A stretch of 64,000 bases of DNA from Paramarasmius palmivorus. Its lineage: Eukaryota > Basidiomycota > Agaricomycetes > Agaricales > Marasmiaceae. Positions 1 to 64,000 of this stretch are shown here, one piece after another (positions within the stretch are counted from its first letter, which is position 1; every line of letters begins with the position of its first letter). The stretch lies in assembly GCA_037176845.1 (NCBI GenBank), contig JAYKXP010000042.1, positions 248,001 through 312,000 of the forward strand, read 5' to 3'. The notes under the pieces were generated by a model that saw only the letters and a program-made list of their open reading frames with translations, was not told the DNA's origin and made no database searches. Both the position numbers and the translations under genes were made by a program.

Positions 1-3000
1 CCACGCAGGCGCTCTCCTCTTCTCACTCGAATCGTACGTGTCCGTTCCTGGATCGTACTTGTAGGTAGGCGCAAACGTGATTTGCCCTTCTTCAAAAAGC
101 CGCATCCTACAACCCTTGTTGTATTTGATCTCTTTGAGGAGCTGATCGTGCGCTAAAAGCTGGGAAAGAACGTGTGGTGGTGGATATGGTGCGTGTGGCG
201 TCGGATTGTTAGAGGCAGAAGAGGAAGAAGCGAGCAAAGAAAGAATCGTATCTCTCCTCTGGTCGATTCTATAATTCATATCACCGTTCCACTACACCCA
301 GTCAGCCACCACTCGAAAAACACGTCAGGAAAGGAAGACACTCACGAAAACAACTTCATGATCCAAAACCATACTACCATCTCCACCGCCTACCCATTCC
401 GCTCCATCGCCGCTCCCACTCCCTACACCACCACTTCCCATACCCCCAGCACCGAGACCCAGGCCGACGACATCCCCTTCAGCAACTACACCATCACCTT
501 CCGCCCCTGCCCCATTACCATCAAACAAATCCCTTCCCTCAAGTATCCCCACAACATCCGCATTCCTACTCCTCAACGCATGTTGTCCAGCCGCCAAATG
601 ACAATTCACGAAACAAATCGCCGAGTCGGAGAGTATGAACCTGGTGATGATACCACCCTGTGTAAAACGGTGGTCAGCGTCGTGCGTTGAGTTATAAAAG
701 AAAAGCAAAGAAACGAGCTCCGAGCAACACTTTACAGTTAAAAGCCTGAAATCGACATCCAGCGCCTCCAACCCCAGTCACCCAACACCCAAACCACCAA
801 AAACACCAAAAACACCCAAAAAAACCCAAAAAACAGAAACAGGAAGAAAACACACCTTATTCCCCCACCGCCCCCCCATCCCTCTCTTCACCCTTCCCCC
901 ACCAACACCCCTCACCGCACCCCTCAACTCCTTCCTAACCCAAACACCCGAGAACAACCCAACCAAACTCTCAGTCTTGACACACACATACCCAACTTCC
1001 GGCGGGAACGCCATCTTCAACTTCATCGTGATATACTCGAACCATCTTTTGTATGCGTGCGTCACTCGGGTGTCCAGTTCCGTCGGGAGAGAGGCGTGTG
1101 GAGTGTGTGAGTGGGAATGGGGGAGAGATGGGATTAAAACGCCTTTAGCTGTCATCTTTCGAGATTCTAGATCAATGACTTCTTGGAACCCGAAGGAGAT
1201 GATATCCGGCGGCCTATTACCCCCTGCCCCTTCCCCATCGCCGCAGAAACTCTGCAACATATCAACCAACCACCCCGTCCCATCAAGCTCCGCAGGCTTC
1301 GCAGAATCACAATTCCAACTAACAACCCCAACCTTCCTCTCCTCCAACCCCACAAACTCACTTTCTCTCTCCACCAACCTCTCATCTACCCACGTTCTCT
1401 TCAAAAGCAACAACGCGTCGTACAGAACCGTCCGGTCGTCTCTCGCCACCGCGAGAACCGGCATCCTCTTTTGCGTGGAAGAAGTGGAAGAGTGATGATC
1501 GAGAACGAGCGCAACGACAGGCCACTCACTCATCGCCCAACTGTTCATCTGTACCACCACGCCCCCAGAACCCCCGCCCCCAGAACCCAGACGTGGAGAG
1601 AGATCAAAAACAGAAACACCACCACTCCGAGACCCAACCCAAACCATACCCTTCCCAACACCCAACATCGATATAATATCCGACGGTAAGAGTTTCACCA
1701 CCTCCTTACACACACCGGAAGACCAGAGTGACACCCAGCCTTCTTCGTGCCCCAACACCACCACCTCTTCCCCTGCGTCCCCAGCTAAAACGGCAGAAGA
1801 GGTAACAGCCCCGCAGTGTGCGATGGGGTGTACAACCTGAGGCGTAGAAGCCGAACCTGAGGGGGAAAAGAGGTCGTAAATACGTATAACGGGGGCTTTG
1901 GAGGCTGATATCGATGTAGTGTTGGAGGTGGAGGTGGAGGTGTTGGAGGTAGAGGAAGTGGAAGAAGAAAACCGATGGAATTCAGCTCGGGAAGACGTCC
2001 AGAGTGTACCGTTGGTAAGCAACGCGCAGAATTCGAGTTTATCGGTGATGCGTATTACTTTTGGGGGTGATCTAGAACGAGGAAAAGGTGTCAGTGCATA
2101 GAAACGGAAGCAGGAGAGAGAGAAAGGTAGAGAGGTAGAGAAACGACGCGTAGATAGAACGTGAAAAAAGCCAGCGAGCGTAACCAGTACCAGAAACATT
2201 GAACCCAATGCCAATGCTAAGAACGACGTGAAGAGCCGATAACACTCCTCACAACTCCGGGCACGAAAGATAGAGCGCGTGCGTGGTAAACACGAAAAAG
2301 AGCCCGAAAACGAAAACCAGAACCAGAACCAGACCCCAGACCCCACGAACGCAAAAACGAACAAGACAGGAAGACGACGACCAATACACCAAACCCAAGA
2401 ACGCAAAACAAGAAAACTCGCTTTCATGAACTCGGAAACACGAAAGAGCAGAACGAAAAAGAAAACCAGAACCAGAACCCAATACACCAATGAGCGTTGA
2501 ACCCAGATCCAAGAACGACGTGGAGAGACGATAACACCGGGCAGGAAAGAGAAAGAGAAAGAGAAAGAGAAAACGACGACGGCGTACATGGTCAACACGA
2601 CCAAGGGTTCGATGTGAAGAAAACGATAACCGGCGTGCGTGGTAAACGCGCCCAAGAAGGCAACACAAGACCTCAGAACCCAAGAACGACGAAAAAAAGG
2701 CAGAAAAAGACGACGACAAGGGCAGAACCAAGAAAACACACTCACTTAAACCCATCCTCCGCCTCCCAAACACACACCTTGCCCCCCTCATCAACACTAA
2801 CCACCCAACTCCTCCACCTACCCAAAAACACCACCTCCTTCAAATGCGCACTCAATTTCCACGCCTTCACCCCACCTTTCCTAACATCCACCTCAAAGAG
2901 ATGCCCTTCTTTCGTCCCAGCCCAGACGACACCTTCTCCTCTAACGCAAAGCGCTGAGATTTTAATCTCTTTGGATTTGGATTTGCCCTTGGACCCGCCG

Positions 3001-4145
3001 ATCCACGTAGAAGTGTGTAAATCGTATATGGGAGCGAATAAGGACGCGGAGATATCCCATACCCGTAAATGATGTCCGGCCCCGACGACAATCAAACCAC
3101 CAACCAACACCACACGACCAGATTGAGCCGGAACACTGACACCACACGAACCCAACAAAGGCGGACGTCTGGAGCTTCTCGACGCATCAGGTAAACTCGC
3201 CGTATCGACAGCCCCAGAAGACGACGTCGAAGGCTCATCATCATCCTCTTCGTCCGACTCTGACGGCGTCGCAGGCCTCCGCGCAGGTGGTAGTTTGTCG
3301 CCTAGGGCGATGGTACGCACCGGAGGCGGAGGTAGACCGTTTTTCAGTGGTTTTTGCGTTGGGGTAGTGGAGGTGGAGGTAGGCGTTTGGAGTTGATTTT
3401 GTAGCTGATGTTTCCGCTCGAGGAGTAACGCGGATGTACTCTGTGTGGCGTTTACCATAGGTGTAGGGGATAATAAGAGGTCCGTTGGGGACGCAGAAAG
3501 AGAATGGGTGTAGGCGTGGTAAGAAGGCGGCGGAGGTGGTGGTGGTGGAACGCGAGATTTGCCAGTGGGACTAGGCGGTGGTGGTGGTAGTGAACGTGAT
3601 GGGGATTTGGGGCTAGGCGGTGCTTGTGGTTGTGCGGTACCTCGTCTAGCAGGTAATGGAGGAGCAACAGGGACAACAGCGATTTCCGGCGTAGGCGTTG
3701 TAGTGCGATTGCGTGGTGGTGGACGAGGTGGTGGAATTTTGCCTGCTGCAGGTGGTGGAGGAGGAGGTCTCCGTGCTGTTAGAGCAGAGATGGATAGGTG
3801 TGGTTCGGATTGAGTTTGCATAGTCGGCGTTGGAGTTGGGGTGTCGTCGTTCCTGTTCATCCACATCCATTAGCACGAACCACAAAGAAAGAGAAGGACG
3901 ACATACGAAGAAAACTTGTTCCTCAACGCACCAACACCCCCACTACCCAACTCATCCGCAACTGGGATTGGGATAGGTCTCATCAAAGGCGATATAGAAG
4001 GTCTAGGCGGAGGCGGTGGTCGTTTTGCTGAAGATGTAGGTGAAGGTGCAGGTGAAACAGGACGAGAAGATGATTTTCCGAGTGATTCGAATTTGGATCG
4101 GAGGCTTGACACGGCTTGTAGTGAGTCGGATTCAATGTCCGCCAT
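1..4145 (-). CDS. WD40-domain inositol polyphosphate 5-phosphatase (3' end beyond the window)
   Basis: Predicted to remove the 5-phosphate from phosphoinositides or inositol polyphosphates. Exons (minus): 3907-4145, 2746-3852, 856-2071, 346-657 and 1-291 (open at the edge), giving 1055 codons so far with phases agreeing at every junction. The first ~250 residues are proline-rich and probably disordered. A WD40-like propeller fills about 270-690. The catalytic fold starts near 700 with VVSWNCDSAKP, then FGFQEV, VKRGMGGRWGNKG, NCHLAAGQ and NGDMNYRI, which are the family's motifs in the right order. The frame ends at an APAW motif, so the last catalytic motif and stop lie outside. The ATG at 4145 opens MADIESDSL. 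The intron at 2072-2745 is unusually long and the one at 658-855 is 198 bp; the other two are 54-55 bp. Family assignment is firm; the inositide substrate cannot be read from sequence. Confidence 0.93.
2072..2745 (-). repeat. 674-bp repeat-bearing intron of the 5-phosphatase gene
   Basis: The intron runs from a GTGAGT donor at 2745 to a TTCTAG acceptor at 2072 and joins a lysine codon in phase 2 (GFK to SPPKVIRITDK). It holds degenerate direct repeats. One unit near 2190-2300, one near 2468-2600 and a partial one near 2610-2660 share the motifs AGAACGACGTG, CGATAACA and GTGGTAAACACG as read on the plus strand. Between them lie runs of AACCAG and GAAAGA. The minus strand is therefore strongly pyrimidine-rich. 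A long open frame crosses it, but its product is almost only Phe, Ser, Leu and Val. Confidence 0.75.
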
Positions 4146-4229
4146 CGTGGTTTAGGTTTAGAGGAAAAGGCGGGTTCAGGTATTGCCTTTTTTGGAAGCC
4201 GAGTAAGACGTCACTCCACAACTCTCATC

Positions 4230-4541
4230 ATGCACCGCTTGGAAAAGAAGATGAGCGAGTTTGAACGGGGTATGGATAACCGGATACAGGATATGGAAAA
4301 GCGAATACAGGATACGAACAAGCAATTTCGGGATATGGAAAAGCAAGTTCGGGATATGGACAAGCAAGTTCAGGGATTCAAACATGAAGTGGTCCTTCTC
4401 AAACAAGGTGTTCAAGAGCATAACAAGGTGCGGTATCCCCAGCCTCCTTTTTCTAGCCTAACCTTTTTACAGAACATGGAAAACCTATCAACCCGTGTAG
4501 ACCGTTTGTATCGCACCCTGGGCATAGACTATCCTGAATAA
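4230..4541 (+). CDS. Small coiled-coil protein, function unknown
   Basis: The ATG opens a 103-codon frame whose first 65 residues carry a 7-residue repeat of the type RIQDMEKRIQDTNKQFRDME, a clear heptad coiled coil rich in Met, Lys, Asp and Gln. A 45-nt segment (4428-4472) has a GTGCGG donor and a TTACAG acceptor. It can be removed without changing frame, giving an 88-residue protein that ends RVDRLYRTLGIDYPE. It starts 85 bp from the 5-phosphatase start on the opposite strand, so the two may share a promoter. I do not recognise the family. Codon use is ordinary and further exons downstream cannot be excluded. Confidence 0.5.
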   Translation: MHRLEKKMSEFERGMDNRIQDMEKRIQDTNKQFRDMEKQVRDMDKQVQGFKHEVVLLKQGVQEHNKVRYPQPPFSSLTFLQNMENLSTRVDRLYRTLGIDYPE

Positions 4542-5375
4542 CATACCTTTTCCACTCCAGCTCCTGTCTTTCACGCCTCCTTTTCAAAGCCGTGTTCTCA
4601 ATGGCTATTCTCAGTTCTATCAGGCGTACATCTGGATTCGTTATCACCGTCAGAACTAGGACCACCAAGCGAATCCGTGAACCAGACGATAGCCTGACAT
4701 TACAAACTACAGAGACGCTAGGACCGATCTCAGACGGTAAGGAGGTCATCAACCCAAACGCGAACTGACTACCCTGGATGTTCCTTAAACCCTGCCCAAA
4801 ACATCTGCAGCATGCTCTTCAAGCACCGCAGGTTCCGAATCGCGCGCGCAAGTATTCGTCCACTGTAGCAGTTTAACGTTTATCTCTTCGGAGCCGATTC
4901 CTCGCTCTACCCTCTACCTTATTCCCATCTAAAAGTGGACTATAGCGCACGCCGCAAGCAACACACTTTTTCTCAACCCTTCAACACGTCGACCGATGTC
5001 ATTCCCCGTTGCAAGGGCATCCAACCTCTCACTGGCATCCCAGGTAAAAAGTAAAAGCGACACACACTCGTACATTCGATTTATCCAGCCTATAACGAGG
5101 CCCGTGCCCTAGATGTACGAACGACAAGTGTGCATTAGACTGCCGGCTAGGGATCGAGACGAGGATTTGTGGTCAATCTCTGAGTCTCGAGTTGATTTGT
5201 ACCTTCCGAGATTCGTTAGCGCCACATGACCTCTTGTTTTCTAGTGTCCACCACCCTGGTCTCGTAACGATTCTTTGATTGAACGTTGGGTTGGTGCGCC
5301 TTCATCCCTAGTTCAACTCGGTGTCTTCTCCGTCCCGTCGGTGCGTTTTGATTTTTTCGGATAGACGACTTATCT
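4542..5375. other. Intergenic stretch left of the transposon
   Basis: No convincing gene. A few short frames occur at 4560-4760 without good splice partners. This is the left flank of the KDZ element. The last 8 bp before the inverted repeat (ACTTATCT) do not match the 8 bp after the right inverted repeat (TCCTCCCG). Confidence 0.5.
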
Positions 5376-6460
5376 AATGCCCATAAAAACATGTTTGTAG
5401 TGACAGAAAAAAAATGTGGGCCTGCCCACATTTCACACGCTATCTCCTAGCTCAATGTACGGACTCTCCATTGTAAATGAAAGAAAAAATAATTGACTGT
5501 GGGAAACGATGACATAAAATCAGCCGGACAGTTGTCACGAACCGAGCCTGACCTTCAATTCGACAACGACAGTTCTGGAGAACTGTCCTACACAGAATGT
5601 GACTTAGCCAGCAACCCGGTACGTCAGTTTTCATCGTATTTCCGAGTGAATTCATCCAAGAAGTCAACCAACAGGCTACGAGTTGGGGCATGGTTCTATA
5701 GAACTGTGACTCAGGCAGACGGTTCATAAGAACTGCCGTTAGAGCCTGAGTCATGGGACGGTTTTGTAGAACCGTTGTCAGTGACCGCTTTCATCTTTCG
5801 AAAACCAAGCTTTTCTTACTCCAAAAACCCCAACCAAGACGTTCCGACTCGATTTTGTGTTCGCTTCGGCAGGCGGTTCTGTAGAACTGCGCCGATGCTG
5901 ACAGGTCACGGACGGTTCATGAGAACTGTCTCGGGCGCCAGAGTCATGGGATAGTTCTGTAGAACTGTCGTTCACGACGACGACGACGACTTTCAATCCT
6001 CAAACACCACCGAATTCCGACTTCCCAGACCCCAATCCAGACGTACCAACTCGCTTTTGTACTGCCTTCGGCAGGCGGTTCTATAGAACTACGCCGATGC
6101 TGACAGGATGCAGACGGTTCATGAGAACTCTCCCGGGCTCCAGAGTCATGGTACAGTTCTGTAGAACTGTCGTTACCGACCACCTCTAACTCTCAAACAT
6201 CATTGAAATTCGACTTCCCAGACCCCAGCCAAGACGTTCCGACTCGATTTTGTGTTCGCTTCGGCAGGCGGTTCTGTAGAACTGCGCCGGTGCTGGCAGG
6301 TCACGGACGGTTCATGAGAACTGTCTCGGGCGCCAGAGTCATGGGATAGTTCTGTAGAACTGTCGTTCACGACGACTTTCAATCCTCAAACACCACCGAA
6401 TTCCGACTTCCCAGACCCCAATCCAGACGTACCAACTCGCTTTTGTACTGCCTTTGGCTG
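5376..6460. repeat. Left terminal inverted repeat of the KDZ element
   Basis: Matches 22190-23275 in reverse complement almost base for base. The four longer open frames on one arm have identical or near-identical counterparts on the other. A palindrome TGTGGGC-CT-GCCCACA sits 40 bp inside the tip. From about 5800 inward the arm is itself made of roughly 190-bp tandem units with alternating versions of the spacer ending in CTTCGGCAGGCGGTTCT. Beyond ~6460 the left arm has an extra unit and then diverges from the right arm. Confidence 0.92.
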
Positions 6461-6780
6461 GCGGTTCTATAGAACTACGCCGATGCTGGCTTCGGCAGGC
6501 GGTTCTGTAGAACTGCGCCGATGCTGACAGGTCGCGGACGGTTCATGAGAACTGTCTCGGGCGTCAGAGTCAATGGACATGGTCTTCTATAGAACCACAA
6601 ACACTCACTACCTTCGTCTCTTGAAAACCCACTCTGCTACTTGTAAATCCCCAATCATGCTATTCGGATTCGCTTCGTATCACGGTTCTGTAGCACTATG
6701 CTCAGGCTGAAAGGTGTGGACAGTTCTGTAGAACCGTACCAGGTGCCAGAGTCGTGCGACAGTTCTGTAGAACTGCACCA
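5560..6780. repeat. Array of about 20 palindromic CAGTTCTRTAGAACTG motifs
   Basis: The motif, with variants such as CGGTTCTGTAGAACTGCG and CGGTTCATGAGAACTGTC, recurs every 30-50 bp, for example near 5570, 5693, 5722, 5874, 5907, 5949, 6072, 6112, 6152, 6260, 6308, 6348, 6719 and 6759. Each is a near-perfect dyad. Clustering in the subterminal part of both arms fits binding sites for the element's transposase or a passenger protein (inference). The array runs past the inner end of the shared arm. Confidence 0.85.
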
Positions 6781-7094
6781 ACCAACCTTCCTTTATCTGT
6801 CAAGCACGAATGGTATTCACCTCAGCGCACCCTGATCATGACGTCCTGACTTGTTGTCGTATCAACTTTGGCTTGCGGGCTCAGTGGAATCCAACCTGTT
6901 ATAAGAGCTTCGGGCGCATTCAGCCCAGTTCATGGCATGTTTCTGCAGCCAGGTATGTAGTGTTGTTTATTCTCTTACTATCTGAGTGTACTAAAACATT
7001 CCGAGACTTTCTTTTGCAAAAAGAGGCCCCCCGCCAGCGCCGAGTGTCGTACTCCCTTGAGAGGTTTCAGACACTCGACGCGGCGCAAGGCCAT

Positions 7095-7173
7095 GCGCCT
7101 GCCAGGGATTGAACCTGAACCCGCTTCAAATGAGCTAACATTGTCACGGAGTGTACCACTACACCACAAGCGC
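7095..7173 (-). pseudogene. tRNA-Gly-like sequence with disrupted anticodon arm (pseudo-tRNA or SINE head)
   Basis: On the minus strand the 7-bp acceptor stem (GCGCTTG with CAGGCGC), a D arm (GTGT with ACAC), an A box (TGGTGTAGTGG) and a B box (GGTTCAATCC) are all present. The segment between the D arm and T arm is about 9 nt too long and its anticodon stem does not pair well, so no anticodon can be assigned. It lies inside the transposon, about 100 bp upstream of the F-box gene start, and adjoining sequence could be the body of a short interspersed element. A genuine intron-containing tRNA is less likely. Confidence 0.5.
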
Positions 7174-7277
7174 GTGTCGTACCATTCAGAGCATTCGACT
7201 TCAGTCAATCTCACGCAGCTACTTCAACACTTGCAAATCCTGCTCCTGAATCCCAAGCACTGCATCCAACATCTCTC

Positions 7278-8982
7278 ATGTACACCATTACCATCGCAAG
7301 CACCAACTTTCTTGTTCACCTTGTGGAAACACTCCCAGAACTTCCAAAGTACGTCTTTCCTGTCTTTTTCTGAGCTCTGTTCAAGCCTTTGCCATCCAGC
7401 ATCGATTTGAGCAACCCAAAAATCACCGAGGCGGTCGTCATCTACCACCTTGAAAAAAGCTACCCTTTCACAGTTCTGCTCAACAATGCACACGACTTTG
7501 GTGATTTAGATGGTGCGGAATACACTCGACTGCGAGATAAGCTTCGAGGCTACCGTCAAACTCTCCGAAGATATCTCTCGCCCTTTCGTCGTACCCCTCC
7601 AGAACTCATCATCCAGATTCTGAAGTATGCTGTCCCCCACATCGAGATCGAAGATTGCACGCCGGGGAACAACACAGTACCTGAGCTTTATTGCCCTCAG
7701 ATTACTGTCGTTGCTCGGCTCTCGAAGCGGTTTCATGCCATAGTACACAGTCAGCCCCAACTGTTTAGTTCAATTATCCTTCGCCGTCGTATCACTTGCG
7801 GAGACCATCATCCCATCCTGCCCGAGCGGATTTCGCAAATCCTTCGTCTCTCGGCATCCCGCCCTCTCGACGTCACGGTAGAACTCATAGACCGAGGAGA
7901 CATCAGTCCTTCTACACCCTCGACGCTTCCGCTCTCCCATTGCACCTCCATTGACATGCTGAGGACCAAGCCATGGGTGACGTTCACCTATTTTGGTCCG
8001 TCATATGTCGGAGCAGCGGCAGTCACAGACCATTCCTTGTTTCCTTCCCCCAGCACGCAGTCGGTCACAGCATGCCTCACCGCACTGTATCTATGTCGAG
8101 TCACATCCCTCGAAAAAATGTTGGAGGCCCTTTCATCCTCCGCTATTCCTCTCGAAGCACTCTATATCTCTGCAGCTGATGGCTGGGAGACGCCTGATCT
8201 CACCCATAAACTTCAGTTGCCTACTTCCCTCCAAGACCTACGCATTCGGGGCAGTAGCCGGACGGTGATCTGTATCCTACGGGCTGCTTCCGAAGTTCCC
8301 TCAGTCTCTGTGACACTTGTCCCAGGCCTAGACTCCAACTCGGCGACTTGGCAGCACTCGCCCGGCGTGAAATTGGCCAAGCCCGAGTTGCTCTTACAAG
8401 AGCCGGTTGCTCTACCCCGCCTCTCATCGTTTTGGGTCACCGATAGAGACTTTTGGGGCCATGTTGGTCCTGACTTGTTTCGTTCCATCCACATGCCCCA
8501 TCTCGACACCCTTATTCTTTCATGGGAGCACAGCAGCGACTGGTTCAATACCAGATATCTTGAGTCCCTCAACCAGTTCCTCGCCCAGACCCCAACAATT
8601 CGGCATGTCTACTTGATCAATACGCCTAAGGAAACGGAAACTCACCTCGTGTTCTCTCCCTTTCCGGAGTGCATCATTCATCGCTATTGTCACCGGGTGT
8701 CTCCCATGGAGTGGATGGAAGTCCGACATGCCACTTATGAAGACTCCGACTCGGATGAAGTTTCCGATACGCAATCCTTGTCCGTCGCGAGCCATGGCGA
8801 ACTTGTCGAGTGTACTTGTCCAGTTGATGCTGTCGGTGGGGAATGCCCCTGTTACGAACCTAGATATGAACGGTATGCTTTAATGTCTTCCTCGCACTAC
8901 CACTGCTAATCCACTCAATGATAATAGGCCATACTGGATTCGCTCTCACCCCTGGACTGATCCATACGATTTTGCTGCGTAA
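7278..8982 (+). CDS. F-box-like protein carried by the transposon
   Basis: Exons 7278-7348, 7400-8872 and 8928-8982 give 532 residues. Both introns (51 and 55 bp) keep phase. The F-box-like motif begins near residue 86 with RRTPPELIIQIL and continues to LSKRFHAIVHSQPQLFSSI, the usual shape in agarics. The rest looks like a leucine-rich target-binding region of short strand-helix units (for example LQLPTSLQDLRIRG). A Cys-rich tail (CTCPVDAVGGECPCYE) precedes a short last exon ending WTDPYDFAA. By family such proteins join Skp1 and Cullin-1 in an SCF ubiquitin ligase. It sits between the left arm and the next passenger gene, with which it is convergent. Its substrate and any role in transposition are unknown. 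It could be a captured host gene. Confidence 0.82.
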
Positions 8983-9191
8983 CTAGGGTAGTTTAAACGG
9001 TGTCATTTGGTAGCGATGTTCCAAATTTATATTTCTCCTTTTGCCATTGATCATGACAATGATAATGACATCTCTTTCGCACCTTCTCCCTAGTACAACT
9101 GGACATTTGGATACATGTCGCCTGAGCCTTTTTGTGTCCACAAGTTCATTACGCAAATCCATTTATCATTATACAAAAAAGGCGTAGTAAA

Positions 9192-12100
9192 TTACTCGTC
9201 TCCAATAACCTCCTTTGCGTCAGCTAAAATCCCTGCGGCGGCAGCAATAGCAGCATCACCCTTGACCTCTTCCTCGTGGGCCTTCCTAGCCTGGGCCTTA
9301 TCAGCGTCATCAACGATCTTCTGAGCACGTTGAGCCTGAATTCGACGAATGTAGAGTTCATCCCGCTTAACCCATCGCCCATTCTCAACACCATATGAAT
9401 AGAGATCGTCAATGTCGAGTAATGACGCCTCTCGGTATTGCGCACAGACCAAGGCGCGTTGCCTAGGCGTGAGGAAGTCGGCTCGCCAGTTATCGACAAG
9501 CTTAGAAGTATACGACGTGATTTTGCCCGTCTTCCAGAGCCAGAGGTCGAGGAGGACATCTTGAAGAACGCACCCGCACTCTGTAGCGTTAGGATCACGG
9601 CAATCAACCCGGACCCAACCTGGTGAATCGTTGTCGTCGTTGTCGCCGTTGTAGTTGATGAGGCGGGGGTCAGCGGGGGCGCTGCTATCGGGGTCCTTCT
9701 TCGCATCCTCCTGATCGTTGACGAGCTGGGACTTCTCGTCCTTATGTAGAAACGGCCACGGCCTTCCATGTAGCATGCCCAAATCCCCATCTACCGGTCC
9801 GGGGTTGTCAATGGACTTGTTGTTACGTGTGTGAAAACGACAGATAACATTTCCTTCGGCCGAAGTGATGGCAGCCAGGGCAATTGCACGAGAAGTTGTT
9901 GCCAATTCCGGAAGGATAGCAGCGGTTTCATACAACAAAGTACGAACTCCAAGGTGCGAGGAGGGCACTGTGATTGAAGCAGGCCCGGTTCCTTTCAACG
10001 CTTCCTTCAGCCATGAACGAATTTTCTCTACGGCAAATATTAGAACGGGTTATCTTTTGAAAGCTGCGTCGCCTTACCAATCCTTGCTTTAGTTTGGCTG
10101 GTGAGTGATTCCTCGTCAGGAGCTCCCCCAACCTTTCTTCGTCCCCCAGGAAAGGTGCGTGCTGTAACAGATCTTTGTCAAATAAACAAGTGAGAAGAAA
10201 CGGTTGCAGGTACCTGGCTTATCTTCGGCTTCCAACCCTGGCTTATCTTCGGATTCCAACCCTGGCTTGTCCGCCGCTTCCAACTCATCAGGTTCCGACT
10301 GTGGAGGATCTAGAGCTGTTTTCTTTGATTTCCCCTTGCTCTTTCGCTTATTACGACCTTTCGCTTTCGCTTTCGTTGGGGCTGGAAAAATCATTCAGAC
10401 TATGCACTCATCGTCTAAATTTGGAAACTCACCACTTGTGTCGGTAGTGACATCTGGCGTTATCTTCTTTCTCGCCTTCTTCTGCGGCGGTTCTATATGT
10501 AAATTGAGCTCTGCCCAGGTAAAACAATTAGATATAACGTATACCTTCAGAATCTTCCCGTGCTGGAGAAGCGCCTTGGCGTGCGTTTGTTGAGCCTGTC
10601 CAGAGAAATCATTGAGATGCGTTGTCATCCTTATTGGGCAACTTACCACTTGCGTCCAGGTTGGTATCAGGGTCTGGGTCGTTGGCTAGAAATTCACAAT
10701 TAGTTCCTCACTTGAGTGAACACACTGACCAATACCTTCATCGTCGGATAACACCTGCTGTTTTTTCCTCTTTCGAGAAAGCCTCTTCAGCACAGGCGCC
10801 TCGCCGTCTGACTCCACATCAGACTCATCACGCCGCACTTCGTTTTCTTTAGTGAATGAATATTAGACTTCAATTAAGCTAATGATAGACATGCATTCAT
10901 ACCTTTTTGTGTACTCTGGTTTGACCCAGTATCCACCTTAACGGAACCGTTCTCGCTACACTGGTTGATAGATTTAAGGTTGGGAGATTGATGATGCTCT
11001 GGGAGCAATGCTGTAACGTGCTCATCAACAGCCATGCGGTCGTCTTGAGATTCGGTGGGAGCTTGCCGCGGTCCTAAAGAGTCGCAGGCATCATCATTCG
11101 AAGGAGATGGTGAACGTGATGCCGGAGGATCTGCTGGAGGATCCATAGTGCCATCTTTCGAGTGAGGAGAGGATGGTCTAGGTGTCGCAGGAGGTAGTGG
11201 AGGCACCGGAGGATCGGCGGCTGCATCGTTCGACTGATGAGAAGGTGATGCAGGGGGCTCTTGACGCGGTACCGGAGGATCGACCGCCTTATCATTCGAT
11301 TGAGGAGAACGTGATCCAACCGGTTCTTCCGGAGGTTCCTGCAGATCAACCGCCCCATCGTGTGAGCGAGACGATGGGGAATGTGGTGGCTCATCCCTAG
11401 ACGGTGGTAAAGAGGAAGGCGAGGTTTGCCCTTCTGCAGGTCCTGGAGCTTTGCTAGTGTCCTCATTTGACAGAGGCAAGGGCGGTTGAGCAACACCTGC
11501 GACTTCAGAAAAAATATCAAAGAATAGCCCAGTGAACATTTGAATGAAGTTACGAACCTTGAGTGGAGGTGGACGGCTCCGATGCGCCTGACGCGGAGTT
11601 GCCTTGTTTGGTCTTTTTCGGTACTCGCGGAAAGCCTGGGGACAATGGCCTCTCGCTCCGGGACGCTTTATTCAACAACTCTGACATAGAATTGTTTAGC
11701 AGGGACATCACCAAAGCATTAATGAATCAACGCACCATCCAGGTCAGTCAAGTCGCTCTCAGAATCTGATCTGTCGACTTGCGGGTCCTCATCGTGGCGC
11801 AACTTTATTCTTTGCGAGGACCGGAGGTTCTCCCGCCTCGAAGAATTCCCTGCCAATATATGTGTGAACGCCAGCTGAGACTAAAGATGATGTGTACTCA
11901 CCAAAAGCGGAGATCACCCGCGTGTTAAGCCTCGTAACCGTCTTTTTGAGCTGAGACGCGTTTTTTGACAGCTCCTGCCATGTCTTCTTTGCTTGCTCAT
12001 AAGTAGCTTGGGCCACTCCAATCTCCTCACTGGAGACAGGAGTATCCCCAGCGGCCATCTGCAGCTCACTGAGAGCTTGTTCAGCTCGCATCATCACTGA

Positions 12101-12610
12101 ATGTGCTTTCTTGGCGTCAGATGCCGCCTCGTCATGTCGCGCACTGGCCACCTCGAACTCTGTAGGCAATGGTCAGTAAGCGCTGCACCAACTACATTGA
12201 AGGTACGTACCTCTCTGTAAATCTGCGCGCGACTCCTGGCCAGCTTCTGGATATCGATTAAGAATATATACTGCCTTGCAGTTGGATAACAATCATGGGA
12301 CGTACTTTTTTTCGGTCTGCTGCTGCCAGAAGACTTGCTGCCTTGGCTCCCCGGGTTGCGAGCTGAGTCGGTGTACGAGAGTGAGCGTAAATATGGTGTA
12401 ACACAGCCTGGAAGTATTTACCTTGCTGTTCAGTAGGCACCTGAGTCGTTGGCGGCTTGGACGCTGTGTTGTTCTGCGAGCGTGTTGTGCGAGTCCCTGT
12501 CGGGTATGATTAATCAGAAAATACGGCCAGACGGGGGGGTGAAGGGAACCTGAGTTTCCAGTGAGCACCGGTCGGTTGGGTGTCTTGCCTTTCTTGTTAC
12601 GAAGCAACAT
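9192..12610 (-). CDS. 888-aa passenger protein from 15 exons, all introns phase 1
   Basis: Exons (minus): 12550-12610, 12422-12496, 12306-12362, 12211-12246, 11902-12159, 11736-11849, 11558-11680, 10903-11496, 10736-10846, 10647-10685, 10545-10595, 10433-10492, 10214-10381, 10078-10161 and 9192-10027. The sum is 2667 nt with no internal stop. Every one of the 14 introns splits a codon after its first base, and nearly all of those codons begin with G. The N-terminus is basic (MLLRNKKGKTPNRPVLTG). An acidic coiled coil follows (exon 5). Exon 8 carries repeats of the form PPxxPPASxSPxxSNDxAxDPP. Lys/Glu/Asp-rich nuclear-type segments come next, then a folded C-terminal part with CRDPNATECGCVLQ and WKTGKITSYTSKLVDNWRA. 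I do not recognise the family. Composition suggests a nuclear or chromatin-bound scaffold (inference). Confidence 0.75.
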
Positions 12611-12775
12611 GTTCAAGGTGGTGGTTGGATGAGAGAAGGGACGAAACTGGGGCGAGGTGGGAAACAAATTCGGATTTGTCCTGATAAAGGCCAAACAAAC
12701 ACTAAGTTTCCACAACACAACCTTTGGCGTCGTAGGACGTAGTTCACACACACGCACCAGAAAATGCTAGAATGA

Positions 12776-13780
12776 CTAGCTACTACTGAATATATTGGCC
12801 TTTTTTCTCAAAAGATTAAGAAATAACTCAGACAACGTTCTAATTGCTGAACTGTAGGGGAGCGGTGACGTGAAGGGGCAGTTACACGCGTAACCTCTGT
12901 CACTCGAGCGTTTCTGCTCAATCTGACATTCTATCAGCACATGACAGAGCAAAGGAACCATGAGATTGGCTCGCCTACCCTTTTTTTTCTTACGCCGGTA
13001 CTCCTGCGCTTTAACACGCAATTTCTCCCGATTCTTGGCTCTGTACCTTGCCGCGTAACCGTTTTGTTTCGCCCTCAGCACCTTGCCTTTCTGCAAACGA
13101 TCCCTGAACAAATACATGAGGAATTGCCATGTTATTCAGTAGCCAGAGTCGTACCGAAATTTATGCTGCCTATCCTGTAGTCGTTTTCTTTCTTTCGACG
13201 CTGCCTCGGTTGTCCTTCCTTTTGGTGCTATCAGGGTAACAACAAGATCACAGATTTAGTTGGATCCGGTGGTGACCAGAACATTGATGCGACTGACCAT
13301 CATGAGGAGTGCCGATGAACGGGCTATTGGCAGACCCGTCGTTTTCGGGATGCTCAGCTATCTCCCTCACCACTGGGTCCTCCTTTGACGAAACAGGGAG
13401 TAATTGGCCTGTAACAGAGAATAAGAACGAAAGTTAGTCAGTCTGGAGGGCCACTCACCGACAGAATCCTCTTCCGTGGATGCCTCTACACCAGTATTTG
13501 CATCACTCTGTTCACTGTCCCCCGCCTGAGATTGACTATCAAGCCACTGGCACGTCCAACCATCGTGTACTCTGACAAACACACGATGTTTGAAGTATGC
13601 ATTCCACAGCGCTCTGACTGCTGACTCAGAGTCAGCTGAAGACGCGTTTGAGAGAGCCGGAGATGGAGATCGTGATGGAGAGTTGAGAGGCTCAGCGTTA
13701 GCCTCAGTCTGTTGTGTGCTGGGACTTTCAGGAGGTGAGGAGAAACTAGAGCCACGGCCTTTGAGAAAGATCGGAGGCAT
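12776..13780 (-). CDS. Basic-helix passenger protein, 261 aa, function unknown
   Basis: Exons (minus): 13459-13780, 13298-13408, 13155-13227, 12979-13103 and 12776-12930, 786 nt in frame. The ATG at 13780 opens MPPIFLKGRGSSFSSPPESP. The N-terminal third is Ser/Pro-rich and disordered, followed by a short Trp-containing segment (VRVHDGWTCQWLDSQ). The middle is a long, strongly basic helix (SKERKRLQDRQHKF, then AARYRAKNREKLRVKAQEYR) that could bind nucleic acid. The C-terminus carries three Cys (CQIEQK, YACNCPF). It lies 166 bp upstream of the 15-exon gene on the same strand. The 12931-12978 intron is 48 nt and its retention would keep the frame. I do not recognise the family. Confidence 0.62.
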
Positions 13781-14439
13781 TGAGATGAGGGCGAGGGTAA
13801 GAGACGCAGGAGGTAAGACTTAGACGCTCTGCATCAATAACTAGCGCTCGGGGTAACATGCGGACTCACCACCCATTAAAAATCTCGCTCTGTAGCCACT
13901 TATTCCCTTAGCATATTGTCGTATAGCGGGTGAATTGACGATAAAGCGATTTTCTGTGAGTTTGCTGCAAGGGCGTAACATCCAATAAGGTCTCGATGGG
14001 GTGAAGTCGAATATAGCGACTCACCACGTAAAGCCGAGCTAAGTTCATGCGCTACGAACTAAGATCTTCTCTCCCTACACGGCAATATAACATGATATAA
14101 CATGAAGTCGTGATCTCTCCACAGGCGTTATGGTTCTGTCAAAATTACCACTGAGAGAGGAGCTGCAGATGGGATGAAAGATACCAATAGTCGAAACACG
14201 CACCTGATTAGAAGACACTTGTTCTACATAGTGTTTGACCAGCATTCAAATGACTTGAAATGCTCTTTGTGTTTCGGACCATGGTATGAACACCGTTGGA
14301 TAAGTATAGCTAGGAGTCCCTAGGAATTGCCTGTAGTGAAATACTGGATGGGTGGTACGAATCGTACAAGAGGTATAGCTTGTAACAGTCATTGAAGAAG
14401 TTTGACACTCGATCTCGGAGTCGAAGTCGGTTCCGATTC
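13781..14439. other. Internal transposon spacer
   Basis: No gene supported. The stretch holds short AT-rich frames only and may contain the promoter of the 13780 gene. Confidence 0.4.
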
Positions 14440-15418
14440 GAATGCTTCTTTTTTTTCACACGCCAGCGCTGAAAGTAAATACCTCATTAGCAGACATGAT
14501 ACGCATGCTAATGGCAGAGCTGAACGATCTGGCGGGGTCAACAAGACCTTCAAAACGAGAACGAGCTGCGCTACAGGGCCGTGGTGAGTCCACATGTATG
14601 CTAATTCCGCTGAACATCTGTGATCTAGTTACACCTTCACTTCACAAAATTTCTTGATGCATATCCTTGATGACATCTCTCACCTCAGTATACCCTGGAG
14701 ACTGCGACAAGAAGATTAATCGAAGGTTTCCTCAAATCATCACGGGCGTCTAGGATGAGGCGCTCAACAATGGAACGGAGAGCCGCTCGTGACTGTGACA
14801 ATTCTTGTTTTTTTCCACCGTCATGTCTGAACAACAACACACTGACTATGCAGCACCACTGGTGCGTCGTACACACACTATACGGTAGGCTTAGGGTGTC
14901 TACATGCTAGATATCACTAATAACGGACCACACAGTAATACAGATCGAGTTCGAGAAGGGGCTAGAGAACGAATGCGACGTTATCGTTCAAAACTGAAAC
15001 AGCTGGGGTAGCTATTCAATATTGTCAGGTCCAGAAGCCGTTTGGTTTCGTTGACGTCTTTGATGCAGAAGAAAGCAAATGCAAGAGGCGTGTCCCCCTA
15101 GGCACCGAAAGAGTACTAAACGGTGCGTTGCAAACCTCTCGTAGTGCGACGCCTCTGACCAGCAAGAACAATTACTTCCACAGGTCAAAGCAAAGTAAAG
15201 ACGTACCGTTAACTTCCCCTCCACCTCTACCACCTTCTGTATCACAACCTGCACCGGTCGAACCAACCGTGCCCCTTCCTCTACATCAGTTTGAACAATC
15301 ACCGACCCAACAGTCGCCAAATACTCCTCTCTGCCCTCGTTGCAGGTTAGATAATAACACGCATGTATGGCCACGCCCACCTAATGATTTTTGGCACTTC
15401 GGAGAATGGACACCATAA
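14440..15418 (+). CDS. Unresolved plus-strand passenger gene(s) with a basic-helix segment
   Basis: Three coding-like pieces lie in a row but I could not join them in one frame. (a) From ATG 14496, MIRMLMAELNDLAGSTRPSK, then a possible 105-bp intron (14584-14688) and a short second exon ending at 14753. (b) From ATG 14823, MSEQQHTDYAAPL, intron 14885-14935, then a basic stretch REGARERMRRYRSKLKQLG ending at 15011. (c) An open frame from about 15029 to a stop at 15418, with VQKPFGFVDVFDAEES, a Pro-rich linker, CPRC and the end NDFWHFGEWTP. Piece (b) resembles the basic helix of the 12776-13780 protein. Whether this is one gene, two, or a decaying copy needs transcript data. Confidence 0.35.
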
Positions 15419-15486
15419 TTCAAAACATAGTTTGATTTCATGTGAGACTACCGAATGACTACATAGAGTGAGGCAGAGTATAGACG

Positions 15487-16981
15487 TCAGGTCAGCGTAT
15501 TGGCAGCGACTACCATTGAACGCAATTCTGCGGTTGCTGCCTCTGCCGCAAGCTTCGCGGCATTGGCTTCTGCGATTCGGGCCTGTGCATCTGCTTCCAC
15601 CTGGGCCAACCTCTCCGTCACTTTGGCGAGTTGTGCGGCGAGTTGTGTTGTGTCGCATCGCCGAGCAGTCATCAGTGACTGATACAACTCGTGATTTGCC
15701 TGATGGAGGTTGTCGAGCAGCTCGCCTCCCTCGCTGCGTAAACGCTTCGATGTGTAGTGGATGAATGGCTGGGACGCCGTGGGATGTTGAGCACTGAAAT
15801 GGAGCCAAGACCCTGTGATTTCGGCCAAGTCATGCATCTAGACACCTTATGGTCAATCTCTGAACAACAATCAACCAATGAAGCAAACATACCTGTGTGA
15901 CCAGGGAACGCGTGCGATCATAGAATACTTTGGGAATATTTACGCCACGATCCAAATCATCGGCTTCCCCCTTTTGCTGTTTCTTGGCCCGGATTTTGTC
16001 CTCTGTTGGTTGACGAGTTCGGCGGATGGCTGAAGAACTAATGTGAGCATAGTGATGAGGATAGTGCAACGGAGTGGCTTACTTAGAACTTTGTTCCCTC
16101 TGTAGGCACCTACAACCTCCCCATAACAAGGGTCAGCTTTGGTGGGTCGGCGGCGGCGTGGTTTACTTGGCGTAGACAGAGGAGAGGAAGTCGCAACGGA
16201 AGAACTCGGGGTAGTACAGAATCCCGACGTCGCGCCGGCAGATGTCGAGGTGGTGGTAGTGGTTGGTGACAATAGACGCTCTGCTTCCTCGGAGCCCATC
16301 AAACGAAGTGGAGACTCTGGTGAGGTTGACTTAGATCGGGGACGCGTTGGAGTTGAAAGTATATCTGTGTCTGTTTGAGAAGTGGGCTGAGTAGCTGTTG
16401 AAGCATGTACAGTAGCGGCCTGAGGGGCAGAGAGTGCAAGTAAAGCAGGGTCTATGACACTGTCTGGAGTTTGCTCTTGTGTTTGTCCCTCGGAGGTCTA
16501 GACAAATCTGAATGGGATGATTTTACTCCTAGGAAGAAAAACAAACCTCATTTGAGTCGCGCGGCACAGAAGCTGGGGAAGGAGCCATGTCTTCAGACTC
16601 ATTTTGAGGGCATAGCTGTTCCTTCGGAGGTGGAGAAGCACTGGTATTGGCAGGAGAATCCTTTATGGTACATATATCATTAGTGACGCGTCATATGAAC
16701 GAAACTAACGCGTACCTGGGTGCTTTCTTCCAACGTACATTCTTCACTCTCAGAAGAAATGGGCAGTGGTACACTGCTATCCTGAACCTAGTAATGTAAT
16801 GAGACTCATTAAAGAAGTTGCAAGAGACTGAGAGACACACCTTAGCATTGTTCTTCACAGGACGGCGGTAGGATGAGCAGTGTTTCATGGCGTGTGGTGG
16901 GGATGAGTTTCCGCATTTCCGACACATGCGATAAGGCTTTCCTGTGTCAGGGTCAATCAGCGCGTTAGGCGTTTTGGCCAT
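15487..16981 (-). CDS. C2HC-motif and coiled-coil passenger protein, 409 aa
   Basis: Exons (minus): 16841-16981, 16716-16787, 16547-16660, 16083-16497, 15893-16029 and 15487-15837, 1230 nt in frame with introns of 49-55 bp. The N-terminus has a zinc-knuckle-like pattern C-x2-C-x6-H-x4-C (CRKCGNSSPPHAMKHC, residues 20-35). A Ser/Thr/Pro/Gln-rich disordered region carries a basic patch (PSKPRRRRPTK). A second basic stretch follows, then a folded segment, and the protein ends in an Ala-rich coiled coil (AKVTERLAQVEADAQARIAE). It starts 46-85 bp from the transposase start on the other strand, so the two probably share a promoter. A DNA-binding accessory role is an inference; the family is not recognised. 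Confidence 0.75.
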
Positions 16982-17027
16982 GGCGATATGTGGAGGTGGA
17001 AACTAGCAATAAACGACGAGAACGGAC

Positions 17028-20000
17028 ATGGCTGGGTTTATGACTTGCTTAGTCAGCAAGCACCGTATGTCAACAACCAAAAGAGGATGGGCACTGGAGC
17101 CATGTCCAGAGGAAGCTCCCAAACGACAGAGGTATCCTGGCCACAGCAAAGAAGCCGTGCGGAGTCCAACAAAAAAGTCGGGTGCCTCAAGACAAAGCAC
17201 GAAAACACGCCCGAAACGTCGACCAGCAAAGTCTCCAGCTCATGCAGACACCCAGCAGCCAGCGCTCACAGCTCCTGCATCCCAAGACTTTGCAAGTTCA
17301 CCAGCCGTTGAAACATCAGCGGCAGGGTTCGAGATCGAAGAGTCTTTGGCAGCTAGTGGCGCCGCCGAAATGGAAGATGCGTTTGACGACTTTGTACAGC
17401 TGGTCGAAGAGCAATACATCACTTTCGTTCAAGTGACTACATTCCTATATGTCGTGCAAGGGTTTGACTGCGGGCTTCGTATCGGAACGGTGAGTTCATT
17501 GTATCTGACATCAGGTATTCGAATCTTACCATCATTAATAAAGCCCGCCTACTATCACCTCGAAGCGAGGCTTAACGGTGAAAGGGATGTTCGATTGAGC
17601 TGCCTCTGTCCAGAAGGGAAAACCAGAGATTGCTTTCATAAGAGATTCTATCGGGAGTTTCGGGAGGAGCGCTTCCAGATGAACGAGATTGCTGTAAAGG
17701 CTGGCAAGTTTTGTCCATGGCTTTCACAATACTTGTCACTCAAACTTGTAGCTGTTGTAGAAGGAGCCGTGGTGTTGTTCCTGCGTCATATGATCGGAAC
17801 AGAGGACGAGACATGGATTAATCGTTTCTCTGTCTCTTATGGCAGTCATTCCGACGCGATCCGGAGTCGTTGTATTGTGTCGTATGAGGGACTTGATGTG
17901 GGAGGAGGCAAGTGGTCGTGTACTAAGTGCACCGGCTACCAATGCGCTCATATTCGGAAGGCGAACCGGTTGTTGAATGTGATAGTTGGGAATTCTGACG
18001 AGATTGTAGAAGAGGATAGGGAGGAGATGGGTGAAGACGAACTCCATAACATGTACATGGGTATGCTGCAAGCGCTGGGTGATGATGAAGGGGCTGACAA
18101 TTTCTCCAGTGGAATCTGTTAACACCGGCGCAATTGATGAGAGTGCAGTATCGTACCAACCTGTACTCCCGCCAGAGTGGGCAAGCCTGCCTGAGGATCC
18201 CCAACTGTATCCGCGCCCGTCACCTGACCGTCCCCTGCCGTATCTGCTACCCTTGGATGCTGCCTCAAGAAGCGCGTGTGGCAAACACTTCTACGATCCT
18301 TCTCAGCCAACAATCGAGAAGGAATGTACCATATATACTCTGATTGGTCATCAGAAGCACTCTATCGGTCTGCAACCGTGCCCAACCTGCTCTGCAGCAC
18401 GAAAATGTTTCATAGGCCCAGATCCTAGAACCTTAGGAGTGTTCAATCTCAACAACTCAGTGTTGTTTACACATGAGCTGCTTGACGACTACACCAACCG
18501 ATATACGGGGAGCGAGACCCCGCTGGCGTCATTCGTGGTGTCAATGGCAAGGATCTATGCAGGAAGGAATGACAAGTTTGTTGGGGAAGATCTATTCCGC
18601 GCCGCCTGGTTTGCGTTCGCGAGCATACAACACATGGAGGGAGACATGCAGTGCCCCAAGTGCGGCGTGGCACCGGACACTGTCATTTTTGATGGTGTTA
18701 CAACAGGATTTGCCAAACGACACCTCCGTGAAACACTCTCCCCACCAACGAGCATACCGGACAATCCTTTGGTTCGTCATCGTTCACGACACCCAAACCT
18801 TCAGTGGCTCCCCGGCTCTGCAAGCAAGGGTGTATGCACGAGAGAGAGGCTCGCAAGTTGGGTCAAAAAGTGGGGTGAGCGGGTATTGGGACAGGGTCCA
18901 GATCGACAGCAAAGAATAGAGGAACTATCGGCGCTCGAGAAAGATTTGATTGCAATGGAGGCGGCTCCGTTGGCGAACATGCTACGTGTGCTCTATGGAG
19001 GCAACACAGAGCTGAGGGATGCACGAATGCGGCGTCACTTTCGTGTGGTGTTTGAACAGGTATGTTTGATACGGTGCGCTATGCGGTAGTCGATGAGCTA
19101 ACAAGATGTGCAAGTTGAGCGCAAATGAGTCTGCAATGCAGATGGTCAACGAACTTGGCCTGCACTCTTTGCGGTGTTTTGTAGAGAGCCCTACGATTGC
19201 AAACGCCTCACTATTGCAAGACATTCCTGCAGTGATGCTGGTCGCAGAGCAAGCTACGCGGACGGGGCTGTATATAGAACAGATTGTGGCCCTTTGCCGA
19301 TGGATGTTACAACGGGGGGAAGTGGTCCTTTCAGTATTGAAGCAAGGTGGCCATGAGAACCTAGAGGAAGTTCGCAATAGCAAAGCGAACTGCGAAAACT
19401 GGAAGGATGTACGTCAGCTGACAACTTGATGTGTGCGATGATGACTGACCATTGGATAGACTGGCTGCTACTACGGGCTTCCACAAATTCGAAGTCGTCC
19501 GTCATATCCGAAAATTGCCGGTGATCATGAGCCTGAAAAAGATGTGAAGAGGGGTGGTCAATGTTCCAAATATTACTCTACGTATGGTGAACGACGACTT
19601 ACAGGTGGGTTGCTGTGTGCCTGGTGTCAACATAGCATCTGTTACGGATTTCATTGTATTCCCAAGGGAGAGGGTCGAAACGATGTCTTCTCTGCGCTGG
19701 TAACTCGTTGGCCGAAAGCACCTAGACGTGTTATTTATGACTTCGCCTGTGCTCTGGGACCGTATTGTATGACTCGAGAACCAGAGTTCTTCGGGAAAAC
19801 ACACTTCCTGATCGACCGTTTCCATGCGAAAGGTCATACCAAATGCTCGTCCGCTGCATTCTTGTCCACTCATGGAGAGGTTGACGGTGAAGTCGACAAG
19901 ATAAATTCGAGTGCAGGTGAATGTGGAAACAGCGGTATTGGGCGCATTAGGAAGCCTGTCAGTTACATGCGGCAGAACCGAGCTATCATCTTCATAAAAC

Positions 20001-20053
20001 AGTATGTGTCGGTCTGGAATCGAATGCGCATTCGCAAGATGCGAGGATTGTAG
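17028..20053 (+). CDS. KDZ-family transposase with CxC5/CxC6-type cysteine clusters
   Basis: Moves the element by cut-and-paste (family role). Exons 17028-17489, 17544-18060, 18110-19059, 19115-19408 and 19460-20053, 938 residues with phases agreeing. The ATG at 17067 (MSTTKRGWALEP) is an equally good start. The N-terminus is basic. A SWIM-like finger (CTKCTGYQCAH) lies in exon 2. A cysteine cluster (GLQPCPTCSAARKC) and MQCPKCGVAPDTVIFDGVT match the CxC5/CxC6 clusters known from KDZ transposases. The catalytic RNase H-like fold is in the last exon: IYDFACALGPYC (first Asp), LIDRFHAKGHTKC (second Asp) and INSSAGECGNS (Glu). All three acidic residues are present and no stop interrupts, so it may be active. 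The 19060 intron could instead end at 19105. Confidence 0.93.
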
Positions 20054-20520
20054 GCTGGCACGGTAGTCATGGAATGAGGTAGCGAGTGGTTCCTATTGAT
20101 AGGGTAATTGGTGTAATCAGAAGACTGGACAATGTCGAGAGTTCATACCTATACACCTGCAGTTCCTATGAACTGTCCCAAGACAGTTCACATGAACTGC
20201 CCGCCCATAGTCCAAACTGTGCTGTTGCTTCGGCCGGTTTTCTAGAAATTGACATAGGTGAACAGGGTTATAGGACGTAGTCAATTAGTGTGTATTATTA
20301 CTTACAAAAGGAATACCGCCAGTAGGTATAATAGACGCAACTAGAGGCGGGACAGTTCCATAGAACTGTCGCGTCAGAGGGCAAGGAGAGTCACAGCTGC
20401 GAGTCACAGCTTGTCACTTGTCACTTTACACCAGTCACCTGACTCAGCCAAGTTCGGCCAGTGCTTCGATTTCAAGGAGCGGGTACAGTACATTCCTAGA
20501 CAACATAATACGATACATGC
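20054..20520. other. Internal spacer with scattered copies of the palindrome
   Basis: Downstream of the transposase and before the convergent passenger gene. It carries isolated copies of the arm motif near 20159-20195 and 20345-20365 (AGTTCCATAGAACTGTC). Short CAGTCACCTGACTCAG-like sequence and AT-rich DNA fill the rest. No gene seen. Confidence 0.5.
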
Positions 20521-21867
20521 TCAATCTTGGTACATATTGTTACGATCTTGGTAAATAGCAACCGCGTCTTCTTCAGTAAAAGCAGGCACAATATCGTCAG
20601 CAAACAATTCCTTTACATGGTCTTTTCCGATGGTCTTCAGCAACTCGTCACTAGGCACGTTCATACATTAGAAACCGTAGGTAGTAAGGGTTCCAATGCT
20701 TACCGCTGACATATTGTGGGATGTCGACCTTTCAGGACAGCAAACCAGGCATTGGCATAGCGTGGATCATGTAGGTATACAACCAGCTTAGAGCGAACAT
20801 AGCCTTGCAAGGCTTGTTGGGCGTCTTTTTCGGTGGTGTAAGATAATAGAGGAGAGGTTTTGTTGGGTCCTCTAGCTGAGTTAGCCTTTGCCCTGCAAAT
20901 ATACTTAGCATCATTGGTGTTAGGGAGTACAATGAACATGATACTAACCAGGTTTTATATATCGTGCTGTCTGCCGGATCACTTGTTAGAACAACGAAAA
21001 CTCCATTCCTTATTTTGGTTCGTCCGGAGATGACCGTGGCAGAGACCGCATTGGTGTTGGATGTACCGGCAACTGGTGTCTCTGGTCCTTCCTTTTTGGG
21101 AGATCGGCTCCGGGTGAACAGAGGTTGAGACAACGTGGATGAGGGACCGGCAGAGATACTACCTGCGGCTGATACGAATGCTGGCGTAGGGCCATGGAAT
21201 GCATATGGAGCCAGAGGGGACGACGGAGAGAACGATTGAAGAGGACCAGAAATGACCAAGGTCTGAGGAGGTTTGGCAGGTACAGGGGTATTGACCATTG
21301 CAACATCTTCCTCGGTGAGGACTGCGTGAGTACCGTTTGGCGTGAGAAGGACCGATTGCACCAGTTGGTCATATGCATCGTCAGCGAATTCGCTTTGAGG
21401 TGAAGGGGGCTGGGATATAGCTGTCGCAAATGACTCTCTGCGGTCAGATTCAGTCTCAGAGGCGGAGGTGAGTTCGGAGACATTCTGCAAAAGCGAATCT
21501 ATCGAGGTATTAGAGAGGTACAATATCGACAGGGATAAGAAACGCACCTAGCGCTTGCTCTGCTCCTGCAACAACACGATCCAGGTGGTCCAGATGGTGG
21601 TTCACCATTTCTTGATGATGTCGGAGCTGGCCTCCGTGCCAATGAGCACCTGAAAAGCGAAAAATCCATTGGGATTGTGTGGAGTTATCTTAAAAATGGA
21701 CCTCACTACTAAGAAGTGCACGAAGGCGGGAGGCGTCCTCACGAATGGTGGCGTGTGGAATATCCAACAGGGTGCCGTCGCGATCTAAAAATGAAAACTC
21801 AGAGTAGACAATGTATGTGAGAGGTATTCATACCTGTAAGCACAGGCTGGGCAGGAGTGTTTTCCAT
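20521..21867 (-). CDS. Passenger protein with RNase H1 N-terminal (viroplasmin)-like segment, 360 aa
   Basis: Exons (minus): 21834-21867, 21707-21784, 21548-21649, 20949-21498, 20704-20892 and 20521-20650, 1083 nt in frame with introns of 49-57 bp. The N-terminus is helical (SAHWHGGQLRHHQEMVNHHL). The middle is Ser/Pro-rich and disordered. The segment VFVVLTSDPADSTIYKTWAK followed by SYTTEKDAQQALQGY resembles the RNase H1 N-terminal domain, in which a G-I-Y-x2-W core precedes F-x-T-x2-E-A. That domain binds RNA-DNA hybrids or double-stranded RNA. The resemblance is by eye and the hallmark Gly before Ile-Tyr is replaced. The C-terminus is acidic. It is convergent with the transposase and its start lies just inside the right arm. 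Confidence 0.68.
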
Positions 21868-21892
21868 GGCAAATAAGAGTGGAGAGTTTGAG

Positions 21893-23275
21893 GATTCACA
21901 ATGTCACTTGTCACGCCCAAGTGACAGTACCGTGCCCAAGACGGTTCTTATGAACCGTCCGCGACCTGTCAGCATTGGCGTAGTTCTACAGAACCGCCAG
22001 CCAAAGGCAATAGAAAAATATGTTGGAACATCCTGATTGGGGCTTGTCGAGTACGAAAAGGTTGGTTTCTGAGAGGTGAAAGTTCTCGTGGACTACAGTT
22101 CTACAGGACTATCCCATGACTCTGGCGCCCGAGACAGTTCTCATGAACCGTCCGCGACCTGTCAGCATCGGCGCAGTTCTACAGAACCGCCAGCCAAAGG
22201 CAGTACAAAAGCGAGTTGGTACGTCTGGATTGGGGTCTGGGAAGTCGGAATTCGGTGGTGTTTGAGGATTGAAAGTCGTCGTGAACGACAGTTCTACAGA
22301 ACTATCCCATGACTCTGGCGCCCGAGACAGTTCTCATGAACCGTCCGTGACCTGTCAGCATCGGCGCAGTTCTACAGAACCGCCTGCCGAAGCGAACACA
22401 AAATCGAGTCGGAACGTCTTGGCTGGGGTCTGGGAAGTCGAATTTCAATGATGTTTGAGAGTTAGAGGTGGTCGGTAACGACAGTTCTACAGAACTGTAC
22501 CATGACTCTGGAGCCCGGGAGAGTTCTCATGAACCGTCTGCATCCTGTCAGCATCGGCGTAGTTCTATAGAACCGCCTGCCGAAGGCAGTACAAAAGCGA
22601 GTTGGTACGTCTGGATTGGGGTCTGGGAAGTCGGAATTCGGTGGTGTTTGAGGATTGAAAGTCGTCGTCGTCGTCGTGAACGACAGTTCTACAGAACTAT
22701 CCCATGACTCTGGCGCCCGAGACAGTTCTCATGAACCGTCCGTGACCTGTCAGCATCGGCGCAGTTCTACAGAACCGCCTGCCGAAGCGAACACAAAATC
22801 GAGTCGGAACGTCTTGGTTGGGGTTTTTGGAGTAAGAAAAGCTTGGTTTTCGAAAGATGAAAGCGGTCACTGACAACGGTTCTACAAAACCGTCCCATGA
22901 CTCAGGCTCTAACGGCAGTTCTTATGAACCGTCTGCCTGAGTCACAGTTCTATAGAACCATGCCCCAACTCGTAGCCTGTTGGTTGACTTCTTGGATGAA
23001 TTCACTCGGAAATACGATGAAAACTGACGTACCGGGTTGCTGGCTAAGTCACATTCTGTGTAGGACAGTTCTCCAGAACTGTCGTTGTCGAATTGAAGGT
23101 CAGGCTCGGTTCGTGACAACTGTCCGGCTGATTTTATGTCATCGTTTCCCACAGTCAATTATTTTTTCCTTCATTTACAATGGAGAGTCCGTACATTGAG
23201 CTAGGAGATAGCGTGTGAAATGTGGGCAGGCCCACATTTTTTTTCTGTCACTACAAACATGTTTTTATGGGCATT
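21893..23275. repeat. Right terminal inverted repeat and subterminal palindrome array
   Basis: The outer part, about 22190-23275, is the near-perfect inverted copy of 5376-6460. Further inward the palindromic motif continues to 21940 in diverged units (for example ACGGTTCTTATGAACCGT near 21941-21958). The same ~190-bp units appear, beginning with GTCGTGAACGACAGTTCTAC. The tip carries TGTGGGC-AG-GCCCACA at 23221-23236. Confidence 0.92.
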
Positions 23276-24119
23276 TCCTCCCGCGGCTGCCCCGATTTTT
23301 TTGTTTGTTTTTTTTTTCTTTTGCAGATTCGAATTCAAGAACACAAACACAAACCCGGACCGCCCTTTATGCAGATCAGTCAATTATCGCCTCTTCGTTG
23401 TAATCAGCCTTCAGTTGTGCCAGTGTGCGTGGGACAAGGTAAGTTTGATCTATCTGGCAAGTTTCACGTTACAGCCCTCGCACTTACCTTTCCCCGTTTC
23501 ACGCTAGCTTTGGGCATCATACGCCATAAAACAGGTAACTACTAACAGCACTGTACTTCTCAATACAACAACCATTCGATAAACTCCTCGACCAAGTCCT
23601 TGCTCTTCTTGATTTTTCTCTGATTAACGATCGTTATAGGGGTTTCTCTCACTGGTTTATGTTCACCCAGCCTCAGGTCGTTGCGATTCAGACCATCCTT
23701 TGATTGTGACTTACTTTTCCCAGTATATGATTCTCTCGTAGTCGCGTGTTCAGGATAGATAGTCAAGACTCAACCTCGCGAATTTGAACAGGATATGAAT
23801 AACCGATTGCGGCATGGATGGACGTTCTCGATAAAAGGGTTCCCAATCACGCAAATGTACGTTCCCCGTCAATGTCAGTCATATATTTACCTAGCGTTTG
23901 GCCCCAGCAATGGCTGAACAATGGCCACATGAGGCTTCAGCTTGTTGCGTAACTACCACTCTACTGACTTTCGACATAGGTAATACATAAGAGATGATGG
24001 CATTATGGTGTACTAGTTACAATCAGGGTTGGAAAGAATGAGTTGATGGTCTTGACAGTCAGGAAACACGCCGTAGCATAGAGTATTAAAAGGGTAAAAA
24101 AAATTCTAGTTCTCATGCG
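23276..24119. other. Right flank of the transposon
   Basis: No complete gene. On the minus strand at about 23560-23766 an open frame ends KKSKDLVEEFIEWLLY and looks coding-like but lacks a start. It could be the last exon of a host gene interrupted by the element, or chance. A T-rich run follows the arm at 23298-23322. Confidence 0.35.
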
Positions 24120-24853
24120 TTAAACATCAAAACCAATCTTCCGCCAGCGTTGTGCTGATCTTGGAAACTTATTTACATACTCACCAACCCGCTTCTTCGA
24201 CGCCCTAACAAACTTTCTCGGTAACCAACTCCCTTCCGAGTCCATCTCCACCCCATATTCATCAACCACAATCTCCAACAATCCATCAATGTCTCCTACA
24301 TCTTGACCAACCTTCTTTTGTTCATACGGCTTAGATGAACGTCGATGATCTACCCAACCTTTCAGCTTCATCAATAAAAGCGGAAGGATAGGCATGACCG
24401 GTATATCCCCATACGGTTCCGGATATTCCACCAATCTCTTGTGAATGGTAGGTATCTTCAGTTTGGAAGCACGACCCGGATGTAGGACGTCAACTTTACA
24501 TCGACGTCCATTTCCAAGTCGGTAATAGAGCTTCTTGTATGTTTTATTTGGATAAATGGATTCTTCGAGGAAAAATCTCGTTGGGTTCCTGGACACGACG
24601 AGTTGTTTGATGTATTCGATATCACGGCCGTCGTTTGTAAGGAGAACGATATCGACGTCCTGTGAAAGGGAACCTCGTTAGCTTCCAAGAAAATGGAAAT
24701 TCATGTACGCACCCCTGGAACTCGGTTTTGCATCCCATAAATATGACATGCAGCACTTCCGAATAGGCAACACTTGATGTTGTTATCGGCAAGCGCTTGT
24801 ACTGCTTCTCGAGCAGCCTTTCTGACTTGTTTGGCGTTGGATGGTCCTTTCAT
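24120..24853 (-). CDS. Nucleotidyltransferase-fold protein, paralogue 1
   Basis: Exons 24713-24853 and 24120-24659 give 226 residues; an ATG at 24886 would add 11. The pattern is that of the DNA polymerase beta-like nucleotidyltransferase superfamily. A helix leads to CCLFGSAACHIYG (the G-S motif), and DVDIVLL supplies the two metal-binding Asp directly after the single phase-0 intron. Downstream segments shared with the two paralogues here are the KVDVLHPG strand, the helix LPLLLMKLKGWVDHR and the C-terminal SWLPRKFV...RWRKIGF. Members known in fungi have no assigned substrate, so specificity is open. About 850 bp right of the transposon. Confidence 0.82.
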
Positions 24854-24886
24854 AGTGGTGTATGTTGAGTGCTTGGGTTGTAACAT

Positions 24887-25824
24887 GTAAACAGCTGGTT
24901 ATATAGACGGTGATATTCTAGCCTCGTTGTATCCTCGTTTTCAACGTGAGAATGAGAAGTGGGCAATAAATAGTCGTCTGTGCCCACGATTGCGAAATAT
25001 GACTCGAAGTTGAACTTGATTCGAACATTGACTTGAGAAGCCATAGCCCAGAGATCACGTTGTTGATTTGAATACTAGTTCGGGGAAAAGGATCTTGACC
25101 GTGACTGTGCAATCATGATTTAGAGCGCAGCCTGGAATGTGGAGTGATGGTGGTAGAGAAGGAGATGCACAGGCGTCCAATTGCAAAACAAGAGTGCGAG
25201 TGGTTTGATCTCCTCGACCGTAGGGACTTGGGGAGCGTACCAAGATAACGGTAGCCAGTGCAAGCAATTCCATCACCTAGGAACATCCTGGTGCATGAGA
25301 TATCAAACTCTGAACTACATATAGACTTACACAGGAATGATCCTTCCGAGTCGTGTTCATCTCCCCTACATTCCGAGTCAAAACGTAGGAGGAAGCCTGT
25401 CATCGCTTCCCGGTTCCGGCTACAGTTCCGATTCGAAAGCTAGTTTATCAAATCAGTAACGTTCTCACCTGAGAGCTATGACTCGGAACATCGGAGGGAA
25501 AGGGATGAAAAGACATTCTTGGTTGGACGTTGGACGTCGAGGTTCCGAGTCAACACTGGTATCTATTTAGCGCCCAACTTGGAGCGAGGATTGTCGACAC
25601 GTGACTTTTTTCTTTCTCTCTTTATTTCTAGTACTACCGCCGACACTCTACGAACACGTCTTCCTGGTTTCAGTGTCATGGTATGAATTGTCATTACCGT
25701 ACAAAACTTCTACACCAGACACCATGCTGAAGCTCCGAGCTGCAGGTAACTCTATCATATGGACACAAATGCGTGTATCAAACTTGAAGCCCACTAATGG
25801 TATACACAAGTTCAACTTGAAGAG
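24887..25824. other. Intergenic region with a diverged duplicated segment
   Basis: No gene supported. The stretch 25480-25720 resembles 26790-27130: both share GGGATGAAA or GGATGAAA, GTCGAGGTTCC, GATTGTCGACACGTGAC and a later CATGGTATGAATTG or CACGGTATGGATTG, at 60-75% identity by eye. This looks like an old tandem duplication of the region upstream of these genes. Confidence 0.45.
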
Positions 25825-26603
25825 TTAAAACCCAATGGCCTCCCAATGATCCTTCGTGTCAGGATAACTCCTCAGAAACACCCCTACATTCCTTTTACCT
25901 CGAGCGATAAACTTGGCTGGTAACCACGAATCTAAGCCATCTCTACCCAACTTCACATTAGGATATCCCCATCTCAAAACCAGCAACATTTCCTTCACAT
26001 TTGCTGCTAGCACCTCCTCGTCCCTTCGCCTTCGCTTCCTTGATTCCGCATTCGAATTGAACCATCTCTGAAGTTGCAACAAGATCAAAGGAAGAATCGG
26101 TGCCAGTGGTCGGTCTTCGACAGTGACGATGCTATCGGTAGGGAGAGTACGAATGGTCATCGTACAAGGAAAATGAAGGTCAATTTTATAGCTGCGTCCT
26201 GGGCGATACGATCTTCCTGGTTGATATAGCCGCTTTCCGCCAGACTTTTGGGGAGTCAACCAGTAGTAGAGGACTTGATACATATCCGTAGGTTCTGAGG
26301 TGGATGGATTAGGGAGGAGGACATAAAACTTGGTGTCCTTTGCGACGATTCGGGATTTTAGGTCGTCTACCGTTCCTTCGTTGGCGAGGACCATAACGTC
26401 AATCGACTGTCAATGAAATAAAGTTAAATGAGCGGGGGTTCGTAAAGGAGATGGAGTAAACGCACCGAAGGGACTGTGGTAGTTCCGTAGTAATAGCATG
26501 CAACTTCGCCTGCGAAACAGAATGTGTATCCCAGCTCTTGAAGGACTAGAGCGACGGCTGTGGTCACTTTATCGACGTCTTTGGGGAAGTAGCTGGGTGG
26601 CAT
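25825..26603 (-). CDS. Nucleotidyltransferase-fold protein, paralogue 2, probably inactive
   Basis: Exons 26466-26603 and 25825-26406 give 239 residues (an in-frame ATG at 26642 would add 13). Same two-exon layout and same intron position as the 24120 and 45821 genes. The G-S motif reads FAGEVACYYYG and the metal-binding strand reads SIDVMVL, so the Ser of G-S and the first Asp of D-x-D are both lost. The fold-defining parts (KIDLHFP, LPLILLQLQRWF, SWLPAKFI and HWEAIGF) remain. A duplicated SYRPGRSYK element sits in the middle. By family logic this copy should not transfer nucleotides and may be a binding or regulatory relic. No stop or frameshift is seen. Confidence 0.8.
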
Positions 26604-27232
26604 TTGGTTTGAGGGTCGATTTGTATCGAAGAAGTAGGGCATTTATCCATTGGAGCCCCTTTGTCCGCTTCCTTATTGTAGAGTTCGAAGGCTGGTTTGA
26701 GGAGTGTCGTCAAGCGTGAAGAAAGGGAAATAAAAGGAGACTCTCACATGAAAGGCATCCAAAGTAGACCAGATCGTCCTTTGAGAACTATGGGAGCCAT
26801 TTTAGGGAAAAGGATGAAACGACTTTCTTTCATGGTCGAGGTTCCTGGTCAACATCACTGGCGCCGAACGTTGAAGTTCAAGTTACGTTGAACTCCGGAT
26901 TGTCGACACGTGACCCTTTCTTTCTCTCGTTCTTTCTACCACCAACGATATGGCTCTATGGTTTCCTGGAAGCGGAACTCCAAGCAAATCAAGGACAATG
27001 CTTAGAGACAATCGCATGTTGTAACCAGATTGGGTTAGGGGTGGCCGTAGCGTGCTACAGAACTCTTCGCGTTCGCGCGCGCGCTCAGCACTGGTTTCAC
27101 GGTATGGATTGCTATCACTGTTCGGTAACACAACTTTTCGAAAGTTCATTATCCAGGTTACCGTACACAACATAAATATGTTAGAAGTGATCACAGGCAC
27201 TTTTCGTCCAAAAGATTCCAACTGCCGACCTC

Positions 27233-29264
27233 ATGACTCTATACTCCGTCCCCGCCGAAGCATTCAAACTACTCCAGAATGGACTCGTTTTAAATCCCTT
27301 ACACGCTTCTGCTCCTTCGGAAATTCGCTCACGCAAACTCTGCCAACTCGTCGAATATCAAGGTTCAAATGTGTCTTCTATACCGGTGAACTGGCGTTAT
27401 GCAGAGAGCATTTCTGCGATAAAGGGCTTTCAGGCGTGTATGGTGAATGTTTTGCTGGAGAAAAAGTCTGGGTTGGTACCGCAGAAGGTGGTGATCAATA
27501 CGTACGTGCGCTCGATCTGGCTCTTGACTTCAGAGTACTGATGAAGCAGGGAAGCGATCACGCGTCTCTCATCTCTATGAGCTGGGCTTTATCGGAAATT
27601 CATCTGAATGGCGACTCGGAGAAGATTACCGTCAGAACAACGGACAAGTTTAATGAACTGTTCCCTCTGCAGTATAAGGATTCTCATTATCAGTCGCCGC
27701 ATAACCTTGCGTGTATCAATATATACAAAACCAAAGATGGGAGATTTTATCAGCCTCATGGTACGACTTCGGACTCCCTATCAACAGCTGTGGCTCTACT
27801 AACGTGGTTTTATAGGCAGCCTAGACGCAACGTCTACCCAAGCGGCACTGGGCATCCCTCATGTTTACGAAGCCAGAGACGGAGAGAACGTTTATGCAAT
27901 CTACGAAGAGAAAGTAGCGCAACGTAATGCAGCTGACCTTGACAAGGAGATGAATGACGAATATCGACAGGCGGGGACGATATGCCAGTCTATCGAGGAG
28001 TACCTCTCCAGTGAGCATGGGAAAGCTAATGCTCATGTGGGGTTATACGAAGTCCACCATGAACCGAATGCGTCGCAGAAACCGTGCTGGTGGTCTACAC
28101 CCAATACTCCTGACCCGAGACGCCCATTATTCGGTCTGAAAGTCGTGGATTTGACGCGGATTATCGCTGGTCCGACGATAACCAGGGAATTAGCAGAGCT
28201 GGGCGCGAGTGTCATGCGTATCACTTCTCCGAATGTGAGTGATATGCAATTTGTGAATTTGGATTTGGGATGGGGGAAGTGGAATGTATATCTGGATTTG
28301 ACTAAGGAGGCGGACAAGGAGAGATTGAGGGAGTTGATTAGGGAGTGCGATGTTGTGGTTGATGGGTATAGACCAGGGGTGATGGATAGGCTGGGGTTTG
28401 AGAAGGACGACGTTTTGAGAATGGTTCAAGTGAGGCCTAGGGGTGTGGTGTATGTGAGGTTGAATTGTTATGTGAGTGGTAAGGTTCTTCTTTTCGACCG
28501 AGCGGCTCAGTTATGCGTTTACTAGGGCTGGAATGGACCTTTAGCTTCTCGTTCGGGATGGCAACAGATAAGTGACGCGGTTTGTTTAATTTGAACCTGA
28601 TGTTCCGGAGAATTGAGGTTTATATTGATGTACAGCACTGTGGACTATCGTTAGAATACGGGCGTGCCATGGGACATGATGAACCAGTTAGTCCGGTATT
28701 TCCTCACACGGATTACGGGCGAGTACTTGTGTTTGTCACAGCGTCGGAGTGTATAGATCATGTCAATGCAGCACTGGTGTTGCCGGAGCCACAGGAATAA
28801 TCCAAGCGCTTATCGAACGTGGCGAGAAGGGCGGATCATACATCGTAGACGTGAGTTATTACTCATGGACACGTTCTATTCGGTACGCTTGACTATAAAA
28901 TTCCCAGGTTGCCCTGAATTATTATACACAATGGATGATTAACTCCTGCGGTACATACCCGCCAGATGTATGGCAAAAACTTTGGCAAAGGCACGGAAAG
29001 CCAGTGTTCCACCATAAGGATAACATGGACGTAACTATTCCAGTAGTTTTCGGGCTTCTGGAGAAAAACACACCAGGATTATTCGATCCAGCTTTCTTTG
29101 AGGTCAGAGAAAATAGAGCGATTGGAGCTTCCGTCAAGACGGTTAAACCAATTTTAAACTTTCCGGGAGGTGCGGTAACGCTGGGGTTTAATGTAGGATG
29201 TCGTCCAAACGGTGTAGACAGGCCTGTATGGCCTACAGATCTTCTTACCGAAGTTATTCGATAG
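27233..29264 (+). CDS. CoA-transferase family III (CaiB/BaiF)
   Basis: Moves CoA between carboxylic acids. Exons 27233-27501, 27555-27760, 27816-28471, 28526-28579, 28636-28718, 28772-28850 and 28908-29264 give 567 residues. The core begins near residue 263 with LFGLKVVDLTRIIAGPTITR and continues through LGASVMRITSP, LDLTKEADKERLRELI, DVVVDGYRPGVMDRLG, YGWNGPLASRSGWQQISDA, LEYGRAMGHDE and AGATGIIQALIERGEKGGS, the classic order for the family. Length fits fungal members. Intron 28719-28771 uses a GC donor (GG|GCGAGT), since only this choice keeps the conserved frame. The acyl substrate is not inferable. Ends 190 bp before SEC31 starts. Confidence 0.92.
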
Positions 29265-29455
29265 TCCGAGTATATATAACTATCGTTACTTTTCACCAAC
29301 CCCTAGCGTTGCGCTCGAACTTGAGGACGCGACTAGACGCGCTTGAGTCACATGACTGATTTAGGGCAGGCTCATGACAGCAACGACGTGTCATTGGATT
29401 TGCTCTTCGACACCACACCGCCGAATTTCCTCTTCCATCACCCTCTTTTCATAGA

Positions 29456-32400
29456 ATGAAACTCAAGGAGATCCACAGGACCTCAACCTTTGCATGGTCT
29501 CCATCCGCATCTCTACCTTTAATAGCGACCGGTTCCGTAGCTGGCGCGCTCGACGAATCATTCAGTAACGAAAGCCAGCTCGAGATATGGGCACCTGACT
29601 TTCTCGACAAGAACGAGTTTGACTTGGGAGTTGAAGGGCAGAGTGGACCGAAGGGGGTTGTTAAGGATACTTCGAGGTATGTTGGTGAATTTCGGGCTCT
29701 GAGCGGAAGAAGCAGAAGTTTAAACGCATCCGCAGATTCAATCGTTTGACATGGGGTTATGTGGATCCCAGTAGACCGCGCGGTGTCATTGCTGCTGGTA
29801 TGGAAAATGGCGAATTAGCGTTGTGGGATCCGTCAAAGATACTCGCGGGCGAGAGGTATGAATGGTATGTGTCGCGAAATGGTTTGACGCTAACGATGTA
29901 GGTTCTATTGACAGTGCTACGGATTCTCTACTTTTACGAAATACCCAGCATACTGGGCCGGTTCGTGCCCTTGATTTCAATCCTATTCAAACAAGCTTGC
30001 TTTCGTCAGGAGCTGTTGGGGGAGAGGTATGCCTTGTGGAGTTGTGGCTTGAAATCTTCGTCTGACACGTTAGTAGGTGTATATCTGGGATTTGAAGGAT
30101 CCCAGTAAACCCTATACCCCCACCCCCGGTACAAGATCAACCAAGCTAGACGAAATCACGTCGGTCGCATGGAACCAGCAAGTTCAATACGTCCTCGCTG
30201 GAGCCAGCAGTACAGGGTATACCGTAGTCTGGGATCTTCGAGGAAAGCGAGAAGTAGTTGCCCTGGCATATGGAGGGGGAGCGGGAACACTGGCCGGCCA
30301 GATGAATGTTACTGGTAATGGCATGGCTGCAGGTGGAAGAAGGGGTATGAGCGCAATTGCATGGCATCCCGATAATGTGAGTATCTGCGTCAAGGTCAGG
30401 GGCGTTGTCTTACTTACCGCATCACAGGCAACGAGGCTCGTTACCGCTTCAGAAGATGATTCTTCTCCAATCATTATGGTCTGGGACCTTCGTAATGCTC
30501 GGGCTCCAGAAAAGGTTTGATAGTTCTATCTGCAAGGCTATATCATATGCTTAACATGGGTTCTAGATCCTGACGGGGCACGAAAAGGGTGTTCTTTCAC
30601 TTTCATGGTGCAAGCAAGACGCCGACCTTCTCCTTTCCTGCGGCAAGGACAACCGTGCTCTTTGCTGGAATCCTCAAACGTCAGAAATCATAGGCGAGCT
30701 ACCTTCGGCGGATAACTGGGCTTTCCAGGTGGAATGGTGCCCCAGAAATCCCGATCTGCTCGCGACGGCTTTCTTCGACGGTACCATTGGCATTCACTCT
30801 ATCCAATCCACCAACGAGTCATCTGCAACCGAAGCCGCAGCTTCTTCTGCTACTCAACCCCGAGCGGACGGCTCCGATATCTTCGACGTTCCAGGATTCT
30901 CTCGTTCATCCCAAGGTGGAACATTGTCGCTCAAACAGCCACCAAAATGGCTCCGCCGAACAGCTTCCGCTACATTCGGGTTCGGTGGCAAGCTCGTTAG
31001 CATCTCCAACCTTCCATCAGCACAAGGAAAGAACCAAAGCAGCGTGGTTCATATCAGGAAGGTTGTCACTGAAGATGAACTTGTTGCTCGGGCGACCAAG
31101 CTACAGTCGGCCATCGAAGGAGATTCGCTGAAAGAGTTTGCGCAGCAGAAGAGCGGAGAACAGGAAGCTGGAGATGAGGCTTGGAAGGCTTTACTCAGCT
31201 TGTATCAAGCTGACTCCCGAGACGAGCTCATCAGTCTACTGGGCTTCTCCAAGGCTGAAGTCGCAGCTCGTGTTGCTGAAGCAGTAGAGAAGCTCAAGGC
31301 AGCCCACACCCCTTCCACCGTCGAGCAGGATCTGGCTGAAGTTCGACCACCCGTGGTTTCTTTCCTTGAGCCGGAGACCGAAGTCCCTGTATCAGGCATT
31401 GAGTCATCTGGCGAGGATATGACAGAGAGAGGCACCGACGACGATACAGAGGCCACACCGGAAGCAGATAACGCTTATTTGGAGAAGACGCCATCTGAAG
31501 TTAGTTTAGGTGGTGCATCAGATGCTACTAGTGCTGCTACGCGTCTCGCCGAGACCGAATCCAACACAACGGTTCCTTCGTTGTTCGGTGATGATGGTAT
31601 TCCTGGCCAGATCGATGCTCAAGATGATTTCTTCAGCACGATTTCCAACGTGTCCACAATCGGCGGAGGAGACGGTGAGACACAGAGGGTATTGGTACCG
31701 CACCACAGCTATGGCTTGGACTCATCTGTGGCGGCGACAATTGGATCCAGACCTTCGTCTGTGGCCTCAGAAGCTCTCAAGAGCAACACGTTCAGGATCT
31801 ATCCCGCCGATGAATCAGAGACTGAGAGGCTCGTAACTAAGGCGCTTGTTCTCGGCGATTTCAGCTCTGCCGTCGACCTTTGCCTATCCTCGGATCGCTT
31901 CGCCGATGCACTGCTTCTTGCTGTTCGAGGTGGTCCGGAACTCTTGCAAAAGACACAGAAGGCATATTTCGAACGTCAAACTATGTCCTCTCCCTACCTC
32001 AGGCTCTTCCAGAGCATTGTCAGCAACGATCTCGCCGACATTGTGCAGAACGCGGATCTCGCCGAGTGGCAGGAAATCTTTGTCGTACTGTGCACTTTTG
32101 CTTCCAAGGAGGAATTTGGTAGCTTAGCTGAGCAGTTGGGAAGGAGATTGGAGTTCCAGTATACGATATCCAAGGGTGGCAATGCCGGAGAGGTTCAGGC
32201 TGAGGGCGTTGTAAAGGACAGGGCTAGCGAGTACAGAAAGAATGCTACTCTCACATATCTAGCGGCTGCTAGGCTCGAGAGGCTAGTGAACATTTGGTCG
32301 GAAGAGTTGGCAGAAGAGGAAGCAGCTCTCCTCAATAGCGAGACAGCTCCCAGTTCAAACTATGCTGCTCACGCTCACGCTCTCCAAACCTTTATCGAGA

Positions 32401-34351
32401 AGGTCACTGTTTTCCGTTCCGCAACACAATACAACGACTCGGATCTCGGGCTCGCATCGTCCAAGGACAGCGAAACAGCAGACGTCAAGGCGTACAAGCT
32501 TGCTGTGCTTTATGACCGTTACCTCGAGTACGCCAATGTCCTGGCAAGCCAAGGTCTTATCAAGGAAGCAGTGAAATTCGTTCAGTTGACGCCGGAGGAT
32601 TACAAGGGATCCAGTGCTGGAGAGGATCTGAGCGTGGAAAGGGAGAGATTGTTGGTCGTTTCTGGTGCCAAACGTTCGCCTGCGACTACTGCAGTTCCCG
32701 CTGCTCCTGTTGCAAGCACTTCACGAGCACCTTATCAAGGGTACGCTCCAACAGCACCTGCACCTGCCCCGGCCACTGCACCTTCAGCTGGACCGTATGC
32801 TAGTTATGGTGTACCAGCTCCAGCACCTTCGGCTTCGACTGGTTACGGTGCACCAGCACCAGGAGTATTCGTTCCTGCGGCTACTACACAGCCAGCACCG
32901 ACTTCGTATGCGCCTGCATCTGCTGCCAATACGTCGTACAATGCCTACACTTCACCTCAGTCGCTCACACAGCCACCCCATCTTCGTCCACAAATCCAAC
33001 AGACACCACCACCCCCTTCTTCCACTATGGCTCCGCCACCACCTCGAGCGTCTGCCCCTCCCAAGCGCACGGAAAATGGTGGCTGGAACGACGCACCTAT
33101 GCTTACCACCAGTTCTCGAAGTCCAAGCTCGCTAAGCAAAGACAAGCCCATTGCTATAACGTCACCGTTCCCCAATGCACAACCATCACCAAGCCTTTCT
33201 CCACCTGGCGGATCACCTTACATGCAATCTCAACCGAGCTTACCGCCTCCACCGCGACCCGGATCGCGCACTGCTACTGGGCCACCACCAAGAACATCAG
33301 CAGCTGGCGGAGGAAGCATGTTCGCAGCACCACCACCTGCAAGGCCACCTTCAAATCTCGGAGGTGTACCTCCACCTCCTTCAAGGTTGATGTCACCCCC
33401 GCAACAAGGTCCACCTGGTAATCCACCTGCATTCGGCCCACCCCCTGGTGCTCGCGGAACAGGCCAAACACCCCCTCCGGGTCCTTATATGAGATCTGGA
33501 GGTAATCCACCACCTCCAACCGGACCTTATGCTCGTGCCACACCACCACCTGGCGCACCAGGACCTTATGCAGCTCCACCTTCACAGATGCAGTCTCCTC
33601 CACAGCCACCACCTCCAAGCGGCCCTTATGCACCTCCGCCTGGCGCTGGAGGTGCACCACCAACTGGACAGTATGCACCACCTCCAGGTGCTGGTAACGC
33701 ACCGCCAACATACGCGCCTCCGCCTGGTGCAGCTCCTCGAGGCCCCCCTCCATCTAGTGCAGGCGGTCCTCCACCTGCAGGTCCCGGTGGCAGTGGGCCT
33801 AGTGCACCCCCACCACGAGCACAGAAAGCTGGTCCGCCACCCCCAAAGTATCGTTAGTCCCTTCATTCCGTTTCGCATACTATCAAGAGCTAAATGTTAC
33901 CTCTTCTTTATAGCTCCTGGTGACCGAAGCCATATCCCTGATCATGCACGACCGATATACAATGTTATACATGGGCAACTGGAGCATTTGAAGCAGGTCA
34001 CCCCGGTGAGTCATTTTCTATTTGTTGAGCCCCGGCATTACTGACAATACTGGTAGCCCTCCCAAAAACGACTCGTCGAAGACCTCGAACGTCGTATCAA
34101 CCCACTCTTCGACGCACTGAACTGTGAGACTCTTTCTCAAGGAGTCGTTGACCAGCTTTTGGTTCTTACCAGAGGTAAGCATCTCATTCTTCCGTGTTAC
34201 ATGTATTCTTATCTTGCATCATCTAGCTATGGAAGCACGCGACCGAGCAGCAGCGCTGGCCATTCATGTCGACTTGTTAACGAAGGGCTCGCAAACAGAC
34301 GATATCGGATTATGGATGAGTGGGGTCAAGCAGTTGATCATGCGGTTGTAG
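29456..34351 (+). CDS. SEC31: Sec31, COPII outer coat subunit
   Basis: Forms the outer cage of COPII vesicles with Sec13 at ER exit sites and stimulates Sar1 GTPase. Exons 29456-29676, 29736-29855, 29915-30026, 30077-30376, 30428-30514, 30567-33852, 33914-34005, 34057-34174 and 34227-34351 give 1486 residues. The start [16 protein letters not shown] is typical. The WD40 propeller covers about 1-400 ([26 protein letters not shown]). The alpha-solenoid lies near 700-980 ([15 protein letters not shown]), then a long Pro/Gly/Tyr-rich linker with PPP runs that bind Sec23, and a C-terminal helical domain ([18 protein letters not shown]) encoded by three small exons. The TAG at 33855 lies in the intron starting GTTAGT, so the frame does not end there. 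Confidence 0.96.
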
Positions 34352-34644
34352 ATTGCTTTAGCGGCCAAAAATGTTTATACGGATGTTGTCACTTTCATCA
34401 TTATTATAACTTTGAATGAATGGAATATCGATTTCTACTGAACGTTGTGCGTGTATATTGGATGAAGTGCCTGTCGAGCACCGCTCAATCGTTGCTGCAT
34501 GTGAGAATTCGAGCAGCGCGTCGAAATTTTTTCAACTTTTTGACCACCATCTTCTACTGTCCCTGGGTTTTCCTTTCCTGTTCTTTGTCACCAGTGAGGC
34601 TGTAATCTTTCTGTCCTCTGTACACGTTTGATACTCATGCTATA

Positions 34645-35059
34645 ATGCATACAGTGGTCCTCAACACCGCAGATGAAATCCAAGTTCTGAAGGGTTTGGC
34701 ATAACTCCTTTACCCTGATCTCTCCTCACACCTCCTCAGACGCTATCAAGGAACACGGCTCACCCAATGCTGACGGAAAATACGCTGTCTCTTATGGTAT
34801 TCTGTTCGATAAGACTGCCAACACCCGTGCGTTTGTATTGCGCCGAATCTGATCAACGCTGATTTTACTGGGCCGATGCAGTGGAGGCGCTGAATGGGAC
34901 CTTGAGGGCTGCAAAGAGGCAGAAAAAGGTGCGCTGTGTATTCACTCCGTCTGATAGTTGAGCACTCACGATCCTGAGCGCACATAGGTTGCATTCGACG
35001 CAGAATTGTTGATGATGCCCAAGGACAAAGACGTTCAGGTTGTCTTACTGGAAGATTAG
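34645..35059 (+). CDS. Costars-domain protein (ABRACL-like), 84 aa
   Basis: Exons 34645-34693, 34740-34826, 34882-34928 and 34988-35059, all phases matching, give 84 residues against about 81 in animal ABRACL. Family landmarks run the whole length: DEIQVLKDAIKEHG, SPNADGKYAVSYGILFD, EALNGTLRAAKRQKKVAF, AELLM and DVQVVLLED. The costars winged-helix domain occurs in actin-regulatory proteins such as ABRA/STARS and Dictyostelium costars. Each exon is too short to stand out alone, so the gene is easily missed. It follows SEC31 by 293 bp on the same strand. Confidence 0.9.
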
Positions 35060-35413
35060 ACGAATCGAAATGTACCACTATCGGAACTTGGAATGATAGG
35101 ACGTCGACTAGCTACAACCCATCTTGATCTTCAACGTGTATCCCTCATGCTGCGACTCATGGTGTGCTGATGTGCTCAATAACGGGATCAAGCTAATGAT
35201 TCCTTTGCAGGTGGTCAAACATTCTTACTCTCACTGCTATTCTTCTCGTCACCGTCCCCACTTCTGCCGTCGCTCCACTGATGATTAAATAATTCCTCCC
35301 AACAAGGCTCGAAACATGATGTATAAGGCAACTGCAATTGCAAGGTCCACCTTTTCAACAGACTGTAATTACTTCGAAAAAATAACATGGGACATGGTAC
35401 AAAAACTTTGACT

Positions 35414-35497
35414 TGGACACACTGGGAATTGAACCCAGCACCCCCCGCAGACAAGCAGTTGCTAAGCGGATGTGATAACCAACTACACCATGTGCCC
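35414..35497 (-). tRNA. tRNA-Ala(AGC) with a 10-nt intron
   Basis: Minus strand 5' end at 35497. The acceptor stem pairs GGGCACA with TGTGTCC (one wobble), the A box is TGGTGTAGTTGG and the B box GGTTCAATTCC. The anticodon stem pairs TCCGC with GCGGG and the loop reads TTAGCA-(intron)-T, giving AGC. The intron ACTGCTTGTC follows position 37 as expected. The mature sequence is identical to the copy at 45702-45787. Confidence 0.93.
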
Positions 35498-35639
35498 TTA
35501 TGCGATTCGGATAGGGTAATAACTATCAGAGATTAATTAAGTATGGACATGGAGTTTACACGACACAGATAAAGATGCTGCAGTAATTAATCAGTCATCT
35601 TGACGCGAAGGGATTCTCAGTGGCGTACTTCAAGGTCTA

Positions 35640-35906
35640 TCAAAGTTGAGAATTCGTCCTCCCTGGTACCGTGGCGTGGAACGTGGACAAAGGTGTCGAG
35701 TTCTCGAGTACATAGCGTCGACGCTGGCCGTTTCCCAGGGCAGACATTCTCGAACGTCGAATATGTAGGTGAAGAAAGAAAAACAAAGCTCCTGCGAAAC
35801 CTATAAACGCTGCAACGCAATCAACAAGGTGGATATATTAGTAGTCTGCCAAGTACTTACCAACGACAGATACAATGATGATTGGTGTTAAACGGGGATC
35901 GAGCAT
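35640..35906 (-). CDS. Small single-pass membrane protein, 71 aa
   Basis: Exons 35861-35906 and 35640-35809, split by a 51-bp intron with GTAAGT donor, a CTAAT-like branch site and a TTGCAG acceptor. The product starts MLDPRLTPIIIVSVV, continues AFIGFAGALFFFLHLHI as one hydrophobic helix, then a positively charged flank (RRSRMSALGNGQRRR) and a Ser/Thr-rich tail. By the positive-inside rule the tail would face the cytosol. Both exons are too short to be seen without splicing. Family not recognised. Confidence 0.55.
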
Positions 35907-36179
35907 GGGTTCTTGGTAGTGGTTATGATAGTGGTTTTATAAAGGATGTAGCAGAGTGGCACGGTGGGGTAAACTAAGCGGGCAACTGACGGAGTGTAGG
36001 GCGTGGCCTGCTATCCGAGTCAAGCATTGTAGACTCAATAAGCGGTGTTCGAGTTAAGTTGAGTCTTGAAACGGAAGCGCTCTTCTAGCTCCGAATTAAG
36101 TATCGGTTGATCAATACTTACCCTGACTGGGAAGATTCAAGAATATTCGAAAATCTGCCAAATAAAGTACGCCGAATTT

Positions 36180-36458
36180 ATGCATGGCCCGCGCCAGGTA
36201 GACTTGAACTTGCTCGTTTTGTTAGTGTCAATCATTACCTTACTGACAAGCGTTTACGCGTTTACGCATAACGATCATGCCGTGGGAAAGGACCATGCCG
36301 AGCCGAAAGGATCCAAGTTTAAACATTTTCATTCTCAATCTCATCATCCCAGTCAACTTTTGATCCACAGGTCCAACTATGTAGGCTCAGATCATCCCTC
36401 AATCCCTAATCGACGAGCCAACCTAGATATCCATGGTTCATGGAATAGTGGTCCCTAG
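36180..36458 (+). CDS. Putative small secreted His-rich protein, 92 aa
   Basis: The ATG opens a frame with a short polar start, a hydrophobic core (LNLLVLLVSIITLLTSVYA, residues 9-27) followed by a signal-peptidase-like VYA-FT site, then a basic, His- and Ser-rich region (FKHFHSQSHHPSQLLIHR). No Cys is present after the signal segment. The frame could continue through an unseen intron. Small secreted proteins are common in such fungi, but coding status here rests on the signal-like start alone. Confidence 0.4.
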   Translation: MHGPRQVDLNLLVLLVSIITLLTSVYAFTHNDHAVGKDHAEPKGSKFKHFHSQSHHPSQLLIHRSNYVGSDHPSIPNRRANLDIHGSWNSGP

Positions 36459-36897
36459 CCCCAAACCAGTGCCCAGCTTTCATCGCGGACTTCCAGCTCT
36501 CCCATTCGATTTCATCGTATTGGTTACTTGGGCCCCTGATCTTCGAAAATTTCATCACCGTGCACATCATCAAGGTCACTACAAGTCGTCTGTCAGCTTT
36601 CGGATAGCTGCATTTTGAGTGTTCAGGAAGGCCGGGATTTTGGCTCGCCGCCAGTCAGAATTAGGATTAGGGTAGAAAGCTGGATTGGAATGTAATTCAA
36701 GCGGTGTGTACTCTTTCTTCTGTGTATCAATCATATCTGCTCGAATAGTGCAGCCATGATCAACGTGGTATTCGTTCTATTTCCCGGTGAGCGACAATAA
36801 CGGGCAAATCATCTCCGCCACTCAGGCTGATATACACGTTCCTAGTACAGGCCACTTTAGTGCTACATTCTAGTGTTATCAGAAACTTGAACGCACA

Positions 36898-37224
36898 GGA
36901 GGATCCGGGACAAGGGTCGTTTCGGATACAGTGTTTGAGGGATTGTATGAAAAGGGTTCCGAGCCTGCAATATGCATGATGAAATGTGGCGGAAATTGGG
37001 ATGCACCAGTCCTTGGGAAACATCCTCTCATCACAGTCACTGTGTTCCTCCTCCCCTTCAACCTGCACCAGGATCCGATTGCACAAGCACACAGCATCGA
37101 TCCGACGAAGACTGGAAACGGTGCCATGTCCACATTAACAGATTGTCATATTATTCATAGTCTTGTACTCACTGGCAAGGAGGATGAGCCACAGCGCATT
37201 GAACTTGCTTACAGTCATCGCTGA
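36898..37224 (+). CDS. Coding-like fragment of unknown family
   Basis: An open frame that follows a TGAACGCACAG acceptor-like site reads GSGTRVVSDTVFEGLYEKGS, later MMKCGGNWDAPVLGKHP, and ends RIELAYSHR with a stop at 37224. It has the look of a last exon, but no convincing upstream exon with an ATG was found. It may be a remnant. Family not recognised. Confidence 0.28.
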   Translation, partial: GGSGTRVVSDTVFEGLYEKGSEPAICMMKCGGNWDAPVLGKHPLITVTVFLLPFNLHQDPIAQAHSIDPTKTGNGAMSTLTDCHIIHSLVLTGKEDEPQRIELAYSHR

Positions 37225-40200
37225 TATGTCACTGTTCTAAGCAGGGGATTGTGCATGAATCTTTTATAGAAGCGGATGGAGCTGTTCAAATGCTGTTCGC
37301 TGTATTCTTGTTCTTGTATTCTCATTCAGTCACGAGCTCTGAGAATGGTAGCTGATTGGCGCTCGCCAGACGCTCGACGATCATTCAACGGTTTGCATTG
37401 CTATCATTTGCTCACGCCCTTGTTGCAATAGTCACGAGCAATTGACTGATACTTGACACTCTACTTACATATTAGAATGCTTTGTGAGGCTCTTGAATCA
37501 TTCTCGACATCTTGCTAATGACTAGAAAACAAGTCGAGCAATTATGGCGCGTTTAGTGAAGACCCTAACAGTACTGTGATGGTATCTCAATCAGGATTCG
37601 TATAGCTATTGCTAGAGTAGAGAATAAATAATCAATATCCTGTATAGCAGGTGAGATATAAGCGTGCAATGATAAGTTGTAACGAGCGCTAACGCCAAGC
37701 CAACGCGCTGATCATGCCGTGCGAAAAAAAGGTAAGATCTTCAGCGCCTACACCTTGTCTTTTGCTACCATCTCGGCGACTCTCATTCCAGCCAATATAA
37801 CCATCTGGAAGACGACGAAGCTCTTTTAACAGGACTCAGTGGACTCGATCAAAAATATTGCAGATGAAGCCATGTGAGCTCCTTTTTTTCTGCTCAGGAC
37901 AACGCCTTTCAATTTGATCCTCGTGGACCCTAAGCTGACCGGAAATACTGACTCCCTCCGGGACATTTCATGCTTGGGGCTCATGGAGCTGTAACATGCG
38001 TTTCTCAAGATTTGACTTTGTTCATTCAGAATCATGCCACTCCTGTCGTTGCACAGAGAAGATGATTACAATCCATGAAAGGTGAGTCTTTTTTTCTGAT
38101 GCATACGGCACGGTTTGGTCAGTCAGCGCTTCCCAGCACCAAGATAGAGTATTCTCTTATAGTAAAGCGCGATTCAAAACATATTGATAGCTCATGATGC
38201 ATGGTCTCTTGCAGCCCAGGTGACCGCGCTTTACCGCACATGACAATGATGCCCTTTGATTGCATCGTTCATCGCATAGACGAGCTCCGGTAGAGTGCTC
38301 ACGACTTATTCCCAATGCGCCTGCTGACCTTGCTTTCAGCTAATCTCGGAAGATGGTCGATAACGCACTGTGTTGTATGGTGCCGAACCATTCATCTTTC
38401 CCTCGATGCAAGCACCATCAGCCTGGCGCTAGCAACCGAGCTCCATTATGCCTTCAATCAACGTTCTTGAGCTCCACTTCCATCCGTCAAACCTCCGACA
38501 ATAGATAATGGATACCACTACCCTCGACCCGGAACTGCGAAAAGGGCTAAATGTGGCAATTATAGACGTTCAAACCTAGCACAAATGACGCCGCTCTTCA
38601 AACGCATCTAGTCTGTTTCGTCATATTAAAATCATGCTGTCGTTCTCATCTCCGAGTGTACATTCAGATGACCCAGATGTCATTGGAGATGGACGTTATA
38701 CCCGGAATCCTTGCGATATATAAAGGGGTCGAAAGGCGCATCTCTTAGTTCGACCCATCCGCCCTCAGCACCGACCACTGAAATCGCCTTTTCTCTGGAG
38801 TCCAGGGAGTGATTGTATCACTGATGAATTACATTCAGAGTCATCGTATTACGCTAATACGCCAAACCAACCAGATGGCCGTGGATACAGGGTGGTCTAT
38901 CAAGTCTTTATTCGTAAGTGGCTCTCATTAGCCTTACTTCCTCAGATCTCAAATGTCATCTCTAATGTCATTTTCATATCTCCAAAATAGATCCCGCATG
39001 ATATGTGTACAGAACTAAACGCTCGCGAGGGACGTATTCATTCAAGATCAGGTTCTTTGGGGCGGAGATGACAAAGAAGGAGTATCTGCGTCCTGTGAGT
39101 CCTAATATGTCTTCATTAACGCGACTTTTGGAAGAGGCTCTTTCCATTGTGACTTCAGAAGACGGAAGACGGAAGAACGCTGTCACGACTGGGAAAATGG
39201 AATTCATTCGAAGATTTCCGCTCGATTCACTGTGGTCACTGTGGCTTAATGTTAACCACTGTGAGAGGCGGAGCGACTGCGAGCAGCGAAGTGGCTGGAT
39301 TGAGATGCAGTTAGGTGAGACTTCCACTTCCATATTCTACCTGATACTATTAGCCCTTCTCGCGTGGGTCTACCGACCTCATAGGCACAAGTGGTCATGC
39401 GTCTGGTGTCGGTACCGAAGGTGTAAGGTTCTGGGAAATGTGAGTATTCAATGCACACACTGTCTGCACTACGCCACAGACGTTTTGCCCCAAATTTAGA
39501 GGCTCTCGTCTAGTTCTTTATGGCTGTTCAGACTCACGAGCATCGCTAGCTCCTTCCTCACTATCTGTTTCCACCTGTGGTTCTTATCATGCCATCTTAA
39601 TTTATCAGCTTCTCCCTTCGCCTTATCACGCACTGCAAGTCTCAGAGCTGCAATCGATCGCGTTCAAGCAACAACGTTGCCGGATTACTGGCGGTCACGG
39701 AGATATGTTACTCATTTCACGTTTGAGTGCATCATAGTGGAGCTACACAACTCGTTGACTCTTCCAGCTTGAACGGCTCTGCGCCACGGTACCTCAATGC
39801 ACGCTCCACAGCTCTAAATTTACGACTGGGCCTGCTCCTCCTTCCTCACTGTCTCCCGCTGCTTGCCTTCGAGTTTTCCCCGCCCATATCCAAGTTCCGG
39901 CACAGATCCGCTTCTCCCATTCATCTCGGCCTCTTAACCCGAAGCATTTCAAGTCCGAAACCGAGAAACATTCAAATCCTCAATCAGAACATGCGTCCCC
40001 AAATGAAAAGGAAGCCACTTCTTTGATTCATGATGGTTACTCGGCGCTTTATTGGCCAACGCGCTTCGGCACAACTCTTTTTTTGTTTAGTGGCCAGCGT
40101 TTTACTGTCTCCGCATGCTCATGTTCCAACCGATACGGAGACCCGACTTGAGCCTTCTATTGCCACCGCGAAACGTTCAACTCGGGACATAACAAGGCTT

Positions 40201-41126
40201 CAGACTTCTTTTAGAGTTTGTCTACACATGTTGGCGGCGGTTCCTAGAGTGGGGTTCTAATAGTAACTGGTTCTGATTGGGGGGCAGCATCTACCCGAGG
40301 AGGCGAATCGCGATGGGGCAATTCAACTTACTCAATATGGTAACCGAATTCCGGTCGGACTTGGCGGGGGTGTGGGGTAAAAGCGTCGAGACTCTGGATC
40401 TCTACTTGCCTTCCAACTTCTTGGGGTTCTGTGCTTCAATACGATCGACACTTTCTGGACCTTGGGTTTGAATACTATGCTTCGTAGCCCTGCACTAGAA
40501 GCCCTGAGCGCTGATTAATATTCTTGAAGCGAAAGGACATAAACATATTTCATTTCCCCACACCCATCGCTTGTTATTTCACTGTCAATGTTACCATCTC
40601 AACGGCCCTGACTCGTTTCGCGAGCGAGCCGCACGTAATCGATTTTGCGTTTCATCGTTTCACGCGCACGATTGACACTGGACAGGGAAACGTTCAATCA
40701 CACAGTCCAATCGAGCCCTTGACAGGGATGTGTCGGAAAAATACATTATCCAACAACTACAACATGCGTGCTAATGATCGTCGACAGTAGTAATACACTT
40801 CGGATATTTGAACTGAGAGCATTTTACAAGAAAAAAAAGGAAAGTAATGGGAAAAGATCGTTAGTTATGGACATGAACATACGGTGAAAACAGGGGGGAA
40901 CGGAAAACGCAGGGCATATAGGTTACTTAACAGTAAAGATCAACAACAACGATAGAGAAAGCACAGCAAAGCTCGTTGAGCTTAAGAATGTCCTGCGAAG
41001 GTATGAAACAACAAGAGTGGGTAAAAAGAAAGCTTTGGGAATCATTGATGACGTTGCAGTAAGCATAAAAAAGATCGAGAAAACGATAGAAACATAGTCA
41101 GTAGTACAACTTGAGGTGAACAACGT
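37225..41126. other. Gene-poor stretch of about 3.9 kb
   Basis: No gene that I can support. Two open frames were considered: 39005-39499 (+), with a hydrophobic segment SIFYLILLALLAWVY and C-x2-C pairs, and 40030-40260 (+), with a signal-like start MMVTRRFIGQRASAQLFFCL. Neither has clear splice partners or family features. The base composition is close to that of flanking intergenic DNA. An unannotated non-coding RNA or decayed elements are possible. Confidence 0.4.
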
Positions 41127-43257
41127 TCACTCTTGCATAATCTCTTCTGCATCACTTCCACCCATGTCCACGTCCTCGCCATCCTTGGCTTTCGCACCTT
41201 TCCGCTTTGCAGGAGTTCTCCCACTAGCAGGTCTTCTGCCTCTTGCAACAACCTTCTTCTTGGACGTCTCCTTTTCTTCGTACTCGCTATCATCGTCTTC
41301 AGGCGAGGAAGGTGTACTACCACTGGCAGGTTGCGATACAGGCGATACCATGCCGACACCTACATCTCCTGCCTTGCCGTCGTTGGTACCTGAAATGGTG
41401 TTCGTAGGCGGAGGTGCCTCCTCAGGCATGGAATCCAGAATCCGATAAGATCCACCATAACCGGCACCTTCGACTCCATACCCGCCGCCTGCACTAGGCG
41501 GGTTAAACAGGAACTCATCTCCGGGAGATCCATGCCCAGGTCGATAATGCGCAAGCTCAGCCTCAAGCTGTCTGTTCCGTGTATTCTGAGTTTGCACAAG
41601 CTGTTGTAGGTACCTTGTGTGGCGTCGTATCGTCAGCCTCGAGTTTACATCGAAGAAGGACTAGGAAAGAGGCTCACCGGATGTACTCTACACTTCGCCT
41701 TAGTATCATCCCCTTGTTCGCTTTAACCACGCCTCCGGCGTTATTGGCATTACCATTTCCGGAACCGTTCGAGTTGGTTGTTGCAGTGGGAGAAGTTGCC
41801 GAACCGAGGATATCTTCGCCGAACATACCAAGAGATTCTTCCTTCTTGGGTTCAGGCCACAAATGGGAGTCTGTACCATCGATGGGTGAGAGGAGATCGC
41901 CTCCGGGCGAGGTAGGCGAATCGCCACCTGCTGTTGAAGGTGCGATAGGTGGTGGAGCTGATGAGCCGCTTAGTGCTGTAAACCCGTCATTAATACCGAG
42001 ATACGGAGAGAAAGTGGAGACACTTACATGGGATACCACCTTCCAGCATATCCTCCGGGATCAACGTTGCTAGCTCGCTGATCTTTTCGTTGATGTTGTC
42101 TCTTCGGCGTCTTTCGACCGCGTTATGCGATTCACGCCTTCGACGACGTTTTTCGGAAGCAACTATGGCTTGTTTTTCAGCGGGAGAGATGTTTGTAGCT
42201 GATGTGGGCGTTTGATTGGCTGATATGGCATTCGTGGGGCTGTAAAAGCTTTCTTGAGCTTGGGTTATTGGGATCGATAGATTTATACGTACGTTTGAAC
42301 AGTAGGTGCGTTTGAAGCAGAAGTAGACCGTGTGTGGTGGTGATGACCGCCGAGGTGTTGGTGAATGTTCCCCGTGACAGGTAAGGACGTAGATGGGGTA
42401 GTAAGATGGTATTCCGTCTGCGGTGACATGCCCGCACCATTGCCGTTGAAATAGCCGTTAGCACCTGTGTTGGATTGGTTGTAAGAACCGTAACCGTTCG
42501 TGCCCGGGGCATTGCCGTTGTATCCCCCAAAGGAATTGTGATTGTGCAGGGAATGCAGGGAGTGGTGTCCGTGATGGTGTAACGAATCAGGTGTAGGCAG
42601 GGTAAATTCGCTGGCTGGCGAAGCAGGGCCTAGCCACGAGCCGGAGGTAGTTGCTGCGCTCGAAGATAGTGGTGAAGATAAACCATGATGATTAGGACGT
42701 GAACCGGGTATGACGATAGCGTTAGGGCGACCGTATTCGCCTGCTGCGCTACTCCCGCGTCTGGTTCGTGTTGTTCGTGTGGGACCAACATTGCCTCCGC
42801 CACCGTTTGCTGGGCCAGCACCACTTGCACCTCCTGGAGGCCGACTTCTCGATCGACTCTCTGAGCGACCTTCAATCGGACTTGGAGTATGCCTCCATCC
42901 TTCATTAGAGCCATGAGGCTCGAATCGCATACTAGAGTTGAGAGCCGGTACAGTCGAGTTGAAGTTGTTGGTCGTAGGAGCAGCAGTGGTCGCTGACATG
43001 TCGAAAATGTTGTGAGTTTTGTACGATCCGGGATCAGGGCTTTGAGTAGATCGTTCGTTTGATTGTTGTTGAGTATGATGAGGGGGAGACGCTGCACCCA
43101 TTAGAGATGCTAGTTCGTCTGTAAAGTCCATACGAGCCATTGAATTGAAATCCATGGGATCATTCGGATAATCTTGACCTGCTGGATGAGTAGTCGGATC
43201 GACTGAGAAACCTTCTTGACGAATATGAGGTTGATGTTTGTAAGTATGCGTGTACAT
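41127..43257 (-). CDS. bHLH-leucine zipper transcription factor
   Basis: Exons 42293-43257, 42028-42239, 41678-41975 and 41127-41613 give 653 residues. Residues 1-330 are low-complexity (His, Asn, Gly, Ser runs, for example GYGSYNQSNTGANG). The bHLH starts near 347 with RRRRRESHNAVERRRRDNIN and continues ISELATLIPEDML. It is split by a 52-bp intron and a disordered insert. A short coiled coil (YLQQLVQTQNTRNRQLEAEL) acts as zipper. The basic region has His, Glu and Arg at the 5-9-13 spacing, the signature of class B factors that read CACGTG. The C-terminus is acidic and Lys-rich. Targets are unknown. Confidence 0.9.
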
Positions 43258-45701
43258 GTCGTGAAGGGAGGAGAAGGAGAAGGGGTGAAGGAGGAACGAC
43301 GGGAGGAGAATGAATGTGGTGGTGAGGATGAGGAGATTGGGAGGAGTAGTGGGGTTGTGGGAATTTGTTCCAAAACAATGGCAAATGATCAAAACCCCAC
43401 GCGGAGCCCCAATCTCATCAGAAAACTCTAGCTCCGAAAAGGAATTCTACTCTTTTTTTGATTCCGCGGCCGCCAAACCGCTTCTTGTCCAGGTGGAATA
43501 TTTCTGCTCCCTCGTCAATGTTCTTTTTCGCTCTCCAAGGCACATCAAGAAGTAGAAAGAAGAAAAAAAAAGTCGCTGTTTTTTTTCTGCGCTCCCGATG
43601 CCATACTATACAGCTCAAACTAGCTACATCAAAACACGTTTCCCCAATTCTCCCACCTTGAAACGCTTCTCTACTCTTCCGGCGGTCCGATTTACCGTGG
43701 TTCAGATTCCAGGGATCCATCTCTGGCCGGAAACGTCCAAAGCTCTGCTTCCTCAACACACGACAAATAGTGAAACATCCTTGGCCCTCTCACTGCGGCG
43801 AAATATGCCACAACTGACAATTCAGTAGCGGCAGCAAGCAGGTGTGAAAGTTGGGGGCAAAGGATCTAACCCGTCAAAAGCCATCCAAAAGCCTCTTGAC
43901 GCCGCTCAACTGCCCTTCTCCATCTCCTTGAGGATTGCGGTTGATGGTATTGATTGATGGACACTTGTACGTCTCCCGGATATTGCAAGCAGGCGAAATG
44001 ATGGTAGAAAGACATCCTGAAGCGGGCTATATCCGAATAACACGCAGTTTGCACGACGCACCTTGGTACCCAAATAACCAATTTCCCATCTCCTATTCCT
44101 CTTCGCAGCAAAGTATTCACCGAACTGCCCGAAAACCGCAAATACTCTCCATTCCAAGCGGCGCGCCTGGACAAATCTCTCCTCCCGCATTGGCTATCTC
44201 CTAAGCATTGTGGGGTAATCAACATTTGATCTCGCAGGCGTTGTGGGGTAAAATGCATCCGAGTCCCGAATGGAATTTGCGGTGTCTGGGGGGTTTGATA
44301 ATTGATATTGCCGGATTAGTGACTCAGGGCAATCTTGAGGCTGAAAGGTTGACAGGTTGTTCAATTTTGTTGGCTGTTGTCGTGTCCTCTCGGTTGGATA
44401 TGCGAGCGCGACTTCGGATTGGGAGCAGTGGTTTCTAGGGACAGGTATGTCGATATAAACATCGGGAGAAGGTAGTACTCGTGTTGGTGGCGGGAAGGAG
44501 CAGTGCCCTATGACGAAGTTGATGATGTCGACAGAGAAAGGTGAACCTAAAGTCGGACCGGGAATGGAGCGCTGGGATTGGGACTAGGACTGACGAGGAA
44601 CGTGGAGGAGAAAGAGTAGAGAGATGAGGCTCGGATACTCATACGCTCCAAGGTTATATACCCCCACGACATTGTACACGCCTCACACCAGCTGATCCAG
44701 TCACCAGGTGTACAGCGTGATGATGACGGGTGGCGAACAAAGGACATTGAGTGAGCTGCTGAACCCGAGGCTCCAAGTCAGACTCAAGATCCGGACTAGG
44801 GCGTGTCGGGACTTAATAATGAATGGCGGCGGGAACAGGACACGAGCAACGTACCTCAGCCTTTCGAGTCTTTTATATACAACGCGTTATCTCGTACCAC
44901 GCAGGTGACCGTTCAGATGACAGAGTGAGGTGAACGATATGAACCTGGGCGAATTGAGTACCTTGTCAGGTGTTGGCGTCATAGGTGCTAGTCGATGGAT
45001 ACAGGTGTCGTCTGAGTCGTCTGGATATGGGGAAGGCGAGCAAAGTGCTAAGTGCTTGGTGCATCTTTTGAGTTCTTTATACCTTGCGCCCGTTCAGGTG
45101 ATCATTAGAGGATCAGATGAGAAGATACAGTCCTCAGCTGCTCTTGGGTTCGGACGCGCACGCGATGATCAGCTGATAGTCAAGTGAATGCTTGTAGGTC
45201 CAGGTGGTATCCAGTGAGGTTTACCGGCTCCGAGAGGAGAAACTAAAATTGAACAGACCGTTGTGGCGGGTACAGATACACATATGGAAAAGAGACGTAC
45301 ACGTATGGTCAACCTATTCGTTCGTTTTGATTTCCAAAGTCGCCAAGACGGATAGTCAGGAAGCGTGTAGCCCAATCCGGGCCGCAACTACAAGTCTCTG
45401 TGATCATTCAATTCTCCGAGAACCTAGGGTTAGTGAGCTTTGCAATTGATAGTCTCTCGTCAAGCGTGGACGTGGTAGGAGAAAGAAACTTGATAGCATT
45501 AAGCGCCCAAAGTAGACGTAGTTTTCGAGCTTCTCAAGGTCTTGTATTCTGGCGACGGAAGGGATCTAGGTCTAGAGATGAGGTCTATCTGCATGGGCTG
45601 GCATTTTTTCAACCCAACTACTTATCCTTGCTCAGACGCTCAGGCGTCAGGCGTCGACAAGAAGAAAGTATATATATGCAATACTGTGATCTTGATTTGT
45701 A
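43258..45701. other. Intergenic region between the bHLH gene and tRNA-Ala
   Basis: Presumed 5' leader and promoter of the bHLH gene to about 43800, then 1.9 kb without a supported gene. Several loosely similar blocks (CTTTATAC or TTTATATAC followed 15-30 bp later by CAGGTGA-type sequence) occur near 44650-44710, 44870-44915 and 45075-45105 and might be old repeats. Isolated open frames at 43866-44258 lack splice partners. Confidence 0.35.
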
Positions 45702-45787
45702 GGGCACATGGTGTAGTTGGTTATCACATCCGCTTAGCATAATCAAGTGTCTGCGGGGGGTGCTGGGTTCAATTCCCAGTGTGTCCA
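45702..45787 (+). tRNA. tRNA-Ala(AGC) with a 12-nt intron
   Basis: Same mature sequence as 35414-35497, on the other strand. Anticodon loop TTAGCA-(TAATCAAGTGTC)-T. Acceptor, D, anticodon and T stems all pair. It lies 34 bp beyond the end of the nucleotidyltransferase gene at 45821-46557. Confidence 0.93.
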
Positions 45788-45820
45788 CAAATTTTTATTA
45801 ATCCTGTGTAATAACATTCA

Positions 45821-46557
45821 TCAAAACCCAACCGCCTTCCAATGCCTCGCCGAAGTCGGATACATCCTAGTGAAAGCCCTCACCCTCTTTCTACCCGCAC
45901 TGACAAACGTGTCCGGTAACCAGCTCTCCTCTTTCGCCAACTTGACGTCTGTATACTTGGTGACAGCGAGATTCAGCAACTCCATGATATCCCTCACATC
46001 CACCGGTTGCTTTGCCCTCATATGCAACTTGGTTGACTCTCCATGATCCATCCACGCCTGGAGCTTGAGCATCAGCAACGGAAGAAATGGCATCAACGGC
46101 TTTAGCCTATGCCTGTCGTCGATGTACCGAATGTAAGATGTGGGTACATTTGGGATGTTCATCACCCCAGGAAGCAGCAAATCGACTTTGCAGCTTCGGC
46201 GGAGATATCGACTAGTGTACTCATTAAGGCGATAAAACAGTACACGGTACGTCGCAAAGGGGTCTTTGGAAGCGATAGTGTAAAAGTTTGGATCATTGGC
46301 TACGACTTGTCGCTTGAGTTCTTCCTGGGTCCAAATCTTGGTGAGAACAACCATGTCAATGTCCTGTAAATGGTTCTGTGAATATCGGTTTTATCACTCG
46401 GTAGATGGTCACGTACGTTTGGGGTTCGAGACATTCCATAAGCCGAACAGGCGACGCTTCCTACGAGACAGCATTCCAGGTTGAGCTTCTTCAGTACAGC
46501 GACGACAGCGCGTGTTGTTCGCTTAATTTCGTCTGCTGTTGCTTGGAAGGGAGGCAT
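45821..46557 (-). CDS. Nucleotidyltransferase-fold protein, paralogue 3
   Basis: Exons 46417-46557 and 45821-46363 give 227 residues; an upstream ATG at 46575 would add 6. The G-S motif CCLVGSVACSAYG and the metal-binding DIDMVVL are both intact. As in its two paralogues, the only intron sits in phase 0 immediately before the D-x-D strand. Later segments CKVDLLLPG, LPLLMLKLQAWMDH, SWLPDTFV and HWKAVGF line up with the others. It ends next to a tRNA-Ala gene and begins 212 bp downstream of the polymerase-helicase gene on the same strand. Substrate unknown. Confidence 0.84.
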
Positions 46558-46768
46558 TGTCGGTGTCACATACAACTAGGCGAGGAATTGAGAGAGGGAG
46601 AGCTTCTAGTTCCAGCTCCAAAACAACGGTAGGTTTAGTATTCTGTGCTTCGAAACTTGCTTCGGAGATTGTCATTGGTGGAAAAGTTTAGCTTTATGAC
46701 AGACGAAGTTACTGGGAGTGCCGTACAAGTTCGATGATAGATACTTTGGAACATCATAGTTGCCACAA

Positions 46769-49700
46769 TCACTGACCCAGCTCGACCTGTCTGCATGCCC
46801 CAATAGCCCTCTTCCACATAGCATTTGCCTCCAATGTTCGCCGATCTCCGACAATGATCATGGCCAACCTCGCTCTCGTCCACATCACATTCAGCCTTCT
46901 AGCATCATCCACGAACCCAATATCGGCTTCAGCATTACATCTTACCGAGGAAAAGATGATGATATCGCTCTCTCGGCCCTGGAATGAGTCGATAGTCGAT
47001 GCTGTAGCCGAACTTGGGAGTCGAGACCGTAACTCGGCGATCTGCTTGTTGTAGGGAGATAAGATGGTGATTTTCAGTGGATCCGCGTCTTGATCTTCAC
47101 TGGCTAAAAGTGGAATAACACGGTCTACTATCAATTCGACCTGTCCGAGATTACTCTTCGACCGACCGCCCATATCCTCTTCGGCAGAACACTGGATGAA
47201 AATGGTGGGGACTACGGTACCATTATCGAGTGGCCAAGGGAACCGCGTTCGTCTGAGAACATCAAGAACGGCTCTGGAATCTTGGATACCAGAGCGTAGT
47301 CTACCTTCGTAAAACTCGTTCGAGGGAAAGGCTGCGAGCTCTTGTGGGAAACGGTATTGAATCTTAGAGACGAGCATAAGCCTGAGCATACTGTGCAAAT
47401 TAAAGTGAATATTAAAGCTTACATCGAGCATGGCCTTACTCAGACCGTTATGTTCTTGCCCGGTATAGAGCCTCTCGAGAAGCGAAACATCGAATTCAAG
47501 TGCCTTGCCAATCTTCTTTACAGTGGGTCTCAGTTGAACGCTAGAAGGTACAGTTTGACATTGACCTAAGGATGATTTTCAGGCCGCTACTCACTGATCT
47601 CCGACCAGGATAGCCCTCTGTACACCCTTGACCAGAGGTATCAGTGCACAAGGCTCATTGATCTGCGAGGCTTCGTCTATCAAGGCTATGTCGAACTCGG
47701 CTTTGCGCAGGATCCCGAGACCAGCCCCTGCAGATATTCAATACTTGTTGATAGTTCGGCATCAAAACGAAAGCGCTTACCGGCACAAGTAGTAAACACG
47801 ATAACTGCAGCATCCAATCGTTCTTTTGCCTTCTTGAACAGCCTATTGTTTTCGTTCATATCCCCACCAACTCGAGCATCAATGGTGAAGCTCTGGAGGT
47901 CTTTGTTGACCTTGGAGAGATCGGTAGCAACTCGTAGTATCTGTTCCTCGCGTAAAATGTTATGTCTCTGGTTTATGGCAACAAAACGTTCGAGAACATT
48001 GTCGACAGCTGATACACGTGGAAATGTGAGCGATAATCAGGGTGCAAGAAGAATGTGAAATACCATTGTGTGTAGAAGCAGTCATGAGAATCCGGGAATC
48101 ATCATCTTTGGTGTTCACCAACGCACGCAGAATCTGGACAATCACTGTAGTCTTCCCAGTACCTGATTTGATCGGACCCTTCAGCTCGCGTTATATCACT
48201 CACAAAAACAAATGATTACCAGGAGGTCCCCAGATCAACGACAAAGGCACCGAACAGGAACGAACTGCTGTCTCTTGACTGTCGTTCAAGCCCTCGAGAT
48301 GTTCTTCTTCGCCAAGTAAAGGTCGGAACCTCTCTGCGGGCTCTATTGTTCCGTCCCCTTCGTGTCCAGTAATGATGTGGTAGAATCCGCAGCATTCCTT
48401 CTTATCTTTCAGAAGACGCGCTAAAGCATCCAGCATGGCTCGAGAAGTTGCTGTTCAAGCGCAACTGTCAGTATAACAAAAATATCCAAAGTCGGTGAAC
48501 ATTACCAGTACTGCCAGCATGGTACATGTTCCAGTCAATCACCTCCATCTCTGGGGGTGGAGGATGGAAGACCTCGATCTTCAGTTCTCCTTTCATGGAT
48601 TGAACCACTATCCCGTCTAAGATGATCGGTGATACCCATCTATTCTCGGGTTTTGACGCAGCTTGAAGCCGTACATGTGAATGTAACCGGATAGGCGTTC
48701 GAGAGTCCACACGAAGAGTGGCCATAATTTCAAAAGGGCTATCCTCGACCCGCCTTAAGCGAGTCTGAGACGGTGGTGTACGCTGCTTTCGTGGTCTCCC
48801 ATCCTCGTCGCAGGGACATTCATCCGCAGCTTCTTCTGCTCGGTCCATGGCTATACCAAGAGCGTGGCTGTCCCCGTATTGCAGAGCAGGGGTTCTTGGT
48901 GGGTCTATTTGAGATGCTCGACAATCATTGAGCACAAAAAGCGTTTCCTGAACGAGCTGTGGGGAACGAATGGATAGGGCAGAAAGCCATAGGAGATTGA
49001 AATAATCCTCCGCTGAGAGTTGGCTGATCGTCGCAGACAGCTTCTCAAAAGCAACGAGACATGCTATACCAAGCTGGTTGGCAGAGCGAATAATGTTGTG
49101 TAAAATGTTGAGACGGAAAGGACGCGCTTCGGCGCTCAAGGCCCCGGTATCATCTGGAGGGTACTTCAGGAGAAGCATGAAGGAGAGTGGGGGGTGAAGG
49201 TCCATCCATTTGATGACTAACTCTCGGCGGACAGACTCTTGAGAAAGGATGACTGAATAAACCCAAAAGAGTTCGTCTTCAGCATGATATTCCTGTCCGA
49301 CCCGCATGCACTTGTCTAGCTCATCGGAGGTCTTCGCATCAAGCAGTCTAGTAACGGCATCCTGGTTTTGCTTTGGGTAGTATACGGATTGTATCCAGCC
49401 TGGATATTCGTCCCACTTGACATTGCGGATATCATTCAGACTATATGAAGTAACCTCGCGTTCGAACCTCCGTACGCGTACTTCTGTAGGGACACTGTTG
49501 AAGAGATTAGGTGTGCGACAAATGACTATAAGGCGTGCACTTACTGCTCAAACCATAGATCAAACAATTGATGAGATACTCGATCACGGTTAGACACGAC
49601 ATGTATCTCAATGCCGGTGACAGGCGAACGATTCAGTCTCCCCAGTTGCTGAAAGCTTCATTAGATATAGCACAGCACGAAATGATACTAGGCATACCTG

Positions 49701-52700
49701 TTGTACCCTGGTTGAAAACTTCTGCAAGGCTATACTTGCCGCAATTTCGGCCCCAGATGCACGAGGAGGTTTGGTCAAAAAGATGAAAGTGTTCCTGCGA
49801 AGCTTATCGTAAAACTGGAGGTTCACGTCGCTGCAGTGAAGCCTATAGTCTGCCGTACATGGACGGTACGTAGACATGGTTGATGTGGTTTGCGGAAGGA
49901 AAGAACAAACCACCACATTATCCTTTACGATGGGGTCTTCGTCCCAGGCGATTTCTCCTCTCATGAATATTCCTACGGCGAACCGGTCGTCTGTCTACTT
50001 TCATTAGCTTCATCAAAAACGGACAAAAAGGAATCACACCTTTAGTATCAATACCTTCCGAGTATACTCTTGTGTTGCCATTCTTAGATACTCGAAAAAG
50101 GTAGCCAGCCCGTTGATCTTCGAGGAATATAACCGCTGGATCGAGAATGGATGATTTAGGCATCTTTGGTACAAATCCCTCTCGCTCAAGAGGTCTGAGC
50201 GAAACAGGGAGTTCCAGAAGAACGGGTACTTTTCCACGTCCACGTCCATTGTGCTGAGTATCGCGTACTTCTGTTGTGCAGCGAATGCACCAAAGTCGAA
50301 GTGGCCCATATATGGTGCCAGCGGAAGAGAGAACTTTTGGCAAAATCGCCAGGCGAGTGTGAACAGTTCGTACTCTGTGATGTTGCTCTCTTGACTCTGT
50401 AGAAGTCGCAAAAGAATCTTCTCGCGATCCTCCTTGGCGAGTTCGTCACCTGGCTGTGAGACTATCGCTGCTCTTGTCTCCCCGGATCGTGCAAACTCCC
50501 CGGCGAATTTCGTTGCTGCTTCTGCCAGCAGATCGAGAATGAAGGGCCCAGGTGGTTCCGGTGGTGATGCCAGGCGTTCAGGTATCTTTACAGATGCACC
50601 ATCGACTGCTTGAGAGTGTAAAGCATTGAGTTCTTGACATTCCGTACTCAATGCACCTTTGGGACTGCCGCGCACCCATTTCGCGTGTAGAGCTGCCACT
50701 CTCGCTAGGCCCGAGCTATAGAAAGAGTCCGTAATGAGTAAAAGCTCGGCGAAGATATAAAGAACCGTACTTGTTATACGACGCGAAATGATTGGCCAGG
50801 TCCGACCGAGACACAGATTTGCTAGAACGCTCTCTGTTTGGGGGGTAATCGTACGACTATTGCATCTTTCTGAGTTAGACGCATGTCATTCATGAACGAC
50901 GGACTTGCCTCGGAAACGGTTGAAGGTACAAGATCTGGATCCCAACAAACAAAGTACTTGTCACCTATAAGGTGACTGATTACCATCATACCTTGATCGT
51001 CGAAGTAAACAACTACTTACCGTCCAGATCACCACCACTGCTCATTGAAGGAGCTGCATGTCTCCCGGGTTTGGCAACCGATGCAAAGACGATACAGTCC
51101 GTAAGATGAGAGAGCTCGTTATAATGAGCTGCTCGTAGCTTTAAGCAATCACCTATTTCATATAGGTCAGCTAATTACGCTCTACATGAAGAGCATGTAC
51201 TCACCAGGATGCAGGCAAGGATTCCTCACAACCAATACGTCTCCGTGAATCGGCGTTGAGGGCCCTGACCGTCCGGTCGTGATGCGTATGTGGACCTCGC
51301 CCTCTTTCAACACCTTGAACGGATCGCAGACGCCAAAAAGCAGTCGGGATTTCGGTATTATCATCCGTGCACGGTCTTTGTTCCTCTCCCCTTTGAAGCT
51401 GGCTACCTCCTTCAATTGCTTCTTCCGAATGGCCGCTTGTACACCTTGATCGTCCAGCCCATCAAGAATGACCTTCTCCGCAAGGGCATGCTCTTCGACA
51501 GAATCAGACGATAAGAACGTGAATGCCTTGATTGGATCCGTAGATGCTTCAGCGATCCACTGATGGTACTGGTGCTGCTTTTCGAGTAGTTTCTCGTTGG
51601 TGATGCCGAGACTGGATAGAAGAACGATGATATCATTGTTAAGTCTTCCGAACGCGTAAGGCTTTGAATAGTCGACTACGGAGAAGGTATGGTTCCTTGT
51701 CGCAGTGAACTTCTTCATGCTCTTTCTGAATTCTGCAAGGTGGGCCTTCTCTTTATCCATCACGGGATGAAGCATAAGCACGCCCTTGTACCCCAAGTAC
51801 CTTTGTGAACTTAGATTAGCCTGCCTACCAGATTTCAAAGGAAACTCGCCAACATACCTGATCTGGTAAACACATGGTGTATACCTTACACCACGGAAGA
51901 TGATCCTCTTCTGCTTACTGACCTGAACCGCCAGTCTTTTCGAAATGAGACCACAGCCGTCTGAAAACAGTTCGTCTCCTGCTTTGATATCAGGTATGTC
52001 GGCGACATATTTAGGGTCTAGCTGGTAATCCACTTGTGCCTCCGAAAACAGCAATCCGATCCGCTTAGCACCTATATCCAACATGAGGTGGCCATCCGCT
52101 TTGATCTGAGATGAACTTACGTTTAGCAACATTCACAATCCTTTCAAAGTCGCCTAACGCGTATATTCTTCTGTCAAGTTCCTCGTCACTGTTGGCCTCC
52201 CGCAAGAAACAGCTTCGACCACGCTGAAAGTCCTGGTCAGAAAGGAAGGTAGGGACGGGTAAATGCAGTAGAGAACAAACCAGCTGACTATTGCTGTGAC
52301 CATAGAACCTATACTGCACTCCATTCAACCAGACGCCCTCTTTGAGCACCCTAGCAATGTACTCCCCGGTCGTCCTGAGAGGTGTCTCTGGGAACCGCAA
52401 ATCGCCAAATGAGCATAGGACGAATTTGGATGGGTCATCTTCATGGAGAATACGGTTGTAAGGGAGCTTGAAGAACAAGCTTGTCCTTGGTAAAGCGCAG
52501 GCATTTGCCGGAAACTTGGTTGGCTTTTCGAGTGGTTGCAGAGATGTAGACCCCCGGTACAGTAAATTTCCAAGAGCTGTCATCAACCGCAAGGTCTTGA
52601 CGAAGGATGTACTCCGGTGGCATCGTCCAAGTACGATGAGGGAACACAGACGCAGATGATAGCGCAACAGCTGTCTGGAGAACGCGCTTCTTTTATACTG

Positions 52701-52885
52701 GAGACGCCCACATGACCTGGCTTCCTTGAAGTTTGAACTATTGTATGACCGGTAGAAGGAGCTGCGGAACTTTGAAAATATAATTCAGAAGTGTACGAGG
52801 ACAACCATATACGCAGCACGAACTGTGGAATGCTGGAATCCATCCCTTCCGTAGTACCTCGAGACCCACTCCAGTTGTATCTCAT
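46769..52885 (-). CDS. RNA-dependent RNA polymerase fused to an Upf1-like SF1 helicase
   Basis: RNA-silencing type polymerase, making double-stranded RNA, with a C-terminal helicase. Exons from the polymerase core on (minus): ~52667-52121, 51858-52071, 51205-51800, 51021-51152, 50909-50964, 50771-50856, 50040-50715, 49698-49994, 49545-49648, 48506-49494, 48220-48450, 48064-48162, 47781-48008, 47595-47727, 47423-47540 and 46769-47362. Every junction keeps phase and no stop occurs, giving at least ~1,650 residues. Polymerase motifs: FSDGCGLISKRLA, YLGYKGVL, GDVLVVRNPCLHPGD, and the catalytic DLDGD split by intron 50965-51020. Helicase motifs: Walker A GPPGTGKTT, DEASQ, GDHVQLRP, DSFQGRESD and VMWTRAR. 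The intron 50857-50908 has a GC donor. The first exon(s), perhaps from ATG 52885, are not resolved. Two adjacent genes sharing unspliced read-through is the alternative. Confidence 0.88.
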
Positions 52886-53015
52886 GACAGATAAGGTAGC
52901 CTGTAGGTTTTCCGTAAATTAACTAAATTGAGCGTGACCTTATTTCAGACGCTCACCTTCATCAAACGTGACATCGAGCCTCTCTAATCACCACCATTGC
53001 CCCCGCTGCGGAAGG

Positions 53016-53754
53016 ATGGGCTCGGACGACAAAAAGGAACCTTGGAGATGGCTCCTCGATTCGCTCACCAGTTGGTTCCGATATCCTATGTCCCAACAAG
53101 TCCTGCCTGCGCACCAGCAAACCAGACGAATATACATCATTGGTCCATCAGTAAGTCCTTTCAGAGCTCCTGTACCATGTTCTGACATCTTTCCAGTCCA
53201 CAGGTAAAACCACCCTTTGCAATGCTCTTGCAGAACATCTCGGCCTCCCTCCATCTGCACACATTCGCGAAGTAGCACGCCATGTCATCACGTCTCGTGG
53301 ATGGACGCGAAAGGACATCGGACTTCTCGAGATGCAGCAAGCTATACTAGACGCACATGCTGCTCGCGAAGAGGAGGAGATGGCAAGGAATCCGCCACAC
53401 AAAGTGCTGCTGTGCGATAGGTCCACAATAGACCCAGTCGTGTACGCTGTGTTCACTGCATTGAAAGGTGAAGAGAAAGCGAGGAAAGATGCATTGGTGA
53501 ACTCTCCGGCATTTCAGAGCGTTCTGGCTGCGTATCGGGATGCAGAGTTTTACTTGCTCGAGCTGGTGGAGGAATGGCTAGAAGATGATGGGTTTCGGCA
53601 TGTCGGTGATGAAAAAGAGTGTTTGAGGTTGTACAAGGAGGTGTTGGCGGAGTTGAGCATCGAATATAGGGTGATTGGAAAGGATATGCTGGATTTGAAA
53701 AGCAGAGTGGCATTCGTGATGGGCTCGACCTCATCGAGCGTCGGTGGCCTCTAG
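53016..53754 (+). CDS. P-loop ATPase (AAA_28/NadR-like fold), 230 aa
   Basis: Exons 53016-53150 and 53197-53754. The intron sits inside the Walker A motif: IYIIGPS|STGKTTLCNAL. A Walker B-type strand VLLCDRSTIDPVVYAVFTAL follows, and the spacing fits small kinase-like P-loop proteins of the AAA_28 group common in fungi. Alternating helices fill the rest (EFYLLELVEEWLEDDGF). The substrate is not inferable. Divergent from the polymerase-helicase gene, with 130 bp between possible starts. Confidence 0.82.
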
Positions 53755-55066
53755 ATCATCCTGGTCCTTCAACGAATGGATATCAGCCGAAGAGTTCGTA
53801 GGAAATGAATACGCTACCTGTGCCAGACAATGCATGCAGAAGAGAAATTCTGCCTCCCTATCGCGGCTTGTCCTACAATTGCGCTTGAAGAAATGACGAT
53901 AGAAACCTGGCGAAAGTTTTAGTACCCCTTCTGGAAAGTTATACTGAGAGCTGACCATTCCGTAGAGGATTCACAGAGCATCAGTTTACAACCAGAGAGT
54001 TCGTCCGATACAACTTGAACTTTCTGCCAGTGCTTGGAAAACGGCGAGGGTTGAAATATTTCCGGCAATGTCGGCATTCTTTCTGACCCTAACCCCAGAC
54101 ATTCCTCTTGACCACGACCTCCACCTTTGGGATCTCTTCTTGTTTCATCTAGAAATCTTCGATTTTTGGCTCAGGCCACCCTAGGTTTTCTACCTCTCTG
54201 CTAGAGACCCCCAAAACCTATAAATCAAAACATCCGCTTCCGAATAGGTATGTCATCACTGTACAATGTTCTGATGAAGCCGAATGATCGTTTGAACACA
54301 GCAGTCCAAAACTCTCAGTGGGGTAGTTCTGAGTTCAGCGGTAGCGACGTGGCATTACGTCTCCGAATATGAACACATCCATAAAGTATATACGGCACCA
54401 ACGGTCAATTGAATTGCTAGGAACGTGAAAGGTCGGGCGCGTCAACAAGTAGGTGCTCTGGAATATCTTATTCAAATGCCGGTTTCTGACGGGGTATTTT
54501 GTGATCACTGATCAGCAGTCCAAGCTGTCGTCAATGAAGGATGTGTCATGATCGCAAGCAATCAACGAGCACATTCTCTCGTCAGTTTTCCCTACGCGTG
54601 TTTTCCCTAGCAGTCAATCTCATGATGATCGTGTCTACAGCGGCATTGTAGACCGAACCTAGCAGGTGCTGTCCTCAAGGCACTACTTTGGATTACATTG
54701 ATTACGATTTGGATGTCAACGCCTGGCACCAAACATCTAATGCAGTCTAATGCTCAAGTTTCAGCCTTGCAGAGTTCCAGTGTGTAAACAACCTCGTACA
54801 ACCTCCAAGATTGTCTATGCACTGCCTCGTTGGAAATTCTCAGCCTCGAGGCACCCTTCCAACGATCTGGCGGTTACCCATCATGCATCAATGGTCGTCT
54901 GATTGCCTGATACCGCGATGTGTGTGTGGTATATTAACGCCTTTTGCCTATCGTTCGTTTGGTGTGAGGCTTTCCGCCCTTCGCCCTGGTTCTGGTTTCC
55001 AGTTTTCTTCCACTCGTTCCTTTACCTCGTATACGATCCGCTGGTCGGAACACAGAGTGCTAGAAG
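53755..55066. other. Intergenic stretch of 1.3 kb
   Basis: No gene supported. A frame at 54811-55074 (+) reads into the start of the receptor gene in another phase and is taken as leader sequence. Confidence 0.4.
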
Positions 55067-56656
55067 ATGTCTAATACGGTTACCGTCATAGGATCTGCGA
55101 CTGCCACCGCGATAGCTGCTGGGAATGACCTGTGGTATCTGACTTGGGAAAGGAGTGGGGTCATTGTGCGTCACAAATTCTCTTTCAATAAATACACTAA
55201 CTTCTGTTGTAGTGTTTAGCTGTCGCTGGTCTTTTATCTATAGCCTCAGTTCTATTCGTGCTCGTGCGTATCCCGTGCCAGCCTCGCATTACTCCTCGTG
55301 ACACTATGTTCTAGAGATACGTGTTCGGCACCCCCAAGACCTTTCGCACACACATATTCGAGTATCTCGTTTCCTTGTTCATCGCGAACGTCGTTCAGTC
55401 TACTGGTACCGCTATGAACCTGAGATGGGTTGTCAAAAATGGAGTGTCTAACGGATCGTTTTGCGTCGCTCAGGGTACGTGATACCATTGAACGGTCTTG
55501 AAGGGACTCGGCTCATGATCTCGGAAATATCATTTTTCACAGGCGCTATCAAGCAAGCAGGAAACGTAGCCACAGCCTTATGGTATGTTCTCGTCCATAT
55601 ACGCGTCGCTAGGTTTCATGCTAAGGAGTAGATGCCGACAGGTCATTCATGATATCCCTTCACCTATTCAACATTTTATTTATGCGTTCCTCAGTCACCA
55701 GAGTTGGGCTGTGGCTGACACTTCTTGGCGGATGGCTTTGTGTGGCCGTAATTGTATTTATTGGCCCTGCGGCGGTGGAGAACCCTGAGAAAGGACCGTA
55801 TTTTGGGATTTCCGGCAGATGGTGAGTACTTTAGCGCTAGCTCCATATCATTTGTACACGTTTTAACCCTAATGGTGGCACAGGTGTTGGATTACAAATG
55901 AATATCCAGAGGAACAAATCTTCCTCGAGTATTTTTTCGTAAGGATATTTGTCTGCGTGTCTCGATGGCTACGGGCTAACAAACTCGACTGACAGGAATT
56001 CCTCTCTGCGTGCCTGTCGTTCATACTATACTGCGTCATCTTGCTACGTGTTCGGGGCAACTTGGTGCACAATCAAGGGAAATGGCAGCTCAAGTTCATC
56101 TCCAGTTCAGAGAGCTGGAGGTTGGGCTTCGCAAGAGATCTCATCGACTCCTCGATGCTGAAACTTGCCCAGAAAATGGTCTGGTTCCCCGTAGGTCTAC
56201 CCATTCGTACCTTACTCTCGTTATGGCTAATAAGCTCGGTCATAGGTGGCCTACACCATTATCCTCATTCCAATCACCATAACTCGTCTTTCAGAGTTTA
56301 TGGGACACAAAATCCCATTCGGCGCTACTGTCTTCGCTGGAGTTGTCTTCAACCTCACAGGCTTTGTCAATGTCTGCCTGATCGTTGTCACCCGCCGTGT
56401 CTTTCCAGACATAGGTTCTCTACCAGAATTTAACACTCCTCGGAATAAGGAGTCTGCGGTCGTATTCGGCAAATCAGGCATCACGCCGTTCACCCAGCAA
56501 CAAAGCGAATCAGCCGCCTCGTATCACAGGGAAAGGGAAGCAAGACAGGCTTCGTATCGCGAGAGGATGAGGGAAGCTGGAGAGCGGGTAGCCAGGCAAC
56601 CGAGTGTGAGTAGTACGGTGTCGCAGAGCTCGACTGCAGAGTTGATACCCAAATAA
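55067..56656 (+). CDS. Seven-helix G-protein-coupled receptor-like protein, 396 aa
   Basis: Exons 55067-55165, 55213-55263, 55315-55474, 55543-55582, 55642-55821, 55884-55938, 55996-56190 and 56246-56656, all in phase. Hydrophobic helices: CLAVAGLLSIASVLFVL, HIFEYLVSLFIANVVQSTG, SFMISLHLFNILFM, LTLLGGWLCVAVIVFIGPA, EFLSACLSFILYCVIL, FPVAYTIILIPITITR and TVFAGVVFNLTGFVNVCLIV. A Cys-containing extracellular loop and a Ser/Glu/Arg-rich cytoplasmic tail complete the picture. The layout matches the cAMP-receptor/Git3-like receptors expanded in agarics. Ligand unknown. The short exons make it hard to find without splicing. Confidence 0.85.
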
Positions 56657-57168
56657 TGATGATGTCGGTTGGGAACTGGTAGCGAGAGGCATTCAGGAAA
56701 TGCTTCAGCCAAGTGTATATGATGTGCATGTAGCGATTATCTGTAACCAGACTTTGAATAACTGGATGACCCTTACAATGCACAAAAGGTGACGAACATC
56801 TCTAGGTCAATCTCTAGGTCAATCTGGCCATGGGTATGCTTGAGGGCGGATCACAGCAGCTCGCAACTCTCTACTCCACGGTTGGCCTGGTCACTGCGAT
56901 CAATTTTACAACAGCCGTCGAGTTTAAAGTTAATCCCATGAAGAGCGATGCAGAGAGTAACCAATGCTGTAGAGGTTCCCGAAATGCTCATGGCCGGGCA
57001 GACCTTTTGAGCCGAAAAGATTCTCAACTTCCTTATGGCGCCAAAAGATCTGTATGAACTGATCGTATCAATAACTAAACATAGGCTACATGTGACTGTA
57101 TTAACTAGTCTCCACGTCACAATAACTTAAGCAAGAGCAAGGTAGTTAAACAATACAGAGTGTCTCAT
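56657..57168. other. Intergenic region between convergent genes
   Basis: 3' ends of the receptor and the 57169 gene face each other. It holds a short direct repeat (ATCTCTAGGTCA twice near 56799-56822) and no gene. Confidence 0.4.
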
Positions 57169-58008
57169 CTAAGACCGTGAGATAGAGTAGAGAGAAGTAG
57201 ACGATTGGATAGGTGTTTTACGGTTCTTCTTCAACCAGCCCCTCTTCTTCCTTTTGCCACCTGAACCCCGCGGCCCTGACTTTGCTATCACTACTCCTTC
57301 AGCCTTCATCCTCTCATTGAGCTCCTCGACGATAAAGCTTCCTTCGAAAAACAATTCTCCCTCGAATAACGTGCTCCCAGGCAGCGATAAAGGGAGTGAC
57401 AACGGTTCCTCCGCCCCACCGTCCCCATCCAAGTCTACATCCTGGTACAGATCATCATCATCACCATCCAATCCCACAACATCGAATGGAAAGTCATCCA
57501 ACTCCTGCTCCCCTTCGTATTCGTCGGGAACCGGGGTGAGCATCGTAAAAGTGGTAGATGACGATGTGGACGGTGTAACCGGCGAATGCGAATAGAGATC
57601 CAAAAGCGAATCCACATCATCGTTCTCGATGAGATCTAGATCAGTCGGGACGCTCGACCTAGGCGGTGGACGACCTATAATCAAAGTCGGCGGACGTTCC
57701 TTCTTGGCTGGTAAAGTGGGCAATGGTTTCTCGAGTAGAACACTTTTTCTGTAGTATCCTGGATCAAGCTGTAAAGACGGCGACATGACTGGAGCCTTCT
57801 CGACAGCTGACTTCGATGAATGGTTTTGGGATTGGGTAAGCCTGCGAGGTCGTTGTCGATGATGAGACTGAAGTGTGAGTACGCCAGCAAGCTCTTGTTG
57901 ATACCACTCCGCGTCCTCTGAGTCGTCCTGGCGTTGTTTGGTATGCGAGTTGCGGAAGCGCTTGCGGTTGAGCACACGCATGGGCTTTGAGAAGGCAGGA
58001 GAATACAT
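57169..58008 (-). CDS. Disordered acidic protein, paralogue of the 60047 gene
   Basis: Start chosen at ATG 58008 (MYSPAFSKPMRVLNRKRFRN), giving 279 residues. An upstream exon cannot be excluded. It shares with the 60047-61512 product, in the same order, SEDAEWYQQELAGVLTL (SDSEWYSNELSTLLTL there), a PLPTLP / ALPKLP element near LDPxY, and RPPTLIIGRPPPRSSVPT (RPPALSLRRPPPRISVPT). The middle is Asp/Ser-rich and the C-terminus strongly basic (GGKRKKRGWLKKNRK). No known domain recognised. The short W-Y-x2-E-L element is probably a conserved binding motif (inference). Confidence 0.7.
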   Translation of the reverse strand: MYSPAFSKPMRVLNRKRFRNSHTKQRQDDSEDAEWYQQELAGVLTLQSHHRQRPRRLTQSQNHSSKSAVEKAPVMSPSLQLDPGYYRKSVLLEKPLPTLPAKKERPPTLIIGRPPPRSSVPTDLDLIENDDVDSLLDLYSHSPVTPSTSSSTTFTMLTPVPDEYEGEQELDDFPFDVVGLDGDDDDLYQDVDLDGDGGAEEPLSLPLSLPGSTLFEGELFFEGSFIVEELNERMKAEGVVIAKSGPRGSGGKRKKRGWLKKNRKTPIQSSTSLYSISRS

Positions 58009-58574
58009 GTTGCCGTTCGAGTCGGGACTGAAGGAAAGTGGGAGCTTATAAGGCCCCACACGACAGCGGTGGTGTTTGAGAACATTGTGCGCGTTTCAAC
58101 TCCAATATTATGTCTGGGAAAAGGTAACAGCCGTAACCAGTCGATGTCGAAACGGCCAGACCGCCCCCTGATTGGTGCGCTGTGCGATCGTGGGCTGGTC
58201 GTCCGTCAGGGATGTTACAGGTACATAAGACGAGACAAATCTCGAGCAAGTGCTATGAGAGTGTGTTGGAGAACCTGAAATCGAATTTAGATCAAGTTCC
58301 GCTGAAATAAGCGCAGGCAAGCTCACCAAGTCGAAAAGGAATATGGTAACACTCGAGCATGTGCAAGTTTTCCTGGATACAAACAACTGATTGCAAAAGC
58401 TATGATTACAAGTATAATTAGCCCAGCTACGATCACTCACTGGATACCCTAAAATACACAAGTAGGAAGGCTGCTGTCCGTGGTGTATCTGTTGCCCTGG
58501 GCCCCCTGTAAATTATGAGCCTGACAAAGTAATTCTACATTACACGATTTTCACTCACCAATTCTTGACGCATC

Positions 58575-59203
58575 TTACTTGCTGTAAGAATGATCCTGGA
58601 GTCGAGTGACCTTGAAAAAGGAGACGTGGTGGTCGTGGTCGAAGAATAACCAGTTGACGCTCGCGACCGCTTCAACTTGTCTCGAACTCCCATCATCATC
58701 ACAATTGTCGAATTTTGACAGACCCAGAATCCTCAACAGACTCTCGTTTAACTGAAGGATAGCTGGCTTCTGAAACATTAGAGTTATTATCTGGGGAAAA
58801 GGTGCGTCAGCATCCCAGTCGAAGATGCCAATGTAGTCCTGACCGAGTTTCAGATACGACTGAGATACCAAATGACATGGTGCTTCAAGGCCACGATATC
58901 AGTGGTACTCAGACATCTTTCTTTGGCTTGCCTTTGAATGCTAGATGATCATCTGGGCTATAGAAAGCTGAAAATCCATGTCGAAACCATTTTGGATGAC
59001 ATTTTCATGTCTAGAGCCAACGTTACTTTGCTGACTCGATTGGGACACAGATAGACCTGCTGTCGGAATCCCGTTTCATAACATCTTCCCTCAAGTAGGA
59101 TAAGGATGCCTATGCCCACCCGCTCGTCAAAACAACATTCAAGTAGATCTTTCTCGAACCTCAGATCACGAAATGAAGGCACAGGACCAAGTCGCCAATA
59201 CAA
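58575..59203 (-). CDS. Hypothetical protein, exon structure unresolved
   Basis: Two coding-like frames: 58958-59203 (RLGPVPSFRDLRFEKDLLEC) and 58575-58871 (LGQDYIGIFDWDADAPFPQ, ending LQDHSYSK). They could be exons of one gene, but I did not find a phase-consistent junction. Family not recognised. Confidence 0.3.
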
Positions 59204-60046
59204 TCAACTCTTCGAAGCCTTCACAGACCACTCATATAGGCTCTACCACATGTATGTGGCTAGGGTATCTCATCTGCGAGCTCGGAACAAGAGAAGAGTG
59301 TCAAGACGCACCACAATCTTCATAGAACACGCGTACCATATCTGGACCCTCAATATGACCTTAACAGCACGTTGCTATACTTTTCGTGGTGTCTTATATT
59401 GAAAATTCATTGTAGATGTCTGCGCCCACTGTCTACAATCAGAACATTCGACGAATAGTGCTAGTTGGGTAGTTTTATCCCCCGGTGACGACTCGACAGG
59501 TTGAATCGAAAGGTTTACCGTCTCCTAACTCGGCTCACCACCCTCTTCAAACCAATCATCAGAAGGATTCTACTCGCTAGCAGGACACCAGGAACCAGAC
59601 TATAGGTTTATTCTAATGTACTCGCCTATGCCCTTTTCATTACTTATTATCACTATTACAGCCCAACGTTTACAGTGTATACTTACGTTTTCGCTATCGA
59701 TATTTCATTTAGATAACAGTATGTCCTTATGACCGAGTTACAACATTATAATGAATTCCGTCTTGAGCGCGAAGCAGAAGAGCGCTTTGGCACATGGACC
59801 GTGAAGCCGTATAAACGCCCTCGATTTCCTTTTTGGGAACAACACCTTCCTTGTTCAAAACTTTCTCCGTTCACACCGAGTGCCAGATGCCAGCCGAGTA
59901 CAATGTAACGCCTCAATCGGGAAATGAATCATTTCGCGCAAAGGACGGAAATCGTTGTCTTTTCGATGGTATTTCTACCGGACTTTCCTGGAAGATGATA
60001 CGTTGATTCTCTCCCCGGTTTGCCTCACCTGTATTTTTTTTTCGAC
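59204..60046. other. Intergenic, presumed promoter of the 60047 gene
   Basis: No gene seen. Pyrimidine-rich tracts and a run of T (60033-60042) lie just upstream of the ATG at 60047. Confidence 0.4.
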
Positions 60047-61512
60047 ATGACTGGCTCAAAATCTTGTGAGTACGGCTCTTTGCTTGGTCCGTTCTAGTGC
60101 TGACATTGGTCTCTAGTCTTCTCAACTCATCTAAAGCGGCAACCACGAACACGGAAACGTCTAGCAGACCTCTGCCAATTATTGGGAGCATCATCGAAGA
60201 CGGAGCGCGAGGAGCTCAAAGTAATCGTAGAGGATGCTTCGGAAGACTCGAGAATGTCTTGTTCATCTCGAGCATCAACAGCCGAGTCCATCAGGAGCGG
60301 CAGAGTGACACCCAAGCCGTGAGTTGTTTCTCTGGTCTCGATGTAACGATGCTAACGCTCTTGCTCAGATCTGACGCTTGGGTCTCCAAAGAAGACGAAG
60401 AGATACTCGAACCCAACAGCTCACTCTTGTGTGCACCGCGACCTGCACCACGACCACCTACTCCTTCTCATTCCATTGCATCATCGCCATCCCGATCTCC
60501 TTCGCCGTCACTGTACGCGTCGCCTTATTCAAGCCCTTCCTCGTCAACCACTGGCTTACCATTGACACCAAACTCTGATGAAGAGTTCTCTGTGTCGCCG
60601 AGATCCACAAAACCTCTGACCATCGTCAAGCGTGGGCCTTCTCCCAACATCTTCCTCGACACCTCGGTTGCAGACGATGTTAGCTCACGCTCGAGAGTTC
60701 CAACACCTGCCCTCTACGACTCACCATCTTCGTGCTCCAAGCTGGACGGCGTCATTCTCTCTCCCTCATACCTGTCTTTCTCAGACGATGAGGACGAGGA
60801 TGACGAGGATGAAGACAGCCTGTCCGACTCCGAGTGGTACTCTAACGAGTTATCCACTCTTCTCACACTTCGTAGCGCCATGCCCCAGCGCGCATTCGTT
60901 CCTGGCCGAAATGCCAAATTCTCTTCACGGCCCGAGTCGATCTACATCCCGCCATCAAGCAGCTTCAGGCTATCCAAGGCACTCCCCAAGCTTCCCTCTA
61001 ACCAACTGGATCCTTCGTATCCCAAGGAGAGCGCTCATGTAGACCACACTCCCATCACACCACCTCCACCAGTACCACCCAAAAAGACCAAATCCACAAG
61101 AACACGCACCCGTCCTCCAGCATTATCATTGAGACGACCACCTCCCAGGATCAGCGTTCCAACTCCCGTTGGAGACGAAGGCGATTCCTTCACAGACGTC
61201 TTCAGCCCCGTCAACCCTCGTTCGCGTTCAGGTTCCTCAGAAGGAACCGCACTACTTCGGGAGCTCCAGTTCGAGGTTGAAATTGGCCAAGCAATGAGAT
61301 TGCCAGCGTCGTTACCGACGTCTCCTGTTGTAGCCGATGAAGAGGCGCATGGGATCTTTGAGGATGATATCGAGTGGAGTGTTCCAAAGGCTAGCCAACT
61401 TCGCTCACGTTGGTCGTCTTCTACTATTGGAACACTCTACAATGAATCTCGTTCTCCCATACCGACTACCATTACTAGGTTTTTCGGTTCTCCCCAAAAG
61501 TCTCGACAATAA
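60047..61512 (+). CDS. Disordered Ser/Pro-rich protein, paralogue of the 57169 gene
   Basis: Exons 60047-60065, 60117-60318 and 60369-61512 give 454 residues. The tiny first exon encodes MTGSKS. A basic helix follows (LKRQPRTRKRLADLCQLL), then a Ser/Pro-rich region, an acidic run (DDEDEDDEDEDSLSDSEWYS), a PPPPVPPKK SH3-ligand-like stretch and the motif RPPALSLRRPPPRISVPT shared with the neighbour. The C-terminus has another acidic Trp element (FEDDIEWSVPK). No catalytic domain. Signalling-scaffold or cell-polarity roles would be guesses. Confidence 0.75.
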
Positions 61513-61772
61513 ACATTTCTCTTCCTTTCATCGTTGTCGTTATTTATCCATTCGAATCCGCACGTTCATTCCTTTCCTATACTCTGCAATCACCACTCCT
61601 GTATCGCTAGCTGCTCTTCGACTCTCCTTATTATGTATTGCTTAATTTATTCCGGACATAGACTACGAACGTTCAATAATACATGTAGCATAGATACGAA
61701 AGCTGTAGAACAAAGCTGACAATCGAAAGCATCCTTAATACATACACTCAACACCGAGAACCCACAAAACAT

Positions 61773-63554
61773 TCAGTACACAACCTCCAATCTCTGTTCC
61801 GTATTGGGATCCAGAACAACATCATTGAAAAGACACGCCGAGGGCAACAACCCCTCTCGTGCATTCCCCTTCACCTTGCTGGGTTGAGATACCGGCGACC
61901 GCCATCTGACAACCGTACCATGCCTCCGCAACTCCTTCAACCACGACGAAACCTCTTTCCTTTTCACCCCTTGAAGGAAGTCACAGAAATCCACATCAAA
62001 CGACCTAAACGGACGCTCTCGGTCTCTAGAAAGCCGATATAGCGGCTCGGCCATCGATGGGCTGACAGAGATGAGATGCACCTTTTCCAGCTTCTGACAA
62101 CCTGGGAATGCAGGTGTAGATGGCGATGCTAACGCTTGGACCAAAAGCTCTGTGATAGTCTGGGAACTGACAGACCCCGGATCAAGGTACCCATTCGCGT
62201 GTTCAACCTCGTCAAGGCGGTGCTCGACCAGCTTGAGCACAGCCAAGGAAGGCATGAAAGGTAGACAATCGAGGAAGACTTGATCATACAATGGCATGCA
62301 CAACGATAGATATCGCAAGTCGCATTTACATCTCCTGATGAAGGACATGAAAGGTGGGGGATCGTACGTCCAAGGAAGCTTTAACCCAGCATCCACCTTA
62401 ATCCCAAGGTGTACGAGCGCAGGTGCGTTTATGGCATCGAAAAATGTTTTCATCACGTCGAGCACTTCCTCTCCACCCGGTACATCGCCGGGAAAAAGCC
62501 ACGTCCGGGTATAATTGTAGAACTGTAAATCGAGTTCTAGAAGATGAGGAAACTCCAAATCGGGTCCGACGTAAACGACACGTCTGGGGCGAATGTCCAA
62601 CGTGACGGATTTCAGACGTTGAGAACACCGTGAAAGGATCTCCAGTGCGATGTCCTGGTAAACAATCCCCCCTACAGATCCTACTGGCCGTGTAAGCTGC
62701 AAATCGGCGAGGTTCTCCCAGCGAACGGGATATTGGAGAGGACTCCCACTATGCCCGTGGAGGTGGAGAGATTGCATTGTCGGTAATCCAATGAGATTGG
62801 ATAGCGACGCTACATTGTCCAAAGGACCAGAATCGCCGTTTGCGAGGTCGAGATGAAGTACTCGAAGTTGCGGTACTGCGCTCTCCTGTTGGGTTCCTAG
62901 CACCTCCAAGATCGAAGGAGGAAGCCTCGAAAACGAGGCATGTTCCCAGCGCGAGGAATAACCAACCAACATGTCGATGAAAGGGCGGTACATGTTCAAC
63001 ACTGGGTTTCCAGAACTAGGGGACAACATCAACATCTCCGTTCCGAGCCCTGCGTACCACGTCCCTGCGAAGAGAGAGAATGATATTGGGAGGCATCCTG
63101 ATCTTTTGAGCCATTGCTGGATGCCCTGTTGTCGTTGTTCGATGATTGGGGTCAGGATGTCATTCATCTCTGGTCGGAAGGCCGGGGGTAAACTTATGTG
63201 AATGGCTTTCCAGAGATGAGGAGTGCTGATGGCAATTTCTCGCCATTTGCGACAGATAGTGGTGAAAATGAGTGGGGGTTCGCTTGCGCTGCACAGGGGA
63301 AAGTAGTCCGTTGGAAGGCAGTGGATGAAGATCTGTTCTAAGACCTCTCGAGGTATCCGACGTGCGGAAGACAAGAGAGCGCGATGATGGTTTATGAATT
63401 CCTTGAGCTCTTTTCGGCGGGCTTCCAATTGAGTGATTTGCTCCTCCAATGAGCGTAGCTCTTCCTCCGAGTCGTGCAGAAGACTTCGAACATCGTTCAA
63501 TTCTTCCGGAGCCGGTGTGTAGTTCGTGTGGAGAAATTTTGAAGTTGGGACCAT
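61773..63554 (-). CDS. F-box-like protein, 593 aa
   Basis: Single exon from ATG 63554. The N-terminal coiled coil (EEELRSLEEQITQLEARRKE) leads into the F-box-like motif at about 66-115 (ARRIPREVLEQIFIHCLP, then CRKWREIAISTPHLWKAIHI), the standard architecture of the large agaric F-box family. The remainder is a leucine-rich array of irregular repeats (VPQLRVLHLDLANGD, LPTMQSLHLHGHSG, LKSVTLDIRP) for substrate binding. Expected partner is Skp1 in an SCF ligase. No frame defects. Confidence 0.88.
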   Translation of the reverse strand: MVPTSKFLHTNYTPAPEELNDVRSLLHDSEEELRSLEEQITQLEARRKELKEFINHHRALLSSARRIPREVLEQIFIHCLPTDYFPLCSASEPPLIFTTICRKWREIAISTPHLWKAIHISLPPAFRPEMNDILTPIIEQRQQGIQQWLKRSGCLPISFSLFAGTWYAGLGTEMLMLSPSSGNPVLNMYRPFIDMLVGYSSRWEHASFSRLPPSILEVLGTQQESAVPQLRVLHLDLANGDSGPLDNVASLSNLIGLPTMQSLHLHGHSGSPLQYPVRWENLADLQLTRPVGSVGGIVYQDIALEILSRCSQRLKSVTLDIRPRRVVYVGPDLEFPHLLELDLQFYNYTRTWLFPGDVPGGEEVLDVMKTFFDAINAPALVHLGIKVDAGLKLPWTYDPPPFMSFIRRCKCDLRYLSLCMPLYDQVFLDCLPFMPSLAVLKLVEHRLDEVEHANGYLDPGSVSSQTITELLVQALASPSTPAFPGCQKLEKVHLISVSPSMAEPLYRLSRDRERPFRSFDVDFCDFLQGVKRKEVSSWLKELRRHGTVVRWRSPVSQPSKVKGNAREGLLPSACLFNDVVLDPNTEQRLEVVY

Positions 63555-64000
63555 GGCCTAGAATTCAGTTCTTTATTCAGATGTGCAGGAGGAGTATTCA
63601 AGAACAGAACTCACTGGTGTACGAACCACGCTAGACTACAAGCCTTCAAAGATGCACAGAACGAAAATTGGCTGTCCTACCCAGAACCGAAAGTGAGTAT
63701 ACAACAATGGCTTACAACAAAAGCAGACTCACAAGGCTCTAGACAGTTTCAGACCTTTCGTGGTTGTATCTTCTTGGGATACTGGACGGTAGCAACGAGA
63801 TGGTTGCAGCCATCATTGACGACGACGAAAGGAAGATTTGTCAACGTCATTGACGCCCGGGCTGTCTCTTTGCTCATTGACCACCACGATCAAACCTAAA
63901 GCACAATGATTGAATATTGGTTTGTCTACCGCGCAAACTTTAATGGTGTTGGCTAATTACTTTGATTAGGAATAAGTGGAGACTACTACATTGCATTGGA
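63555..64000. other. Right edge, no gene supported
   Basis: Upstream of the F-box gene. Short open frames only. Confidence 0.35.

What the first reader, a model, noticed from the sequence alone, without database searches (positions are those of the whole stretch)
46769..52885. RNA-dependent RNA polymerase and Upf1-like helicase in one reading frame
From the polymerase core through to the last helicase motif every splice junction keeps phase and no stop or start-type break occurs between DLDGD and GPPGTGKTT. Rdp1-Hrr1 in fission yeast and SAD-1/SAD-3 in Neurospora are separate polypeptides with these two activities that work together (established). A single fused protein would tether strand synthesis to unwinding.
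Basis: partly seen in the sequence, partly recalled or inferred. Interest (0 to 1): 0.9.

Follow-up and report, generated by a model that had tools for sequence, protein, structure and literature searches.

The report
Ancient fused RNA polymerase and helicase
A mushroom gene appears to make one protein that joins an RNA-copying enzyme of the gene-silencing kind to an RNA-unwinding motor, and relatives in other fungi, sponges, cnidarians and mussels suggest that this joined machine is old, has an unnoticed middle domain, and may work with the gene next door.

The parts
46769..52466 (-). Coding part of the fused RdRP-helicase gene that is open in one frame after removal of 16 introns
52470..52623 (-). 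Conserved first coding stretch, homologous to the N-terminus of relatives but in a different frame from the rest; no room for an intron (inner end approximate)
50595..52364 (-). RdRP domain PF05183 (query residues 136-599); DLDGD at 51030-50960
50857..50908 (-). GC-AG intron (GCAAGT...CAATAG) that keeps the frame
49592..50210 (-). TLDc-like domain between polymerase and helicase (residues 728-902, mapped from the model of relative P0112)
48819..49403 (-). Helical-repeat region (residues 949-1143, mapped from the model of relative P0125)
48510..48770 (-). 1B beta-barrel of a Upf1-type helicase (residues 1160-1246, mapped from P0125)
46841..48289 (-). Helicase core (AAA_11, AAA_12; residues 1302-1691) with motifs I, II, V and VI
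48064..48162 (-). 99-nt exon, phase 1 at both ends, that carries the P-loop; flanking donors GTAATC and GTATTT; 11 of 167 related gene models lack exactly this stretch
53016..53754 (+). Divergent neighbour gene, AAA_28 (PF13521) P-loop protein, exons 53016-53150 and 53197-53754; the only AAA_28 match at E<=1e-3 in the genome scan

Best explanation
The gene encodes one large enzyme: an RNAi-type RNA-dependent RNA polymerase, then a TLDc-like domain and a helical repeat, then a Upf1-type helicase. It belongs to an old family that was probably fused before fungi and animals separated. Most likely it copies single-stranded RNA into double-stranded RNA for Dicer, and the tethered helicase clears structure, proteins or the product strand from the template. 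Shown here: one frame, catalytic motifs of both enzymes, conservation of both halves and of the linker. Shown by others for the Fusarium gene of the same architecture: loss lowers Dicer-dependent exonic siRNAs. Inferred: enzyme activities, polarity, coupling, and the roles of the TLDc-like domain and of the AAA_28 neighbour.
Against: No transcript or protein data for this gene. The 5' end is out of frame in this assembly. The helicase tree alone does not show one clade for the fused proteins (22% of 200 bootstrap trees; one clade not rejected, p-AU 0.549). The unfused RdRP sample is 5, two of them under 40% filled. The Fusarium loss phenotype is partial, and in the passages I read the helicase part was not tested. 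The amphioxus study found no candidate RdRP-made siRNAs and speculates about a role outside RNAi. An SF1B motor usually runs 5' to 3' (recalled), against the direction in which an RdRP reads its template, so simple unwinding ahead may be wrong.
Confidence: 0.7

Rival explanations
1. The helicase does not help synthesis; it is a substrate selector. As a Upf1-type motor it binds aberrant or ribosome-stalled RNAs and hands them to the polymerase.
For: Sequence and fold nearest to UPF1/IGHMBP2. The Fusarium paper predicts links of Fgrdrp5 to NAM7 and a nonsense-mediated decay factor from a network.
Against: UPF1's zinc-binding domain PF09416 is not among the 25 best Pfam families of the window protein nor in the domain lists of the 120 relatives. 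The fixed domain order says nothing for or against selection.
Confidence: 0.25
2. The family has a function outside RNAi, for example RNA repair or copying at endomembranes, with the TLDc-like domain and the AAA_28 kinase-like domain as pointers.
For: Several TLDc structures are V-ATPase complexes by title. Among the AAA_28 protein's PDB matches a NadR-type kinase is the one that covers most of it (E 0.0013). Amphioxus data show no RdRP siRNAs and the authors propose a role outside RNAi.
Against: Fusarium deletion lowers Dicer-dependent ex-siRNAs.
Confidence: 0.2
3. In this genome the gene is a recent pseudogene or hypomorph because its first exon is out of frame.
For: Frame break near 52470 with no room for an intron; no second copy found in the assembly.
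Against: The remaining junctions and about 1,610 codons are open; an assembly indel is possible; alternative splicing upstream cannot be excluded from sequence alone (my reading, no call).
Confidence: 0.2
4. Two adjacent genes were joined by my splice model.
For: Some public models are RdRP-only or helicase-only, and 8 of 20 helicase-side models examined begin between residues 561 and 817.
Against: 64 of 120 listed models carry both enzymes complete by motif; shared linker in fungal and non-fungal types; many short models stop at exon borders of the window gene, e.g. 16 of 167 end within 60 residues after GPPG.
Confidence: 0.03

Closest known systems
Fusarium graminearum Fgrdrp5 (PMC11237814; abstract, outline and passages seen)
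   Same: RdRP domain followed by DEXDc (1277-1478) and AAA PF13087 (1475-1677) in one protein; F. verticillioides P0151 lies in the same fungal clade as the window in both trees
   Different: The authors write of a DEAD-type domain; by sequence and fold the motor of this family is Upf1-type SF1. A TLDc-like domain or AAA_28 link was not in the passages I saw. Fgrdrp5 itself was not fetched
Amphioxus RdRP candidate BL02069 (PMC6396948; section 13 and passages seen)
   Same: RdRP with AAA_12 in one protein
   Different: Noted in a figure legend; function unknown; sequence not fetched here
Fission yeast RDRC (Rdp1-Hrr1-Cid12) and Neurospora SAD-1/SAD-3 (recalled)
   Same: RdRP and SF1 helicase work together in silencing
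   Different: Separate polypeptides; Hrr1/SAD-3 not compared; the ZNFX1 helicase core is a weaker match than UPF1
Plant RDR2 / Neurospora QDE-1
   Same: RdRP core fold and DxDGD
   Different: No helicase; relative P0112 aligns to RDR2 only from about residue 277 on, so the N-terminal part of RDR2 has no counterpart
Phytophthora and Dictyostelium RdRPs with a helicase domain (recalled)
   Same: RdRP and helicase in one protein
   Different: Helicase there is of another superfamily and N-terminal, as I recall; not tested
Coronavirus nsp12-nsp13 (pairing recalled)
   Different: Viral, separate proteins, unrelated polymerase

Membership tests
Eukaryotic RdRP (PF05183) | Profile match and DxDGD catalytic motif | tested here: met
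Eukaryotic RdRP (PF05183) | RDR/QDE-1 core fold | tested here: met
Upf1-like SF1 helicase | Motifs I, II, V, VI and RecA1/RecA2 with 1B barrel | tested here: met
   motifs in the window protein, Pfam; fold on relative P0125
UPF1 proper | N-terminal zinc-binding domain PF09416 | tested here: not met
   not among the 25 best families shown for the window protein (weakest shown E 0.25) nor in the domain lists of the 120 relatives; the window's own first exon is out of frame and was not part of the query
ZNFX1/Hrr1/SAD-3 helicases | NFX1-type zinc fingers of ZNFX1 | tested here: not met
   not among the 25 best families shown nor in the lists; Hrr1 and SAD-3 sequences were not compared
Fgrdrp5-type fused RdRP | RdRP, then DEXDc/AAA_11, then AAA_12 in one protein | tested here: met
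   clade shared with F. verticillioides P0151
Fgrdrp5-type fused RdRP | Needed for full levels of Dicer-dependent ex-siRNAs | not testable with these tools
   shown for Fusarium only
TLDc domain | TLDc fold | tested here: met
TLDc domain | Pfam PF07534 above its cut-off (24.5 bits) | tested here: not met
   window segment no family; 2 of 6 segments show TLD below cut-off (Actinostola 17.8 bits, E 0.0034; Mytilus 13.5 bits, E 0.07, level with unrelated families). Profile A3 against PDB: TLDc 4acj the only hit at E<=10 (E 0.29). Profile A3 does not pick out the genome's own canonical TLD protein, and PF07534 finds only that one in the genome
AAA_28 partner | AAA_28 fused to, or beside, the RdRP-helicase | tested here: met
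   neighbourhood known for this genome only

The most novel reading that the evidence does not exclude
Animals and fungi share an unrecognised ancient RNA-copying machine, AAA_28 P-loop enzyme + RdRP + TLDc + helical repeat + Upf1-type helicase, in one chain in part of the animals and split into two divergent neighbour genes in this fungus. Its motor can be switched off by skipping a single in-frame exon that holds the P-loop, which gives a polymerase with a dead helicase.
Probability: 0.4. Interest if true: 0.88.

Novelty: new variant of a known kind. Interest (0 to 1): 0.72.

Why it matters
Cellular RdRPs of animals outside nematodes have no agreed function. A conserved companion motor, a TLDc-like domain and a gene-neighbour partner give concrete handles: active-site mutants of each part in Coprinopsis or a cnidarian model would show whether this class makes silencing RNA or does something else. 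It also changes the reading of the Fusarium protein (Upf1-type, not DEAD-box) and turns 'Rdp1 works with Hrr1' into a case where polymerase and motor are covalently joined over deep time.

Tried and rejected
Rejected: two-gene reading (shared linker). Rejected: start at 52885. Considered: RdRP-only relatives as true splits. Many stop right after GPPG, where the window has an intron (P0051 ends WGPPGKCQSGISRVGI; 16 of 167 end within 60 residues after GPPG, two of these, P0035 and P0054, only after the P-loop exon). I read them as truncated predictions; their DNA was not seen. Considered: loss of the P-loop in Lentinula, Russulales and Coprinopsis models. Eleven of 167 carry the junction GPP|AVDN; in two species another model includes the exon (L. 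raphanica P0137, C. cinerea P0043), so it is either shared misprediction or exon skipping. The exons on both sides also have phase-1 borders, so symmetry alone is weak evidence. Considered: the downstream nucleotidyltransferase-like gene as a Cid12 analogue. It has no Pfam match and belongs to a local family, six places on this contig with its own and one on C37, so adjacency means little.

Controls and rows dropped. Profile A3 of the TLDc-like segments did not pick out the genome's canonical TLD protein, which counts against an easy sequence-level link. First helicase tree: P0167, taken as unfused, fell inside the fungal clade; its upstream sequence resembles the linker, so I left it out and reran. 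P0175 was dropped for lack of a P-loop match. Trees used 33 proteins that I chose of 309 held, plus the window; P0037 of my first choice made the script fail (no P-loop match) and was replaced by P0026. Hhalign used 31 of 86 fungal-type and 34 of 106 non-fungal-type linkers. Higher taxa of named genera are recalled.

Literature: ten searches listed no title or abstract start that names a TLDc domain in an RdRP or an AAA_28-RdRP link, but none used those words as terms, and the library holds open papers only, so this is weak. Seen: PMC11237814 (abstract, outline, passages), PMC6396948 (section 13, passages), PMC6145500 and PMC8476169 (passages); all others search listing only.

Full report
What is there. 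The gene lies on the minus strand. I rebuilt it by splicing 16 introns of 45-60 nt; 15 are GT-AG and one is GC-AG (50908-50857, GCAAGT). The resulting frame has no stop up to the stop codon at 46771-46769. Pfam finds RdRP (6.7e-107, residues 136-599), AAA_11 (3.6e-43) and AAA_12 (2.1e-42, residues 1495-1691) in my 1714-residue query. The closest relative is a putative RNA-directed RNA polymerase of Moniliophthora roreri (85% over 94% of the query; 1382 of 1654 aligned positions identical in a global alignment). Among the rows of the RdRP tree the window is its sister, so the window comes from that genus or near kin.

Correction at the 5' end. P0001 and P0003 begin with a stretch that matches 52623 to about 52470 of the window, but in a different frame from the rest, and the two frames meet within a few bases, so an intron does not fit. 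A DNA search of the own genome found no second copy of 52000-52885. Whether this is an assembly indel, a real lesion or odd splicing stays open.

Is it one gene? Of the 120 relatives listed (of 368 found), 64 carry DxDGD, the P-loop and motif V; 20 carry DxDGD and motif V but not the P-loop pattern; 10 carry DxDGD and the P-loop only; 19 carry DxDGD only; 7 lack the DxDGD pattern. Short models tend to stop at exon borders of the window gene: of 167 proteins (P0001-P0167), 16 end within 60 residues after GPPG, two of these after the P-loop exon. Against this, 8 of 20 helicase-side models examined start between residues 561 and 817, one at 781; I read them as truncated predictions. One pair with consecutive locus tags (P0108, P0145) is split at residue about 1248.

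How old is it? A search with the helicase half reached Ascomycota: Stemphylium, Fusarium verticillioides and a partial Aspergillus oryzae protein (120 of 415 hits listed). Of the 116 newly listed there (P0194-P0309), 101 carry DxDGD, P-loop and motif V in that order. Linker profiles from 31 of 86 fungal-type and 34 of 106 non-fungal-type proteins align over 581 columns (probability 99.3, E 2.4e-20); this stretch includes parts of the RdRP head and of helicase domain 1B, but the middle is covered too. In the RdRP tree 34 fused rows stand against 5 unfused rows (maize and Arabidopsis RDR2, three paralogues of this genome, two of them under 40% filled) on one branch with 100/99. The helicase tree leaves the deep order open: one clade appears in 22% of 200 bootstrap trees and is not rejected (p-AU 0.549). 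Together these favour one fusion before fungi and animals parted. The diatom and the alga (a very long branch) could be transfers.

The neighbour. Some non-fungal proteins start with an AAA_28 domain: Dysidea residues 4-181 (1.6e-16) and Actinostola 9-177 (6.7e-12); Seminavis and Fusarium P0151, scanned in the same call, do not. In the window the divergent gene at 53016-53754, 392 bp from the conserved ATG of the polymerase gene, is an AAA_28 protein (6e-20). It is the only AAA_28 match at E<=1e-3 in the 68.3-Mb assembly (29 of 35 candidates scored), and a protein search finds no paralogue. With this protein as query, 29 of 115 non-fungal-type proteins are hit, all 29 at their N-terminus, against 0 of 168 fungal-type fused proteins and 0 of 25 other helicases; by pattern, 54 of the 115 have a P-loop in their first 60 residues. 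A domain fused in one lineage and adjacent in another is a classical sign of shared function; here the adjacency is known for one genome only, and genes cut by many introns could escape the scan.

The P-loop exon. Exon 48162-48064 is 99 nt, phase 1 at both ends, and holds TGKTT to STHN. Its own donor (GTATTT) and the upstream donor (GTAATC) depart from the usual GTRAGT (consensus recalled). Of 167 models 120 include GPPGTGK and 11 join GPP directly to AVDN; against models of the same species that include it, 33 residues are missing in Lentinula raphanica and 37 in Coprinopsis cinerea. This could be shared misprediction or real exon skipping that makes a motor-dead isoform; cDNA would tell.

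What it does. Fusarium graminearum Fgrdrp5 has the same architecture (passages). Its loss lowers 5'-U 21-25-nt exonic siRNAs by about 32% and antisense-exon small RNAs from 27.3% to 18.91%, and the authors place it in a Dicer-dependent pathway needed for normal ascospore discharge. The likely function is dsRNA synthesis for silencing, with the helicase tethered to help processivity or substrate choice. That is inference for the window gene. Against a pure RNAi role stands amphioxus, where the authors saw no candidate RdRP-made siRNAs and speculate about another role.

Verdict. The wider finding, an old RdRP-TLDc-Upf1 family with an AAA_28 partner, was not named in what I saw, but my literature searches did not use those domain names and the library is partial.

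Noticed in passing
window 45824-46557 (-); C42:238017-240966 and 272129-274406 (L021-L024, L026); C37:21279-21812 (L027): The gene just downstream of the fused gene is a small nucleotidyltransferase-like protein (GS...DxD pattern, recalled) of a family with six places on this contig and one on C37; no Pfam match.
   Followed up: partly
G000 C4, C33, C70, C58, C28 (three places), C3, C30: Nine further RdRP places in the genome, none with an AAA_12 match close by; a large RdRP set for one fungus.
   Followed up: partly
window about 45702-45788 (+): A stretch that looks like a tRNA, possibly with an intron; ARAGORN reported no tRNA in the window.
   Followed up: no
P0194-P0217: These non-fungal-type proteins mostly have DxDGD near residue 400 instead of 630, and none passed the pattern for a P-loop in the first 60 residues; the AAA_28 part may be lost or unpredicted there.
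   Followed up: no
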